Source: Verrucomicrobiota bacterium (lineage in GTDB: Bacteria; Verrucomicrobiota; Verrucomicrobiia; Limisphaerales; VHDF01). From it: a stretch of 55,765 nucleotides of DNA. Every line of letters starts with the position of its first letter. The stretch's first letter is position 1. The notes under the pieces are model-generated. The model saw only the letters and a list, made by a program, of their open reading frames with translations, was not told the origin of the DNA and did not search any database. Made by a program: the position numbers and the translations under genes. Positions 1 through 55,765 of the stretch are shown piece by piece. Where the stretch lies: positions 1 through 55,765 of the forward strand of contig VHDF01000025.1 in NCBI GenBank assembly GCA_016871495.1, read 5' to 3'.

Positions 1-2
1 TC

Positions 3-1634
3 AAACATGCTTTCAAAATTGCCGGCACCCGATCCGCCTGCTTCGCCGGAGCCGTCCTCGCCATCGCAGGTCTGGCCTCCTGCCAGCTCCTCCCTTTCCT
101 TGAGTTGCTGCAATGGTCCCAGCGCGACGCGGATTTCGGGGGCACCGATTGGGCCATGCCTGCGACAGGTTGGGCTAATTTCATTCTGCCGCTCTACCAC
201 TGCTTCACGAAGTTCTTCGGGGTGCCCGCACAATTTGGGCAATACTGGACGGCTTCGTATTACAGCGGGATCATCGTGTTGGGTTTGGCGTCTGTCAGTT
301 TGGTGCGCGTGCGAGACTGCCGCGGACTGGCCTTGGGTGGCCTGTTTCTTCTGTCCATCATCCTCGCTCTGGCCGAAGCGACTTTCTTGGATGGATTCTT
401 CCGGGCTGTTCTCCCGCAAGCGGGTCTCTTTCGATATCCCGTGAAATGGGTCGTGGTCTCGTCGTTCGCCCTGCCTTTGCTGGCTGCCTTCGGCTTGGCT
501 TGGATGGAGAAGCGCCCTCGGAATGCAAACGGGCTTGTTCGAGGAGGCGGGTGGATGTTCGGCGTGCTGCTGCTCCTTGTGTGGATCCTGGCCTGGGAGG
601 GCCACCGCTATCCGAAACATTCCGGCGTGGATCTGCCGCTGGCGGCGAACGCGGCGGGGCGGACGTTGTGTCTCCTTGTGGGAGCGGGTTCACTCATGGT
701 CGGGCTCGTGTCCGCCTCCTCAAAGTGGCGCGAGATCGCGCGAGGACTGTGTGCGCTGGCCGTGGTGTTGGACTTGAAGACCCACGTTCCCGAATTGAAC
801 CCCACGGTGACGCGAGAGATTTACCAACCGGGATTGATTCAAGATCCCGCGCATCCGCTTCACGCGGGAGCCTACCGCGGGATGACCACGCCTCGATCCG
901 AAGTCGAGGCTCAACGGCGGCCTGCCCAGGATCCGGTCCGGGATTTTCTGCTCAGCCGGAAGTTGTTATTGTCGAACTGCAACCTGCTCGACGGGCCCGC
1001 CAAAGTGGACGGCTTGTTTTCGCTCTCGATCAGGGATGTCGACCGAATCCACCGCCAACTCCTTTATCGCACACTGGATGTGCCGGCATCACGCGAACCG
1101 CTCCTGAATTTTCTAGGGGTGCGCACGATGGTCGAGGTGAAAGATGGCGCTCTGGAGTGGCGGCTCCGACCCGATGCGATGCCTTGGATCACCGCGGGTC
1201 AAGGACCGAGAGTGTCCGCCGCCATGTGGGATGTCCTGGCCGATGGCGCCTGGAACCCGCGGCGGGAGGTTTTGTTCGATGCCGAGGTTCCATTGGCACT
1301 TGGTGCGGTTGCATCGTCGAACGCGGTGGTGGAGAATGTTCGCTGGGGGAATCACGAGATCGAGTTCACGGTGCGGACCTCCGAGCCGACCTTGGCCGTG
1401 GTGGCTCAAGCATGGTATCCTCCTTGGCGAGCGACCGTGGATGAAAAGCCCGTTCGATTGCTGAAGGGAAATGCGGCGTTTCAAGCGCTGGAAGTTCCGG
1501 CCGGAACACACCGCGTGCGGCTTCGTTATGAGGACAGGAGCTTCGTCCGGGGCTGCGCAATCAGCGCGTCGAGCGTGGTGGCTCTGGTTTTGCTGGCGCC
1601 ATTCGCCTCGCGCCGGAGGCGGGACGGCGGGTGA
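3..1634 (+). CDS. YfhO-like multi-spanning membrane protein, 5' truncated by the window edge
   Basis: The reading frame is already open at the first bases, so the true start lies upstream; the first internal ATG is at 105. The visible 543 residues show hydrophobic segments in the N-terminal half (for example GAVLAIAGLASC, YYSGIIVLGLASVSLV, GLFLLSIILALAEATF, GVLLLLVWILAW), a soluble middle, and one last hydrophobic segment (ASSVVALVLLAPFA) before a basic end (RRRRD). The C-terminal pattern AQAWYPPWRATVDEKPV followed by PAGTHRVRLRYED matches the beta-domain typical of YfhO/GT-C-type membrane proteins, thought to act in cell-surface glycosylation. The family is inferred from this pattern. The substrate cannot be read from the sequence. 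The next gene is convergent, 20 bp away. Confidence 0.75.
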   Translation, partial: KHAFKIAGTRSACFAGAVLAIAGLASCQLLPFLELLQWSQRDADFGGTDWAMPATGWANFILPLYHCFTKFFGVPAQFGQYWTASYYSGIIVLGLASVSLVRVRDCRGLALGGLFLLSIILALAEATFLDGFFRAVLPQAGLFRYPVKWVVVSSFALPLLAAFGLAWMEKRPRNANGLVRGGGWMFGVLLLLVWILAWEGHRYPKHSGVDLPLAANAAGRTLCLLVGAGSLMVGLVSASSKWREIARGLCALAVVLDLKTHVPELNPTVTREIYQPGLIQDPAHPLHAGAYRGMTTPRSEVEAQRRPAQDPVRDFLLSRKLLLSNCNLLDGPAKVDGLFSLSIRDVDRIHRQLLYRTLDVPASREPLLNFLGVRTMVEVKDGALEWRLRPDAMPWITAGQGPRVSAAMWDVLADGAWNPRREVLFDAEVPLALGAVASSNAVVENVRWGNHEIEFTVRTSEPTLAVVAQAWYPPWRATVDEKPVRLLKGNAAFQALEVPAGTHRVRLRYEDRSFVRGCAISASSVVALVLLAPFASRRRRDGG

Positions 1635-1654
1635 TCGAAACGGAATCGGGCAGA

Positions 1655-2488
1655 TTACTTCAACGTCGTCGTCCGTTCCTGGATCCATTGCAGATCTTTG
1701 CTGGCGCGGGCGACGATATTGTGGGCGATGCGCTGGCCGGGTGTGGTGGAACGAATGGTGCGATAATCGAGCCAGCGATGCAGTTCGACATGGCCATCGG
1801 CGAAACTGACCACGCCTCCGTTGTTGTGGTGAGTGGCCGGGAGATGGAAATAGGTGTCACCCCCTCCATTGGCACCCGGCATCAGCACGATAAACGCGGG
1901 GGTGCAGAGGCTTTGAGGGGTCAGATCCTGAGTTAGAAAAATCCCGGACGGTTGGGAGAGCTGGGAAGTCTTCTTGAACACTTGATATCGGCTCGAATGG
2001 TGCCGGTTCATGGAAGCGGTGGGCCCGAGATACAAGTTCATGGCAAAGCTCCGAACTTGGGGAACCGGGCGTCCACGTAAAGCCACGAAACTCGTGCGGT
2101 CGCTGGGACACTTATAAACATGTTTCGTGGTTAAATAACGGCTGAACGAGGCATAGCGCGGATCGATCAGATAAATCTCGTTCGTGAACGGTTGATTGAA
2201 ATTGTGATAACCACCCCCCACCCAAAGGGTGTCCCGGCCGGCGCCCTCTTCCGCGCCATTGGCCACCATGGCGTCATTGAAATCCGCCGAGTAAAGCGTC
2301 CAGGTGGTCGCAATCTGCCGTTGATTGTTCAGACATTGAATGCGTTTGGCGCTCTGTTTGGCTTTGGAAATCGCGGGCAAAAGCATTCCTGCCAGGACGG
2401 CAATGATGGCGATGACCACCAGCAGTTCGATCAACGTGAATCCGTGGTGAAAGTGTCTTCTGCGGGAGGTGTTGCAGGTCGAGGGCAT
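1655..2488 (-). CDS. Prepilin-like secreted protein (type II secretion pseudopilin N-terminus, H-X9-DG type)
   Basis: The 277-residue product has a short basic leader (SRRRHFHHG) followed by [18 protein letters not shown], the class III prepilin signal with cleavage expected after the glycine and the conserved Glu at +5. A variable globular domain follows, then the near C-terminal [12 protein letters not shown] pattern found in the abundant DUF1559-like prepilin family of Verrucomicrobiota and Planctomycetota. Such proteins are processed by a prepilin peptidase and anchored or assembled at the envelope; their individual roles are mostly unknown. No assembly ATPase, secretin or peptidase gene is nearby, so this is an orphan member of a dispersed family. 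A second member is at 33733-34473. Confidence 0.88.
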
Positions 2489-2616
2489 AAGGAGGCCAGA
2501 TGGTTGACCAAGCTCTTAACCTATTTCAAAGCACAGCGGCAACGTTGATTCGGAGGAAGCTGGCTGGTTGTTCGCGGGCACAGGGATGAGGGACTCCTGC
2601 CGCTTCGGCTAGATCA

Positions 2617-3722
2617 TCATACCACCGCAACTTTCACACAATGAATCGGCGGCAGGTTCGAGAAGAGGCATTCCCATTCCTCACCCCCTTCCCGGCCGAT
2701 CCAGAGCTGGCCGGTCGTGGTTCCGAAATAAAGCGCTGGCGCGCCAAGTTCGTCGATGTCCATCGCATCCCTCAACACCGTGAAATAGCCGTGTTTCTTG
2801 GGCAGTCCCTTCGCCAACCGGGTCCAGCCGTCGCCGCCCGACTCGCTTCTCCAGACCGCCGGGGCGCCCCCGGGGCTGGTCCGCGTCATTGGTTCTAACG
2901 GCATCACGTAAACGACGTCGGGATGGTGCGGATGGACGGCGATGGGGAATCCGAAGGCAAACCTTGGGCGATGCTGCGCCAGGTATGGCCATGGTCGTCA
3001 CTGCGCAACACGCCGATGTTCGGACGCCTTCCGCCGGGTCCATCCCACTCGGCCCATCCGCCGTGATTTTGCATGTAGAGCCGGCCTGGCGCGGCCTTGT
3101 GCCCGGCGATTTTATGCACGCATTGGCCGAATTCCGGATAGGGATCGGGCATGAATCCCGCGCCCACGCCTTTGTTCGCGGCCGTGAAAGTTTCGCCTCC
3201 ATCCTCGCTGAGGTAGTGTCCACCGGTCGAGATGCCGAGATGGACGCGTTGTCCGTCGCGAAGGATGGTATGCATGCAGAGCCCGCCGGTGCCCGGTTGC
3301 CATTGGGAAGCGTGCTGGTGATTGCTGATGCCGGGAACGATTTCCCAGGTGTCGCCCTGGTCGCGGCTGCGGAACAGCGAGGCGGGCTCGACGCCGCAGA
3401 GGAGTTCCTTTTTGTCGCGCCCCGCTTCGAGGGCCCAAATATTCGCGAGGGCGCGTCCGTCTCCTTTGGGGAACGCAGGGGCAGACTTCGTTTCGCGGAA
3501 ATCTTTTCCGAGATTGGTCGAGACCAGGACCTTCATTCCGAAGAAGGGGTTGCAGCTCGACGCATAGATGCGCGGCGTGCCACGCGTGTCGATGAGTGAG
3601 GAATAGACGGAGACTCCCGCGCCGAAGGGGCCACGCAAGGCAAACTTGTTCCGCGTTCTGGCGGCTTCGGCGACGAAGAGCCCTTTCTTGGTTCCGAGGG
3701 TGAGCACGATTCGTTGAGCCAT
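2617..3722 (-). pseudogene. BNR/sialidase-like repeat protein, split by a frameshift
   Basis: Two overlapping frames together encode one protein. The N-terminal part (3722 down to about 2950) starts MAQRIVLTLGTKKGLFVAE and carries BNR/Asp-box motifs (SRDQGDTWE, SEDGGETFT, SDDHGHTW). The C-terminal part (about 2955 down to 2617) continues with SESGGDGWTRLAKGLP and ends at a TAG. The frames join at GLPSD / GFPIAVHPHHPD, where the family would be expected to read GLPSDFGFP. The mismatch equals a missing 7-nt unit, TCGGATT, at 2948-2954. The intact product would be a beta-propeller of about 365 residues, cytoplasmic because no signal peptide is visible. It follows the MoaD-like gene by 5 bp. A sequencing or assembly error is an alternative to a true pseudogene. 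Confidence 0.75.
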
Positions 3723-3727
3723 GGGAT

Positions 3728-3985
3728 TTATCCTCCGGAGACGGCGGGGAGGAAAATGACTTCGTCGCCATCGGCGAGCGGTGTCTCGATTCCAGCGCGG
3801 TCTCGCATGTGTTCGGTGTTGATAAAAACGTTGATGTGGCGCCGGACGGCGCCGGTTTCATCGCAAAGGCAGACGTAGAGTTCCGGGTGCCGTTGCTCCA
3901 ACATCTCCAAGAGCGCCCGCACGGTGGCGGCTGGCAACTGAAGGGAAGCGAGTCCCTCGCATCGTTCACGCAACGGAGACGGCAC
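3728..3985 (-). CDS. MoaD/ThiS-family ubiquitin-like protein
   Basis: The frame encodes a small beta-grasp protein beginning near VHVPSPLRER and ending DGDEVIFLPAVSGG. The C-terminal Gly-Gly is the residue pair that is adenylated or thiocarboxylated in sulfur-carrier proteins of this family. I chose a GTG at 3985 (85 residues); the frame is open to an ATG at 4144, but that longer form would run across the operator and start of the divergent gene and adds a non-conserved N-terminus. Homologs usually have a few residues before the HVPSPLR strand, so the exact start is uncertain. It lies 5 bp upstream of the BNR-protein gene in the same direction, which suggests co-transcription. No ThiF/MoeB activator or MoaE partner is in the window. 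Confidence 0.75.
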   Translation of the reverse strand: MPSPLRERCEGLASLQLPAATVRALLEMLEQRHPELYVCLCDETGAVRRHINVFINTEHMRDRAGIETPLADGDEVIFLPAVSGG

Positions 3986-4095
3986 ATGAACAGAGACGGC
4001 GTGAGGCTGCGGATCATCCCCGCCACGAGAGCAAGGCGGAGGAGCGACTGTCGCAAGCCCTCGGCATTCAGGTCGGAGAAAGCTTTGACTTTTCG

Positions 4096-4112
4096 ACTTT
4101 GCAGTGCAAAGT
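4096..4112. promoter_or_regulatory. Candidate operator 1: ACTTT-N7-AAAGT palindrome
   Basis: ACTTTGCAGTGCAAAGT is a perfect 17-bp inverted repeat with a one-base centre. It ends 6 bp before the ATG (4119) of the membrane-protein gene that is co-transcribed with the winged-helix regulator at 4748. The same ACTTT-N7-AAAGT architecture recurs at 5099-5115, in front of the next gene. The simplest reading is an autoregulatory binding site for that regulator. Binding is inferred only from symmetry, placement and recurrence. Confidence 0.55.
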
Positions 4113-4118
4113 TTTTGC

Positions 4119-4751
4119 ATGCCTTCCCGTTCGGCGGAAGCCAATTTGGCCGCGATTCGAACGTTGATGGAGCGGTCGGCGCTCTATCGACGAGCGGTGG
4201 CGCCCTTGCAAGTCCTGGCCGGAGTTGTGGGGGTCACGGGGGCGCTGTTTGGCGTGGCCTTGGACATGAAGGACCCCCGCCAGACGGTGATGTTCTGGAT
4301 GTTCACCGGGCTCGTGGTCGGCACCTTTGCCTTGGTGCTGGTTCGCCGTCAGGCTTTGGGTGCGGGCGAGCGGTTTTGGACCCCGCCCGCGAGGCGCGTG
4401 CTTCAAGCCGTGTGTCCCGGGTTCGCCGCCGGAGCCATCCTGGCGGTGCCCACGCTGTCCGACCGTCCCATGGGCAAAGCCATGGCCGAGCTGGTCCCTG
4501 CGCTTTGGATGGTTTGTTACGGATTATCGATGCATGCGGCGGCTTTTTTCCTGCCGCGTGGGCCCCAGCTTTTGGCGTGGTTGTTCATCGCCACGGGCGC
4601 GGCGCTCGGGCTCGCGTTTGCCTTTTCCTGGTGGAAACCGAAGCCCTCGGATTTTCACTGGTGCATGGGAACCGCATTCGGCGGGTATCATCTCGTCAGC
4701 GGGGTGGTGCTGCGCTGGGCTGAAAAGAGGGATCCCGATCTCGTGTCATGA
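4119..4751 (+). CDS. Hypothetical multi-spanning membrane protein, coupled to a winged-helix regulator
   Basis: The start is placed at ATG 4119 (MPSRSAEANLAAIRTLM) rather than 4104, because the earlier ATG lies inside a perfect palindrome. The product of 210 residues has several hydrophobic helices (VLAGVVGVTGALFGVAL, MFWMFTGLVVGTFALVLV, LLAWLFIATGAALGLAFAF) and a C-terminal FGGYHLVSGVVLRWAEK segment. I cannot assign a function. Its TGA overlaps the ATG of the following regulator gene (ATGA at 4748-4751), so the two are translationally coupled. This pairing of a small membrane protein with a winged-helix regulator suggests a self-regulated module. Confidence 0.72.
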   Translation: MPSRSAEANLAAIRTLMERSALYRRAVAPLQVLAGVVGVTGALFGVALDMKDPRQTVMFWMFTGLVVGTFALVLVRRQALGAGERFWTPPARRVLQAVCPGFAAGAILAVPTLSDRPMGKAMAELVPALWMVCYGLSMHAAAFFLPRGPQLLAWLFIATGAALGLAFAFSWWKPKPSDFHWCMGTAFGGYHLVSGVVLRWAEKRDPDLVS

Positions 4752-5065
4752 CCTCCACTTCCCTTCATCATCAACTCGACAGGGTCATCCATGAAAAAGG
4801 CCGGCTGGCCATCGTGTCCATGCTGGCCGCCGCGCGGGAGCTTTCCTTCACGGAAATTCGGGAAGCCCTGGGCATGACCGATGGCAACTTGATCACTCAC
4901 TTGAAGACGTTGCAGTACGCGGGATTCCTGGTCGTGTCCAAAACCTTTTCCAATCACCGTCCCCTGACGACCTGCTCCCTGACCGGGGATGGTCGCAAGG
5001 CCTTCGAACAATACTTGGACCACATGGAGGCCTTGGTCCGGCAGCATCGAAAAGCACAGCCCTGA
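4748..5065 (+). CDS. Winged-helix transcriptional regulator (HTH_34 / ArsR-MarR-like)
   Basis: A 105-residue single-domain DNA-binding protein. The helix-turn-helix reads LSFTEIREALGMTDGNLITHLKTLQ, followed by the wing, FLVVSKTFSNHRPLTTCSLTGDGRKAF, and a C-terminal helix, the usual layout of the short PF13601-type winged-helix regulators, which lack a separate sensor domain. Its start overlaps the stop of the upstream membrane-protein gene. Candidate operators at 4096-4112 (in front of its own operon) and 5099-5115 (in front of the next gene) share spacing and half-sites, so it probably represses or activates both units. The signal it senses is not visible; no metal-binding cysteine cluster is present. 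Confidence 0.85.
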   Translation: MTSTSLHHQLDRVIHEKGRLAIVSMLAAARELSFTEIREALGMTDGNLITHLKTLQYAGFLVVSKTFSNHRPLTTCSLTGDGRKAFEQYLDHMEALVRQHRKAQP

Positions 5066-5098
5066 TTTTTGAACAAAAACAAGCCGCCACGGTCAGAG

Positions 5099-5115
5099 AC
5101 TTTTTGAAGCAAAGT
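5099..5115. promoter_or_regulatory. Candidate operator 2: ACTTT-N7-AAAGT
   Basis: ACTTTTTGAAGCAAAGT has the same outer half-sites and the same 7-bp spacing as the perfect palindrome at 4096-4112, and the inner GC before AAAGT is also shared. It lies 34 bp after the regulator stop codon and 22 bp before the first possible ATG of the next membrane-protein gene. It is read as a second, imperfect binding site of the winged-helix regulator encoded at 4748-5065. Confidence 0.45.
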
Positions 5116-5137
5116 AAACTTTTTCCGGACCTCGCCG

Positions 5138-5659
5138 ATGCCTCCTTGGATCGCGCGAATGGACCGTTGTCTCATGATCACCGAAATCTGGCTTGAACCT
5201 TCCGCCGCCGCTCTGGCGGCCATCCCCTGGAGGGTGTTCCAAGAATCGGGAGGAGTTCATCTTTTCCTGGCCGGACTCGGCTGCGGCGCCTGGATCTTGC
5301 GCCGCGCGCCTCGACTCTGGCCCCAGTTCTTCATCGGGTTCGTGGCTTGCCTTGCCGGTTATCTCAATTTGTTGACGGACGAGATACGCTTGGCTGCGCG
5401 CACGTCTTTCACGGCTGCCCTCTTCGCCGGATTCCTCCGCCCCGCCCAGTCTCCGCGCTGGGTTCCTTGGATCGCGCTTCCGGTTCCGGTGGGTGAGTTC
5501 CTGCGCCACGCCTGGACCCAGCCGATGCCCAATCTCACGGCGATTCTCGCGGCCTGCACGGTGCTGTTCCCGGTGACGCTTGGAGTCATGCTGGGTCGGC
5601 TTGGACGCCGTCGGTCGCTCAAGAACCCCATCTCTTCGCACGTCATCGCCCGTTCCTGA
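5138..5659 (+). CDS. Hypothetical membrane protein downstream of the winged-helix regulator
   Basis: Up to 173 residues with hydrophobic segments (GGVHLFLAGLGCGAWIL, FFIGFVACLAGYLNLL, SFTAALFAGFL, AILAACTVLFPVTLGVML) and a basic C-terminus. Alternative ATGs at 5159 and 5174 (MITEIWLEP) are reasonable starts; the frame gives no decisive ribosome-binding site. I do not recognise a family. It is separated from the regulator by about 70 bp containing candidate operator 2, so it may belong to the same small regulon. The next gene, ispH, begins 5 bp after its stop, so some ispH transcription may come from this promoter. Confidence 0.6.
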   Translation: MPPWIARMDRCLMITEIWLEPSAAALAAIPWRVFQESGGVHLFLAGLGCGAWILRRAPRLWPQFFIGFVACLAGYLNLLTDEIRLAARTSFTAALFAGFLRPAQSPRWVPWIALPVPVGEFLRHAWTQPMPNLTAILAACTVLFPVTLGVMLGRLGRRRSLKNPISSHVIARS

Positions 5660-5664
5660 ACTCT

Positions 5665-6594
5665 ATGCGTATTCTTCGAGCCAAACATTTGGGCATGTGT
5701 TTTGGGGTAAAGGACGCCATCGCCATGGCTCAATCGTCCGCCGCTCAGAACCCCGAACCCCTCACCATCCTGGGCGATTTGGTTCACAATCCGACCGTGC
5801 TGGAGGATCTGCGCCGCCAGGGGATTCGTTTCGCACCACTCTCCTTGGAAGCGCCCCAGGGCCCGGTGATGATCACCGCCCACGGCACGTCGGATCATAT
5901 TCGCGCCCTGCTGTCGCACCAGACTTCCACCGTGCTGGACGGCACGTGTCCCCTGGTTCATCATGCGCATCAGGCGTTACGGGCGTTGGTGGACACCGGG
6001 CATTATCCGGTGGTTGTTGGGGTGGCCGGGCACGTTGAAGTACGGGGATTGACGGGGGATTTCGAGGAATTCTCCGTGGTGTTGACCGAGAACGACTTCC
6101 GCGACATGCCTCGGCGAGCCCGATATGGGGTGGTGGCTCAAACCACTCAGCCCATTGCCCGCGTGACGGACTTAGTGTCGGCGATGCGGCGGCATTTTCC
6201 GGATGCGGCGGTGGAGTTTCGGGACACCGTGTGTCGTCCGACCAAGCAGCGGCAACAAGCCGCCGAAGCTCTGGCTCGTATTTGTGACGTGGTGGTGGTG
6301 ATTGGCGGCCGTCACAGCAACAACACCCGCGAATTGGCCGCCACCTGCGCCGGCGCTGGCGCGCGCTCGCTCCGGATCGAGCAGGCCTCCGAACTCAGGC
6401 CGGAATGGTTCGATCAAGCAGAAACCGTCGGGATTACGGCGGGGACCTCCACGCCCGACGCCGATATCGAGGCGGCTGAGGCGTGGCTGCAATCCCTGGC
6501 GGCCCGCCGGGGAGGCTCGGGTGAACAGACCCACGAGTGGATGGGATCGATCCCCGATCGATTTCCTGCCTCATCCGAGGTGACAGGAAGGTAG
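5665..6594 (+). CDS. ispH: 4-hydroxy-3-methylbut-2-enyl diphosphate reductase (IspH/LytB)
   Basis: IspH carries out the last step of the MEP isoprenoid pathway, reducing HMBPP to IPP and DMAPP with a 4Fe-4S cluster. The 309-residue protein has the three expected cluster cysteines in GMCFGV (near residue 12), DGTCPLVHHAH (near 95) and DTVCRPTKQRQ (near 190), and the substrate-binding histidines in LVHNPTV and TAHGTSDH. The glutamate region usually following TQTT is here QTTQP. VIGGRHSNNTREL and GITAGTSTPD are typical of the C-terminal domain. Length fits the family, with a short non-conserved tail after about residue 285. It starts 5 bp after the preceding membrane-protein gene. Confidence 0.93.
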   Translation: MRILRAKHLGMCFGVKDAIAMAQSSAAQNPEPLTILGDLVHNPTVLEDLRRQGIRFAPLSLEAPQGPVMITAHGTSDHIRALLSHQTSTVLDGTCPLVHHAHQALRALVDTGHYPVVVGVAGHVEVRGLTGDFEEFSVVLTENDFRDMPRRARYGVVAQTTQPIARVTDLVSAMRRHFPDAAVEFRDTVCRPTKQRQQAAEALARICDVVVVIGGRHSNNTRELAATCAGAGARSLRIEQASELRPEWFDQAETVGITAGTSTPDADIEAAEAWLQSLAARRGGSGEQTHEWMGSIPDRFPASSEVTGR

Positions 6595-6672
6595 TGTGGA
6601 GTTTGCTTGCTTCATCTGACGGGTCGGGTCGCCCGGCGTGAGGCACCCGATTCACCCCGTCGGCCGCACGGC

Positions 6673-6803
6673 TTAACCCGGATATTTCATGCTGAGCTTG
6701 AATCCGCGACAGTTTGCCGCGTGAGGGCACGCGGCCTACCATCGCGACTGCCTCCGTGTTTGTAGTCCTCACCGGGCGTTCCGTGCATGAAATATCCGGG
6801 CTT
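6673..6803 (+). repeat. Repeat family B, copy 1: 131-bp element with terminal inverted repeats
   Basis: The left end TTAACCCGGATATTTCATG (6673-6691) is mirrored by CATGAAATATCCGGGCTT (6786-6803), with 15 bp (CCCGGATATTTCATG) perfectly inverted. The core contains an internal hairpin from GCCGCGTGAGGGCACGCGGC. Essentially the same element occurs in the opposite orientation at 8031-8167, and its left end recurs at 55640-55686. It encodes no convincing protein and behaves like a MITE/REP-type non-autonomous element. The rest of the gap between ispH and the acetyltransferase gene (6804-7008) holds no gene I can support. Confidence 0.75.
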
Positions 6804-7008
6804 GATCTGCCCCGGTTGATCCGCCGGGTCGAAGTCGAGCGCGCCGCCCGACTCGAGGCTGAGTTCACCGCCAAGCGCAGGTTGGGCTTGCTCCTCGACC
6901 GGCAACTCGAGCTTAAACCTGGAAACGGCAACTCAGCTCCGTCCCGCTTTTACTTGCGGCATGGATTGAAGGTCGATACTCTCTGATCAACCTTCAATCA
7001 GGCATCGC

Positions 7009-7590
7009 ATGTCTCTCGAATCCGCGCTGGATGTTTACCCCAAGACCGTGGCTCTTCCGGGCGGCCTGAACGCCGAATTGCGGCCGCTGGCCGAGTCCGA
7101 CGAGGAGGCGTTCCACCGGTTTTTCCTCGAAATTCCCGCCCCTGAGCGGCTCTTCATCAAGCATCACGTCACCGACCGCGCGCTGATTCGCCAGTGGTGC
7201 CAACAGATCGATTATGACCGCAATCTGCCTCTGCTGGCCTGGGCGAATGGCCGCGTCGCCGCCGCCGCCACGCTGCATCAACAGCACGGCGGATGGAAGA
7301 GGCACATCGGACGCGTCAGCGTCATGGTGCATCCGGATTTCCGTTCGAGAGGACTGGCCCGCGCCTTGATCAGCGAATTGATTCACCTTGCGGCCTCCGC
7401 CGGCCTTGAAAAAATGGAAGCCGAGTTCATCAGCCGCCAGGAAGGCGCCATGAAAGTCTTCGCGTTGCTCGGCTTCAGCGTGTTGCTGCGGTTGCCGGAC
7501 TACGTGAAGGACCTGCAGGCAGTTTCGCACGACTACATCGTGATGGGATTGGACCTCCTGACGGACGAGGAATATGCCGGGATGGGATAA
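7009..7590 (+). CDS. GNAT-family N-acetyltransferase
   Basis: A 193-residue single-domain protein. The acetyl-CoA pyrophosphate-binding loop is RSRGLA in VHPDFRSRGLARALISELI (near residues 107-125), preceded by the beta4 strand HIGRVSVMVHP and followed by the KVFALLGFSV motif of the last core strands. The N-terminal LRPLAESDEEAFHRFF is the usual GNAT entry strand and helix. The substrate (amine, protein N-terminus or antibiotic) cannot be inferred. The zinc-ribbon gene follows after only 5 bp, so they are probably one transcript. Confidence 0.85.
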   Translation: MSLESALDVYPKTVALPGGLNAELRPLAESDEEAFHRFFLEIPAPERLFIKHHVTDRALIRQWCQQIDYDRNLPLLAWANGRVAAAATLHQQHGGWKRHIGRVSVMVHPDFRSRGLARALISELIHLAASAGLEKMEAEFISRQEGAMKVFALLGFSVLLRLPDYVKDLQAVSHDYIVMGLDLLTDEEYAGMG

Positions 7591-7595
7591 GGCCC

Positions 7596-7859
7596 ATGCC
7601 GCCCGACGTTTGTCCCCAGTGCGGAGCCATGATCCCTGAGCGCGCCCGTGCGTGCCCAGATTGCGGCTCGGATGAGAACACCGGCTGGTCGGATGACGCC
7701 CAAGCCGACCGGCTGGGCCTTCCGCAGGAAGGTTTCGACTATGATCGATACGTCGAGGAGGAGTTTGACGAACCCCGGAAGCGACAGGGGCCCCATTGGC
7801 TTTGGGTCCTCGTGGCGGCCGGACTCGCGGCCTGGATGTTGCTGGCCTGGATTCGCTGA
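7596..7859 (+). CDS. Small zinc-ribbon membrane-anchored protein
   Basis: The 87-residue product begins with a double CxxC ribbon (CPQCGAMIPERARACPDCG, residues 6-24), expected to bind one zinc ion. An acidic linker (DDAQADRLG, DRYVEEEFDEP) follows, and the protein ends with a single hydrophobic helix (WLWVLVAAGLAAWMLLAWI). The likely topology is a cytoplasmic ribbon with a C-terminal tail anchor. The function is unknown; it follows the GNAT gene by 5 bp. Confidence 0.8.
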   Translation: MPPDVCPQCGAMIPERARACPDCGSDENTGWSDDAQADRLGLPQEGFDYDRYVEEEFDEPRKRQGPHWLWVLVAAGLAAWMLLAWIR

Positions 7860-7930
7860 TGCCGCAGCCATTCGGAAAAGCCTCGCTCCGGTAAAGGAGC
7901 AAAAAACGCGAGAAGCGCCCGAGGTCCAGC

Positions 7931-8283
7931 GGTGCATCCACAGGTTGTCGGAGACCGGGTTGTCTTGGTAACGCAGACAGCCCTGTCTGCTGTTTCGCAG
8001 GCTGCCCAGCCTGCGGGGCGACGAAGGAAATTAGCCCGCATATTTCATGCACGGGACGCCCGGTGAGGACACCGGGCCTCCAAACACAGAGCCAGGCGCG
8101 ATGGTAGGCCGCGTGCCCTCACGCGGCAAACTGTCGCGGATTCAAGCTCAGGATGAATGATCCGGGCCAGGCGCGTGGAGAGCATGGAAGGGCCTCGTTC
8201 TTCACCCGCCGGGCCGACGGGCCGTCGGCGATACGGCAGGCTGGGCAGCCTGCGCCACACGACAGACAACTTGTGGATGCACC
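7931..8283 (+). repeat. Repeat family A, copy 1: MITE-like element with inverted termini and flanking 10-bp direct repeat
   Basis: The left terminus GGTGCATCCACAGGTTGTC (from 7931) matches the reverse complement of the right terminus GACAACTTGTGGATGCACC (8265-8283). The sequence GAGGTCCAGC is present immediately outside both ends (7921-7930 and 8285-8294), as expected of a target-site duplication. The interior has near-palindromes CAGGCTGCCCAGCCTG and its complement, and CAGACAG..CTGTCTG. Removing the family B insertion at 8031-8167 leaves about 215 bp, the same as copy A3 (30289-30502). No protein is encoded. Most of the gap between the zinc-ribbon gene and proS is this nested structure. Confidence 0.75.
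8031..8167 (-). repeat. Repeat family B, copy 2, inserted inside repeat A1
   Basis: Starting at TTAGCCCGCATATTTCATG and ending near GATCCGGG, this is the reverse complement of copy B1 (6673-6803) with few differences. The shared core includes TGGTAGGCCGCGTGCCC and GGCAAACTGTCGCGG. It interrupts repeat A1: the A sequence ...GGGGCGACGAAGGAAA stops at 8030 and resumes near 8168 as CAGGCGCGTGGAGAGCATGG, which are adjacent in copies A2 and A3. Confidence 0.75.
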
Positions 8284-8378
8284 GGAGGTCCAGCCGAGGT
8301 GTGGTTTTGACTTGTCTCACCGGGTTGGGGCGGTGACGTTTCCCGCCGCCTCGGAGTTGCCGGGGCGATGATCAAACT

Positions 8379-10109
8379 ATGCGCTGGTCCCAGACTCTCA
8401 TTCCCACCCTTCGGGAAACTCCCGCCGAGGCGGAGATCGTCTCGCACAAACTCCTTCTCCGGGCCGGCTTGATCCGCAAGCTCGCCGGCGGCCTCTACAC
8501 ATTCCTGCCCTTGGGGCTCCGGGTCCTGCGCAAGGTGGAGCAAATCATCCGGGAGGAAATGGACCGCGCGGGAGCGCTCGAGATCCTGATGCCCGCGCTT
8601 CAGCCCCCGGAGATCTGGCAGCAGAGCGGACGCTACAAAACGGCCTCCGAGGTCTTGTTCAAGGTGCGTGATCGAGCGCGCAAGGAATGGGTCCTGGGCC
8701 CGACCCACGAGGAAGTCGTGACGCTGCTGGCGGCGGGAGAAATCAGCTCCTACCGTCAGTTGCCGCGCAATTTTTATCAGGTTCAGGTGAAATTCCGCGA
8801 CGAGATCCGCCCCCGTTTTGGCCTGATGCGCGCGCGCGAATTCATCATGAAGGACGCCTACAGTTTCGATGTCAGCGACGAGGCGGCCATGACCAGCTAT
8901 CACAAGATGTACGAGGCGTACACCCGCATCTTCGAGCGATGCGGACTCAAAGCGTTCCCCGTAGAGGCCGACACGGGCGTGATCGGCGGGAAATTTTCCC
9001 ACGAGTTCATGGTCCCGGCCGAAACGGGTGAGAACGAGGTGGTTTATTGCGAGTCGGGACGTTACGCCGCAAACATCGAAAAGGCATCCAGTCGGGGCCC
9101 CCTTGAGCCGACGCCTTCAACCTCCACGGGAGCCGCGGTGGAGAAGTTCGCGACACCCGGTGTGGTGACGATCGAAGCGCTCGCCCAACCCCCCTACAGC
9201 GTGCGCCCCGAACAACAGATCAAGACGCTGGTGTATCTGGTGGAGGGCAAAGCGGTGCTGGTCCTGATCCGCGGCGACGATCAGTTGAACGAAGCCAAGC
9301 TGGCCGCCCAACTCGGCACCACAACGTTCAGACCGGCCACGCCGGAAGAAATCCAAGGTGCCTTGGGCGCCAAGCCTGGAAGCCTGGGAGCCGTGGGTGT
9401 CGATCAGTTGACAGTGTACGCGGACGAGACGCTGCGGAGCGCGAACGGCATGACGACGGGCGCGAACGAGGATGGTTTTCATTTCCGCCACGTGTCCATG
9501 ACACGGGATATTCGCGTCAGCGCCTGGCACGATTTGCGCACGGTCCGCGAAGGAGAACTTTGCGTGACCTCCGGGCTTCCGCTGAAAATCCGGCGGGCGA
9601 TCGAAGTCGGCCACGTTTTCAAGCTGGGCACCAAATATAGCCAGGCGATGAACGCCCTTTTCCTCGACGAGCAGGGCAAGCAACAGCCCGCGTTTATGGG
9701 CTGTTACGGCATTGGAGTCACCCGCACCCTGCAAGCGGTCATTGAACAGTGCAACGACAAGGACGGTGTGCTTTGGCCGTTGCCCGTGGCCCCTTACAGC
9801 GTCGTCATCACGCCCCTCGCCATCCAGCCCGGAACACCCGTCATGGACACCGCAACCCGGCTCTACGAGCAATTGCAGGCCCGAGGCGTGGATGTTCTGC
9901 TGGATGACCGTGACGATCGTCCGGGGGTAAAGTTCAAAGACGCCGATTTGATTGGCATCCCGTTGCGCATCGCCGTCGGGGAGAAGTCGCTGGCCAAAGG
10001 CGAAGTCGAACTGAAGCCTCGAGGTGGAACGGTTGTCTTGGCCAGCCCCGAGGCCGCGCTCGAACGGGTCACGCGCTGGGTGCAAAGCGGCGGCAACGAG
10101 CCGGTTTGA
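8379..10109 (+). CDS. proS: Prolyl-tRNA synthetase (bacterial type with editing domain)
   Basis: Class II aminoacyl-tRNA synthetase that charges tRNA-Pro. The 576 residues follow the bacterial layout: catalytic core with class II motif 1 near residues 45-70, LGPTHEEVVTLL, and motif 2 FRDEIRPRFGLMRAREFIMKD; the inserted YbaK-like editing domain (about residues 220-400, with KTLVYLVEGKAVLVLIRGDDQ); motif 3 GCYGIGVTRTLQAVIEQ; and the C-terminal anticodon-binding domain (VVITPLAIQPG onward, with DDRDDRPGVKFKDADLIGIP). The length is typical. The gene lies alone after a repeat cluster and faces the convergent sppA gene 63 bp downstream. Confidence 0.95.
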   Translation: MRWSQTLIPTLRETPAEAEIVSHKLLLRAGLIRKLAGGLYTFLPLGLRVLRKVEQIIREEMDRAGALEILMPALQPPEIWQQSGRYKTASEVLFKVRDRARKEWVLGPTHEEVVTLLAAGEISSYRQLPRNFYQVQVKFRDEIRPRFGLMRAREFIMKDAYSFDVSDEAAMTSYHKMYEAYTRIFERCGLKAFPVEADTGVIGGKFSHEFMVPAETGENEVVYCESGRYAANIEKASSRGPLEPTPSTSTGAAVEKFATPGVVTIEALAQPPYSVRPEQQIKTLVYLVEGKAVLVLIRGDDQLNEAKLAAQLGTTTFRPATPEEIQGALGAKPGSLGAVGVDQLTVYADETLRSANGMTTGANEDGFHFRHVSMTRDIRVSAWHDLRTVREGELCVTSGLPLKIRRAIEVGHVFKLGTKYSQAMNALFLDEQGKQQPAFMGCYGIGVTRTLQAVIEQCNDKDGVLWPLPVAPYSVVITPLAIQPGTPVMDTATRLYEQLQARGVDVLLDDRDDRPGVKFKDADLIGIPLRIAVGEKSLAKGEVELKPRGGTVVLASPEAALERVTRWVQSGGNEPV

Positions 10110-10172
10110 TCGCAAGAGCCCACTCGCCCGGACCCTTCGATGCCGTTTCTCCCATCCGAGAGAACCCGGCGA

Positions 10173-11393
10173 TCAACGTTCTCCGAACAAGTGGCTTGAA
10201 ACCAGATAAAGCCGCCCGGCCTTGAGCTTGGGCCAGTCCAGCCCGAGTTCGATTTTGACGGACCGCGATTCCGTCTTGCCGAAGAGTCTGAAGAGGCTCC
10301 CGAATTCGAAAGGTTCCTTAAAGCTGACAATGTTGGCGTCCGGGATGCCGGCGATTTCCAAAGCTTTCTTGATCGCGGAGCTTTGATCGCCGAGTTCATC
10401 GACGAAGCCCTTGTCTCGCGCCTGGCGGCCCGAGAAGATCCGTCCATCCGCGTGCTGCACCCAGTCTTCCGCCAGCTTTCCACCGGTGTCGCCGTTCTTT
10501 TCCCCCGCCCAGCGCCGTCCCTCAAGGATGACCGTCTTGAAGCGTTCATACGTCTCGTTGATCATGGACTGCATCATTTCTTTTTCCTCGGGCAGGACTT
10601 CCAACCGGTCCCCGCTCAGCATGTCCTTGAATTTCCCGCTTTTATAGACTTCCGGACGCACGCCGACTTTGTCCATCAATGCACGGTAATTGTAGCTATG
10701 CATGATGACTCCGATGCTGCCGGTGATGGTCAATTCATTGGCCACGATCCACCGGCACGGAGCGGCGACGTAGTATCCGCCCGAAGCCGCCAGGCTGCCC
10801 ATCGCGGCAATCACGGGCTTCTTTGTTTCTTTTTGAAAATCACGAATGATCTTGTAGATCCGGTCCGCCGCCAGCACCTCCCCGCCCGGGGAGTCGATCT
10901 TCAAGAGCACCGCCTTGACGCGGTCATCGTCCGCCGCCCGGTCGAACTGTTCCTGGATGAGATCAACCGTCGAACGCCCAGAAGGATCGAAGGCCTCATC
11001 CATGATGATGCCTTCAATGCGAACGAGCGCGATTTTGTTCCTGGAATGGTTGTTCACCACCACCGTTTCCACGAGCGAATCGCCATTGGCGTGATCGGAC
11101 ACATGGGAAAAATGAGCCAAGCCCTCTTTGAAGCCCGAAACGAGTGCATAGAGCACCCAGATTCCAAACCCACCCACGACCAGCAGCAACACCACCCAGA
11201 AACGCATCCTGGATCGCGGCGCCCGCGAGGGGGGCGGCGCAGTCGGCGGGGCGGCGGAAGGAAAGGACCGGGGCACGATGGGCGGGGGCGGAGGGATGAT
11301 GGGTGGAGGTGACGGCGGACAAGTCGAAGCGTCCTCCGCAGCGGCATCGGAGGGGCAGCCCGGCGACGAAGAGGCGGGAGCGTCGTGATCCAT
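10173..11393 (-). CDS. sppA: Signal peptide peptidase SppA (S49 family) with proline-rich N-terminus
   Basis: Membrane-bound serine protease that degrades cleaved signal peptides. About 406 residues from ATG 11393; an in-frame ATG at 11429 is the alternative. The first 60 residues are a cytoplasmic Pro-rich stretch (PPSPPPIIPPPPPIVPRS, then APPTAPPPSRAP), followed by one transmembrane helix (MRFWVVLLLVVGGFGIWVLY). The S49 core shows IDSPGGEV, the nucleophile serine in AASGGYYVAAP, and the general-base lysine in KSGKFKDM, as in Bacillus SppA. This is the single-domain form. It is convergent with proS. The polyproline leader is unusual and would be expected to need EF-P for translation. Confidence 0.9.
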   Translation of the reverse strand: MDHDAPASSSPGCPSDAAAEDASTCPPSPPPIIPPPPPIVPRSFPSAAPPTAPPPSRAPRSRMRFWVVLLLVVGGFGIWVLYALVSGFKEGLAHFSHVSDHANGDSLVETVVVNNHSRNKIALVRIEGIIMDEAFDPSGRSTVDLIQEQFDRAADDDRVKAVLLKIDSPGGEVLAADRIYKIIRDFQKETKKPVIAAMGSLAASGGYYVAAPCRWIVANELTITGSIGVIMHSYNYRALMDKVGVRPEVYKSGKFKDMLSGDRLEVLPEEKEMMQSMINETYERFKTVILEGRRWAGEKNGDTGGKLAEDWVQHADGRIFSGRQARDKGFVDELGDQSSAIKKALEIAGIPDANIVSFKEPFEFGSLFRLFGKTESRSVKIELGLDWPKLKAGRLYLVSSHLFGER

Positions 11394-11483
11394 TGCCCCG
11401 AAACTAAGCGTAAGGTGCTCATCCAGCAAGGATGGAACCGGGAGGGTGCCTCAATTCCCGTGAATCCCGAACTGGTCTCTAAT

Positions 11484-11676
11484 GTGGCGCAGGCGGCCCA
11501 GCCTGCCGTATCGCCGACGGCCCGTCTGCCCGGCGGGTGAAGAACGAGGCCCATCGATGCTCTCCACACGCCGGGTTTCCTTCGTCGCCCCGCAGGCTGG
11601 GCCGCCTGCGCCACAGCAGACAGGGCTGTCTGCGTGACCACGACAACCCGGTCACCGGCAACCTCTGGATGCACCG
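11484..11676 (-). repeat. Repeat family A, copy 2
   Basis: The segment runs GTGGCGCAGGCGGCCCAGCC ... GCAACCTCTGGATGCACC and matches the reverse complement of A1 and A3, including the CAGGCTGGGCCGCCTG near-palindromes and CAGACAGGGCTGTCTGCGTG. The right terminus keeps the GGTGCATCCAGAGGTTGC end. The other terminus is degenerate. In this copy GACGAAGGAAA is directly joined to CCCGGCGTGTGGAGAGCAT, showing the uninterrupted state of the site where family B sits in A1. Nothing coding is visible in the rest of 11394-11788. Confidence 0.7.
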
Positions 11677-11788
11677 GCCTGAATTCGGTGCACCCGCAGA
11701 TTGGCCGTGGTGCACGCGGCAACGCCGGGGCCGAATCGTTTTCAGGGGCTGGACTTGATCCAGGATTCCTTCCTGGTACAACCGGCGC

Positions 11789-12577
11789 ATGCCAACACGT
11801 TTTGCCCATCAATGGGTCCTCATCACCGGAGCCTCGAGCGGATTCGGCGCCGCCGCGGCCGTGGCGTTCGCGCGAGAAGGAGCGAACCTGCTCCTGGGCG
11901 CCCGCCGTGTCGCCAAGCTGAACGAGGTCGCGCAACGCTGCCGGGAAGCCGGAGCTCCCCAGGCCCTCAGCCATGAACTCGATGTCAGCAGCACCCCGAG
12001 CGTCGAACAGTTCGCCCAGTGGGCCAAATCCACGACCCCCGGAGGCTTGGACGTGCTGATCAACAATGCGGGCGGTGCCAAAGGATTGGACACCGTGGAG
12101 ACCGGCAAGGACGCCGACTGGGAATGGATGATGCAGACCAACGTGCTCGGGGTGCTGCGCATGTCCCGCGCGATGCTGCCCCTGCTGCGCCAGCGTTCCG
12201 GATCGAGTTTGATCAACATCGGTTCGATCGCGGGACGCGTGGCTTACGAAGGCGGCGCGGCCTATTGCGCGGCCAAGGCGGGCGAATTGCAAATCACCAA
12301 GGCTTTGCGGCTGGAGCTTTCGGGCACCGGCATTCGAGTCACGACCGTGGATCCAGGCATGGCTGAAACCGAGTTTTCCCTGGTGCGTTTTTCCGGGGAC
12401 GCCGCCAAGGCCGCCAAAGTGTATGAAGGAGTGGAGCCGCTCACGGCCGATGACGTCGCCGAGACCCTCGTTTGGGTGGCTAGCCGGCCCAAACACGTCA
12501 CCATCGATGAAATGATCATCAAATGCACGGATCAAGCGGCCCTTCACAAGGTCTTCCGACGCCCCGCCAAGAATTAG
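11789..12577 (+). CDS. Short-chain dehydrogenase/reductase (YdfG-like SDR)
   Basis: NAD(P)-dependent oxidoreductase of the classical SDR fold, 262 residues. The cofactor loop is TGASSGFG (residues 11-18), with LLGARR placing a basic residue where NADP(H) is usually preferred. NNAGG, the catalytic serine strand INIGSIAGR, and the YCAAKAG active-site Tyr-Lys pair are all present, followed by TVDPGMAETEFS, typical of the YdfG/serine-3-dehydrogenase group. The substrate is probably a small hydroxy acid or amino acid, inferred from subfamily resemblance only. lhgO follows after 13 bp, so both likely share a transcript. Confidence 0.9.
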   Translation: MPTRFAHQWVLITGASSGFGAAAAVAFAREGANLLLGARRVAKLNEVAQRCREAGAPQALSHELDVSSTPSVEQFAQWAKSTTPGGLDVLINNAGGAKGLDTVETGKDADWEWMMQTNVLGVLRMSRAMLPLLRQRSGSSLINIGSIAGRVAYEGGAAYCAAKAGELQITKALRLELSGTGIRVTTVDPGMAETEFSLVRFSGDAAKAAKVYEGVEPLTADDVAETLVWVASRPKHVTIDEMIIKCTDQAALHKVFRRPAKN

Positions 12578-12590
12578 TCAGGATGCCGAC

Positions 12591-13796
12591 GTGAATCGAT
12601 TCGATCTCGCCGTGGTCGGCGGTGGCATCGTGGGATTGGCTGCCGCGTGGACCTTCGCCAGGCGCCATCCGGGCGGCAAGGTGCTCGTCCTCGAGAAGGA
12701 ATCCCGGCTCGCTTCTCACCAGACGGGACGCAACTCCGGCGTCATTCACTCGGGAATTTACTACAAGCCCGGCTCACGCAAAGCGCTTCACTGCCGGGCC
12801 GGACGCGAAGCGCTCATCCAATTCTGTCAGGAACACCGCATTGCCCACGACCTGTGCGGGAAACTGATTGTGGCCACGGACCCTCAAGAACTGCCGCGGA
12901 TGGACACCCTTTTCGAACGCGGCCGCGCCAATGGCGTGCGGTGCGAAAAGGTGGGGCCCGAACGCATTCGGGAGCTGGAACCGCATTGCGCCGGGATCGC
13001 GGCGATTCAGGTTCACGATGCCGGCATTGTGGATTACCCCGGCGTGTGCGAAACGCTCGCCCGCTTGATCCGGGGCGCGGGCGGATCCGTGGAGACCGGG
13101 GCGCACGTGGAATCGCTGGAAGCGCGCGAGGATGGAGTGGTCCTGCGAGCAGGAGACCAGGAATGGACCGCTTCCCTCGGCGTCAATTGCGGCGGTCTGC
13201 ATTCCGACCGGCTGGCGCGTCTGGCCGGGGCAAACGCCCAATCCCAAATCATTCCGTTCCGCGGCGAGTATTTCGAGATTCGGCCCGGGCGCACCCATCT
13301 GTGCCGGAACTTGATTTATCCTGTGCCGGATCCTCAGTTCCCTTTCTTAGGGGTGCATTTTACACGCATGATTGAAGGAGGGTTGGAGTGCGGACCCAAT
13401 GCGGTCCTGGCCTTCGGGCGGGAGAGTTACCGGTTTTCGGATGTGAATTGGGGGGACACTTGGGAAATGCTGACGTTTCCCGGTTTCCGGAAGCTGGCGG
13501 CCAAGCATTGGCGAATGGGCATGGGCGAGTTCCATCGATGCTTGTCCAAGGCGGCCTTCGTCAAAGCCTTGCAACGACTCATCCCGGAAGTAGGGGCTGA
13601 GGACCTGACGCCCATTCCGGCGGGCATTCGCGCGCAAGCGGTGCGTCCGGACGGCGCCTTGGTGGACGACTTCGAACTGATTCGCGATCGACGCATGGTC
13701 CATGTCATCAATGCCCCATCTCCCGCCGCCACGGCGTGTTTGCAAATCGGATCGGCCGTGGTGGATTTTCTGAGCGGGGAGAGTTCGATCACCTGA
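12591..13796 (+). CDS. lhgO: L-2-hydroxyglutarate oxidase/dehydrogenase
   Basis: FAD-dependent enzyme of the DAO family that oxidises L-2-hydroxyglutarate to 2-oxoglutarate. It starts with GTG at 12591. The FAD-binding VVGGGIVGLAAAWTFARR (residues 7-24) is followed by the hallmark HQTGRNSGVIHSGIYYKPGS. Later conserved blocks are VDYPGVCETLA, NCGGLHSDRLA, IPFRGEYFEI, GVHFTRMI, GPNAVLAFGRE and VINAPSPAATACLQIG. The 401-residue length is normal. Its neighbour 13 bp upstream is an SDR; both could act on hydroxy acids, but that is inference. Confidence 0.92.
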   Translation: MNRFDLAVVGGGIVGLAAAWTFARRHPGGKVLVLEKESRLASHQTGRNSGVIHSGIYYKPGSRKALHCRAGREALIQFCQEHRIAHDLCGKLIVATDPQELPRMDTLFERGRANGVRCEKVGPERIRELEPHCAGIAAIQVHDAGIVDYPGVCETLARLIRGAGGSVETGAHVESLEAREDGVVLRAGDQEWTASLGVNCGGLHSDRLARLAGANAQSQIIPFRGEYFEIRPGRTHLCRNLIYPVPDPQFPFLGVHFTRMIEGGLECGPNAVLAFGRESYRFSDVNWGDTWEMLTFPGFRKLAAKHWRMGMGEFHRCLSKAAFVKALQRLIPEVGAEDLTPIPAGIRAQAVRPDGALVDDFELIRDRRMVHVINAPSPAATACLQIGSAVVDFLSGESSIT

Positions 13797-13930
13797 TCAG
13801 CAGGCAAGGGTCCGTCGCGCCGCAGTCCACCCGCTTAGTTTGAGCTTCGCCGCCAGCAGCCGCTCGGATCGCGCGGATGAGTGGAGAATTCCTCTCTGTC
13901 CTGGAGTTGCACCCAGACGGTCGATCATCC

Positions 13931-14045
13931 GGGGCGAAGGCATCCACCCAGGGCGGGCCATGGAACGGGAGGAGAGCGCCGCGGCCGAGGGGAGCGAGCG
14001 GAAGCGCCATGAACGGCGAGCCCCGGCAACCAGCAGATGCACCGG
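13931..14045 (+). repeat. Repeat family C, copy 1
   Basis: The segment GGGGCGAAGGCATCCACCCA ... GGCAACCAGCAGATGCACC matches the reverse complement of 31051-31166 over nearly its whole length (shared: GGCGGGCCATGGAA, GGGAGGAGA, GCGCCGCGGCCGA). Its right end GCAACCAGCAGATGCACC resembles the GGTTGTC..GGATGCACC terminus of family A, suggesting related ends. It sits in the 324-bp gap between lhgO and the cytochrome/DUF1549 gene. The remainder of that gap (13797-13930 and 14046-14120) shows nothing I can assign. Confidence 0.6.
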
Positions 14046-14120
14046 AACTACGGGAACCTCACACCGCCCAGTTGAATCGGTCCACACTTTGTGCCAGGAT
14101 GCGGATCCTGATCGAACCCC

Positions 14121-16997
14121 ATGCCCTGGCCTCGCGTCATTTTCTGGATGTGCTGCCTCACCGCCCTGACCGGCCGGGCGGCCGAAGGCGTGGACTATGC
14201 CCGCGATGTCAAACCGCTCCTCAAAGCCCGCTGTTACAGCTGCCACGGCGCGCTCGAACAAAAAGCGGGCCTGCGGCTCGATACAGCCGCGTCCATGTTG
14301 CGAGGCAGCAAGAAAGGCCCCGTCGTTCAGCCCGGCAAACCGGACGAGAGCTCGCTCCTCGCACGCATCGATTCCCATGACGCCGACGAGCGGATGCCTC
14401 CCGAAGGAGAACCGTTGTCCGCCGAGCAACAAGCAAAGTTTCGCGCCTGGATCCTCGCCGGCGCCACCGCCCCGCCGGACGAGAAACCCGAATCCGACCC
14501 CAAGGATCATTGGGCGTTCAAACCTCCAGTCAAAGCGCCACTCCCCTCCGCGGCATTGACCCTTGTCGCCGAGAAGTCCGATCCTACCGTGGCGGCTTTC
14601 TTCGCGTTCCACGGACCGGCGAATCCCATTGACGCTTGGATTTCCACCCGGCGTCAGGCGGCGGGGCTTTCCTCCCTGGGTCAGGCTCCCAAATCGATTT
14701 TGCTCCGCCGGGTCTATCTCGATTTGGCCGGGCATCCACCCACCCGCGCTGAAATCGAAGCCTTTCTCGACGATTCCTCCGAGGACGCTTACGAGCGGGT
14801 TGTGGATCGCCTTCTCAATGCCCCCGCTCATGGTGAACGGTGGGCTCGTCATTGGATGGATATCTGGCGATACAGCGATTGGTACGGACGCCGCCAGGTG
14901 CCCGATGTCTGGAACAGCGCCCCCCAGGTCTGGCGCTGGCGCGAGTGGATCGTTCGATCGCTCAACGAGGACAAAGGCTATGACAGGATGCTGGCCGAGA
15001 TGCTCGCCGGCGACGAACTCGCTCCCCAGGACGACGGCGCGCGCGCGGCCACCGGCTATCTCGTGCGCAATTGGTACGCGCTCAACAAAAATCAATGGCT
15101 CCGCGATGTCGTGGAGCATACCGGCAAAGCGTTCCTTGGACTCACTTTCAACTGCGCGCATTGCCACGACCACAAGTACGATCCCATCCGGCACGAGGAT
15201 TATTTCCGGTTCCGCGCGTTCTTCGAACCGATTCAAGTGCGCCAGGACTGGGTTCAAGGCGAGGCGGATCCGGGCCCCTTCCAAAAATACGATTACAGCA
15301 CCCTGCGCCGCGTCGTCACCAACGGCATCGTCAGCGTCTTCGACGAAACCCTCGACGCCAGGACGTTCATCTACTTGCGCGGAGATGAACGAAGCTTTCC
15401 CGATGGCAAACCAACCGTCGAACCCGGCCTGCCGCGATTCCTGCGCGCCGACCCTCTGGCCGCCGAACGGGTCCATCTTCCCTCCCAGGCGTCTTATCCG
15501 GGATCCAAAGCTTTCATCCGCGAGGCTGAGCTGGCCAAACGGCTGCGAGCTCTCGATGAAGCCGTCAACGCCCGTGAGAAAGCCGATCGTGAGTTCGAAG
15601 AGGCACGCGCCCAGTTTTCGCCGTCCCTCGCACCCGTCGAGCGCGCGCAAGCCTTCTCCCGCTGGCTGGCGGCTGAAACCCTGAGCCGACAACGCTTCAA
15701 CCAATGGCGGATTGCCCAGGCAGATCTCGAAGCGGTGCAGAATCGATTGGCCGCCGACGGAGCTCCGCTCCCGCCTCCCACCCCGGCCGCCTCGTCGCAG
15801 CCCGCATCCGATGTTTCCCAATCCGCCATCACCGCCGAGAAACGGCTTGCGCTTCGCAAAGCCGAGGCCGAGCTCGACGAGGCGGAAGCTTCTCTCGCGT
15901 TGTTCGAAGCCGAGCAAGCCATGGCGGAAGCGCGGCGGAAAGCGGGCGGCGCTGCCGAATCCAAAGAGGAAAAGGTTAAAGCCGAAGCCGCCCGCAAGAG
16001 TGCCTCCGAAAAGGTCACCGCCCAACGCAGACGTTTGGAAGCGCTTCCGGCCAACTTGCAAACCAACCTGCTGGCTCACACCCCCTTCTCGCCAAAGTAC
16101 CCCTCGCAAAGCACCGGACGCCGCGCGGCTCTCGCCCGATGGCTCGCGAGTCCTGAGAATCCCCTCACCGCACGCGTCGCCGTGAATCATATTTGGACGC
16201 GTCACTTCCACACGCCCCTCGTCGCAACCACGTTCGATCTCGGACGCAACGGAAGTCAACCTGCGCACCCCGAGCTCCTGGACTGGCTCGCCGCCGACTT
16301 GATGGAGCACGGCTGGAGCATGAAGCACCTGCACCGTCTCATCGTCACCAGTCAAACCTATCGCCAAGCCTCTTCCCCCGACGATTCGGAAGCCGCCGCC
16401 AAGCGGTTTGCGACGCAACGGGAAAAGGATCCCGAAAACAAGCTCTTCTGGCGCATGAACGCCGGCCAGATGGAAGCCGAAGTGCTGCGGGACAGCCTGC
16501 TCCATCTCGCCGGCGAGCTCGACTTCAAGGCGGTGGGATACCCTCTCCCCAACAGCCAGGCCGAAACGAATCGTCATCGCAGCCTCTATTTCGAGTGCTT
16601 CCCTGAACCCCTCGGCCAAAGTGCCTTCGCCGAGCTCTTCGACGCGCCGAATCCGAACGAATGCTACCGGCGCAGCCAAACAATCGTGCCCCAGCAGGCT
16701 TTGGCACTTTCCAACAGCAAGCTGGGGTTTGACCAAAGCCGGGCGCTGGCTGGCAAACTGGCGCCGATCACCGACGCCCGCCAATTTGTTCAACACGCGT
16801 GGGAACATATTCTGGCCCGGCGCCCGACCGAGGCTGAGGTCGCCAAGGCCGTCTCGTTCCTCGACTTGAAGCCTTCGGCGTTATCCTCCGCACCCGGAGC
16901 CCCTCGCCAGGATTCCACGGAAACCCTTGTCCTGGCCGCGCGCGCCGGATTGGTTCACGCCCTGTTCAACCACCACGAATTCGTCACCATCCGATGA
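14121..16997 (+). CDS. Planctomycete-type cytochrome c with DUF1549 and DUF1553 domains
   Basis: A 958-residue exported protein. After a signal-like N-terminus (VIFWMCCLTALTGRAAEG) comes the PSCyt1 domain with heme motif CYSCH (near residue 38), then MPPEGEPLS, where Met is the probable distal ligand. DUF1549 spans about residues 165-385 and contains a second CxxCH (NCAHCHDHKYDP, near 345). A charged, helix-rich linker of about 465-640 (KAEAELDEAEASLALFEAEQ) precedes DUF1553 at about 660-930 (GRRAALARWLASPENPLTARV, NHIWTRHF, NRHRSLYFECFPEPLGQ). The family occurs in Planctomycetota and Verrucomicrobiota next to DUF1501 genes, as here, with ATGA overlap. The redox partner and substrate are unknown. 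Confidence 0.9.
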   Translation: MPWPRVIFWMCCLTALTGRAAEGVDYARDVKPLLKARCYSCHGALEQKAGLRLDTAASMLRGSKKGPVVQPGKPDESSLLARIDSHDADERMPPEGEPLSAEQQAKFRAWILAGATAPPDEKPESDPKDHWAFKPPVKAPLPSAALTLVAEKSDPTVAAFFAFHGPANPIDAWISTRRQAAGLSSLGQAPKSILLRRVYLDLAGHPPTRAEIEAFLDDSSEDAYERVVDRLLNAPAHGERWARHWMDIWRYSDWYGRRQVPDVWNSAPQVWRWREWIVRSLNEDKGYDRMLAEMLAGDELAPQDDGARAATGYLVRNWYALNKNQWLRDVVEHTGKAFLGLTFNCAHCHDHKYDPIRHEDYFRFRAFFEPIQVRQDWVQGEADPGPFQKYDYSTLRRVVTNGIVSVFDETLDARTFIYLRGDERSFPDGKPTVEPGLPRFLRADPLAAERVHLPSQASYPGSKAFIREAELAKRLRALDEAVNAREKADREFEEARAQFSPSLAPVERAQAFSRWLAAETLSRQRFNQWRIAQADLEAVQNRLAADGAPLPPPTPAASSQPASDVSQSAITAEKRLALRKAEAELDEAEASLALFEAEQAMAEARRKAGGAAESKEEKVKAEAARKSASEKVTAQRRRLEALPANLQTNLLAHTPFSPKYPSQSTGRRAALARWLASPENPLTARVAVNHIWTRHFHTPLVATTFDLGRNGSQPAHPELLDWLAADLMEHGWSMKHLHRLIVTSQTYRQASSPDDSEAAAKRFATQREKDPENKLFWRMNAGQMEAEVLRDSLLHLAGELDFKAVGYPLPNSQAETNRHRSLYFECFPEPLGQSAFAELFDAPNPNECYRRSQTIVPQQALALSNSKLGFDQSRALAGKLAPITDARQFVQHAWEHILARRPTEAEVAKAVSFLDLKPSALSSAPGAPRQDSTETLVLAARAGLVHALFNHHEFVTIR

Positions 16998-18487
16998 ACT
17001 CTGACTGCACCTTCTGCGGCCGATTTCCCCGGCGAAGTTTCTTGTCCGACATGGGCATGGGTTTTGCCGGTCTGACCCTCGGTTCCATGCTTTGGCGTGA
17101 CGGATACGCCCGCGCCGGCGACTCCGCTCACCTCCCTTGGAAGCCGCCTACCGGCCAGCCCCTCTTCCCTCCAAAAGCCAAATCCGTCATCTGGATTTTT
17201 CTCAGCGGCGGCTACAGCCACATGGAGACCTTCGATCCCAAGCCGGCCTTGAATGAGCACGCGGGGAAAACCTTCGACAAAACGCCTTTCGCCAACCCGC
17301 TCCATTCGCCGCTCCACCAAAAGCGCTTCCGGTCCGTTCCCGCGGACGACATCAACATTCGCGATGTGTACCCGATCATCTACCCCATGCAGGTCGGGTG
17401 GAAATCACGGGGCCAGTGCGGGATCGGGATCACCGATTGGTGGCCTCACCTTGCCGGATGTGCCGACGACATCGCCTGGGTCCGCAACATGTGGACCACC
17501 GACAACGATCATTGGGCTGAGAACCAGATTCATACCGGGCGCCATCGCCTGGACGAGACTCAGCCCAGCATCGGTTCCTGGATTCACTACGGGCTTGGCA
17601 GTGTGAATGACAACCTGCCCAGTTTTGTCACGGTCGGACTTCCCAAAGCACACAACTCCAGCGAATGTGCGCATGCTCACTACCTCGGCCCCGAGCACGC
17701 GGGCGTCCCGCTTGAAACCGATCCCCAAAACCCGCTTCCCTTCGGAGTTCGACAGCCCGGGATGACCCTCGAGGAACAGGCCCGCGAGTTCGAGTTGGTC
17801 CACGATCTCAATCGCTTGGCCGCCGAACGGCATCCCCACGACGAACGCCTTCAAGCCCGCATCAAGGCCTACGAGCTTGCCTTCAAAATGCAGTCTGCCG
17901 TGCCCGAGGCCATGCGCCTCGAAGCCGAGTCGGCGCACATCCGCAAACTCTACGGACTCGACCAAGACCATACCAAAGTCGCCGGGGAACGCTTCCTCGC
18001 CGCGCGCCGCCTCGTGGAACGCGGCGTCCGCTTCGTCCTCGCCTATCCCAGCCGCCTGGGTGGGTGGGATTCGCACCAAAAGTTGAAGGATAATCACGAA
18101 AAACTCTGCGCGTCCGTGGATCTCCCCACCGCCGGTTTGCTTCGCGATCTCAAGCAACGCGGCCTCGACAAGGATGTCCTGGTGGTGTTCTGCACGGAAT
18201 TCGGACGAACCCCCGGACTGGAACAGCGCGCCGGGGGCAAGGACGGGCGCGATCATCATCCGCATGGTTTCACGATTTGGTTTGCCGGCGCGGGCGTGAA
18301 GCCGGGCTCCATCCATGGCGCCACGGACGAACTGGGTTATCACGCTCTGGGTCCAGGACACTACGTGACCGACCTGCACGCCACGGTCCTGCATCTGCTG
18401 GGTCTGGAATCGCGCCGTTTGGATATTCCCGGGCGCAAGCGTTTGGAAATCGACTACGGCAGTCCGATTCGGGAAATCCTGGCCTGA
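16994..18487 (+). CDS. DUF1501 (sulfatase-like fold) exported protein
   Basis: The 497-residue product starts with CTFCGRFPRRSFLSDMGMGFAGLTLGSML, resembling a Tat signal (RRSFL followed by a hydrophobic stretch). Typical DUF1501 blocks follow: SVIWIFLSGGYSHMETFDPKP, VRNMWTTDNDHWAENQIHTGR, SIGSWIHYGLG, LARRLVERGVRFVLAYP-like sequence, GWDSHQKLKDNHEK, VVFCTEFGRTPG, GRDHHPHGFTIWFAGAGVKPG, and a final HLLGLESRRLDIPGRKRL. The fold is related to alkaline phosphatase/sulfatase enzymes, but activity is unproven. Its ATG overlaps the TGA of the cytochrome gene, so the two are one operon and presumably partner proteins in the periplasm. Confidence 0.92.
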   Translation: MNSDCTFCGRFPRRSFLSDMGMGFAGLTLGSMLWRDGYARAGDSAHLPWKPPTGQPLFPPKAKSVIWIFLSGGYSHMETFDPKPALNEHAGKTFDKTPFANPLHSPLHQKRFRSVPADDINIRDVYPIIYPMQVGWKSRGQCGIGITDWWPHLAGCADDIAWVRNMWTTDNDHWAENQIHTGRHRLDETQPSIGSWIHYGLGSVNDNLPSFVTVGLPKAHNSSECAHAHYLGPEHAGVPLETDPQNPLPFGVRQPGMTLEEQAREFELVHDLNRLAAERHPHDERLQARIKAYELAFKMQSAVPEAMRLEAESAHIRKLYGLDQDHTKVAGERFLAARRLVERGVRFVLAYPSRLGGWDSHQKLKDNHEKLCASVDLPTAGLLRDLKQRGLDKDVLVVFCTEFGRTPGLEQRAGGKDGRDHHPHGFTIWFAGAGVKPGSIHGATDELGYHALGPGHYVTDLHATVLHLLGLESRRLDIPGRKRLEIDYGSPIREILA

Positions 18488-18502
18488 CGATCGCCGGAAG
18501 GA

Positions 18503-19879
18503 CTATTTCCCAATGCAGAACTTGCTAAAAATGAGGTCCAGCAAGTCTTCGGTCGAGGTTTTCCCCACCACCTCGCCCGCCGCGCCCGCCGCGGCGCGCA
18601 ACTCCATCGCGGCGATCTCGAGCGTCCAGTTTGACTCCATCGCTGCTTGCGCCTTCTCCAAGGCTTCCCCCGCCCGCCGCAGCGCGTCTTGATGACGCGC
18701 GTTGATCATCAACTGCCATGATTCGGCCGGACCGCCGCCCTGCCAGACGCGCCGGGAAACAACCTCTTTCAAGTCCTCCAAGCCCGTCCCTTCCAGGCAA
18801 CTGATGCGAACCGCCTCGCGCAAATCCACGACCCGAGTCCAGTCCGGATGACACGACCGATCGCACTTGTTCAAGATCAGGATCGACTTCGATCCCGATC
18901 CATCCGCCAACAGGGAGAGGTCGTCCGAATGGGGTGGTTCCGACTGATCCACAACATGCAAAACCAGATCGGCGGTGCCCATGGCTCGCCGGCTGCGTTC
19001 CACTCCTTCCCGTTCCACCGCGTCGGCCGTTTCCCGCATCCCCGCGGTGTCGATGAAGATCACAGGAATGCCGCGAATCGAGGCCGTCTCCTCGATGGTG
19101 TCCCGTGTGGTGCCCGGCGTCGGAGACACGATGGCGCGTTCATGGCCGAGAAGATGATTGAGCAGACTGGACTTGCCCGCGTTGGGACGTCCCACGAGCG
19201 CGGCGCGCAAACCACGCCTCAAGACCTGTCCTTCGCCTGCTCGAGCGAGAAGCCGCCCGACGAACGCTCGCGCGCGCGTCACTCGATCCCATAAGCCAGC
19301 CTGCGTCTGGGGCGGGAGATCCTCCTCGGGAAAGTCAATATGGGCCTCCACCACCGCGAGCGCCTCCATCAACTCGGCGCGCAACGCTTCGATTTGCTTG
19401 GAAAGTTTCCCCGCCAGTTGCTCCTGAGCTACCGACGCGGCGAACTCCGTGCGCGCATGGATCAAGTCCGCAACCGCTTCAGCCTGGGTCAAATCGATCC
19501 GGCCGCTCAAAAAGGCGCGCCGGGTGAACTCACCGGGTTCGGCCGGACGCGCTCCCGCTGCGAGGACGGCTTCCAACACGGCTTTCACGACCACCAGTCC
19601 TCCGTGACACCCAATCTCAACCGAATCCTCGCGGGTGAACGTGCGCGGGGCGCGCAGGATCAACACCATGACTTCATCCACCACCCTTCCATCCCGCACG
19701 ATATGACCGTAATGCGCCGTGTGTGTGGCGCAATGGCTGGGAAGGCTGCCTTGGCCTGAGGGACGAAAGCAGCGATCCGCGACCTCAAGGCAGCGAGGAC
19801 CACTTAATCGCACGAGGCCCAGGGCGGCCTCGCCCAAAGGCGTGGCAATAGCCGCGATGGTATCCTCCGGACTCAACAT
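18503..19879 (-). CDS. mnmE: tRNA uridine-5-carboxymethylaminomethyl modification GTPase MnmE
   Basis: With MnmG it installs cmnm5 on wobble uridine 34 of tRNAs. The 458 residues comprise an N-terminal formyl-THF-binding domain ([22 protein letters not shown]), a helical domain, and an inserted G domain with G1 [10 protein letters not shown]2 TPGTTRD, G3 DTAG and G4 NKCD, then the C-terminal helix ending FSKFCIGK, where the cysteine is the conserved C-x-G-K end. All motifs are intact. Its start is 17 bp downstream of the stop of a small conserved-looking gene, so they are probably co-transcribed. It is convergent with the DUF1501 gene. Confidence 0.96.
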
Positions 19880-19896
19880 GTGTCGTCCGGTTTCGC

Positions 19897-20154
19897 CTAC
19901 TCGACGTGGCCACAGGGACCGCGCTGATTTTCCGCCTCGCGTCCCTGGAGAAACATCCGGGCTTTCTGGTAGCTCTTCTTTTGCAGATAATGCCTCAGGG
20001 CCGGGTCGATACCCGGACCCAGTTTGGCCCCGGCCTCGTCGATGCGGGCAAACAACGCCTGAAAACTGACGTTGGCCCCTGCCGAGCCTGACGGTTGAAT
20101 ACTCCGCTCCAGTTCCAACAATGCCTCCAACAACTCATTTTCCGCCGTCGTCAT
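19897..20154 (-). CDS. Small hypothetical protein upstream of mnmE
   Basis: From ATG 20154 (MTTAENELLEALLELERSIQ) the frame encodes 85 residues, acidic and helical in its first half, with LHYLQKKSYQKARMFLQG-like sequence near the C-terminus. The frame stays open upstream to 20379, but that extension has poor coding character and overlaps the region upstream of the divergent gene. I do not recognise the family. The 17-bp gap to mnmE supports a shared transcript. The leucine/glutamate pattern and final Lys-rich helix could mediate protein or RNA contacts, which is speculative. Confidence 0.55.
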   Translation of the reverse strand: MTTAENELLEALLELERSIQPSGSAGANVSFQALFARIDEAGAKLGPGIDPALRHYLQKKSYQKARMFLQGREAENQRGPCGHVE

Positions 20155-20473
20155 CCGCCAAGATTTGCCCAACCCGGCAGCCTTGCCAAGCCCTCGTGGC
20201 AGCTTGTCGGGACGCAGGCGCAACCGCTCAACTGCTCCGTTGAGGTTCAAGTCACCCAGCTCGATTTCATTCGGCTTCGTTGCGACTGGCGCTTCGCACG
20301 CAGCCGCGCTCCCCCAAAATCCCCCCTTTCCATCCCCGAGCGCGGCGGAGTCGAGACACCAGCCACAGCGCGTGGTCATCGCGTCGGGCTGGGCCTTTTC
20401 GCTTGAGTTCGGCAGCGGACGCCTTCAACCATCGGCCCCGCAACGCTCGGTCAACGCATCCATCTCTCGCATT

Positions 20474-20923
20474 ATGAAAAAACTGTTTCCTCGTTCCCTC
20501 CTCGTCCTGTTGTTTTCCCTCGGACTGGCGACGTTCTCTCTCGCCAATGATCTCGATCGCCTGAACGGGACCTGGAAAACCGAGCGCAAGTCGCCCGATG
20601 GCGAAGTCGCCAAACTCACCCTCGAAATCAAGGCCGGCAAGTTCAAGTTCCGCATGCAGGACGCGGACGGTTCCCTCCGGCTCTACGCTGAAGGCTCGGT
20701 GAAAATCGAGAAACAAGGAGTCTTCCAGGCGCTTCGCTTCGGCGACATCAAGGGTGGTGTCAATGAAAACGAGCTCAGCGAGGTCAACGACGACCGCCTC
20801 AATCTGTATCAATTGGGCTATGACTCCCTCACCATGGCTTCCAATTTCGATCGCGAACGCGACGAAGCCCCCCGCATGGACGTTTACAAAAAGGTGACCG
20901 AGCCCAAAGCGGAGAAAAAATAG
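20474..20923 (+). CDS. Secreted lipocalin-like protein (TIGR03067-like)
   Basis: The ATG at 20474 is chosen because it begins a clear signal peptide (MKKLFPRSLLVLLFSLGLATFSLAN). The mature part of about 125 residues starts LDRLNGTWKTERKSPDGE and alternates short beta strands (AKLTLEIKAGKFKFRMQ), as in the planctomycete lipocalin-like TIGR03067 family, which often opens with a LxGTW motif. It is probably periplasmic or outer-membrane associated. No ligand can be named. The upstream in-frame extension to 20165 lacks coding character. A SIS-domain gene follows after 29 bp. Confidence 0.7.
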   Translation: MKKLFPRSLLVLLFSLGLATFSLANDLDRLNGTWKTERKSPDGEVAKLTLEIKAGKFKFRMQDADGSLRLYAEGSVKIEKQGVFQALRFGDIKGGVNENELSEVNDDRLNLYQLGYDSLTMASNFDRERDEAPRMDVYKKVTEPKAEKK

Positions 20924-20952
20924 CCCCCGGATCTTTCCAAACCACCCCCGGC

Positions 20953-21741
20953 ATGGATTCCACCTCTCCAGCCCGCGACTTCCTGACGCGGGCCGCAGGT
21001 CTCGTCGGCACGGTGGAGTCCCAACTCGATGCCATTCGCACGGCCGCGGACTGGTTTGCCGCCTCCATTCTCGCCGGCCGCGTCGTGCATCTCTTCGGCT
21101 CCGGGCATAGCCGGATCCTGGTTGAGGAAATGTGGCCCCGCTACGGATCGTTCCCCGGATTCAACCCCATCGTCGAACTCTCCCTCAGCTTCCACAATCT
21201 CGTCGTCGGCGCCAACGGCCAGCGCCAGGCCATGTTTCTCGAAAATGTGTCCGGCTTGGCCGCCCGCATCCTCCGGAATTTCCATCTCGCCCCCGCCGAC
21301 ACCGCCCTCATCGTGTCCTCCAGCGGATGCAATGTCGTACCGGTTGAAATGGCCGAATTGTTCCGCGCCAGAGGGGTGAAAGTCGTGGCCATCGTCAGCC
21401 GCGCCCACGCGGACGCCAGCACCAGCCGCCATCCGCGCGGACACAAGCTCCACGAAACGGCGGACCTAGTCCTCAATACAGGCGCCCCGGTTGGCGACGC
21501 CATGGTCACCGTGCCCGGCCTGGATACGCCGGTTTCCCCCGGCTCGACGATCGGAGGCTGCCTGCTCGTCAATGCGATCAAAGCTGAAGTGGCCGCCCGA
21601 CTCACGGCCGCGGGTCAGCCGCCGAAAGTGCTGACAGCCGGCGCGCTCGTGGGTGGAGATCGCGCCACCCAGTTGTTCGAATCCGCCTACGACGAGCACG
21701 CGGATCGCATGGCCCGGCTCTACCAGCAACCGCGCGTCTAG
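20953..21741 (+). CDS. SIS-domain protein (UPF0309 type)
   Basis: A 262-residue cytoplasmic sugar-phosphate-binding protein. The SIS core shows RVVHLFGSGHSRILVEEMWPR (near residues 42-62), ALIVSSSGCNVVPVEMA with the serine-rich phosphate loop, and VVAIVSRAHADASTSRHPRGHKLHETADLVLNTGAPVGDAM. These blocks match the UPF0309/phosphosugar-binding family rather than GlmS or KpsF. The biological substrate is unknown. It is followed after 36 bp by a MetE-C-like gene and then an MBL-fold gene, forming a compact cluster. Confidence 0.88.
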   Translation: MDSTSPARDFLTRAAGLVGTVESQLDAIRTAADWFAASILAGRVVHLFGSGHSRILVEEMWPRYGSFPGFNPIVELSLSFHNLVVGANGQRQAMFLENVSGLAARILRNFHLAPADTALIVSSSGCNVVPVEMAELFRARGVKVVAIVSRAHADASTSRHPRGHKLHETADLVLNTGAPVGDAMVTVPGLDTPVSPGSTIGGCLLVNAIKAEVAARLTAAGQPPKVLTAGALVGGDRATQLFESAYDEHADRMARLYQQPRV

Positions 21742-21777
21742 TCCCGCGGACCTTGGATCCTTGAACGAACGGTTCGA

Positions 21778-22848
21778 ATGCTCATGAAAGAACGTCCCCT
21801 GCGCACCACCGTCATCGGCAGTTACCCGTTCCCCAGTTGGCTCGAATTCGCCTGCCAACACCTGGACCGCTTCGGAGAATCCGACCGCGCCGAACTGATC
21901 GAGGACGCGGTGACCATCGCGGTGCGCGATCAACTCGAAGCCGGCCTCGATGTCATCACCGATGGGGAACAAACCCGGCTCGATTTCAATCTCTCCTTCT
22001 ACGGATTCCTGGATGGACTCGAACTCGAATCGGCTCCGCCCCGGGTGTTCGGTCCGCCTGCCCATGACCAGCGCGGACGACACAAGGTGGTTCGCACCCT
22101 GTCTGCTCCCCGCGGATTGGGCGCGGTCGAGGATTTTCGCCGCCTGCGCCGCCTCGCCTCCCCCCAGCTCGAGTTGCTCAACCCCAAACCAGCCCTCAAA
22201 GCCAGCGTGCCCGGACCCTACACCCTGAGCGGACGGCTGGTCCCCAACGCCCAGTATCCGGACCGCTGGGCGTTGACCGAAGCGCTGCTCCCGTTCGTGC
22301 GGGCTGAACTCGAAGCCCTGGCCGATGAAGGGTGCTCCGAGATTACCGTGGATGAACCCTCCATGAGCTGCTACGCCTATCGCGAGGATCCCCGACGTTT
22401 CGTCGATATCTTCAACCGCACGGTTGAACCGGTCCGTGGGCGATGCCGGCTCTCCACGCACCTCTGCTTCGGAAACTACAAGGGCCGTGCCGTCGGCCCC
22501 CGCCGCTACGCCCCCATGTTTCCGGCTTTCCTCGACATGCATGTGGACGAAATCCACCTCGAAATGGCCAGCCGCGAATTCTCTGAACTCGACCTGCTCG
22601 CCGCCATTGCCCGTTCCAAGGACGCCGCCGTCGGCATCGTCGATGTCAAGAGTTATCACGTGGAAACCCCGGACGACATCGCGGCGCGCGTCCGCGCTTG
22701 TCTGGTCCACGCTCCGGCAGAACGGCTCTCTTTCGCCCCGGATTGCGGCTTGAGTCAAACGGCAAGGTGGGCGGCAAAACAAAAGCTTCGCCACCTCGTC
22801 GCCGGTGTGGAAAAAGTCCGGCAGGAACGAGGCTTGCCGCCAGCCTAG
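21778..22848 (+). CDS. MetE C-terminal-domain family protein (cobalamin-independent methionine synthase-like)
   Basis: A single TIM barrel of 356 residues beginning TTVIGSYPFPSWLEFA, the GSYP opening of the MetE C-terminal/UroD-like superfamily. All four zinc-ligand positions seem to be kept: His and Cys in STHLCFGNY, Glu in EIHLEMASREF, and Cys in PDCGLSQTARW. Also typical are DVITDGEQTRLDF and EITVDEPSMSCYA. It lacks the MetE N-terminal half, so it is a stand-alone zinc methyl- or thiol-transferase, perhaps acting on methylcobalamin or coenzyme-type thiols. The precise substrate is inferred, not shown. The MBL gene starts 8 bp after its stop. Confidence 0.85.
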   Translation: MLMKERPLRTTVIGSYPFPSWLEFACQHLDRFGESDRAELIEDAVTIAVRDQLEAGLDVITDGEQTRLDFNLSFYGFLDGLELESAPPRVFGPPAHDQRGRHKVVRTLSAPRGLGAVEDFRRLRRLASPQLELLNPKPALKASVPGPYTLSGRLVPNAQYPDRWALTEALLPFVRAELEALADEGCSEITVDEPSMSCYAYREDPRRFVDIFNRTVEPVRGRCRLSTHLCFGNYKGRAVGPRRYAPMFPAFLDMHVDEIHLEMASREFSELDLLAAIARSKDAAVGIVDVKSYHVETPDDIAARVRACLVHAPAERLSFAPDCGLSQTARWAAKQKLRHLVAGVEKVRQERGLPPA

Positions 22849-22856
22849 CCCGCCCT

Positions 22857-23714
22857 GTGCAAGCGCCTTTCCTCAGCGGTGCCGCGTTCCTCGACGACGT
22901 CGCCCATGCTCGCGCTGACCGCGAACGGCTCCACTTGTGGTGGCTCGGCCAAAGCGGATTCCTCGCGGCCTGGAACGGCTTTGCCCTCCTGATCGATCCG
23001 TACCTTTCCGATGCGCTGACCACCAAGTACGCCACCACCGACAAACCGCACGTCCGCATGACGGGTCTCGTCGTGAATCCAGGCGAACTCGCTGGCATCG
23101 ACGCCGCAACTTCCAGCCACAATCACACCGACCATCTCGATGCCGAAACCCTGAGGCCGATTCTGCATCGCAATCCTTCCCTGCGTATCGTCGTGCCTGC
23201 GGCCAACGTGGCTTTCGCCGGAAAACGCCTCGGCTTGGATCCTTCGCGCCTGGATTCCCTCGACGCAGGCCAGGACCTCGCGTTGGGACCCCTGAACATC
23301 CACGCCGTCCCCGCCGCCCACGAGGCGATCGATCGAGACGCCCTGGGCCGGTGCTGTTATCTGGGTTATGTGTTCCGACTCGGTCCATGGACGATTTATC
23401 ACAGCGGAGACACCATGCGCTACGAAGGCATGGTCGATCTCTTGCGGCCGTTCCGCCCCGATGTGGCGCTCCTGCCCATCAATGGACGTGGACAGGAACG
23501 GCGGGTGGCGGGAAACTTGTGGGGGCCCGAGGCGGCGCAATTGGCGAAAGACATCGGCGCTGCCCTCGTCATTCCCTGCCACTACGACATGTTCGAGTTC
23601 AACACCGCCAGTCCCGCGGACTTCGAGTCTGCCGCCTGCAACCTGGACCAGCCCTATCGCGTCCTGCACCATGGCGAGCGCTGGTCCGTGGGTTCCAATC
23701 AAGCCTTCAGGTGA
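22857..23714 (+). CDS. MBL-fold metallohydrolase (UlaG-like)
   Basis: GTG at 22857 is taken as the start because it lies 8 bp after the previous stop and begins the coherent sequence QAPFLSGAAFLDDVAHAR; the frame is open further upstream inside the preceding gene. The 285 residues carry the metal-binding SSHNHTDHLD (HxHxDH), the later His in PAAHEAID, the Asp in IYHSGDTMRYEG, and the final His in IPCHYDMFEF, as in UlaG-like lactonases. The opening LHLWWLGQSGFL is also typical. Two divalent metals are expected; the substrate is unknown. It closes the SIS - MetE-like - MBL cluster. Confidence 0.85.
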   Translation: MQAPFLSGAAFLDDVAHARADRERLHLWWLGQSGFLAAWNGFALLIDPYLSDALTTKYATTDKPHVRMTGLVVNPGELAGIDAATSSHNHTDHLDAETLRPILHRNPSLRIVVPAANVAFAGKRLGLDPSRLDSLDAGQDLALGPLNIHAVPAAHEAIDRDALGRCCYLGYVFRLGPWTIYHSGDTMRYEGMVDLLRPFRPDVALLPINGRGQERRVAGNLWGPEAAQLAKDIGAALVIPCHYDMFEFNTASPADFESAACNLDQPYRVLHHGERWSVGSNQAFR

Positions 23715-23850
23715 CAAGAACGTTCCTTTCAGCAAGGTTCTGGAAACAAATGAGCCCTTCGTGGTGTCTGATTCATATCGCGGCGGTGGTTTTCAGCCGG
23801 ACCATGAATCCGACCCGAGCCATCGGGCTAGGCCGCAAATCGACTGAATC

Positions 23851-25188
23851 ATGACGACAACCCAAAAAGGCAGGGGGAAAACGATCCTCTGGGTGGTCCT
23901 GATCCTCGTGCTCCTCGGGGGCGGGGGAACGGGCTATTACTTCTACAAGAAACGCCAGCCCGTGATCGCGATCCAGACCGAAAAGGTGAGTCGTCGAAAT
24001 CTGACCGAACTGGTCGTGGCCAACGGGCGGATTCAACCGGTGATCCAGGTCAAAATCAGCCCCGAGGTCAGCGGCGAAATCATCGCCCTCCCCGTCAAAG
24101 AGGGACAATTGGTCAAGAAGGGCGATTTGCTGCTTAAAATCAAACCGGACTTCTACGAAGCCAGTCGGAGATCCTCCCATGCCAGCTTCCAAGCTTCGCT
24201 GGCGGCGAAGCAAACCGCCACGGTGAACCTCGACAAGGCCGATACCGAGTTCAAACGGCACGAGGAATTGATGAAAAGGAGCCTGATTTCAGAGTCGCTC
24301 TTCCTCGACGTGAAAACCTCTTTTGAAGTCGCCAAAGCCCAACTCCAAAGCGCCACCCATCAAGTCGAGATGGCCAAGGCCTCCCTGGAAAAAGCCACGG
24401 AAGACCTCGCCAAGACCACGATCGTCTCCCCCATCGATGGTACGATTTCCCGGCTCAACTCCCAACTCGGCGAGCGCGTCGTCGGCACCGCCATGATGGC
24501 CGGCACCGAAGTCATGATCGTCGCCGACCTCAATGAAATGGAAGCGCGAGTCGATATCGGCGAGATCGACGTCGTCCTCATCGCCCTGGGCCAAAAAGCC
24601 CGGCTCGAAGTGGACGCCTTCCGCGACCGCAAGTTCAGCGGCCTCGTGACCGAAATCGCCAATTCCTCCAAAGGCCTCTCCGGGATCGGCTCCATGTCCT
24701 CTTCCTCCTCCTCGTCCCAGGACGCGACCAAGTTCGAGGTCCGTATTCGCATTCAGGAAAAGGAAATCTTCCGCCCGGGCATGACCGTCACCGCCGAAGT
24801 CGAAACCCGCTACCGCACCAACGTGCTGACCGTGCCCATCCAAAGCGTTACCACCCGCCTCCCCAAGAAGAACGACAAACCCGGAACAGCGGGCGCCGAA
24901 AATTCGAAACCCGTCCCCGCTCCGACGTCGCCCGATTCCACGCGCCGCAAGGATGAATCCGACAAGCCGGTCGAAGTGGTCTTCGCCAAGGAAGGCGACG
25001 TGGCCAGGATGATCCGCGTCAAACCCGGCATCAGCGACGACAATCACACCGAGATTCTCGAGGGCGTGACCGAAGGCCAGGAAATCGTTTCCGGTAGCCA
25101 CCAGGCCATCAGCCGCGAACTGGAGGACGGCAAGAAAATCAAGATCGAGGTCAAAGGATCCGAAAAGCCGGGAGAACCCGCCAAGTAA
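23851..25188 (+). CDS. Efflux periplasmic adaptor subunit (MacA/HlyD-like)
   Basis: A 445-residue membrane-fusion protein. One N-terminal helix (ILWVVLILVLLGGGGTGYYF) anchors it. The lipoyl half-motifs are QVKISPEVSGEIIALPVKEGQLVKKGDLLLKI (residues 65-96) and KTTIVSPIDGTISRLNSQLGERV (near 190), flanking a coiled-coil hairpin (about 110-185). Beta-barrel and membrane-proximal domains follow, with a low-complexity insert rich in Ser (about 285-295) and another in charged residues (about 345-375). It would bridge the MacB-type ATPase/permeases encoded just downstream to an outer-membrane channel. No TolC-like gene is in the window. The next gene starts 24 bp later. Confidence 0.9.
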   Translation: MTTTQKGRGKTILWVVLILVLLGGGGTGYYFYKKRQPVIAIQTEKVSRRNLTELVVANGRIQPVIQVKISPEVSGEIIALPVKEGQLVKKGDLLLKIKPDFYEASRRSSHASFQASLAAKQTATVNLDKADTEFKRHEELMKRSLISESLFLDVKTSFEVAKAQLQSATHQVEMAKASLEKATEDLAKTTIVSPIDGTISRLNSQLGERVVGTAMMAGTEVMIVADLNEMEARVDIGEIDVVLIALGQKARLEVDAFRDRKFSGLVTEIANSSKGLSGIGSMSSSSSSSQDATKFEVRIRIQEKEIFRPGMTVTAEVETRYRTNVLTVPIQSVTTRLPKKNDKPGTAGAENSKPVPAPTSPDSTRRKDESDKPVEVVFAKEGDVARMIRVKPGISDDNHTEILEGVTEGQEIVSGSHQAISRELEDGKKIKIEVKGSEKPGEPAK

Positions 25189-25212
25189 CCCGGACGCTGC
25201 AAACCGCCTGCC

Positions 25213-25941
25213 GTGAGCCTTATCCGCATTCGCAACATCTCCCGGCGCTACGAAATGGGCGCCGAAACCATCTTCGCCCTGCGCGATGTCTCGCTCTCCA
25301 TCGAGCGCGGCGAATACGTCGCCATCATGGGCCCCTCCGGTTCGGGCAAATCAACCCTCATGAATCTCCTCGGCTGCCTCGACACTCCCAGCTCCGGCAG
25401 CTACGACCTCAACGGGACCGATGTCAGCCGGATGGACGACAACCAGCTCGCCGAAATCCGCAACAAAGAAATCGGGTTCGTCTTCCAAACCTTCAACCTG
25501 CTGCCCCGCGCGAGCGCTCTGCGCAATGTCGAATTACCCCTGATCTATGGCGGCATCCCCCCCGAAGATCGGCGCCGCATGGCCTTGGACCGCCTTGCCC
25601 ACGTCGGCCTCGCCGACCGGGTCCACCACAAACCCAACGAAATGTCCGGCGGCCAGCGCCAGCGCGTCGCCATCGCCCGCGCCCTCGTCAATGACCCTTC
25701 CATCCTCCTCGCCGATGAACCCACCGGCAACCTCGACTCGCGAACCGGACAGGAGATCCTCGCGCTTTTCGACGAGCTCTCCGCGAAAGGCAATACCATC
25801 CTCGTGGTGACCCACGAGGAAGAGGTCGCCCGTCATTCCCGGCGCATCATCCGCATCCGCGACGGTTTGATCGCCAGCGACGAGGCTCTGGCCGACGATC
25901 AAAGGCTCCGGCCTCACCCCGTGCCCGCTTCCCCGCCATGA
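25213..25941 (+). CDS. MacB/LolD-type ABC transporter ATP-binding protein
   Basis: A 242-residue ATPase of the MacB/LolD group, with GTG start at 25213. Walker A is GPSGSGKST (near residue 39), Q-loop [11 protein letters not shown], signature [15 protein letters not shown], Walker [14 protein letters not shown], and switch His in [11 protein letters not shown]. The motif [13 protein letters not shown] is typical of this mechanotransmission family. It is separate from the permease domains, unlike E. coli MacB, where they are fused. Its TGA overlaps the ATG of the first permease (ATGA at 25938), so the unit is translationally coupled. Confidence 0.94.
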
Positions 25942-27167
25942 TGCCCCTGACCGAGTTGATCGAAGGGCTCCGCATCGCCTGGGACGCATTGCGCGCAAAC
26001 CGCCTGCGCTCGGCGCTGACCACGCTCGGCATCGTCATCGGCGTGGTCACCGTGACTCTGATGGGCACCGCCATCGAAGGCCTCAATCGCGCCTTCATGA
26101 CCAGCATTTCCTCCATGGGCGCCGACGTGCTCTTCGTCAGCCGCTTCTCCTGGCTCAATAACTCCTACGAGGATTGGATCCGCTCCCAGAGCCGGCGCGA
26201 AATCAACTATGCCCAGGCCCAGGCGGTCGAACGCATGATGACCACGGCCCGCGCCGTCTCGCCCATCGCCGTCACCGGCCAGCCCGTGGGCTACAAAAAC
26301 AAAAACTCCGTGCGCGTCCGTGTCATCGGAACCACCGACCAAATGCTGCAGACGGACAACATCGCCGTCCAGCTCGGCCGCTTCATGACGTCCGGCGAAG
26401 TGGAGGGAGGCCGCCCTGTTTGTGTGCTCGGATCCCAAGTGGCCAGCAATCTCTTCGTGAACGAGCCGCCCCTGGGCAAACGCATCAAGGTCGGCAGCGC
26501 GCAGCTCGAAGTCATCGGGGTGCTCGACAAACGGGGCAATTTTCTCGGCGGCTTCTCCATGGACAATCAGGTGATCGTCCCGCTCAAACAATTCATGAGC
26601 AGCTTCTGGAATTTTCCTTACTTCGAAATCCAGGTGCGGGCGCGCTCCCTGGCGGAGCTCGACGAAACCAAGGAGGAACTGCGCGGTGTCATGCGCAAGA
26701 TCCGCCGGGTCCCGCCGGGTGTTCCCGACGATTTCTCCATCAATCAACAAGACATGTTCATCAAGACATTCGAAAAGGTGCAGGGCACCATCGCCTCCGC
26801 CGGGCTCGGACTCACCGGACTCTCCCTCTTCGTCGGCGGCATTGGCATCATGAACATCATGTTCGTTTCCGTGGCCGAGCGCACTCGAGAGATCGGGGTC
26901 CGCAAAGCCATCGGCGCCAAGCGACGGGCCATTCTCGTGCAGTTTCTCGTCGAGGCGGCGTTGATCTGTTTGCTCGCCGGCCTCGTCGGCGTCGCCATCG
27001 CCTGGATGGTGACGCTCGGCGTGAATCGCATCTTCCCCGCAACGATGTCCCTGAAAGTGCTCGCCGCCGCGCTCTCGGTCTCCGCCCTCACCGGTGTCGT
27101 CTCAGGTTTCCTGCCCGCTTGGCGCGCCGCCCGCATGAACACCGTGGACGCGCTGCGAAGCGAATGA
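25938..27167 (+). CDS. MacB-like ABC transporter permease, first copy
   Basis: A 409-residue type VII permease with the four-helix MacB/FtsX topology: a first helix near residues 25-45 ([20 protein letters not shown]), a periplasmic domain of about 200 residues, and three C-terminal helices. [30 protein letters not shown], the cytoplasmic coupling motif, lies near 305-335. It is co-translated with the ATPase upstream and the second permease downstream (ATGA at 27164). The periplasmic domain differs from that of the second copy, suggesting a heterodimeric transporter. It probably exports a peptide, lipid or antibiotic. Confidence 0.92.
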
Positions 27168-28465
27168 CCTCGATCGTCCAGCCTCCTGCCGCGGCGCCGG
27201 TGAAAAAGGCCGGCGGCTGGTCGCGGCTGGCCGGCGAGCTTCGCGAAAGCCTCGTCATGGCCCTCGACGCGGTCACCTCGCACAAGCTGCGCTCCGCCCT
27301 CACTTTGCTCGGCGTGCTCGTCGGCGTCTTCTCCATCATCGTCGTCATGACCGCCATGCGGGTGCTGCAGAGCTCCATCGAATCCGAATTGAGCCAGCTG
27401 GGCAGCCACACGTTCCTCATCACCAAGTTTCCCGAGGTGTATTTTGGCGGTCCGGGCGGGTTCGAAAAGTATTGGCGCCGCAAGAATATCACCTACGCCC
27501 AGGGCAAACTTCTCCAAGACCGCACCACGCTCGCTCGAAACGTTGGCGTCGAAACTGAACTCTTCGGCGGCGAAGCCGTTTCTAAATACGAAAAAACGCC
27601 CCCCAACGTCCCGGTCCATGGCGTCACCCCCGGCATTTTTCCGGCCCGCAATTGGTCCATCGGCGAAGGTCGCTCGCTCACGGAATCAGATCTGGAAAGC
27701 ACCCGCCAGGTTTGCGTGCTGGGCCACGGACTGGCCACGAATCTCTTTCCCCAAGGCTCCGCCCTCGGCGAAAAGGTCAAACTCGACAACATCGGCTACA
27801 CCGTGGTCGGCGTGCTGCAAGGCAAAGGCTCCGCCCTCGGCGGGAATGCCGACAACTTCGCCGCCATCCCGATCACCACCGGACTCAACCGCTACGGACG
27901 CTCCTGGCGCAGTCTGAGCGTGCTCGTGCAAGCCTGGGACCAGGCATCCTTCGACGACACCGTCGAACAAGTCCGCGGCGCGCTTCGCGTGATTCGCAAA
28001 GTGCCGCCGGGGAAAGAGGATGACTTCGAAATCGCCACCAACGATTCCATGATCAGCCAGTTTCAAAGCTTCACCCTGACCGTGCGCGCCGGCGTGGCCG
28101 TCGTGAGCTCCATCGCCCTGCTCGCCGCCGGCATCGGCATCATGAACATCATGCTGGTTTCCGTCACCGAGCGCACCCGCGAAATCGGCGTGCGCCGCGC
28201 CATCGGCGCCAAGAAACGGAACATCATGACCCAATTCATCCTCGAAGCCATCATGCTCTGCGAATTCGGAGGGCTCCTCGGTGTCCTGCTCGGAATTCTC
28301 GGCGGCAACCTCATCGCCTATTATCTGAAACTGACACCGGTCATTCCGGTGGATTGGGCCGTGTACGGGCTGCTCATCTGTTCCGTCGTGGGCATTGTCT
28401 TCGGCACCTATCCCGCCTGGAAAGCCGCCAATCTCGATCCGATCGAATCCCTGCGTTACGAGTGA
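27164..28465 (+). CDS. MacB-like ABC transporter permease, second copy
   Basis: From ATG 27164 ([19 protein letters not shown]) the product has 433 residues. The first transmembrane helix is LTLLGVLVGVFSIIVVMTAM. A periplasmic domain follows, and then the coupling motif [30 protein letters not shown] between C-terminal helices. The frame is open far upstream inside the first permease, but only the portion after 27164 looks coding, and the ATGA overlap fixes the start. It pairs with the first permease around one ATPase. Its last 10 bp overlap the end of the convergent MalK-type gene. Confidence 0.92.
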   Translation: MTSIVQPPAAAPVKKAGGWSRLAGELRESLVMALDAVTSHKLRSALTLLGVLVGVFSIIVVMTAMRVLQSSIESELSQLGSHTFLITKFPEVYFGGPGGFEKYWRRKNITYAQGKLLQDRTTLARNVGVETELFGGEAVSKYEKTPPNVPVHGVTPGIFPARNWSIGEGRSLTESDLESTRQVCVLGHGLATNLFPQGSALGEKVKLDNIGYTVVGVLQGKGSALGGNADNFAAIPITTGLNRYGRSWRSLSVLVQAWDQASFDDTVEQVRGALRVIRKVPPGKEDDFEIATNDSMISQFQSFTLTVRAGVAVVSSIALLAAGIGIMNIMLVSVTERTREIGVRRAIGAKKRNIMTQFILEAIMLCEFGGLLGVLLGILGGNLIAYYLKLTPVIPVDWAVYGLLICSVVGIVFGTYPAWKAANLDPIESLRYE

Positions 28466-29640
28466 GGCGAGCGCACCTCTCCGCCCGCCAGCCTGCCCTG
28501 CGTCGCAGCGTCAAACCATCGGATCGCTTCCGGACGGCACAGCCGCACGCGAGCCGAAACTCCCGGCGCCCATTTCGAGACCGCACCGCACCGCGCCGTC
28601 CCCTCATGAAACGCCGTGCTGAAGTGAACCACCGTTTCCGCCCCCAACCATTCCACATGTTCGATCCGCGCTCGCTCGTCGCCATTTGTTTCGTCCAGCG
28701 ATTCGACGGATTCCAAGGCGAGATGCTCGGGACGCGCCCCCAACAGCACTTCCCGTCCCGTGGACAAGGCGCCGGGGATCGGACAATCCTCGGGCCACAT
28801 CAGGCGCAAACGCGTCCCCTTCGCCTCCGCGTTCGCGCTCGAACCCGATTCCTCAAACGCCCAGCTCGCCGACCCGGGCGGCTTCACGAAACGTCCTCGA
28901 AACAGGTTCATCGGGGGCGATCCCATGAAACGTGCGACGAAAGCATTCTCGGGATGTCCATGAACTTCTCTGGGTGTGCCCAGTTGGCAGCGCGTTCCGT
29001 CCCGCATCACGAGCACTTGTTCTCCCACCGCCATCGCCTCGCTTTGATCATGGGTCACCCAAATCAAGGTCATGCGCAACTCGCGCCACAGCCGGGCAAG
29101 GAACATCCGCGCCTCTCGCCGCGTTTCCGGATCGAGGTGGGCGCAGGGCTCGTCGAGCAAGAGGGCGCCCGGCCTTCGCGCACACGCCCTTGCCAGGGCC
29201 GCTCGTTGCCGCATGCCCCCGGAAAGTTCGCCGGGCAGGCACCCCAGCGTGTCCCGCAAACCGAAGAGGTCCGCCATCTCCGCGCTGCGACGGCGAATCT
29301 CCACCTTGTCCACACGCCTCGCCTCCAGCCCCAGTTCCAAATTCTCCCGCACCGTCAGATGCGGGTACAACGCGTGATTCTGAAAAACCAGCCCGAGGTC
29401 ACGCGCCGCCGGGTCGAGTCCCGCCGCCTCGCGGCCGCCGATCCAAATCCGGCCCGAGGTCGGGGTCTCCAACCCGGCCAGCAACCGGAGCAACGTGGTC
29501 TTTCCGCACCCCGAAGGACCCACCACGGCGAACAGCGCGCCCGGGGGTACGGTCAGCGAAAAAGCGCGCAAGGCCCACACCTCGCCGCCGGCTGGACGTG
29601 GAAAAGACTTGGAAACCGCCTCAAGCCTCAATTCAGGCAT
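28456..29640 (-). CDS. MalK/UgpC-type ABC transporter ATP-binding protein (orphan)
   Basis: A 394-residue ATPase of the carbohydrate-uptake group. Walker A is GPSGCGKTT, Q-loop LVFQNHALYPHLTVREN, signature LSGGMRQRAALARA, Walker B ALLLDEPCAHLDP, and switch His in IWVTHDQSEAMAVG. The FMGSPPMNLFRG motif opens the C-terminal regulatory OB-fold (about residues 235-390), as in MalK/UgpC. No permease or sugar-binding protein is adjacent, so it may energise transporters encoded elsewhere. A coiled-coil protein gene lies 27 bp upstream in the same direction. It is convergent with the MacB operon and overlaps it by 10 bp. Confidence 0.9.
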   Translation of the reverse strand: MPELRLEAVSKSFPRPAGGEVWALRAFSLTVPPGALFAVVGPSGCGKTTLLRLLAGLETPTSGRIWIGGREAAGLDPAARDLGLVFQNHALYPHLTVRENLELGLEARRVDKVEIRRRSAEMADLFGLRDTLGCLPGELSGGMRQRAALARACARRPGALLLDEPCAHLDPETRREARMFLARLWRELRMTLIWVTHDQSEAMAVGEQVLVMRDGTRCQLGTPREVHGHPENAFVARFMGSPPMNLFRGRFVKPPGSASWAFEESGSSANAEAKGTRLRLMWPEDCPIPGALSTGREVLLGARPEHLALESVESLDETNGDERARIEHVEWLGAETVVHFSTAFHEGTARCGAVSKWAPGVSARVRLCRPEAIRWFDAATQGRLAGGEVRSPHS

Positions 29641-29667
29641 GCGGATGGGCGGACATCGCTCCGTGGT

Positions 29668-30213
29668 TCATGGCGTGGATTTTCCAACCTCAACGGCGGC
29701 GTTGATTCGAGCGAGCTCCTTTTGCTGCGCGTTCCATTTCTTGGTGAGCTCATTGAACTCTTGGGCGACGCGATTATGACGCTCGATCAGTGTGTTGCGT
29801 TCTCCAGCCAGACGCTTGAGTTCTTCGTTGAGACGATGGATGTCCTCGTTCTGGCGCTGCAATTTCTCCGTCGCCGTGGCGAGCGCCGCTTGATAGCGCT
29901 CGTTCTGCGTTTTCGAGGATTGCAGCTCACGTTCCGCCGAGTCCCGCAATCGCGAGGTGGCCTGGAACTCGGCCAGCCGCGCATTGTGGTTGGAGACCAT
30001 CCCGGTCTCCACCGATTCGAGGCGTGCTCTCTCCGCTTCCGCCACTCCCAACCGCTGGCCCAGATCCTCTGTCGCAGCCCGCTGCCGTTCGAGTTCCGCC
30101 TGGAGGCTGGAAATTCCTCGGTTGCGGCTCGCTCCCTGAACCCCTTGCCATACCGTCACCCCCCCCAACAAACAGACAGCTCCAATGAAAACGAGAAAGG
30201 GAACAGGTTTCAT
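29668..30213 (-). CDS. Membrane-anchored coiled-coil protein
   Basis: The start is set at ATG 30213 (MKPVPFLVFIGAVCLLGGVTVWQG), which begins a hydrophobic signal-anchor. The open frame continues upstream only through repeat A3. After the anchor nearly the whole 181-residue product is heptad-like coiled coil (LQAELERQRAATEDLGQRLG, ATEKLQRQNEDIHRLNEELK, FNELTKKWNAQQKELARIN). The function is unknown; such proteins often act as envelope scaffolds. It lies 27 bp upstream of the orphan MalK-type ATPase and probably shares its transcript, though no functional link is evident. Confidence 0.75.
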   Translation of the reverse strand: MKPVPFLVFIGAVCLLGGVTVWQGVQGASRNRGISSLQAELERQRAATEDLGQRLGVAEAERARLESVETGMVSNHNARLAEFQATSRLRDSAERELQSSKTQNERYQAALATATEKLQRQNEDIHRLNEELKRLAGERNTLIERHNRVAQEFNELTKKWNAQQKELARINAAVEVGKSTP

Positions 30214-30288
30214 ATCGTCGCGGTTCCCCACACCGTAGCCTGAACCCGGCCCTTTCGCCAGTTCTTGCTCGAGCGGCGCGAGCACTAC

Positions 30289-30502
30289 GGTGCCTCCAGA
30301 GATTGTCGGTGACCGGGTTGTCGTGGTCACGCAGACAGCACTGTCTGCTGATGTCCAGGCTGCCCAACCTGGGGCGACGAAGCGAACCAGGCGCGTGGAG
30401 AGCATGGAAGGGCCTCGTTCTTCACTCGCCGGGCCGACGGGCCGTCGGCGATACGGCAGGCTGGGCAGCCTGCGCCACATGACAGACGACTTCGGGATGC
30501 AC
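30289..30502 (+). repeat. Repeat family A, copy 3 (uninterrupted)
   Basis: The 214-bp segment runs from GGTGCCTCCAGAGATTGTCGG to GACGACTTCGGGATGCAC and aligns along its length with A1 once the family B insert is removed. Shared blocks include GACCGGGTTGTC, CACGCAGACAGC, CAGGCTGCCCAACCTG, GGCGCGTGGAGAGCATGGAAGGGCC, GGGCCGTCGGCGATACGGC and CAGGCTGGGCAGCCTGCGCCACA. It sets the unit length of the family. No matching direct repeat is seen at its flanks. Confidence 0.72.
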
Positions 30503-30698
30503 GGTTCGGCTCTGGGATTGGAGGTCGGGGGCGTGCCGACAGGTATTCAAACCCGAGGAAAGTTACGTCGTGCCCATCTCGGTCACCTTCAGCCCGAACG
30601 CTTCGCGACTGTGAGTCGGCTCTGCGAATCCGCACCATGCAATTTACGTCTTTTGCCTCACCGCCGTCCGCGCCGCTCCGCCTGCCGAACCTACGCGT

Positions 30699-31047
30699 CG
30701 CTCCGTCAACCCCAAGGTCGTGTGGCTCGGCGAAGGGGCGGTGGGCAAGACATCGCTCGCGCATCGGTTGATCGAAGACCCATACGTCGCTAAGGATCGG
30801 ACGCACGGCATGAACGTGTGGAATCTGGAGCTGCCGGCGGCACCACAGCCTGGCCCAGCGCAGAGTGTTTCCCTCGCCCCGCGAGGAACGAGCGGGGAGA
30901 GGGCCAGGGAGAGGGGCTTCACGCCCACCCCGCCAGACGCGACTCCTCTCCCCAGCCCTCTCCTCCATTCTCATGGAGGAGAGGGAGAAGACTTGCTCGA
31001 CCGCGAGGCCCTGCTCTGGGATTTGGCTGGTCAGGAGGATTACCGGC
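30699..31047 (+). pseudogene. Remnant of a Roc/Ras-like GTPase gene broken by repeats
   Basis: One frame reads NPKVVWLGEGAVGKTSLAHRL (P-loop G1 GEGAVGKT), then DRTHGMNVWNLELPA (switch region). After an interval of repeat-like DNA it continues DREALLWDLAGQEDYRL (G3 DLAGQ). These blocks are in the order and spacing of Roc/ROCO or Rab-like GTPases, with an extra segment of about 45 residues between them (30863-30995). After EDYRL the sequence changes abruptly into repeat C2, so the rest of the G domain (NKxD and beyond) is missing. Upstream is repeat A3. It is too incomplete to be a functional GTPase; the frame happens to stay open to 31184. Confidence 0.6.
30863..30995. repeat. Palindromic repeat-like insert within the GTPase remnant (family D)
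   Basis: This stretch has complementary arms: CCCTCGCCCCGCGAGGAACG with GCGGGGAGAGGGCCAGGGAG, and CCTCTCCCCAGCCCTCTCCTC with GGAGGAGAGGGAG. Its composition (strings of CTCTCCC and GAGAGGG) differs from the coding DNA on both sides, and it sits exactly between the switch region and the DxxGQ motif of the GTPase remnant. It is interpreted as an inserted dispersed repeat; only this copy is seen in the window. Confidence 0.45.
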
Positions 31048-31050
31048 TCA

Positions 31051-31166
31051 GCGCATCCGCAAGTCGTCGGGGCGCGCCGATCACGGCGCTGCCGCTCGCG
31101 CCCATCGGCCGCGGCGATCTCCTCCCATTCCATGGCCCGCCCTGGGTGGATGCCTTCGCCCCTGGC
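31051..31166 (-). repeat. Repeat family C, copy 2
   Basis: From GCGCATCCGCAAGTCGTCGG to GGATGCCTTCGCCCCTGG this is the reverse complement of copy C1 (13931-14045), with shared CATGGCCCGCCCTGGGTGG. It abuts the GTPase remnant directly after the EDYRL codons. Downstream, 31245-31275 contains CACCGACAACCTATGGAGGCAC, an isolated family A-type terminus. The remaining DNA up to the DUF1080 gene at 31409 has no gene that I can support and presumably holds that gene's promoter. Confidence 0.6.
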
Positions 31167-31408
31167 AGCACTCTTGCCCGTTGAAGCTGCCCTGCCCCTT
31201 TGAAGACACCTCTTGAACCGGCGTGAACGCCGCGCCCCGGCGGTATTGCGCGCATCACCGACAACCTATGGAGGCACGGGATCCGGGCCGACGCACGTTT
31301 GCGGCTTTTCACAGGCCCTTGGCTTGGGATAATCTACGTCTCGAATCCTAAAAGAACCCATTACCCTTCCATCCACGAATCGATTGCCGTTCCAACAAAG
31401 GCCCTCGC

Positions 31409-32095
31409 ATGAAATCTTATCGCTTCGCCATCATCCTCGCTCTCTTCATGGCCGCCGGCGTATCCGCATCCGAATTCTGTTCGCTCTTTGACGGCACATC
31501 GCTCAAGGGCTGGAAGGCGTTGGACATGAGTTACTGGTCGGTGCGGGATGGAGCCATCACGGGGCAGTCCACACCGACCCATCCCTGCCGGACCAATCAA
31601 TTCCTCGTGTGGCAGGGGGGCGAGGTGTCCGATTTCGAACTGAAGCTCAAGTTTCGAGCCACCGGGAACGGGTGCAACTCGGGCATCCAGTTCCGCAGCG
31701 TGATTCGTCCGGACGGCCTGGCGGTCGGGTATCAGGCCGACATTTATCAGAGCGGCCCTTATCTGGGGGGTGTTTGCGACGAACTGCACACGCGGAAAGG
31801 GCCGGAGTTGCTCACGGCCAACGGCAAGCGGACCGTCATCGACGCCTCCGGCAAACGGACAGCCACCGATCTCGGGGTCACCGCATCCATGAAACCCGCG
31901 GGCGAATGGAACGAGTATCACATCATCGCCAAGGGCCAAACCATCACCCTGAGCATCAATGGTGTGAAGTGCTCCGAACTGATCGACCAGGAGTCGGGGC
32001 ACTTCGATCTCAACGGGATCCTCGGTTTGCAGTTGCGCTCCGGCGAACCGATGACGGTTCAATTCAAAGACATCCTCTACCGCGAACTTCGTTAA
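31409..32095 (+). CDS. Secreted DUF1080 (3-keto-disaccharide hydrolase domain) protein
   Basis: A 228-residue exported protein: signal peptide MKSYRFAIILALFMAAGVSAS, then the DUF1080 opening FCSLFDGTSLKGWKA, YWSVRDGAITGQS, FLVWQGGEVSDFELKLKFRATG, NSGIQFRS, GYQADI, and the C-terminal GEWNEYHIIAKGQTITLSINGVK ... GILGLQLRSGEPMTVQFKDI. This concanavalin-like beta-jelly-roll family is abundant in Planctomycetota and Verrucomicrobiota and includes enzymes acting on 3-keto-glycosides. The substrate here is unknown. The next gene is about 240 bp downstream, so it is probably transcribed alone. Confidence 0.92.
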   Translation: MKSYRFAIILALFMAAGVSASEFCSLFDGTSLKGWKALDMSYWSVRDGAITGQSTPTHPCRTNQFLVWQGGEVSDFELKLKFRATGNGCNSGIQFRSVIRPDGLAVGYQADIYQSGPYLGGVCDELHTRKGPELLTANGKRTVIDASGKRTATDLGVTASMKPAGEWNEYHIIAKGQTITLSINGVKCSELIDQESGHFDLNGILGLQLRSGEPMTVQFKDILYRELR

Positions 32096-32338
32096 ACCTC
32101 CCGACGAACTTGTTGCTCAAGTTACTCACCATTCCGCACCCCGGCCCGGCGGAGTTCTTTTGCTGAAAACGGCAATTCAGCAGGGTCGAGGTGCGCCGAA
32201 AAAGGCGCTTGGCGGTTGAACATCAAAGCGGCCTGAAGACCGCGGCGCCAACCGGGTCACCCTTTTTCATTCCCCTGCAGTGCTTCCGCGTCAACGTTCC
32301 TTTTGCCAAACGCGGGGGAAAATGCGAGGGTCCGGCCC

Positions 32339-33106
32339 ATGAAAGCCCTGTTCACTCTTGCGGTCCTTGCCATGACTCTTTCCAATTTCTCCCCCCAAGC
32401 CGCCGCTGCCGCGGACACCCGGTGTTACGAAATGCGCGTCTACTACTCCCCGCAGGGAAAACTCGACGATCTGCACGCCCGTTTCCGCAATCATACCCTC
32501 AAACTGTTCGCGAAACACGGCATGGAATCCATCGGTTATTGGGTGCCGATGGACAACACCGAAAACAAACTCGTCTTCATCCTCGCCTATCCCAGCCGCG
32601 AAGCGCGAGAGCAATCCTGGAAGGCGTTCGTCGCCGATCCCGAATGGAAGGAAGTCGCCAAGAAAACGGAGGCCAACGGACCGATTGTGGCCAAGGTGGA
32701 AACTTTCTTCATGACTGCCACGGACTATTCGCCCTCCATCAAGGCGGTCGCGAGCGGTCCGCGCGTCTTCGAGTTGCGCACTTACACGGCGTCCCCAGGC
32801 AATTTGGCCGGGCTCAATGCCCGCTTCCGCAACCACACGGTCAAGCTGTTCGCCAAGCACGGCATGACGAACTTCGCCTACTGGGACTTGATGCCGGATC
32901 AAAAGGACGCGGACAAAACCCTTCTTTACATTTTGGGCCACGCGAGCAAGGCGGCGGCGGACGCGTCGTTCAAGTCATTCCGCGAGGATCCGGATTGGGT
33001 GGCGGCACGGAAGGCGTCGGAGGAGAAAGCGGGGGGTTCCTTGACGGCCCCGGGAGGGGTCAAGTCCCTGTTCCTGGTCGCGACTGATTATTCCCCGACC
33101 AAGTGA
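32339..33106 (+). CDS. Secreted NIPSNAP-family protein with two domains
   Basis: The start at ATG 32339 gives a signal peptide (MKALFTLAVLAMTLSNFSPQAAAA) and a 255-residue product. Two tandem ferredoxin-like NIPSNAP domains are evident: CYEMRVYYSPQGKLDDLHARF ... HTLKLFAKHGMESIGYW and FELRTYTASPGNLAGLNARF ... HTVKLFAKHGMTNFAYW, about 125 residues apart. Each continues with a LVFILAYPSREA / LLYILGHASKAA strand. The near-identical HT(L/V)KLFAKHGM repeats show internal duplication. The periplasmic role is unknown. The 36-bp upstream in-frame extension is rejected because it lacks signal-peptide character. Confidence 0.88.
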   Translation: MKALFTLAVLAMTLSNFSPQAAAAADTRCYEMRVYYSPQGKLDDLHARFRNHTLKLFAKHGMESIGYWVPMDNTENKLVFILAYPSREAREQSWKAFVADPEWKEVAKKTEANGPIVAKVETFFMTATDYSPSIKAVASGPRVFELRTYTASPGNLAGLNARFRNHTVKLFAKHGMTNFAYWDLMPDQKDADKTLLYILGHASKAAADASFKSFREDPDWVAARKASEEKAGGSLTAPGGVKSLFLVATDYSPTK

Positions 33107-33149
33107 TCGAGCGCGGACGCAAACTCCGCCGCCGACGGCCGCCCTGTGA

Positions 33150-33296
33150 TTGGGGACACAGAACATCGAGCAAACCAAGCATCTCAATTGGGAGGATCTG
33201 CAGTTGATCCTCGGCGGAGGGGTGCGCTATCCCACGCCGCAGCACGAGCAGTTGAGGGCATTGGCCGAGGATCCGGAGGTCATGGATGCCATTTGA
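33150..33296 (+). other. Short open frame, possible gene remnant
   Basis: A TTG-started frame of 48 codons reads NIEQTKHLNWEDLQLIL, then RYPTPQHEQLRALAEDPEV, and stops with TGA. The composition looks like real protein, but it has no convincing start, no recognisable family and lies in a decayed intergenic stretch. It may be the end of a lost gene. The rest of 33107-33732 contains repeat A4 and otherwise nothing assignable. Confidence 0.25.
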
Positions 33297-33413
33297 CGGT
33301 TCGACCTGACAACGGCAGTTGAACATGGTGAAGACTTGCCAAGGCCAGGATCACCGGAGGCCTCATGAGAGCCGGCTTGGTTTGAGACCCTTCACGATGT
33401 CGCGCCTCTGGCT

Positions 33414-33502
33414 CAGGCTGCCCAGCCTGCGGGGCGACGAGCCGCCGGCGATACGCCAGGCTGGGCAGCCTGCGCCACACGACGGACCACTTCGGGTGCA
33501 CG
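33414..33502 (+). repeat. Repeat family A, copy 4 (short form)
   Basis: The segment CAGGCTGCCCAGCCTGCGGG ... CGATACGCCAGGCTGGGCAG, ending GCGCCACACGACGGACCACTTCGGGTGCAC, keeps the two near-palindromes and the right terminus of family A. It lacks about half of the interior, including the GTGGAGAGCATGG block. It is a deletion derivative about 89 bp long, in the same orientation as A1 and A3. Confidence 0.65.
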
Positions 33503-33732
33503 GGGAGGTGGCAAGGTGAGAGGTTTCAAATTGACGGTCTTCCATCCTTTCCCAAAACTGCCGATATGCCCCAGGTCCGTTACATGGGTGCCGGCATTTC
33601 GTTCCCCGCCCCGGCCCGGCGTGTGCAGCTCCAGCCTGCGGGAGACGCATCCGCCGTAATCCGCCCGTACGGTGCCATTCTTGGTTCCTCCCGGCTTCCG
33701 CCCCGTGAGGACTGCTCTTCCAGCGCATCCCT

Positions 33733-34473
33733 ATGAACTCAAAAACAAAGACTCCTGCTCTGGCGCGATCCGTTGCCGCTTTTACCTTGATCGAGCTGTT
33801 GGTCGTCATTGCCATTATCGCCATCCTTGCGGGGATGCTGCTGCCCGCGCTGAGCGCGGCGAAAGAGAAGGCCAAACGATCCAACTGCGTGAGCAACCTG
33901 CGACAGCTTGGATTGGCCACTCACCTCTACGGGCTCGATTTCGACGACAAGGTGTTCAAAGGCATCCGTGACGCCAATGATTCCTACACCTTGAGCATCG
34001 AAACATTCATGTATCGCTACGTCAGCAATCAATTCGGAGACAAGGTGTTCGACTGCCCGAATCTCTACCCGGTGCACTACCCCGGCACGACGGACAAACC
34101 GGACAGCCGATACCAAACGGGCATCGGATATTATATCGGTTACAATTATCACGGTGGAAAAAAGATGCCGCCCGATTGTGGATGGGTATCTCCGCAAAAG
34201 CTCAGCGAAGATCCGAAGCTCGTGCTTTTTTCCGATCAGAACGTGTGGAATGCCAACTGGGTGACGGTGCCGCATGGACCGCGAGGCCAGGTTCGGAAGG
34301 GGCCGTTCAAGGGAACGGGCATCTTTCCTTCCGGTGGAAAGAATCCAAAACATTTCGGCGCCGCCGGCGGAAACCTCTGCACGCTGGACGGCGCGGTGGT
34401 TTGGCGCAGCGCCGCGCTATGGAAAACGAACTATTTGGTTTACTCTGGAGGAGCCCACTGGGCCTTTTGGTGA
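33733..34473 (+). CDS. Prepilin-like secreted protein (type II secretion pseudopilin N-terminus)
   Basis: A 246-residue protein with basic leader [16 protein letters not shown] and then [24 protein letters not shown]. Here the residue before Phe is Ala rather than the usual Gly, which is tolerated by some prepilin peptidases but is worth noting. The helix continues [20 protein letters not shown]. The globular part contains [16 protein letters not shown] and ends [20 protein letters not shown], a variant of the H-x-DG end of this family. As at 1655-2488 there is no pilus-assembly gene nearby. Its function is unknown. Confidence 0.85.
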
Positions 34474-34509
34474 CGGCCGGATGGGCATGACCGGCGGACC
34501 GGTCTATCC

Positions 34510-34854
34510 GTGAAGTGTATCCGTGGTTGCAAGAAGCTTGGCAGGCATCGAGGCACTTTACTCGGGTGTGCAGCGTTTGGAGCGCGAGGGGGAACTATGA
34601 AAGGCATGCGGGCGTTGCCGGATGGACGGTTGTTGGTGTCTGGCGACGCGTTTCGATTTGCCGGTTCAATTCGGCGTCCGATGATCGAGCATTCGGCGCA
34701 GCCTGGACGCGCCTATGTTCTCGAAGTTTCGGAAGACCTTGTCTCCTGGGCACCGGTCGTCACCCAGGAATCCGGGGGCGCCGTCTTGCGCCTGACGGAT
34801 CCCTCGCCAGCCGGGTCGCCCTACCGGTTCTACCGCGTATGGCGGCGAAACTGA
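34510..34854 (+). CDS. Short protein or remnant carrying a Verrucomicrobia-type C-terminal beta-domain
   Basis: The frame starts with GTG or ATG near 34510-34597. Its second half reads PGRAYVLEVSEDLVSWAPVVTQESGG, then SPYRFYRVWRRN. This resembles the C-terminal domain of many long secreted Verrucomicrobiota proteins (YxLExSxDLxxW ... FYR). The same pattern ends the protein at 42347-43396 (YTLEATVDFASWKAV ... FRFLRVK). No signal peptide or upstream domains are present, so it is probably the truncated 3' end of a larger gene rather than a complete one. Confidence 0.45.
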   Translation: MKCIRGCKKLGRHRGTLLGCAAFGARGGTMKGMRALPDGRLLVSGDAFRFAGSIRRPMIEHSAQPGRAYVLEVSEDLVSWAPVVTQESGGAVLRLTDPSPAGSPYRFYRVWRRN

Positions 34855-34942
34855 AATTCATCGGGCCGGCCGGAGCGAAGGAGTTCACTCCAAGTTCAGC
34901 TCTTGTCCGATGTTTCACAGTCGTCCTCATTTGCCCCGGAGC

Positions 34943-35020
34943 GAGGCTGGGTCGTCCTTCGACCCGCCGCAGCACGTTGAAAAATCTGGAGTCTTCCGAC
35001 CTGGCCGCGCGCTGCCGAGA
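34943..35020 (+). repeat. Repeat family E, copy 1
   Basis: GAGGCTGGGTCGTCCTTCGA, followed by CCCGCCGCAGCACGTTGAAA and AATCTGGAGTCTTCCGACC, recurs with few changes at 46851-46925. The shared block GTTGAAAAATCTGGAGTCTT is identical. It has no obvious terminal inverted repeats and no coding potential. Immediately downstream, GAGATCTTGCGATGGATCGA resembles, in reverse complement, part of 48500-48535. Confidence 0.6.
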
Positions 35021-35061
35021 TCTTGCGATGGATCGATGCTGATCCATTGCCGTTTCCAGGT

Positions 35062-36108
35062 TTATTCTCCACGAACATCCGCACTCGTTGCTTGGGCCGG
35101 CGGTTTGAGTTCGCTCTGGCTCCCTTTGATGAGCACACCGGCGAGGACAAATTTCTCGTTCACTATGAACGCGATGCCCGGACTTCCCGCCGGAAGTCCG
35201 CCTTGAGCGAGCGTCCATGTCCGGCCTTGGTTTTGCGAGTAGTAGATCCCGGCGGAAGCTCCGGCAAAAACTAGGTTGCCGCCTGATCCAAGTTCCCAGA
35301 CCGGGGCGTCGTTCGAGAGCGCGTGGGAATGGACGCCGGGAAAGGAAATTGAAAATTCGGCCGAGCTTCCTTCAGCCATGCCCTTCGACCAAGTGGCACC
35401 CCAATCCGAACTCCAACTAATGCCGCCGGGATTGTGTCCCGCGATCAGGGTATCCTCGATGCTGACCAGCGCGAGTGGGGTCACCGATCCGGTCTTGTGC
35501 CACGATCGTTTCTCCGGATCCCAGCCGTAGAGCCCCCGGCTGTAGAGTCCCGCAAACAATTCCCCTCTGGCTGCCGATAAGGCGAAAACTTGCGCGTGCC
35601 GGGGAAGTCCGGTCGAGAGTGGAGTCCAGGACTGGCCGGCGTCCGTGGAGTGAAACACACCGTGAGCATCGGTGCCGGCGTAAACTTTGCCGTCATGGAC
35701 GCACAAACTACGCACCTTCGGGGAAGGAAATGCTCGATCGAGAGTCCATGATGCGCCCCCGTCCGAGGATACGCACAGTCCGTTGCCATCGGTGCCCGCC
35801 AGCACTCTCCGCCCCAAGCTAGCGAACGAGATGACGCGGCCCGGCGCTGCGCTTGCTACTTTGGCGGGCCGCCAACTGAGCGCTTCATCGATCGAGGTGA
35901 AGACACCAGAGTCCGTTCCCGCGAACAGAATGCCCTTCGCGGAACCGAATGCGTTGATGCGAGAGCGTTCCGGCAATCCGTCGTCCGACCGTCTCCATGA
36001 TCGACCGCGGTCCTCGGACTTGAAGACTCCGAAGGCGTCAGCCGCCGCACCGGCGAATGTGCCGGAGATAAGGAGAGTGGCGGTGACGCGAATGGCTGAA
36101 GACTTCAT
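35062..36108 (-). CDS. Secreted BNR/YCF48-like beta-propeller protein
   Basis: Using ATG 36108, the 348-residue product begins with a signal peptide (MKSSAIRVTATLLISGTFAGAAADA). It carries repeated blades with Asp-box motifs: SEDRGRSWRR, SIDEALSWRP, SSDGGASWTL, STDAGQSWTP, SSDWGATWSK and SQNQGRTWTL. The blade spacing of about 45 residues suggests a six- or seven-bladed propeller of the sialidase/YCF48 superfamily. Catalytic sialidase residues are not evident, so an enzymatic role is not claimed. The longer frame to 36213 is rejected because its N-terminus is not signal-like. It is unrelated in detail to the frameshifted BNR gene at 2617-3722. Confidence 0.8.
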   Translation of the reverse strand: MKSSAIRVTATLLISGTFAGAAADAFGVFKSEDRGRSWRRSDDGLPERSRINAFGSAKGILFAGTDSGVFTSIDEALSWRPAKVASAAPGRVISFASLGRRVLAGTDGNGLCVSSDGGASWTLDRAFPSPKVRSLCVHDGKVYAGTDAHGVFHSTDAGQSWTPLSTGLPRHAQVFALSAARGELFAGLYSRGLYGWDPEKRSWHKTGSVTPLALVSIEDTLIAGHNPGGISWSSDWGATWSKGMAEGSSAEFSISFPGVHSHALSNDAPVWELGSGGNLVFAGASAGIYYSQNQGRTWTLAQGGLPAGSPGIAFIVNEKFVLAGVLIKGSQSELKPPAQATSADVRGE

Positions 36109-36300
36109 GGAATGGCGAGCGCGGAAGGATGAGGAACCGTAGGACCGAGGGGCGCGGTCGGCAAGCTGTGAGCGACGCCCCTGATTCTGGGGACTCGTCT
36201 TCGATTGTCGCAAGTCCGCGTTTGATACAGAGCTCCTGCCAGAGTGGATCGCATTCCGAACGAACCGCTACTTTCCTGTTCCCGGCGGGAGCAGCCTATC

Positions 36301-36408
36301 CTATATCCCATCCCAGTTGGCCACGATCAGCAAAACCGCGACCACGAGGATCAGGATGGCTCCCACCACCACCGCGGTCTTGAGCGGGCTGGCTTTCTTC
36401 TTTCCCAT
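36301..36408 (-). CDS. Small single-helix membrane protein
   Basis: A 35-residue frame from ATG 36408: MGKKKASPLK followed by the hydrophobic helix TAVVVGAILILVVAVLLIVA and a short end NWDGI. The basic N-terminus and single helix fit a small inner-membrane protein. The open frame continues upstream through the palindromic repeat cluster and is not coding there. There is no family assignment; moderate confidence rests only on the clean helix and the correct position of the stop. Confidence 0.4.
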   Translation of the reverse strand: MGKKKASPLKTAVVVGAILILVVAVLLIVANWDGI

Positions 36409-36488
36409 CGGGCCATTTTCGATGCTCGCGGCTCTGCCAGTCCCCATCATAATCAGTCGGGGAAACATCAAACCGACGGGTTGGCTCC

Positions 36489-36679
36489 GGTTGACCGTCA
36501 ACCTTCGAGGCTCAGTTCGCCAATGGATACCAACCCCAACGGGGTTGTGACGAAATCCTATTTCCGTTTGGCGGCGTAAAGCCACAACCGCGTTGCGGTT
36601 GAATTGAACTCCAAACGGCAACCCAAGGTAGCTCGTTCCTCGCAACCTTGGGCTGGAGGACACAATCCCTTTGGGATTG
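36489..36679. repeat. Cluster of palindromic repeats (family F)
   Basis: Within 190 bp there are five short inverted repeats: GGTTGACCGTCAACC (36489-36503), CAACCCCAACGGGGTTG (36531-36547), CAACCGCGTTGCGGTTG (36585-36601), CCCAAGG...CCTTGGG (36622-36652) and CAATCCCTTTGGGATTG (36663-36679). Three share the pattern CAAYCC-centre-GGRTTG, so they look like units of one hairpin family. The 460-bp gap between the small membrane protein and the MOSC gene is otherwise without a supportable gene. Confidence 0.7.
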
Positions 36680-36871
36680 GATGTGCGACTCCGTCGCTTT
36701 GGGCATCGCCCATTCCGTGGCCCACCATTCGCTCTGACGCGCATCGGCTTGCTCACCTCAACCGAAACGATTCTTGCGACCTCCGCCTCATCGACCGCCC
36801 AGTGGGCTCAACCTGATTCCGCGTCAGGTCAGGAGTCTCGAGGCTGGTCCCGGGGAATGCAAAAAATGCAG

Positions 36872-37384
36872 CTAGGATGCTGCACGTTCCATGGGTTGTT
36901 CGCCCAAGAGCCGCAAATCGCTCCAACCTTTCTTGAGGGTTCCGCCCCGCAGCACCCTGGCTCTCAAGCCGCCTCGACCTCGCAAGGCTTCCTTGGCGCC
37001 TGGACCGAAGGCTTGATCCATCCAAAGACAGGGCTTCGACTCCTCGGTGCCCTCAAATTCCACGCCTTGCATTTCGAAGCGGCGTCCAATAAGGGCGTTC
37101 AAATCCACCCCTCGAACCACGATATTTCGCCGATAAACAGAGGGCGCCACGGGTTCCATGGCAAGGCGGATGGACAGGTCTTCATGCACCTCGAAAGCGA
37201 AAAACGTGACTTGCCCTTCCCCCCCGGGCTGCTTTTCGAAGTAGCGGTCCCCGCGGATGCCCCGTCCGGCCACGCACTCGACGGCGTCGCGATCGTCCAT
37301 GGGATGAGTGCCGGGTTTTTGGCCGTAATGCCCGACGAAGTTGTGCCCCGGAGAGGCAAAAAGGTGAACGATCTCAACGCGCAT
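36872..37384 (-). CDS. MOSC-domain protein
   Basis: A 170-residue single-domain protein of the MOSC superfamily, which includes the sulfur-transferring C-terminal domain of molybdenum-cofactor sulfurases. Characteristic features are GRGIRGDRYFEKQPG (residues 39-53), VTFFAFEVHEDL, RRNIVVRGVDLNALIG, and the conserved cysteine in EESKPCLWMD followed by LRGRGGLRARVL. Its start overlaps the end of the cytochrome-motif gene by 11 bp, so it is the last gene of a minus-strand operon with that gene, the SolA-like oxidase and the PIG-L deacetylase. The substrate is unknown. Confidence 0.88.
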   Translation of the reverse strand: MRVEIVHLFASPGHNFVGHYGQKPGTHPMDDRDAVECVAGRGIRGDRYFEKQPGGEGQVTFFAFEVHEDLSIRLAMEPVAPSVYRRNIVVRGVDLNALIGRRFEMQGVEFEGTEESKPCLWMDQAFGPGAKEALRGRGGLRARVLRGGTLKKGWSDLRLLGEQPMERAAS

Positions 37385-38756
37385 AAGATGCTTTCAGCTT
37401 GGATCCTTTCTCGACTTCCGCGCGCCAGGCGGCGGGCAGATCCTGTTGGGTTTCCACGAGGATCTCAAGGATGGCCTGCCGCGTTTCCGGGGCGAGCCGC
37501 GCAGCGTACTCCGGTGCCGGATGAGCGCCCGTGAGCACGTCCAGCATGCGTGCATAGATCTGGTCCTTCAACGGCGCGGGCAACTGGGTGAAAGCCCCCG
37601 AGTAAATCAAATAGCTGCACGGGTACTTGAAAAGCCGGGTGCGCAGGTCCAATTCACGCAGCGACCGGCCTTTGGAATCCTTGGGCCCGCGGGCTTGAAA
37701 GGCGCGCGCGTATTCCGGCGAGCCGGAGACGCGATCCGTCAACGGAGCTTCTTCCACGAAGAACAAGTATCGGAGAAAAGCCTCCACCGGGGATTTCAGA
37801 TAGCGAACGTGACCATACTGGCTGAGGGCGATGCGCGCGCTGTGGTTCAGGCGCGTCAGAAAGTTGTGCATGTGCGATTGATGCTCGAGAATCATCAAAG
37901 CCACCACGTCGCTGGTGTCGAGCAGGTAGGCGGAAGTGTCGAAGAGATTCCGAAGGGAATCCAAGTTCGCCCTGAAATTGGGTTCCTTTTCGTTCCGCAG
38001 CACCTCCTTCGCGCCGAGGAGATTTCCCCGGTGGATTTGTTTGCCGTGCTGGCCGCTCACGTACCATCCGCCCCAGCGCTCTTGAAAAGGCGTGCGATGA
38101 TTCACCTGGGAAACTCCCGTGTTGAGATCGGGTTGTCCGGATTCCTCCGTGACGAAGGAGCGCACCAGGTGTCCCGGCGAGCCCATGGTCTTGGCGGACT
38201 GGTGGCATTCGAGGCACTGGTCGTTGCGGACGAATTTCGGCTTCGGCAAGGACTGATCGAGCGTGTAGAACACGCCTCCGAGTTGCGGATCCACCGACGA
38301 AACCTCCATGATCTCGGATCCCTTGACGAATCCGACATAGACGTCGTCGTTGAAATACACAGCTCGGGGAGAGCTGGCTGAGATGCGGTCGCGCTGGAAG
38401 GATGTTTTCGAGAAGACCAGCACCTGCGAGGAGACGGGGATGTTCAGGAATTCCAGCAGGGATGGGTAATATCCATACTTTGGATCCTTTCGCAACGTGA
38501 CTTCCCCGGCATCGATTTTCCGCTGCAACCGGGCGATGGGATCCACAGCCTGGGTCTTGGCATAGCTCACCGGCGGATCATCGATGCCGATCAAATGGGA
38601 CGAGCCCTGGAAATCAGCGCGCAGGACGGAGGCGGACAGCAGGAAAAGCCACCATCCATGCGAAACGGTGAGCCAAAGCGTGTCTCGAGAATCCCTTCCG
38701 GAAGGGCGAGTCCAGCGTGGAGCGGGTTGGGCGGGCGCGGAGGGGTGTTTCATCAC
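37374..38756 (-). CDS. Secreted c-type cytochrome-motif protein of unknown family
   Basis: A 460-residue exported protein. A basic N-terminus and a hydrophobic stretch (HGWWLFLLSASVLRA) form the signal. One heme-binding CLECH motif is visible in VRNDQCLECHQSAKTMGSPGHLVRSF (near residue 185). Other striking blocks are VYFNDDVYVGFVKGSEIMEV, GVSQVNHRTPFQERWGGWYVSG, and a His-rich ALMILEHQSHMHNFLTRLNHSAR. Candidate distal ligands are the many Met/His residues. I recognise the type from Verrucomicrobiota/Planctomycetota-like genomes but cannot name a function. It overlaps both neighbours, the oxidase gene upstream by 4 bp and the MOSC gene downstream by 11 bp. Confidence 0.75.
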   Translation of the reverse strand: MMKHPSAPAQPAPRWTRPSGRDSRDTLWLTVSHGWWLFLLSASVLRADFQGSSHLIGIDDPPVSYAKTQAVDPIARLQRKIDAGEVTLRKDPKYGYYPSLLEFLNIPVSSQVLVFSKTSFQRDRISASSPRAVYFNDDVYVGFVKGSEIMEVSSVDPQLGGVFYTLDQSLPKPKFVRNDQCLECHQSAKTMGSPGHLVRSFVTEESGQPDLNTGVSQVNHRTPFQERWGGWYVSGQHGKQIHRGNLLGAKEVLRNEKEPNFRANLDSLRNLFDTSAYLLDTSDVVALMILEHQSHMHNFLTRLNHSARIALSQYGHVRYLKSPVEAFLRYLFFVEEAPLTDRVSGSPEYARAFQARGPKDSKGRSLRELDLRTRLFKYPCSYLIYSGAFTQLPAPLKDQIYARMLDVLTGAHPAPEYAARLAPETRQAILEILVETQQDLPAAWRAEVEKGSKLKASYAR

Positions 38757-39940
38757 GGACTCCTTTCCTCCTTCAAGCAGGCGGTGTTCGGTGTTGGGGG
38801 GAATCTGGCGGGAGAAAACAGGGCGAGGTCGAACGAGGTTCTTCCCTGGAGGGCGAGATCGGCGAGCACTTCACCCATGACGCTGCAGAACTTATAGCCG
38901 TGGCCCGAAAACCCTGCGGCAAGCGTCACATTCGCGTGCGCGGGATGTTGGCCGACGATGAAGTGGAGATCGGGGGTCAACGTGTACATGCACACCACGG
39001 CGTGAACCAAACGGCCCGCCAGGGCCGGACAGTATTCTCGCACCACTTCGCGCATGCGGCTAGCTTCGGCCTCCGAGACAAGACGATCCACCGTGTCCGG
39101 AGTGCAATAGTTCGTTTCCGGCGCGCGAAAAAAGGAGACTTTGACTCCTCCTTCCCCGCCATCAACCGAGGGAAAACCGTAAGGCTGCACCTTTTCGTCT
39201 CTTTGCCAGATGTAAACCGGAAACCGTCCCGGGACAAAATCGTCTGTCCCGCGATCGGGCTGAAACCAATACAACACCTGGCGCTCCACTTGCAAAGGAA
39301 GGCCGAGACCGGCCAGCGCGTCCGGCGCCCAGGGCCCCGGCGTGACGATCAACTGTTCGGCTTCGAATTCGCCGCGCGCGGTGCGGACGCGAACGCCGCC
39401 AGGGGAAGCGGTCCATTCCTCGACGACCGTTTCAAATAGCGTGGAGGCGCCGGCCCGCCGGGCCGAGTCGAGATGCGCGGCGATAGCGTGCTCGCTGAAG
39501 ACCAAACCCGCGTGGGGTTCCCAAAGGGCCACGGTGGATTCGGGCATTGACAATTGGGGGAACCTCCGGCGGATCGCCGCCGCGTCCAGGAGTTCGTGGG
39601 GCAATCCATGAGCCCGCGCGCTGCTCAAGCTTCCAGACACGACCTCGGAATCCGGGGCGCCCATCATCAACCCGCCGCACAATTCGAGAAGGCGCGCGCC
39701 GGATTCCTGCTCGAGTTCCCGCCATAATTCATAAGCGCGCAAGAGGAGGGGGACGTAGGCTGATCCTTCGAAATAGCATTGCCGGATCACGCGCGTGCGA
39801 CCGTGGCTGGAGCCGAAGCCGTGGGGAGGATGGTATCGATCCAGGCCCAACACGCGGCGTCCCCGCCGGGCCAAATGCCGCAGCGCGGCACTTCCCATGC
39901 CTCCCAATCCCAGCACGATGACATCCCATGATTTTGACAT
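38753..39940 (-). CDS. FAD-dependent oxidase of the SolA/monomeric sarcosine oxidase family
   Basis: ATG 39940 (MSKSWDVIVLGLGGMGSAA) gives 395 residues, the normal length; the upstream extension to 40048 is rejected. The Rossmann motif GLGGMGSAALRHLARRGRRVLGLD binds FAD. SSHGRTRVIRQCY is the family hallmark, and the covalent flavin-linking cysteine is probably that in VVCMYTLTPD. GFSGHGYKFCSVMGE is the conserved C-terminal block. Substrates in the family are N-methyl amino acids (sarcosine, N-methyltryptophan); the actual one here is unknown. It is 8 bp downstream of the PIG-L gene and its stop overlaps the next start. Confidence 0.88.
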   Translation of the reverse strand: MSKSWDVIVLGLGGMGSAALRHLARRGRRVLGLDRYHPPHGFGSSHGRTRVIRQCYFEGSAYVPLLLRAYELWRELEQESGARLLELCGGLMMGAPDSEVVSGSLSSARAHGLPHELLDAAAIRRRFPQLSMPESTVALWEPHAGLVFSEHAIAAHLDSARRAGASTLFETVVEEWTASPGGVRVRTARGEFEAEQLIVTPGPWAPDALAGLGLPLQVERQVLYWFQPDRGTDDFVPGRFPVYIWQRDEKVQPYGFPSVDGGEGGVKVSFFRAPETNYCTPDTVDRLVSEAEASRMREVVREYCPALAGRLVHAVVCMYTLTPDLHFIVGQHPAHANVTLAAGFSGHGYKFCSVMGEVLADLALQGRTSFDLALFSPARFPPTPNTACLKEERSP

Positions 39941-39948
39941 GCAGCGGG

Positions 39949-40731
39949 TCAAGTGGACCGTCGGGCGGAGGTGCAGCGTTTTCCGGCAGCGACGCGCAGG
40001 GGATCGAACTTTTCCGACCCGAATCCCGCGTGCGCGTGCCGCCACCACCCTTCAGCCTGGCGGAATTTTCCAGACATCTTCCCGACCCGGAAGGATTCCG
40101 CCTCGATGGACCGGATCATGGAATCCATGCCCTGGCTTTGTTTCAGCCAATCGAACTGGCTGGCGTGAGCGATGCGGGAAGCGCGCAGCGTTTCGCGAAA
40201 GGAGGTGGTGTCGATGAAAAAGTCTGGGCGCACGGGGCGGCGAAGAGGATCGCAGAGGCCGTGGGGAAGGCAGTGATAGACAGCCACGTCTCCCTGGTAA
40301 ATGGGGCGCGCGGGGGTGACCTTGAAATTCGGCATGGCGTGTGCGAACGCGGCCGTCACCACCAGCCGGCAGGTCTCGGTATGGTCTTCCATGTAATCGA
40401 CCGGCGGATGCGTGAGGATGATCGAGGGCTGGATCTCCCTGATTTTCGCGGCCACGCGACGCAGCAGCGGGACATCATAAATGATTTCAAGGTCCCGGCA
40501 GAGAGGCGCGTGCCACCTTGCGCCCAGGATGCCGGCGGCGCGGCGGGCCTCGAGACGCCTTCGACGGGCGGTTTCGGCGGGGCCGTGCGTCTGGCTGCCA
40601 CAGTTGCCTGAGGACAGCGTCCAGTAGTGCGTGTCCCACCCGGCTTCGCGCAGCAACAGAAGCGCGCCCGCCATCTTAAACTCGATGTCGTCCGGATGCG
40701 CGCCTACGGCCAGGGCAATTGATTTCACCAT
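39949..40731 (-). CDS. PIG-L/LmbE-family deacetylase
   Basis: A 260-residue zinc-dependent deacetylase-like protein. The N-terminal AVGAHPDDIEFKMAGAL carries the AHPDD motif (His and Asp metal ligands), and the later THPPVDYMEDHTETCRLV supplies the second HP/H ligand region. The intervening TLSSGNCGSQ and RRLEARRAAGILGA are also typical. Family members deacetylate GlcNAc-type sugars or mycothiol/bacillithiol intermediates. The substrate here is unknown. It heads the SolA-like - cytochrome-motif - MOSC gene group and starts 45 bp after the SLC13 gene, so it may be part of a longer transcript. Confidence 0.9.
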   Translation of the reverse strand: MVKSIALAVGAHPDDIEFKMAGALLLLREAGWDTHYWTLSSGNCGSQTHGPAETARRRRLEARRAAGILGARWHAPLCRDLEIIYDVPLLRRVAAKIREIQPSIILTHPPVDYMEDHTETCRLVVTAAFAHAMPNFKVTPARPIYQGDVAVYHCLPHGLCDPLRRPVRPDFFIDTTSFRETLRASRIAHASQFDWLKQSQGMDSMIRSIEAESFRVGKMSGKFRQAEGWWRHAHAGFGSEKFDPLRVAAGKRCTSARRST

Positions 40732-40776
40732 GAACCTTTCGACCTAGGTTAATCGACGCGTTGGAGCCGCGCCTCC

Positions 40777-42312
40777 TCATAATTTGGCTTTGATCACCAC
40801 CGGGATCCACCAGGCAGCCGCGGCCACGATGACCACGAATCCCGCGAGATCGAGCAGGAGCCCTTCCCGGGCCATGTGTTGAATGCGGACTTTTCCGGAT
40901 CCATAGACGATCGCATTGGGCGGGGTGCTCACCGGGAGCATAAAACCGAGGGAAGCCCCGAGGCAAGCGGCCAGCGCCGGCGCCAGGGGAGGAACCCCGG
41001 CGGCTTGTGACACCGCGATGGCGACGGGCACGATCATGGTCGCGCTGGCGGCATTGCTGGTGGTTTCGCTGACGACGATGGCGGTCGCGGTGAACAGCAC
41101 GATCAAACCGAACTCGGTGCGGACCTGAAACAAGCCAGCCAGGCTTTCGCCCACCCAGCGGGCGAGTCCGGTGGAAAACATCATCTCGCCCAGGGACAGA
41201 CCGCCCCCGAAGAGAATGAGGGTTCCCCAATCGATGCGCGCAGCATGACGCCACTCCAGGGTCATCGCCGGTCCGCGGTGGTCAGAAGCGGGCAGCAGAA
41301 AGAGCCAACCCGCTCCGAGCAACGCGGCCACACTTTCGGGCAATCGCAACTGCAGCCATTTCACCGAGCCGGATTCGGCACCGAGAATCAAAAGGGCGGC
41401 ACCCGGCAGGACCCAGAGCAATACCGTGAAGGCAAATGCGAACACCACATTGCGTTCGCCTCGCGTCATCGGCACAAGCGCCGCGGACAAGGCCAAGGCC
41501 GGATTGGCTTGACCTGTCAGGCTCGAATCCGAAGAGGAAGGAGTCGCGGCGGCGGCGCTTCGTCCCAGCCGCCAAACCAGTCCCGCCATGAGCAAAGCCG
41601 CGAGGGGCACTCCGAACATCATCCATTCAAAAAACCCTACTTTGACGCCGAGAAGACGTTCGATCTGACCCAGTCCGATCAAATTCGGAGGGGTGCCGAC
41701 CGGCGTGGCCATGCCGCCGATGGAGGAAGCGAAGCTGGTCATTAGGACCAAAGCGCCGGCGTAGGTGGAAGGCTTGGCTCGGTCTTGACCCATTTGGCTG
41801 AGCAAAGCGAGCCCGATGGGAAGCATCATGGCGGTCGTGGCGGTGTTGCTGATCCACATACTGAGCATGGCGGTGACGACGCCGTAGGCCGCCAGGACGC
41901 GCGCGGGCGTTGAGGAGAGTCCCGGCACGCTCAGCAGCCGCAACGCCAGACGCCGGTTCAATCCATGCAGGACGATTGCCTCCGCGAGCAGGAACCCGCC
42001 CAAATAGATGAACAACACGGGATCTCCGAAACCCTTGAACGCCTCGCGGGCGGGGGCGACCCCGCACAGCACACCCGCGGCTACTCCGATCATCGCGGTG
42101 ACCGCAAGTGGCAACGCTTCCGTCATCCATGCGACGACGACGCAGGCCAGAATCGCCAGCAGACGATGGGCGCCGGGATCGAGTCCAGGCAAAGGCATCG
42201 CGTAAACGACGAGTCCGAGCAGTGGCGCGAGCCAGCGTCCCACGCGGCGCCGGGACGATTCGAACCGGGCCTCAGCTTCTGAAATGCGTTCTTCGGGGAG
42301 GACTTTGGACAT
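40777..42312 (-). CDS. SLC13/DASS-family transporter
   Basis: A 511-residue polytopic transporter with about 11-12 hydrophobic segments. The two signature SNT-type motifs are SNTATTAMMLP (near residue 155) and SETTSNAASATMIVPVA (near 415), which coordinate sodium and the carboxylate substrate in VcINDY-like proteins. PVGTPPNLIGLGQ and STPPNAIVYGSG, the paired re-entrant helix regions, are also present. It should import dicarboxylates such as succinate, or related anions such as sulfate, coupled to sodium. The choice cannot be made from sequence. It lies between a secreted protein gene (34 bp upstream) and the PIG-L gene. Confidence 0.92.
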   Translation of the reverse strand: MSKVLPEERISEAEARFESSRRRVGRWLAPLLGLVVYAMPLPGLDPGAHRLLAILACVVVAWMTEALPLAVTAMIGVAAGVLCGVAPAREAFKGFGDPVLFIYLGGFLLAEAIVLHGLNRRLALRLLSVPGLSSTPARVLAAYGVVTAMLSMWISNTATTAMMLPIGLALLSQMGQDRAKPSTYAGALVLMTSFASSIGGMATPVGTPPNLIGLGQIERLLGVKVGFFEWMMFGVPLAALLMAGLVWRLGRSAAAATPSSSDSSLTGQANPALALSAALVPMTRGERNVVFAFAFTVLLWVLPGAALLILGAESGSVKWLQLRLPESVAALLGAGWLFLLPASDHRGPAMTLEWRHAARIDWGTLILFGGGLSLGEMMFSTGLARWVGESLAGLFQVRTEFGLIVLFTATAIVVSETTSNAASATMIVPVAIAVSQAAGVPPLAPALAACLGASLGFMLPVSTPPNAIVYGSGKVRIQHMAREGLLLDLAGFVVIVAAAAWWIPVVIKAKL

Positions 42313-42346
42313 GCGGAGGCCGGGGGCGAAGGTGGTGTCTCTGAAG

Positions 42347-43396
42347 TTAGGGAAGCCGCACGGCTTTCACCCGCAGAAATCGAAATGAACCCGCGCTCTC
42401 CGAGAGATCGCGAAGCCGAATCGATCCCCCTGAACCCGGCTTGGGTGCGGAGACTGCCTTCCACGAGGCGAAGTCCACTGTGGCCTCCAGTGTGTATTCC
42501 CAGCCGGGGCGGCTGGTCAGGGTTTGCTCCCAGCGTCCATCGACGATCGCACCGGATTCGTCTTGAATGGGCGGAGGCGGAATGGTGACGGTCACATTGT
42601 CGAGTTCACCTTGCGCCAGGATGGATCCGGGCAGGAACGGGCTTTGGCCGGCGTCGCTGTAACTGCTGATCGACAGGGTATCCAGTTCGAAACCGGTGAA
42701 GGTTGGGCTCAGAGGCGCGTCAGCCACCGGCCCCACGGGGACGCCGTTGGTCGTGACCAGGATCGAGGCAGTTTCCTCGCTCGAGGCATACCGCAAGACG
42801 ATGCGCAGGGGGACACCGACCGGAAGATCAAACAGGCTGAAATCGCCCGCGTTGTTGTAGTTGAAGCGGCCACGCGACGAAACCACCGCGGGCCAGACGG
42901 TCGGACCGAATCCGGTGTCTGGAAAGAAATTGAACTCGACCAGATTCGGAGAACGATCCCCGGCCCCCCGCACAAACTCCGGCTTCTCCGCGTCCAGACG
43001 CTTCTGGAATCCGAAGGCGATCTGAAAAGTCCCGGGCTTGTCCGCACCCCCTCCCGCGCTGATATGATTCAAGGTGAGATCCAACTCGACGCTAAAATCG
43101 TCCTGGCGCGTGAGCACCGTACCCAAGGGCAGTCGAAAGTAGCTGTTGGGCTTTCCAGAGTTCCAGGTGACGTCGAGACGCTGCGCCGCTTGGTTCCAGC
43201 GAAACAGTTCGCTTGCTCCGAACGAAATCCAGTTCCGGAGCTGAGGATCGGACGCAAAATCCTCGCGGAGGATCCTCGAACCGGATTCGAGCCCGGCCGG
43301 CGCATTCGCGGCCAGCGCGGTCGTGGGTGAGGCCACGAACGCAAACCCAACTCCGAGTGCGGCCAGGGCCAGGTCACGAAGAGGTGTTAAGTCCAT
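42347..43396 (-). CDS. Secreted hypothetical protein with concanavalin-like and C-terminal beta domains
   Basis: A 349-residue exported protein: signal peptide (LALAALGVGFAFVASPTTALAAN), then a beta-rich region starting REDFASDPQLRNWISFG that resembles LamG/concanavalin-type jelly rolls (DDFSVELDLTLNHI, FQIAFGFQKR, LVEFNFFPD). A short Pro linker IPPPPIQDE leads to a C-terminal domain YTLEATVDFASWKAV ... FRFLRVKAV. That last domain is also found, isolated, at 34510-34854. Glycan binding or hydrolysis is possible, but no catalytic residues are identified. It lies 88 bp downstream of the large dehydrogenase gene. Confidence 0.7.
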   Translation of the reverse strand: MDLTPLRDLALAALGVGFAFVASPTTALAANAPAGLESGSRILREDFASDPQLRNWISFGASELFRWNQAAQRLDVTWNSGKPNSYFRLPLGTVLTRQDDFSVELDLTLNHISAGGGADKPGTFQIAFGFQKRLDAEKPEFVRGAGDRSPNLVEFNFFPDTGFGPTVWPAVVSSRGRFNYNNAGDFSLFDLPVGVPLRIVLRYASSEETASILVTTNGVPVGPVADAPLSPTFTGFELDTLSISSYSDAGQSPFLPGSILAQGELDNVTVTIPPPPIQDESGAIVDGRWEQTLTSRPGWEYTLEATVDFASWKAVSAPKPGSGGSIRLRDLSESAGSFRFLRVKAVRLP

Positions 43397-43484
43397 CCGG
43401 GTTCGATCCTTCGCCAGGGCGGGGTTCAGCCGCCGTCCTCAAGGCAAGCGGACGCGCCGCGCCAGGTCAGGGCGAGTCGCGTTT

Positions 43485-46400
43485 CTATTGCGCTCCCCAA
43501 CGGGTGTTTTTCAGGAACGCCAGCAAATCCGCCAATTCCTGCCGCGAAAGCTGTTCCTCCAGTCCTTGAGGCATCAACGAAACTGCGCCCGGCCGCATCT
43601 CGTTAATGTCCACCCGCGCGATGCGCACCGAGGCATCCGGGCCCGTTCCCACGACGACTTCCGTGTCCGCGTCCCGCAACAGCAGGCCGGTGTGCAATTC
43701 GCCAGACTTTGTCGCCACGATCAAGGGCTCGTAGCTGCGCACAAAACTCGCGCTGGGAAACACGATCGATTCCAGCAAATCACGCTCGTTGCGAACCTCT
43801 CCGATGCGGGTCAGATCCGGACCAAACCTGCCTCCCAGGTAACCCATCGAGTGGCAGGAAGCGCAGGCGGCCTTGGCACCGTTGAAAATGGCCTGTCCGC
43901 GGCGGATATCCCCGCCCTTCATTTCCAGCAGAATCTTTTCGAGTCGGCTGCGTTGTTCGGCCGCGGTCTCGTCCATCCGGTTCGCGAGTTCCTCCACTTT
44001 TTCCAACACGGACGCGGGATGCTTCGTGAGAGGGGTGCGAATCTGTTCCGGACGCAGCGCCGCCAACCCCTTCGACTTGTTCAAGGATTCCAGGAGGGCC
44101 AGGCCCGATTTTTCCTCCGGCGCCTGGCTGAACGCGCCGAGCAAGCGCCCGATTTCCATGGGTCCCGCGTTCTCGATGAGCGAAGCCAGTTCGAGCAATT
44201 GTTCCGGCTGCAATTTCGCCCGTCCGACGATCTGAGCCGCGACGCCCCGCGTCATGGCGGCCCGCGTGGGATCGATCTGGTGCTTCAGAAAGTGCCATAA
44301 CGCCTCGGGCACGGAGTTCAAACCTCCCGGCGCCAGAGCGAGCGCTTCGAGCCGCAGCTCCTCCTCTTCACGGGTCTGGGTGGCGAAGTCGCGCAAGGCG
44401 GTGGCCGCGCGAGCCGCATCCGCTTTGCTCGGGGGCAACTGCCGAATCGCCCTCAGCGCCGCCCGCTTTGCCTCCCGCCCACCGGTCTTCAAACTCCGCA
44501 GGACTTCATCCAGCCATCCTTTCGGCATCTCTTTCATGCTCGCCCGGCTCATGCCCAGAAGCCCGCTGGCCTTCTCCAAGGAATTTTCTGATGCGGCCAA
44601 GGCTTGGAGAAACTCGGCAATGGATGGATTCCCAGCCAGTTTTCCTGCCAAGCCTTCCAGTTCGTTTCGATCCGGCCCGTTCAAGTCGGGATTGCGCAAG
44701 GCCAGGCGCAGGTGTCGAGCGATGGCTTCGCCCCATTCCGGATGCCGCGCCAGAATCCAGGCGGCCGTTTCCTTCACGGTCTCGGCGCCGAGAAACGGCA
44801 GCACTTCCTCCACTCCAACTCCCCCCGCCTTCATTTGGTCCAGGGCGATGAGAGCGGCTTTCTTCGTTCCCAAAGCGCCCGCGCGCAATCCTGGCAGCGT
44901 GGCCTGACGGTCCCCGATCTCGATCAGGGCGTAAATCAGGGAATGCTCGAGCATGCGGTCCATGGGATGCCCCGCCGCTTCCAGGAGCGCAGGAACGGCG
45001 GATGCGTCACCGATGCGTCCCAAAGCTTCCGCCGCCACCCGGCACAGTGCGGGTTCGTACGGGCGCAAGAGCGCGAGCAGCGCGGGAACGGCCTGACGAT
45101 CCCTCCACAATCCCGCCACATGCGCCGCCACATGCCGCACGTCTCGCGACGGATCCTCCAAGCCGATCCTGGCCGCTTCCATGGAGGCGTCGGTTTCGAT
45201 TCGGGCCAGGGACCACAACGCTTGCCGCCGCGCCTCGATTCCAGTGCCCCGAGGGGCGGAAGATCCACTCGCCACCACGCTTCGCAATGCGGGCACCGCG
45301 CGCGCGCCCATCTTCCCCAACCGATGCACCGCCTGCCGTCGGACGGCAGGACGCGGATCTCCCAAAAGAGCCGATAACCCCGCCGCGTGCAGATTATTCC
45401 AACCGATGTTCTTGCCGCGTGGATCGGCAGGAGCGGAGCTCCCGATCCGGCGCACGCGGTAAATGGCGCCAAGCACATCCGGCTTGGCCAATTGTGAAGT
45501 CGGGCAACAGATTTTGTACCATCCTCCTGTGTCCACCACCAGCACCGAGCCATCCGCGTCCTCCATCACGTCGGTGGGGTGGAAATCGGCATTGTCGGAA
45601 ACAAGAAAGTCCTCCGTCACCGCACGATACGTGGAGCCTTCAGGAACAAGTTGATGGCGGGTCACCTTGTGCAAATTGAAAAGAGCTGCGAAAAGATTGT
45701 CCTGATAGTCAGCCCCCCAGGCCGGGGATTCGTAGCGCATCAAGCCCGCGGGCGCGGCCGGCCCAAACATGACCATGACGGGGAGCAGATCACCCGTGCG
45801 CGGGTGATCGTCGAGCACATCATTCACCTTCCCGTAGAGTCCGCCATAGATGGCATGGACCACGCCGTCCCGTTTCCCGGCTTCGGGCTGATGCACGAAG
45901 GTGGTGGTGAAGAAGCGTTCGCCGTTGGGGAGAAACGCCACTTCCACCGGGTTATCCATGCCGCCCGTCATGACCGCATCGAGGTCCGTCGCGTCGGGTT
46001 TGGTGCGAAACAAATGGGCGGCACGGGTGATCAGCGGAGCCCGCCCCGATCGTTCGTGACGCTGGCGCGCAAACGCCCCCTTCGCCCAGTAAATCCGGCC
46101 ATCCAAGCCGAGGTAAGGCCCGTGCAAGTCATTGGCGCAACCCGTCAAGGTGCCGGGACGGTACCACTCATTCCGCGTGTTGGCCTGGCCGTCGCCATCC
46201 GTGTCCGTCAATTTCCAAATGCTGGGCGGCGCTCCGACATAGACCGAGCCGTCATAGAACATCATGCCCTCGGGAAACATCATTTCGCCGGCAAACACGG
46301 TCGAATGGTCAAAGACACCATCGCCGTCGCGGTCCTCGAGCCGGACCAACCGGTGCGGTTTCTCGGCCAGTTGCTTCTCCACCTTGGCGTTGGATCCCGA

Positions 46401-46643
46401 CGAATCCGCGACATAAAGGCGGCCTTCGTCGTCGAAATCGAAGTGGATCGGGCGATCCACCAGGGGCGGGCCTGCCACGCGCTCGACCGTGAAGCCATCG
46501 GGCACGGTGAAACGATGCCCCGGCAACGAGACGACGGCCGCTTCGAGGCTTGCGACCGCGACCAGACTGCCGACGGCGACGAGGTGTCTCAACGCCAGCC
46601 AGGCGACGGCATTCCCACGAAGGGTCGAACAATGAGAAGACAT
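43485..46643 (-). CDS. PVC-type heme-binding protein: beta-propeller dehydrogenase domain, HEAT repeats and cytochrome c
   Basis: From ATG 46643 (MSSHCSTLRGNAVAWLALRH) the product is 1052 residues; the frame upstream to 46952 runs through repeats A5 and E2 and is not coding. After the signal peptide, FTVPDGFTVERVAGPPLVDRP opens the membrane-bound dehydrogenase-like propeller (TIGR02604 type, about residues 30-410; DRDGDGVFD, TDTDGDGQAN, NDLHGPYLGLDGRIYW). HEAT-type helical repeats span about 430-780 (PAVRRQAVHRLGKMGARAVPAL). The C-terminal cytochrome domain (TIGR02603 type) has CASCHSMGYLGGRFGPDLTRIG near residue 930. The predicted role is periplasmic oxidation of a sugar or alcohol with electron transfer through the heme. 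Confidence 0.9.
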   Translation of the reverse strand: MSSHCSTLRGNAVAWLALRHLVAVGSLVAVASLEAAVVSLPGHRFTVPDGFTVERVAGPPLVDRPIHFDFDDEGRLYVADSSGSNAKVEKQLAEKPHRLVRLEDRDGDGVFDHSTVFAGEMMFPEGMMFYDGSVYVGAPPSIWKLTDTDGDGQANTRNEWYRPGTLTGCANDLHGPYLGLDGRIYWAKGAFARQRHERSGRAPLITRAAHLFRTKPDATDLDAVMTGGMDNPVEVAFLPNGERFFTTTFVHQPEAGKRDGVVHAIYGGLYGKVNDVLDDHPRTGDLLPVMVMFGPAAPAGLMRYESPAWGADYQDNLFAALFNLHKVTRHQLVPEGSTYRAVTEDFLVSDNADFHPTDVMEDADGSVLVVDTGGWYKICCPTSQLAKPDVLGAIYRVRRIGSSAPADPRGKNIGWNNLHAAGLSALLGDPRPAVRRQAVHRLGKMGARAVPALRSVVASGSSAPRGTGIEARRQALWSLARIETDASMEAARIGLEDPSRDVRHVAAHVAGLWRDRQAVPALLALLRPYEPALCRVAAEALGRIGDASAVPALLEAAGHPMDRMLEHSLIYALIEIGDRQATLPGLRAGALGTKKAALIALDQMKAGGVGVEEVLPFLGAETVKETAAWILARHPEWGEAIARHLRLALRNPDLNGPDRNELEGLAGKLAGNPSIAEFLQALAASENSLEKASGLLGMSRASMKEMPKGWLDEVLRSLKTGGREAKRAALRAIRQLPPSKADAARAATALRDFATQTREEEELRLEALALAPGGLNSVPEALWHFLKHQIDPTRAAMTRGVAAQIVGRAKLQPEQLLELASLIENAGPMEIGRLLGAFSQAPEEKSGLALLESLNKSKGLAALRPEQIRTPLTKHPASVLEKVEELANRMDETAAEQRSRLEKILLEMKGGDIRRGQAIFNGAKAACASCHSMGYLGGRFGPDLTRIGEVRNERDLLESIVFPSASFVRSYEPLIVATKSGELHTGLLLRDADTEVVVGTGPDASVRIARVDINEMRPGAVSLMPQGLEEQLSRQELADLLAFLKNTRWGAQ

Positions 46644-46713
46644 GAATCCAGTTATCGTGAAACCGCCCTGAATGAAAGCGCGAAACTTGACCCGGGGCAG
46701 GTGGTGGCGCATG

Positions 46714-46848
46714 CCGCAAGTTGTCTGCACTGTGGCGCAGGCTGCCCAGCCTGACGTATCGCCGACGGCCCGGCGGGTGAAGAACAAGGCCCTTCCATGA
46801 TCTCCACGCGTCTGGTCCCTTCGTCGCCCCGCAGGCTGGGCAAGCCTG
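46714..46848 (-). repeat. Repeat family A, copy 5
   Basis: GCAAGTTGTCTGCACTGTGG, CAGGCTGCCCAGCCTGACG, GTATCGCCGACGGCCCGGC and GCAGGCTGGGCAAGCCTGCG correspond in order to the reverse complement of A1/A3. The copy is truncated after the second near-palindrome, where repeat E2 begins. It lies between the divergent dehydrogenase and DUF2851 genes, near the start of the former. Confidence 0.65.
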
Positions 46849-46850
46849 CG

Positions 46851-46925
46851 CGCTGGGTCGTCCATCGGCCCGCCGCAGGAGGTTGAAAAATCTGGAGTCT
46901 TCCGATGTGTCCGCGCGCTGCGGCT
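46851..46925 (+). repeat. Repeat family E, copy 2
   Basis: The block containing GCTGGGTCGTCCATCGGCCC and GTTGAAAAATCTGGAGTCTT parallels E1 at 34943-35020. It directly follows repeat A5. The remaining bases up to the DUF2851 start at 47026 contain no supportable gene. Confidence 0.6.
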
Positions 46926-47025
46926 GGTCTCCGACCCAGCCGCGCTCCCCAAAATGAGAATGGCCGGGGTTCAACGCGTCATGCCTTGACAGCGAACGTC
47001 CGGTAGCACGAAACTTCCTCCCAAG

Positions 47026-48489
47026 GTGGATGGTTTCCCGATTGAGTTGAGTGTCTATGCGCGTTTTCTTCACGCTGGGCGTGCGGCGAATAGCATCCTC
47101 CGCGAAGATCGAGCGAGCGCCCCACCCTCGGAACTGCTGCTCCAGCAGATCTGGCTTCACCAGCGATTCGACCGTGATTCGGTGCGCTTGACCGACGGCC
47201 GCCGCGTCCAGGTCCTGCATCCCGGATTCTGGAATCGAGCCGCGGGGCCCGATTTCCAAAAGGCCCTGGTGCGATTCGAGCAGCAACCTCCGTTCTCCGG
47301 AGATGTCGAGATCGATCTCGAAGCGTCCAGTTGGATGGGCCACGGCCACCAACAGAACCCGCTCTACAAACGCGTCGTCCTCCACGTGATCTGGAGTGAA
47401 CCCTCGTCCGCGCGGGCGCCGAGCCATCCGGCCACTCTGGTTTTGAAACCCCTCCTGGATTCGCCTCTGGAAGAGTTGCGGCGGTGGTTGGTCGAAGCGC
47501 CGGAACATCCCGCGTGCATGGCCGGAAAATGCCAGGGACCTCTGGCCACGCTCGATGAATCGCAAGCTCGAGCATTACTCCGCGAAGCGGCGGCGGTTCG
47601 CTGCCAGGCCAAAGCCCAAGCCATCACAGCTCGATCCCGGACCGTGGGCTGGGAACAGGCCCTCTGGGAGGCGTTATTCGCGGGCCTGGGATACAAAGCC
47701 AATGTTTGGCCGATGAAGCGGCTGGCGGAACTCCGATCGGAATGGCAGCCGCTTTGTTTGCCGGAAAGAGACCGTGAAACCATCGAAGCCATCCTGTTGG
47801 GGATGAGTGGATTTCTCCCAGTGGAACCGGACCGATTGGAGGGACAAGCCGCTTCGAAAGCACGCGCTCTTTGGCAGCATTGGTGGCGGCATCGAGACTC
47901 TCTTTCCGAAATCGCCTTGCCTCGAAGCGCCTGGTCACTCCGCGGGGTCCGGCCTTCGAATCATCCCCAACGCCGGCTGGCGGTGGCTGCGGGATGGATC
48001 TCCAATCCTCAGTTGTGTTCCGCCGTGGAGACGTGGGTTCAGTCGCTGAGCGGCGATGAGAAAGAAGGCCCACTTCGCCGCCTGGGCGAGATCCTGGACC
48101 CTGAGACGGAAAATTTTTGGCACCAACAGTGGTCTCTCGATTCGGGACCCTGCAACCTCCCCCAACGTTTGCTGGGGCGTGAACGCATCACCGAGTTGGC
48201 CATGAACGCGGTTCTGCCATGGGCGTGGGCGCGAGCCTGGCTGGGAGGAAACGAGCCCATGGCGCACCGCGTTATGGAGGGCTACTTCAATCTGCCCGCC
48301 ACGGGAACCAATCACCTGCTGCGTCAGGCCGAGTTGCGCTTGTTCGGAGGGCGTTGTCCTTGGAAATCGAGACGCGCGGCCGAACAGCAAGGTCTGCTTC
48401 AGATTCTGCGGGATTTCTGTCTGAAGACCGACGCCGTTTGCAGCGAGTGCCGCTTTCCTGAGCTCGTGAAGGAAATGCGCTCGGGTTAA
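47026..48489 (+). CDS. DUF2851-family protein
   Basis: A 487-residue cytoplasmic protein starting with GTG at 47026, just after an AAGG-type ribosome-binding sequence. DUF2851 hallmarks are visible in LLLQQIWLHQRFD, RRVQVLHPGFWNRAAGPDFQKALVRF, and GDVEIDLEASSWMGHGHQQNPLYKRVVLHVIW, all within the first 130 residues. The C-terminal end has a double-Cys pattern, DFCLKTDAVCSECRFPEL. The GPDF and GDVEI acidic residues resemble nuclease-like folds, but the function is not established. The gene is alone, convergent with the EF-hand gene and separated from it by a strong hairpin. Confidence 0.88.
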   Translation: MDGFPIELSVYARFLHAGRAANSILREDRASAPPSELLLQQIWLHQRFDRDSVRLTDGRRVQVLHPGFWNRAAGPDFQKALVRFEQQPPFSGDVEIDLEASSWMGHGHQQNPLYKRVVLHVIWSEPSSARAPSHPATLVLKPLLDSPLEELRRWLVEAPEHPACMAGKCQGPLATLDESQARALLREAAAVRCQAKAQAITARSRTVGWEQALWEALFAGLGYKANVWPMKRLAELRSEWQPLCLPERDRETIEAILLGMSGFLPVEPDRLEGQAASKARALWQHWWRHRDSLSEIALPRSAWSLRGVRPSNHPQRRLAVAAGWISNPQLCSAVETWVQSLSGDEKEGPLRRLGEILDPETENFWHQQWSLDSGPCNLPQRLLGRERITELAMNAVLPWAWARAWLGGNEPMAHRVMEGYFNLPATGTNHLLRQAELRLFGGRCPWKSRRAAEQQGLLQILRDFCLKTDAVCSECRFPELVKEMRSG

Positions 48490-48663
48490 CCCCGAAACCG
48501 CCCTTGATCAGCATCGATCTCTCGCAAGATCTCCGCGGCAAAGGCCTCTCTCAAGTCTCGATGGATCACCCAGCGGAACCATTTCGATTTTCGGCAGGCC
48601 TTCGACGCTCCAGCTTTTGCGCCTCTCGACGCTGCGGAATGGCGGTTTCCAGGGTGAACGCTG

Positions 48664-48695
48664 AGGCCCGCCGAACCTTGCGGTTCGGCGGGCCT
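48664..48695. terminator. Strong hairpin between convergent genes
   Basis: AGGCCCGCCGAACC (48664-48677), loop TTGC, and GGTTCGGCGGGCCT (48682-48695) form a perfect 14-bp stem. It lies between the convergent DUF2851 and EF-hand genes and could end transcription from either side. Neither side has a clear T-run, so it is called a terminator mainly by position. Confidence 0.5.
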
Positions 48696-48738
48696 TGGAT
48701 ACTCCACAGGAAGTTGTCCGGCACCCCATCAACAGCCC

Positions 48739-49545
48739 TTAGCGTCCCGGACCGCGTCCGCGTCCGGATCGCCCAGGACGGCCAGGCAGTTCAATCTTTC
48801 CGGCCTCGACGTCCGCCCTCAGCGCTGCACGTTCCTTCTCATCCAGTTTTCCATCTTTGTTGGTGTCGTAGGTGGCGAGAATTTTTTCGCGCTCCTCCGC
48901 ATGAGAAACACCTCCTTCGGGCTTTTCATGGCCGCGTGCGCCGGGTCCACCCCGGCCATGACCTCGATGCGGGAGATCCAAGGTTCCGTCGGCGATCGCT
49001 TTCTTCACCGCCGCGGACTCGTCCTCATTGAGCTGGCCATCTTTGTTTTTATCGAACGGGCTCAGCGCCGCGTAGCCTTCCGCGATGCGATCGGCGGCGT
49101 GGCCGGCCCGATCCTCGCTGACCTCCGGGCGTCCTCCGGGTCCGCGTCCTTTCGGCGCGCCGGGTCGGAGTTTTCCCTCGACGATTGCCTTGGCCACCGC
49201 GTCGGTCTCCTTGTCATCGAGCTTGCCATCGCTGTTGGCATCGAACGGGCGGACGCTGGCATACAGGCCGGCGAGGCGCTCGGCGCTGGAGTCCGGATCA
49301 GGGCGCCCCGCCGGGGGACGTCCACCGGGCCGGGCCGCGTCGCTCTCAGAATCTGCGTCGGACGGACGGCCCACGGTAACACCGAGCGGGCGTCCGCGGC
49401 GGGCTCCTTCAGCGGGAGGACCCGCTTGGGTTTCGGCGTTTGGATTGTCGCCAACGGTCACCCCGAGCGGGCGTCCGCGTTGAGCTTCGAGCGGGAGTGA
49501 AGCAGCCACCAAGGCGGCCAGGGACAGTTGAATCACGAGTTTCAT
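48739..49545 (-). CDS. Secreted EF-hand protein
   Basis: A 268-residue exported protein with signal peptide MKLVIQLSLAALVAASLPLEA. Three calcium-binding EF-hand loops are clear: DANSDGKLDDKE (near residue 101), DKNKDGQLNEDE (near 164) and DTNKDGKLDEKE (near 226). The linkers are rich in Gly, Arg and Pro (GRGPGGRP, RPGRSGRGRGPGR). The sequence RGRPLGVTVG occurs twice near the N-terminus (about residues 23-32 and 50-59), an internal duplication. It is a periplasmic or surface calcium-binding protein of unknown role. The gene lies 168 bp downstream of uvrA, same strand. Confidence 0.88.
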   Translation of the reverse strand: MKLVIQLSLAALVAASLPLEAQRGRPLGVTVGDNPNAETQAGPPAEGARRGRPLGVTVGRPSDADSESDAARPGGRPPAGRPDPDSSAERLAGLYASVRPFDANSDGKLDDKETDAVAKAIVEGKLRPGAPKGRGPGGRPEVSEDRAGHAADRIAEGYAALSPFDKNKDGQLNEDESAAVKKAIADGTLDLPHRGHGRGGPGARGHEKPEGGVSHAEEREKILATYDTNKDGKLDEKERAALRADVEAGKIELPGRPGRSGRGRGPGR

Positions 49546-49713
49546 GTTTTTGGGATTTTGAGGTTTTTGTTTTTTTCTTCGTCCGACCCCATCGACTGGG
49601 CGGGTCGAGCTGGGGGCACCTTAGCTCCTTTCTACAAATCTTCTCCCGGCCTGAGGGGAATCAGGGCTTGGACGGGATGAACCGGGGGATCCCCGTGATG
49701 AAAAAGGGACCTC

Positions 49714-52700
49714 TCAGGCTCGGGCCCGGGCAGGAACCTTGTGGCCGCGCGTGGTTTGGCGGCGGCGATGGGCGGCGAAATACTTCTTGAGATAACGTCC
49801 GGTGTGGGAGGTCTTGATCTCAGCAACCTGCTCGGGCGTGCCTGCCGCCACTACGCGGCCGCCACCGCTGCCGCCTTCAGGGCCGAGGTCGATGATCCAG
49901 TCGGATTCGGCAATGAGATCCAAGTTGTGCTCGATGACGATGACGGTGTGGCCGCCGTCCACCAGTCGTTGAAGCACTTCGACGAGTTTTCGCACATCAA
50001 GCATGTGCAAGCCGATGGTGGGCTCTTCGAGCACGAAGAGATGGCCCTGCCCCGCGCTTTCAACCGCACCCCCGGTTTTCAATCCTCCGAGCAAGTGCGT
50101 CACCAATTTCAGGCGTTGCGCCTCGCCGCCGCTGAGGGTTGGGCTCGTCTGGCCCAATTTCAAATAGCCGAGTCCTGTATCCACGAGCGCTTGCAAAGGC
50201 CGCCGGATGCGCGGGTGAGCCTCGAAGAAATCCACGGCCTCGCGCGCCGTCAGCTCGAGAACTTGATCGATCGATTTGCCCTGCCACCGGACCTCGATCG
50301 TCTCGGGAGTGAAGCGGCGTCCATGGCAAGCTTCGCACCGCGCGTAAGCGGGAGGCAGGAAATTCATCTCCAGCTTGATCTGGCCCGAACCCTCGCACAC
50401 GGCGCAACGTCCGGAGGCACTGTTGAAGGAAAACCGCCCGGGACCGTATCCGCGCATCTTGGCTTCCGGCGCCAGCGCGAACAACTTCCGGATGTCATCG
50501 AAAAATCCGACATACGTCGCCGGGATGGATCGAGGTGTGCGCCCAATGGGGGATTGATCGACTTCATAGGCCGACCGCAGCCCCTCCCAGCCTGAAAGCA
50601 GGGATATCGGACGACGCTTGGCGGATCGGGACAGCGCAACGCGAACGGCGGGGAGCAAGCACTCCTTTACCAACGTGCTCTTGCCCGATCCGCTGACGCC
50701 CGTGACAGTCGTCCAGCGCCCCAAAGGAAACGCGACGTCGAGATCGCGCAAATTGTTTTGGCTCGCACCTCTCAACCGCAGCCAGGGATGACCCGGTTCC
50801 GGAGCGTCCGGAGCCGGGAAGCGGGGACCGGGCGCTTCGCGCAAGACCATGGCGGATGAGGACTCATGGACCCTCCGCGCCAGGGCTGAGATTCGGGCTT
50901 CAGGAAAAACCTGCCGTCGTGATCCGCGCGCCGGGATGACTCGTTTTTCGCGCAGGCATTGGCCCGTGATCGAGTGTTCGCTGTTTTCGAGATCGGCCAG
51001 CGTGCCTTGGGCGACGATGCGCCCGCCCTGCTCGCCTGCTCCCGGACCGAGATCGAGAACATGATCGGCATGCCGCATCGTTTCTTCGTCATGTTCGACC
51101 ACGAGCAGGGAATTTCCGCGCGCCCGGAGCCTGGCCAGCGCGGCGAGCAATTGCTCGTTGTCCCGTGAATGGAGACCGATCGTGGGCTCATCCAGCACAT
51201 AAAGCACGCCGCTAAGGTTGGAGCCCAATTGGGCCGCGAGCCGGACACGCTGGGATTCTCCACCGCTCAAAGACCCCGCCGCGCGTCCAAGCTGAAGATA
51301 GCCCAGCCCCACTTCGGTCATGAAACGGAGGCGCTCGCGAATCTCGGGCACAATATCGCGCGCCACCTGGCCGGCCCTACCTTGAAAACGAATCTTCTGA
51401 AAAAGATCGAGGGCGCCTTCGACCGTGAAGGAGGCCAGATCGGAGGGGGACAGACTGCGCCCTTTGACGCCCCCCCCTTTCGTTTGATAGGGCAGGCGAA
51501 CCGCGCGAGCAACCTCGTTGAGCCGGGCCCCGGAACAGTCCGGACACGGCTCCCGTTTCCCCTCCTGCCAGAGAAACCAGGATTCCTCGATGGCATCGGC
51601 CCGAGCGCCCCGGTCGGTTTCCGGAAGATAAAAAAGCTCGCCAAAACCACGACAGCGCGGACACCAGCCCTGAGGCGAGTGGTAACTGAAATGCTTCGGG
51701 TCAAGCGTTTCAAAGGATCGCCCGCACGTGCCGCAAGCCCTCTCAACGGAATGAATGCTCGCGCGGCCCTTGCGATCCAAAGCCAGCATCGTTCCTCCGC
51801 CCAGTTCCAAGGTTCTTTCAACCAGGCCCCGCAGCCGAATGGCATCCCGCCGTCCCGCTCCGCCGCCGGCGGCGCAGGTTCCGGTCACGACCTCGATCGA
51901 GTGCTCGGTAAAGCGGTCCAAGTGCAGCGCGGCTTGGGTGGAAACGAGGCGTCCGTCCACCCGCAAGTCGGAGTAGCCTCGGGCGGCTGCCCAGGAAGGA
52001 AGATGGCTGTGGAAACCTTTGCGATGCCGCACCAGCGGGGCCAGCAACTTGAGAGGGCCGCGCGCTTTCGAATCCGTGCGGAGCCGGGCCACGATCTCAT
52101 CGCGGGTCTGCGAGCCCACGGAATGCCCGCACTGCGGACAATGTTGCACACCGAGACGAGCCAGCAGCAGCCGCAAAAAATGATAGACCTCGGTAACAGT
52201 CGCCACCGTGCTCTTGGCGCCCCCCCGCGTGTTGCGTTGCTCAATGCTGACCGTGGGCGGCAAACCGAGGACGGCATCCACGTCGGGCCGCTCCATCCGC
52301 TCCACAAACTGGCGGGCGTAAGCGCTCATGCAGTCGAGGAACCGTCGCTGGCCCTCGTTGAAAACGAGGTCGAACGCGAGCGTGCTCTTGCCCGAGCCAC
52401 TCACCCCGGTCAGCACGACAAAGCAATCGCGCGGCAGATCGGCGTCGAGGTTCTTGAGATTGTGCTCGCGCGCCCCGCGAACCATCAGCGCGGCGGGCAT
52501 GGCGGCTGCCAAGTCCGGCACGTCCGCGCGTTCCAATGCGCCCGCAATGGAACGTCGCTCTTCCCGCAGCGCACGTCCGGTGTGGCTCTCCAGGCAAGCC
52601 GCAACCGCTTCCGGAGGCCCCTCCACCACGACCCGGCCGCCGGCGTCCCCGGCTTCAGGACCGAGATCGAGAATCCAGTCCGCCGCCTGCAAAACACCCA

Positions 52701-55584
52701 GATGATGTTCCACCACGACCAAGGAATGTCCCGCGTCCACCAGCCTTTGCAACACCGCCAAAAGCAGACGGACGTCGTCGAAGTGGAGCCCGGTGGTGGG
52801 CTCATCGATGAGAAACAAGAGCGGCGCTTGGCTTGCGGGGCTGGAATGATCCTTCGCATTCTCGTCCCCAAGCTGGAGCTTCCGCGCCGCCCCCGTCCTT
52901 TCCGCGGCCTCGGCAAGGTGGCCCACGAGTTTGAGCCGCTGACTTTCGCCGCCGGAGAGCGTGTTGAGGGGCTGGCCGAGGCGAAGGTAGCCCAAGCCAA
53001 TGGATTGCAGCAAAAGCAGCCGCCGCGCCGCCGCGGCGGCCGGCCGGCAATGCTCGAAAAGTTCAAGGAACGCAACGGCCTCATCGACGGTGGCTTCGAG
53101 CATTTCGGCCGCGTTCCAGCCCGGGTGGGAACTCGAGGGCCTGACCCGCGCCTTGAGCACATGCGGTCGGAACCGCTTGCCTTCGCACGCAGGGCACCGG
53201 ATGAACAGGTCGCTCAGGAATTGCATCTCAACCTTCTCATAACCCGCACCCCGGCAGCGCTCGCACTGGCCGCGGCTCGAATTGAAACTGAAGGAACCCA
53301 GATCGAGCTCCTCGCGAACCGCGTCATCCGAAAGCGCGAACAATCGGCGAATGTCGTCCCAGGCACCCACATAGCCTGAAGGATTCGAGCGCGGCGTGCG
53401 GGCCAGCGCGGATTGATCCACCCAAACCACCCCCGAAAGGACTTCCCAACCATGGACCTCCCCCAGTCCATCCTCGGCGCTATCCGCGAGATTCTCGGAT
53501 TCCTCCCCGCCTTCGCCACTCCCCGGAGTTTCCGGGGCAACGGACGAAGCGGCGAATTTTTCCTGGAGCAAAGGCAGCAAGACGTCCTGGATCAGCGTGG
53601 TTTTTCCCGAGCCGCTGACACCCGTCACGCAAACCAGCTTGCCCAGGGGAAAGCGAAAACGCTCGTTGCGCAGATTGTGTCGGTGACGCACATGAACCGT
53701 CAGAGCGGCATCTTCCCGAGCGCAAACGCGAGCCCGCCCGCCGCCGATCCGCGCCCGCCCGGAGAGATAAGCGCCGGTGAGCGAGTCAGGATGCCGCATC
53801 AATTCGGCCCAATTTCCCTGAAAAACGATGTGGCCTCCCGCTTCGCCACGACCTGGGCCAAGATCGACGAGATGATCGGCGGCGCGCATCACTTCGGCCT
53901 CGTGCTCGACCACCACCACGGTGTTGCCCGCATCGCGGAGCCTTCGCAGGATGCGCACCAGCCGGGCGGTGTCCCGCGGATGCAGCCCCACACTGGGCTC
54001 GTCCAACACGAAGAGTGAGTTCACGAGATGCGCTCCCAAACACGTCGTGAGATTGACCCGTTCGGTCTCGCCTCCCGAAAGCGTCTTGGTGGGACGGTCC
54101 AACGTGAGATACCCCAGCCCGACTTCCTCAAGGAACGCGAGCCTCGCCTCCACCTCCCGCCACACGGTGCGCAAACTCTCCCCCGCGACCCGCCCCAAAT
54201 GCGATGGCAGCGTGAACTGGCGGACCAGTCCCAGCGCCCGGGACACCGTAAGCCGGTAGTAATCGGCCAGAGTGATTCCGCCTTCGCCTCCCCCGCCCGG
54301 CGTTCCTTCCATCCGGTAGAGCAATGCGTCCGGCTGAAATCGATTTCCTTGACACGCTGGACAAGGATCGTAGGCGCGATAACGGGCGAGGAAAACCCGG
54401 TAATGCATCCGGTAGGATTTGGACTCGAGCCAGCGAAAATATCCCTTCACCCCGTACCAGGCGTGAGGCCATTCATGCTCCGGGTCGGAACCGTAGCCCG
54501 GGTCGCCTTCTACCACCCAACGCTGATTTTCGGCGGAAAGCTCCCGAAACGGCACATCCATCGGGACGCCGCGCCGCTTGCAAAACTTGAGCAAATCGCG
54601 TTGCGACTCGAGTCCGTGCCCTCCGAGCCAGGGTTTCACCACCCCCTGGCGCAGAGTTCGTCCATGGTCCGGCAGGGCGCGGCGATAATCGATCGCGATG
54701 ACCCTGCCAAAGCCCTTGCATTGCGGGCATGCCCCGCGCGGATGATTAAAACTGAAGAGCGATGGGCTCGGCTCGGCGATGGAACGACCGCAACCTGAAC
54801 ATTCGAGCGCGCGGCTGAACTTCCTTTCCTCGTTTGATCCGCTCGGGTCGAGTCGCAACAGACGAAGTTTGCCCCGCCCGAAATGGAAGGCTTGTTCGCA
54901 GGCTTCGACCAGGCGCGCCCGGCTGGATTCGACCAAGCGCAACCGGTCCTGAACCAGCATCAAGGACCCCATCGAAGCGCTGTCCGCCGCGTCCGTGTCC
55001 AGGTCTTCCAGCCTCTGGACGTGCCCGTTGAACCAGAGCCGCTGGTAACCTTGTTTTCGCACCCAGCCGAGGCACTCACGCAACTCGATTCCTCTGGCCA
55101 AAGGCACTTCGAAGAGAATCAACACTTCCGCTCCGGGCCAGAGTGGCGAGATTTCCTGCCAAATCGTGTTGGGGTAGTCCTGGCGAACGGCGCGCCGGCA
55201 GCTCGGGCAAAAGGGAGTGGAGACATGCGGCCAGAGCGCCTTCATGTAATCGCACACTTCGGTCATGGTGCCCACCGTGGAACGCGTGGTGCGGACCGCG
55301 TTGCGCTGTTCGATGGCGATGGCGGGCGGGATGCCCTCGATGGAATCCACGCGCGGCTTGTCCATGCGCTCGAAGAACTGGCGGGCGTAGGGCGAAAACG
55401 TCTCGACGTAGCGTCGTTGGCCCTCGGCGTAAAGAGTGTCAAAAGCGAGGGAACTCTTGCCCGACCCACTCAATCCCGTGAGGACAATCAGTTTGCCGGC
55501 GGGGAGGCGGAGGTCGAACCCTTTGAGATTGTTGTGGCGGACGCCCCGCAGCACGATGTCGTTCGGAGACGCGGGTAATGACAT
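49714..55584 (-). CDS. uvrA: Double-length UvrA (two UvrA copies fused in one chain)
   Basis: UvrA is the damage-recognition ATPase of nucleotide excision repair. At 1956 residues this protein is about twice the usual 940. Residues 1-1010 form one UvrA: Walker A GLSGSGKSSLAFDTLYAEGQ, zinc-finger CxxC pairs, signature LSGGETERVNL, Walker B VLDEPSVGLH, second Walker A GVSGSGKTTLI, LSGGESQRLKL and LIDEPTTGLHF. Residues 1030-1956 repeat the plan: [65 protein letters not shown] and a final VLEEPTIGLHM, where the Walker B Asp is Glu. The frame is uninterrupted, so the fusion appears real. A standard UvrA dimer may thus be covalently linked. Translation starts at ATG 55584. Confidence 0.95.
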   Translation of the reverse strand: MSLPASPNDIVLRGVRHNNLKGFDLRLPAGKLIVLTGLSGSGKSSLAFDTLYAEGQRRYVETFSPYARQFFERMDKPRVDSIEGIPPAIAIEQRNAVRTTRSTVGTMTEVCDYMKALWPHVSTPFCPSCRRAVRQDYPNTIWQEISPLWPGAEVLILFEVPLARGIELRECLGWVRKQGYQRLWFNGHVQRLEDLDTDAADSASMGSLMLVQDRLRLVESSRARLVEACEQAFHFGRGKLRLLRLDPSGSNEERKFSRALECSGCGRSIAEPSPSLFSFNHPRGACPQCKGFGRVIAIDYRRALPDHGRTLRQGVVKPWLGGHGLESQRDLLKFCKRRGVPMDVPFRELSAENQRWVVEGDPGYGSDPEHEWPHAWYGVKGYFRWLESKSYRMHYRVFLARYRAYDPCPACQGNRFQPDALLYRMEGTPGGGGEGGITLADYYRLTVSRALGLVRQFTLPSHLGRVAGESLRTVWREVEARLAFLEEVGLGYLTLDRPTKTLSGGETERVNLTTCLGAHLVNSLFVLDEPSVGLHPRDTARLVRILRRLRDAGNTVVVVEHEAEVMRAADHLVDLGPGRGEAGGHIVFQGNWAELMRHPDSLTGAYLSGRARIGGGRARVCAREDAALTVHVRHRHNLRNERFRFPLGKLVCVTGVSGSGKTTLIQDVLLPLLQEKFAASSVAPETPGSGEGGEESENLADSAEDGLGEVHGWEVLSGVVWVDQSALARTPRSNPSGYVGAWDDIRRLFALSDDAVREELDLGSFSFNSSRGQCERCRGAGYEKVEMQFLSDLFIRCPACEGKRFRPHVLKARVRPSSSHPGWNAAEMLEATVDEAVAFLELFEHCRPAAAAARRLLLLQSIGLGYLRLGQPLNTLSGGESQRLKLVGHLAEAAERTGAARKLQLGDENAKDHSSPASQAPLLFLIDEPTTGLHFDDVRLLLAVLQRLVDAGHSLVVVEHHLGVLQAADWILDLGPEAGDAGGRVVVEGPPEAVAACLESHTGRALREERRSIAGALERADVPDLAAAMPAALMVRGAREHNLKNLDADLPRDCFVVLTGVSGSGKSTLAFDLVFNEGQRRFLDCMSAYARQFVERMERPDVDAVLGLPPTVSIEQRNTRGGAKSTVATVTEVYHFLRLLLARLGVQHCPQCGHSVGSQTRDEIVARLRTDSKARGPLKLLAPLVRHRKGFHSHLPSWAAARGYSDLRVDGRLVSTQAALHLDRFTEHSIEVVTGTCAAGGGAGRRDAIRLRGLVERTLELGGGTMLALDRKGRASIHSVERACGTCGRSFETLDPKHFSYHSPQGWCPRCRGFGELFYLPETDRGARADAIEESWFLWQEGKREPCPDCSGARLNEVARAVRLPYQTKGGGVKGRSLSPSDLASFTVEGALDLFQKIRFQGRAGQVARDIVPEIRERLRFMTEVGLGYLQLGRAAGSLSGGESQRVRLAAQLGSNLSGVLYVLDEPTIGLHSRDNEQLLAALARLRARGNSLLVVEHDEETMRHADHVLDLGPGAGEQGGRIVAQGTLADLENSEHSITGQCLREKRVIPARGSRRQVFPEARISALARRVHESSSAMVLREAPGPRFPAPDAPEPGHPWLRLRGASQNNLRDLDVAFPLGRWTTVTGVSGSGKSTLVKECLLPAVRVALSRSAKRRPISLLSGWEGLRSAYEVDQSPIGRTPRSIPATYVGFFDDIRKLFALAPEAKMRGYGPGRFSFNSASGRCAVCEGSGQIKLEMNFLPPAYARCEACHGRRFTPETIEVRWQGKSIDQVLELTAREAVDFFEAHPRIRRPLQALVDTGLGYLKLGQTSPTLSGGEAQRLKLVTHLLGGLKTGGAVESAGQGHLFVLEEPTIGLHMLDVRKLVEVLQRLVDGGHTVIVIEHNLDLIAESDWIIDLGPEGGSGGGRVVAAGTPEQVAEIKTSHTGRYLKKYFAAHRRRQTTRGHKVPARARA

Positions 55585-55639
55585 GGCGCGGAATTTAGGC
55601 GCGGTCCGTGGGATGTCAACGCACCCCTCCGGAGATACC

Positions 55640-55686
55640 TAGCCTGCCTATTTCATGCACGGGACGCCCGGTGAGGACACCGGGCC
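55640..55686 (-). repeat. Repeat family B, partial copy 3, near the right edge
   Basis: TAGCCTGCCTATTTCATGCA followed by CGGGACGCCCGGTGAGGACA matches the start of B2 (8031 onward) for about 47 bp, then diverges into CATAAGCATTAACC. It lies 55 bp upstream of the uvrA start codon on the divergent side. An ATG at 55743 begins a frame MPNDALP that runs off the window; the gene cannot be identified from seven codons. Confidence 0.6.
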
Positions 55687-55765
55687 ATAAGCATTAACCT
55701 AATGACTTGTCCTTACCGGACTACGCTGGTAACGTTTGGCGCATGCCTAACGACGCCTTGCCAGA

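Follow-up and report, generated by a model that had tools for sequence, protein, structure and literature searches.

In Bacillus subtilis, the membrane protein SdpI, which has six transmembrane helices (PMC11995493), sequesters the autorepressor SdpR at the membrane (PMC1626106). The [4Fe-4S] enzyme IspH is sensitive to oxygen (PMC8837944), and Mycobacterium tuberculosis has a pair of homologues, LytB1 and LytB2, that are not interchangeable; the abstract of that report mentions no linked regulator or operator (PMC4550268). A full-text search, with subscription journals mostly outside its coverage, returned no paper naming PF13601 or HTH_34 and no regulon described for this family, and we found no earlier description of the circuit proposed here in the literature on PF13601/HTH_34 and on palindromic regulons of Verrucomicrobia.

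The locus lies in a 55,765-nucleotide stretch of a Verrucomicrobiota genome (the window) and is organized in the order site 1, gene A, HTH_34 regulator, site 2, gene B and ispH/lytB:

4085–4090, forward strand: −35-like TTGACT before site 1 (consensus TTGACA across 91 aligned loci, 11 bp ahead of the first base of the site)
4096–4112, forward strand: operator site 1, ACTTTGCAGTGCAAAGT, a perfect palindrome (8-1-8) kept at orthologous loci
4119–4751, forward strand: gene A, a 210-residue membrane protein and putative regulator partner, with no Pfam family and an orthologue in 101 of 101 loci
4748–5065, forward strand: winged-helix regulator of the HTH_34 family (PF13601), 105 residues, overlapping gene A by 4 nt (ATGA)
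5069–5074, forward strand: −35-like TTGAAC of the site 2 promoter, conserved across 95 aligned loci at 30 bp ahead of the first base of the site
5099–5115, forward strand: operator site 2, ACTTTTTGAAGCAAAGT, an imperfect palindrome retaining the outer ACTTT/AAAGT half-sites
5138–5659, forward strand: gene B, a 173-residue membrane protein, a lineage-specific insertion between site 2 and ispH
5665–6594, forward strand: short-type ispH/lytB (PF02401), a second IspH and the conserved target of site 2

The start of gene A should be the ATG at 4119 rather than the GTG at 4104 within the palindrome, because the start codon lies 7–8 bp past the site in most relatives. A ThiS/MoaD-like gene (3728–4144, reverse strand) is transcribed divergently from gene A; its long reading frame crosses site 1, and the gene therefore probably begins further in, at about 4000.

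The regulator matches HTH_34 with 87.7 bits (cut-off 27) over positions 2–80 of the 80 in the profile and is the sole PF13601 protein in its genome. It shares the domain with Pyrococcus PH1061 (PDB 1ub9), which is its best PDB match (E 4e-10). It is also related in winged-helix fold to the ArsR/SmtB metalloregulators (HTH_5, 34.9 bits), but it scores 33.4 bits against NF033788 (cut-off 55) and has a single non-conserved cysteine with no metal-binding cysteine pair. Protein A is predicted to form six helices (pLDDT 92) and carries a conserved N-terminal segment, LMERSxxYRRALAP, that hydropathy places ahead of the first membrane span. It has no Pfam match above cut-off, and a Foldseek comparison of its predicted fold with the PDB gave no match with E below 0.001. 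Like SdpR and SdpI, the pair combines a small putative autorepressor lacking a sensor domain with a polytopic membrane protein in a two-gene operon, and the six predicted helices of protein A equal those of SdpI. However, the regulator reaches only 17.5 bits against the SdpR model NF033789 (cut-off 100), protein A has neither the SdpI Pfam match nor a confident PDB fold match, the membrane-protein gene comes first here, and the targets are ispH and allied genes rather than toxin immunity.

Exact ACTTT-N7-AAAGT is found at four places in the 5.05-Mb genome, two of which are sites 1 and 2, and site 2 of the window is weaker than the consensus. The genome-wide scans were pattern searches rather than weight-matrix searches and would miss degenerate operators such as this one. 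Within the window the statistics are modest, with at least two matches at no more than one mismatch in 6 of 100 shuffles, and the palindrome pair taken alone is no more than suggestive. Comparison across loci decides the matter. Of 146 genomes examined from the order Limisphaerales, about 103 have an orthologue of the regulator, mostly at 50–68% identity (two weak matches left out), and 100 orthologous loci from this order together with the window form a comparison set of 101. The orthologues overall cover this one order in depth and the phylum by sample. Using a threshold of at least 14 of 17 positions, 91 of the 101 loci match ACTTTGYRNYRCAAAGT both before gene A and behind the regulator. 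The best match reaches this threshold in 95% of 92 site 1 zones and 94% of 96 site 2 zones, versus 0.7% of 669 other 700-bp windows and none of 101 shuffled zones, and chance palindromes are ruled out by this comparison. Most relatives have just these two sites genome-wide. Six genomes without the regulator were searched; five have no site and the sixth (G048) has one, inside an open reading frame. Many of the genomes are metagenome assemblies, in which absence from a single genome carries little weight. As expected for a regulon, the operator is conserved before orthologous targets and absent where the regulator is missing.

These comparisons bear on the original prediction, which had placed ACTTT-N7-AAAGT sites at 4096–4112 and 5099–5115, where both are indeed present. 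It had also described a regulator without a sensor domain, and the profile search agrees, finding one HTH_34 domain alone. Its proposal of a small autoregulated regulator with two operators is supported by the conservation of both sites, and the palindrome it had suggested looking for upstream of orthologous operons is there, with both sites at 91 of 101 loci.

In three genomes (G035, G097 and G011; loci L110, L118 and L124) site 1 is gone although gene A and its neighbouring regulator are kept. A half-site is left at this position in G097 and G011, and their distant ispH has a perfect site; autoregulation appears to have been lost and regulation in trans retained. In another relative (G005; L025, 535–760), site 1 has upstream of it a repeat array of ACTTT..AAAGT-like elements, such as GACTTTGCTCAAAAAAGTC.

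The gene conserved behind site 2 is ispH. It is adjacent to the regulator in 92 loci, of which 91 contain site 2, and its product belongs to the IspH/LytB family (PF02401, 253.6 bits; cut-off 24.5), with IspH as the nearest PDB sequences. In the short type the three cluster cysteines (C12, C95 and C190) and the active-site residues H41, H73, H123, E125, T160 and T161 are invariant. Gene B probably shares a transcript with ispH. It has no Pfam family and no good match in 145 relatives (the best, 25 bits in G046, is at the same position) and is ruled out as the target of site 2 by this lack of conservation. The regulon had been predicted to comprise two membrane proteins; this is not supported, as gene B lacks conservation and site 2 precedes the short-type ispH instead. 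Six other loci (L039, L075, L109, L113, L129 and L132) have varied small membrane-protein reading frames in the gap between site 2 and ispH, a slot that seems to accept variable passengers.

A long-type ispH elsewhere in the same genome (G000:C65) encodes a product ~27% identical to the short type and has no site, and no site precedes any of the long-type genes examined. Two or more LytB genes are present in ~97 of 103 genomes with a regulator orthologue versus 2 of 43 without (counted from tables), and the exceptions are mostly incomplete genomes. As with LytB1 and LytB2 of M. tuberculosis (PMC4550268, abstract), one bacterium has two IspH homologues; here the second copy goes with a dedicated regulator, and does so phylum-wide.

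Five genomes (G115, G097, G011, G043 and G045) have the short ispH away from the regulator, with a perfect or near-perfect operator ~20–60 bp ahead of it, and G035 retains an operator ahead of a broken ispH fragment. G082 has a short ispH with no regulator detected and no operator, and relatives of gene A without a nearby regulator (L295, L297) likewise have no site. Together, the sites at relocated ispH genes and their absence without the regulator indicate that the palindrome belongs to the regulator and that it would act in trans.

A third operator in the window's genome (C84:9715–9731; L190:2716–2732) is located ahead of a ferritin-like gene, ~37 bp from where this gene probably starts; an aldehyde dehydrogenase gene is its neighbour. 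The position gains meaning from relatives, in which homologues of the ferritin-like gene sit directly behind ispH. Its product has a predicted fold similar to those of R2-like ligand-binding oxidases and aldehyde-deformylating oxygenase (Foldseek probability 1.00, with E only about 0.01–0.3), with an invariant carboxylate/histidine pattern of the kind typical for di-metal sites. Isolated sites in relatives precede genes for CreD, for B12-binding radical SAM proteins and for three membrane-protein families labelled here memb1, LLRGE and Yip1-like, most of which are also found in ispH operons of other genomes. CreD and memb1 in G137, and LLRGE/Yip1-like genes in G008, G117 and G040, have their own site when outside the ispH operon, and this arrangement, like that of the ferritin-like gene in the window's genome, is strong evidence for one regulon. 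No match to memb1 was found in the window's genome, although an empty search has little weight. The original proposal of a self-contained module is not supported, given a third site at another place in the genome and further sites in relatives; a role in an envelope response, also proposed there, is a possibility.

The two promoters differ in layout. At site 1 the consensus TTGACA ends 5 bp upstream of the palindrome and the start codon follows 7–8 bp downstream. With a 17-bp spacer after TTGACA, the −10 element would fall in the palindrome's right half and transcription would begin at the start codon or close to it, such that site 1, judged from this spacing, would overlap the −10 and transcript start region. 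At site 2 a GGTC (5091–5094) upstream of the site is conserved together with the −35-like element, and the transcript start would lie under the operator. No −10 box is recognisable in either promoter and the promoter assignments are therefore partial. The positions of both operators suit repression by occlusion.

Other families of the class, and other orders of the phylum, have the same set of gene A, regulator and operators; ispH is often located downstream, and the recognition helix SDGNLxTHLRTL is nearly unchanged across these lineages. In one family a variant membrane protein is paired with a protein related to the regulator, and the sites there are similar. Some genomes of another family (L278–L281) have two tandem operators before gene A, ~33 bp apart. 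In a distant relative (G493), RCTTTGYNNNRCAAAGY is present 264 times (backwards control: 1), in several cases inside open reading frames, alongside only four HTH_34-type matches; these copies have the look of a palindrome iterated many times, not of a regulon. G495 has 18 sites (loci L307–L310 for the two genomes).

The sites, their conservation and link to the regulator, the spacing of −35 element, operator and start codon, and the target genes were all read from genome comparison, and the reading that we favour, at a probability of roughly 0.6, is a negative-feedback circuit with an HTH_34 autorepressor, operators placed over its promoters and protein A as a membrane-bound partner. The 105-residue protein would bind the palindrome as a dimer. 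Occupancy of site 1 would shut off its own operon with gene A, and occupancy of site 2 would shut off the transcript of the second ispH, together with gene B in the window's genome only; at the third operator the same regulator would control the ferritin-like di-iron protein in trans. Protein A would hold or release the regulator on a membrane or redox-linked signal, in the manner of SdpI and SdpR. Once repression is lifted, more IspH would be made and, in a species-dependent manner, CreD, ferritin-like, B12-radical-SAM and small membrane proteins as well. Because the regulator lacks a sensor domain and protein A is co-made with it in every lineage, protein A is most likely its membrane partner, which is the simplest proposal. 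Counting against this reading are the missing kinship of protein A with SdpI, the loss of site 1 from three genomes that have the regulator, the unrecognisable −10 boxes and the weak site 2 of the window. The oxygen sensitivity of IspH and the metal dependence of the ferritin-like and radical-SAM proteins point to redox or iron stress; a reasonable guess for the inducing signal is either this or membrane lipid state. More tentatively, a membrane-tethered HTH_34 repressor may read the state of the membrane (e.g. an isoprenoid lipid or quinone) and control the second IspH throughout the phylum.

Other readings share parts of this evidence. The regulator could repress the same genes while sensing its own ligand or redox state, with protein A as a regulated envelope effector; autoregulated operons often hold effectors, membrane proteins are among the other targets in relatives, and most regulators have a cysteine in the wing (TTCSLT). 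We consider this doubtful, since gene A accompanies the regulator in all lineages whereas the other targets vary and the regulator has no ligand domain. Several orthologues have Leu, Tyr or Phe in place of the wing cysteine, and this residue is ruled out as an invariant redox switch. An activator, or a self-repressor that activates ispH, is improbable: the −35-like TTGAAC 30 bp before site 2 gives a layout unlike that of site 1, but each operator would sit on the −10 or start region, on the downstream side of the −35 element, where activators seldom bind.

The connection between palindrome and HTH_34 protein comes from sequence comparison, and an unlinked regulator could in principle own the operator, with the HTH_34 gene as a passenger. 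That is very unlikely given that sites are missing from nearly all tested genomes without the regulator, that they follow it across orders and that the recognition helix is conserved alongside the motif. There is next to no likelihood that the palindromes are a chance pair or a functionless dispersed repeat. Shuffles of the window do yield such pairs in 6% of cases and G493 shows that similar palindromes can be dispersed, several within reading frames. Against it, the sites keep their positions throughout the order, genomes have about two copies each and the rate in control windows is 0.7%, and for Limisphaerales chance is refuted by conservation of the sites at orthologous loci.

The proposed negative-feedback circuit gives one branch of the widespread and undescribed HTH_34 family its operator, its targets and a probable partner. 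In a phylum in which gene regulation has received little attention, it also connects this branch throughout with an isoprenoid-synthesis enzyme that is sensitive to oxygen. The operator is highly conserved and the regulon can therefore be read straight from genomes. Why a second, separately controlled IspH is kept is now a testable question. If the regulator does read membrane state, the circuit would be a phylum-wide feedback from the envelope to isoprenoid supply through the last enzyme of the MEP pathway, with a widely conserved operator and extra targets that vary among species.
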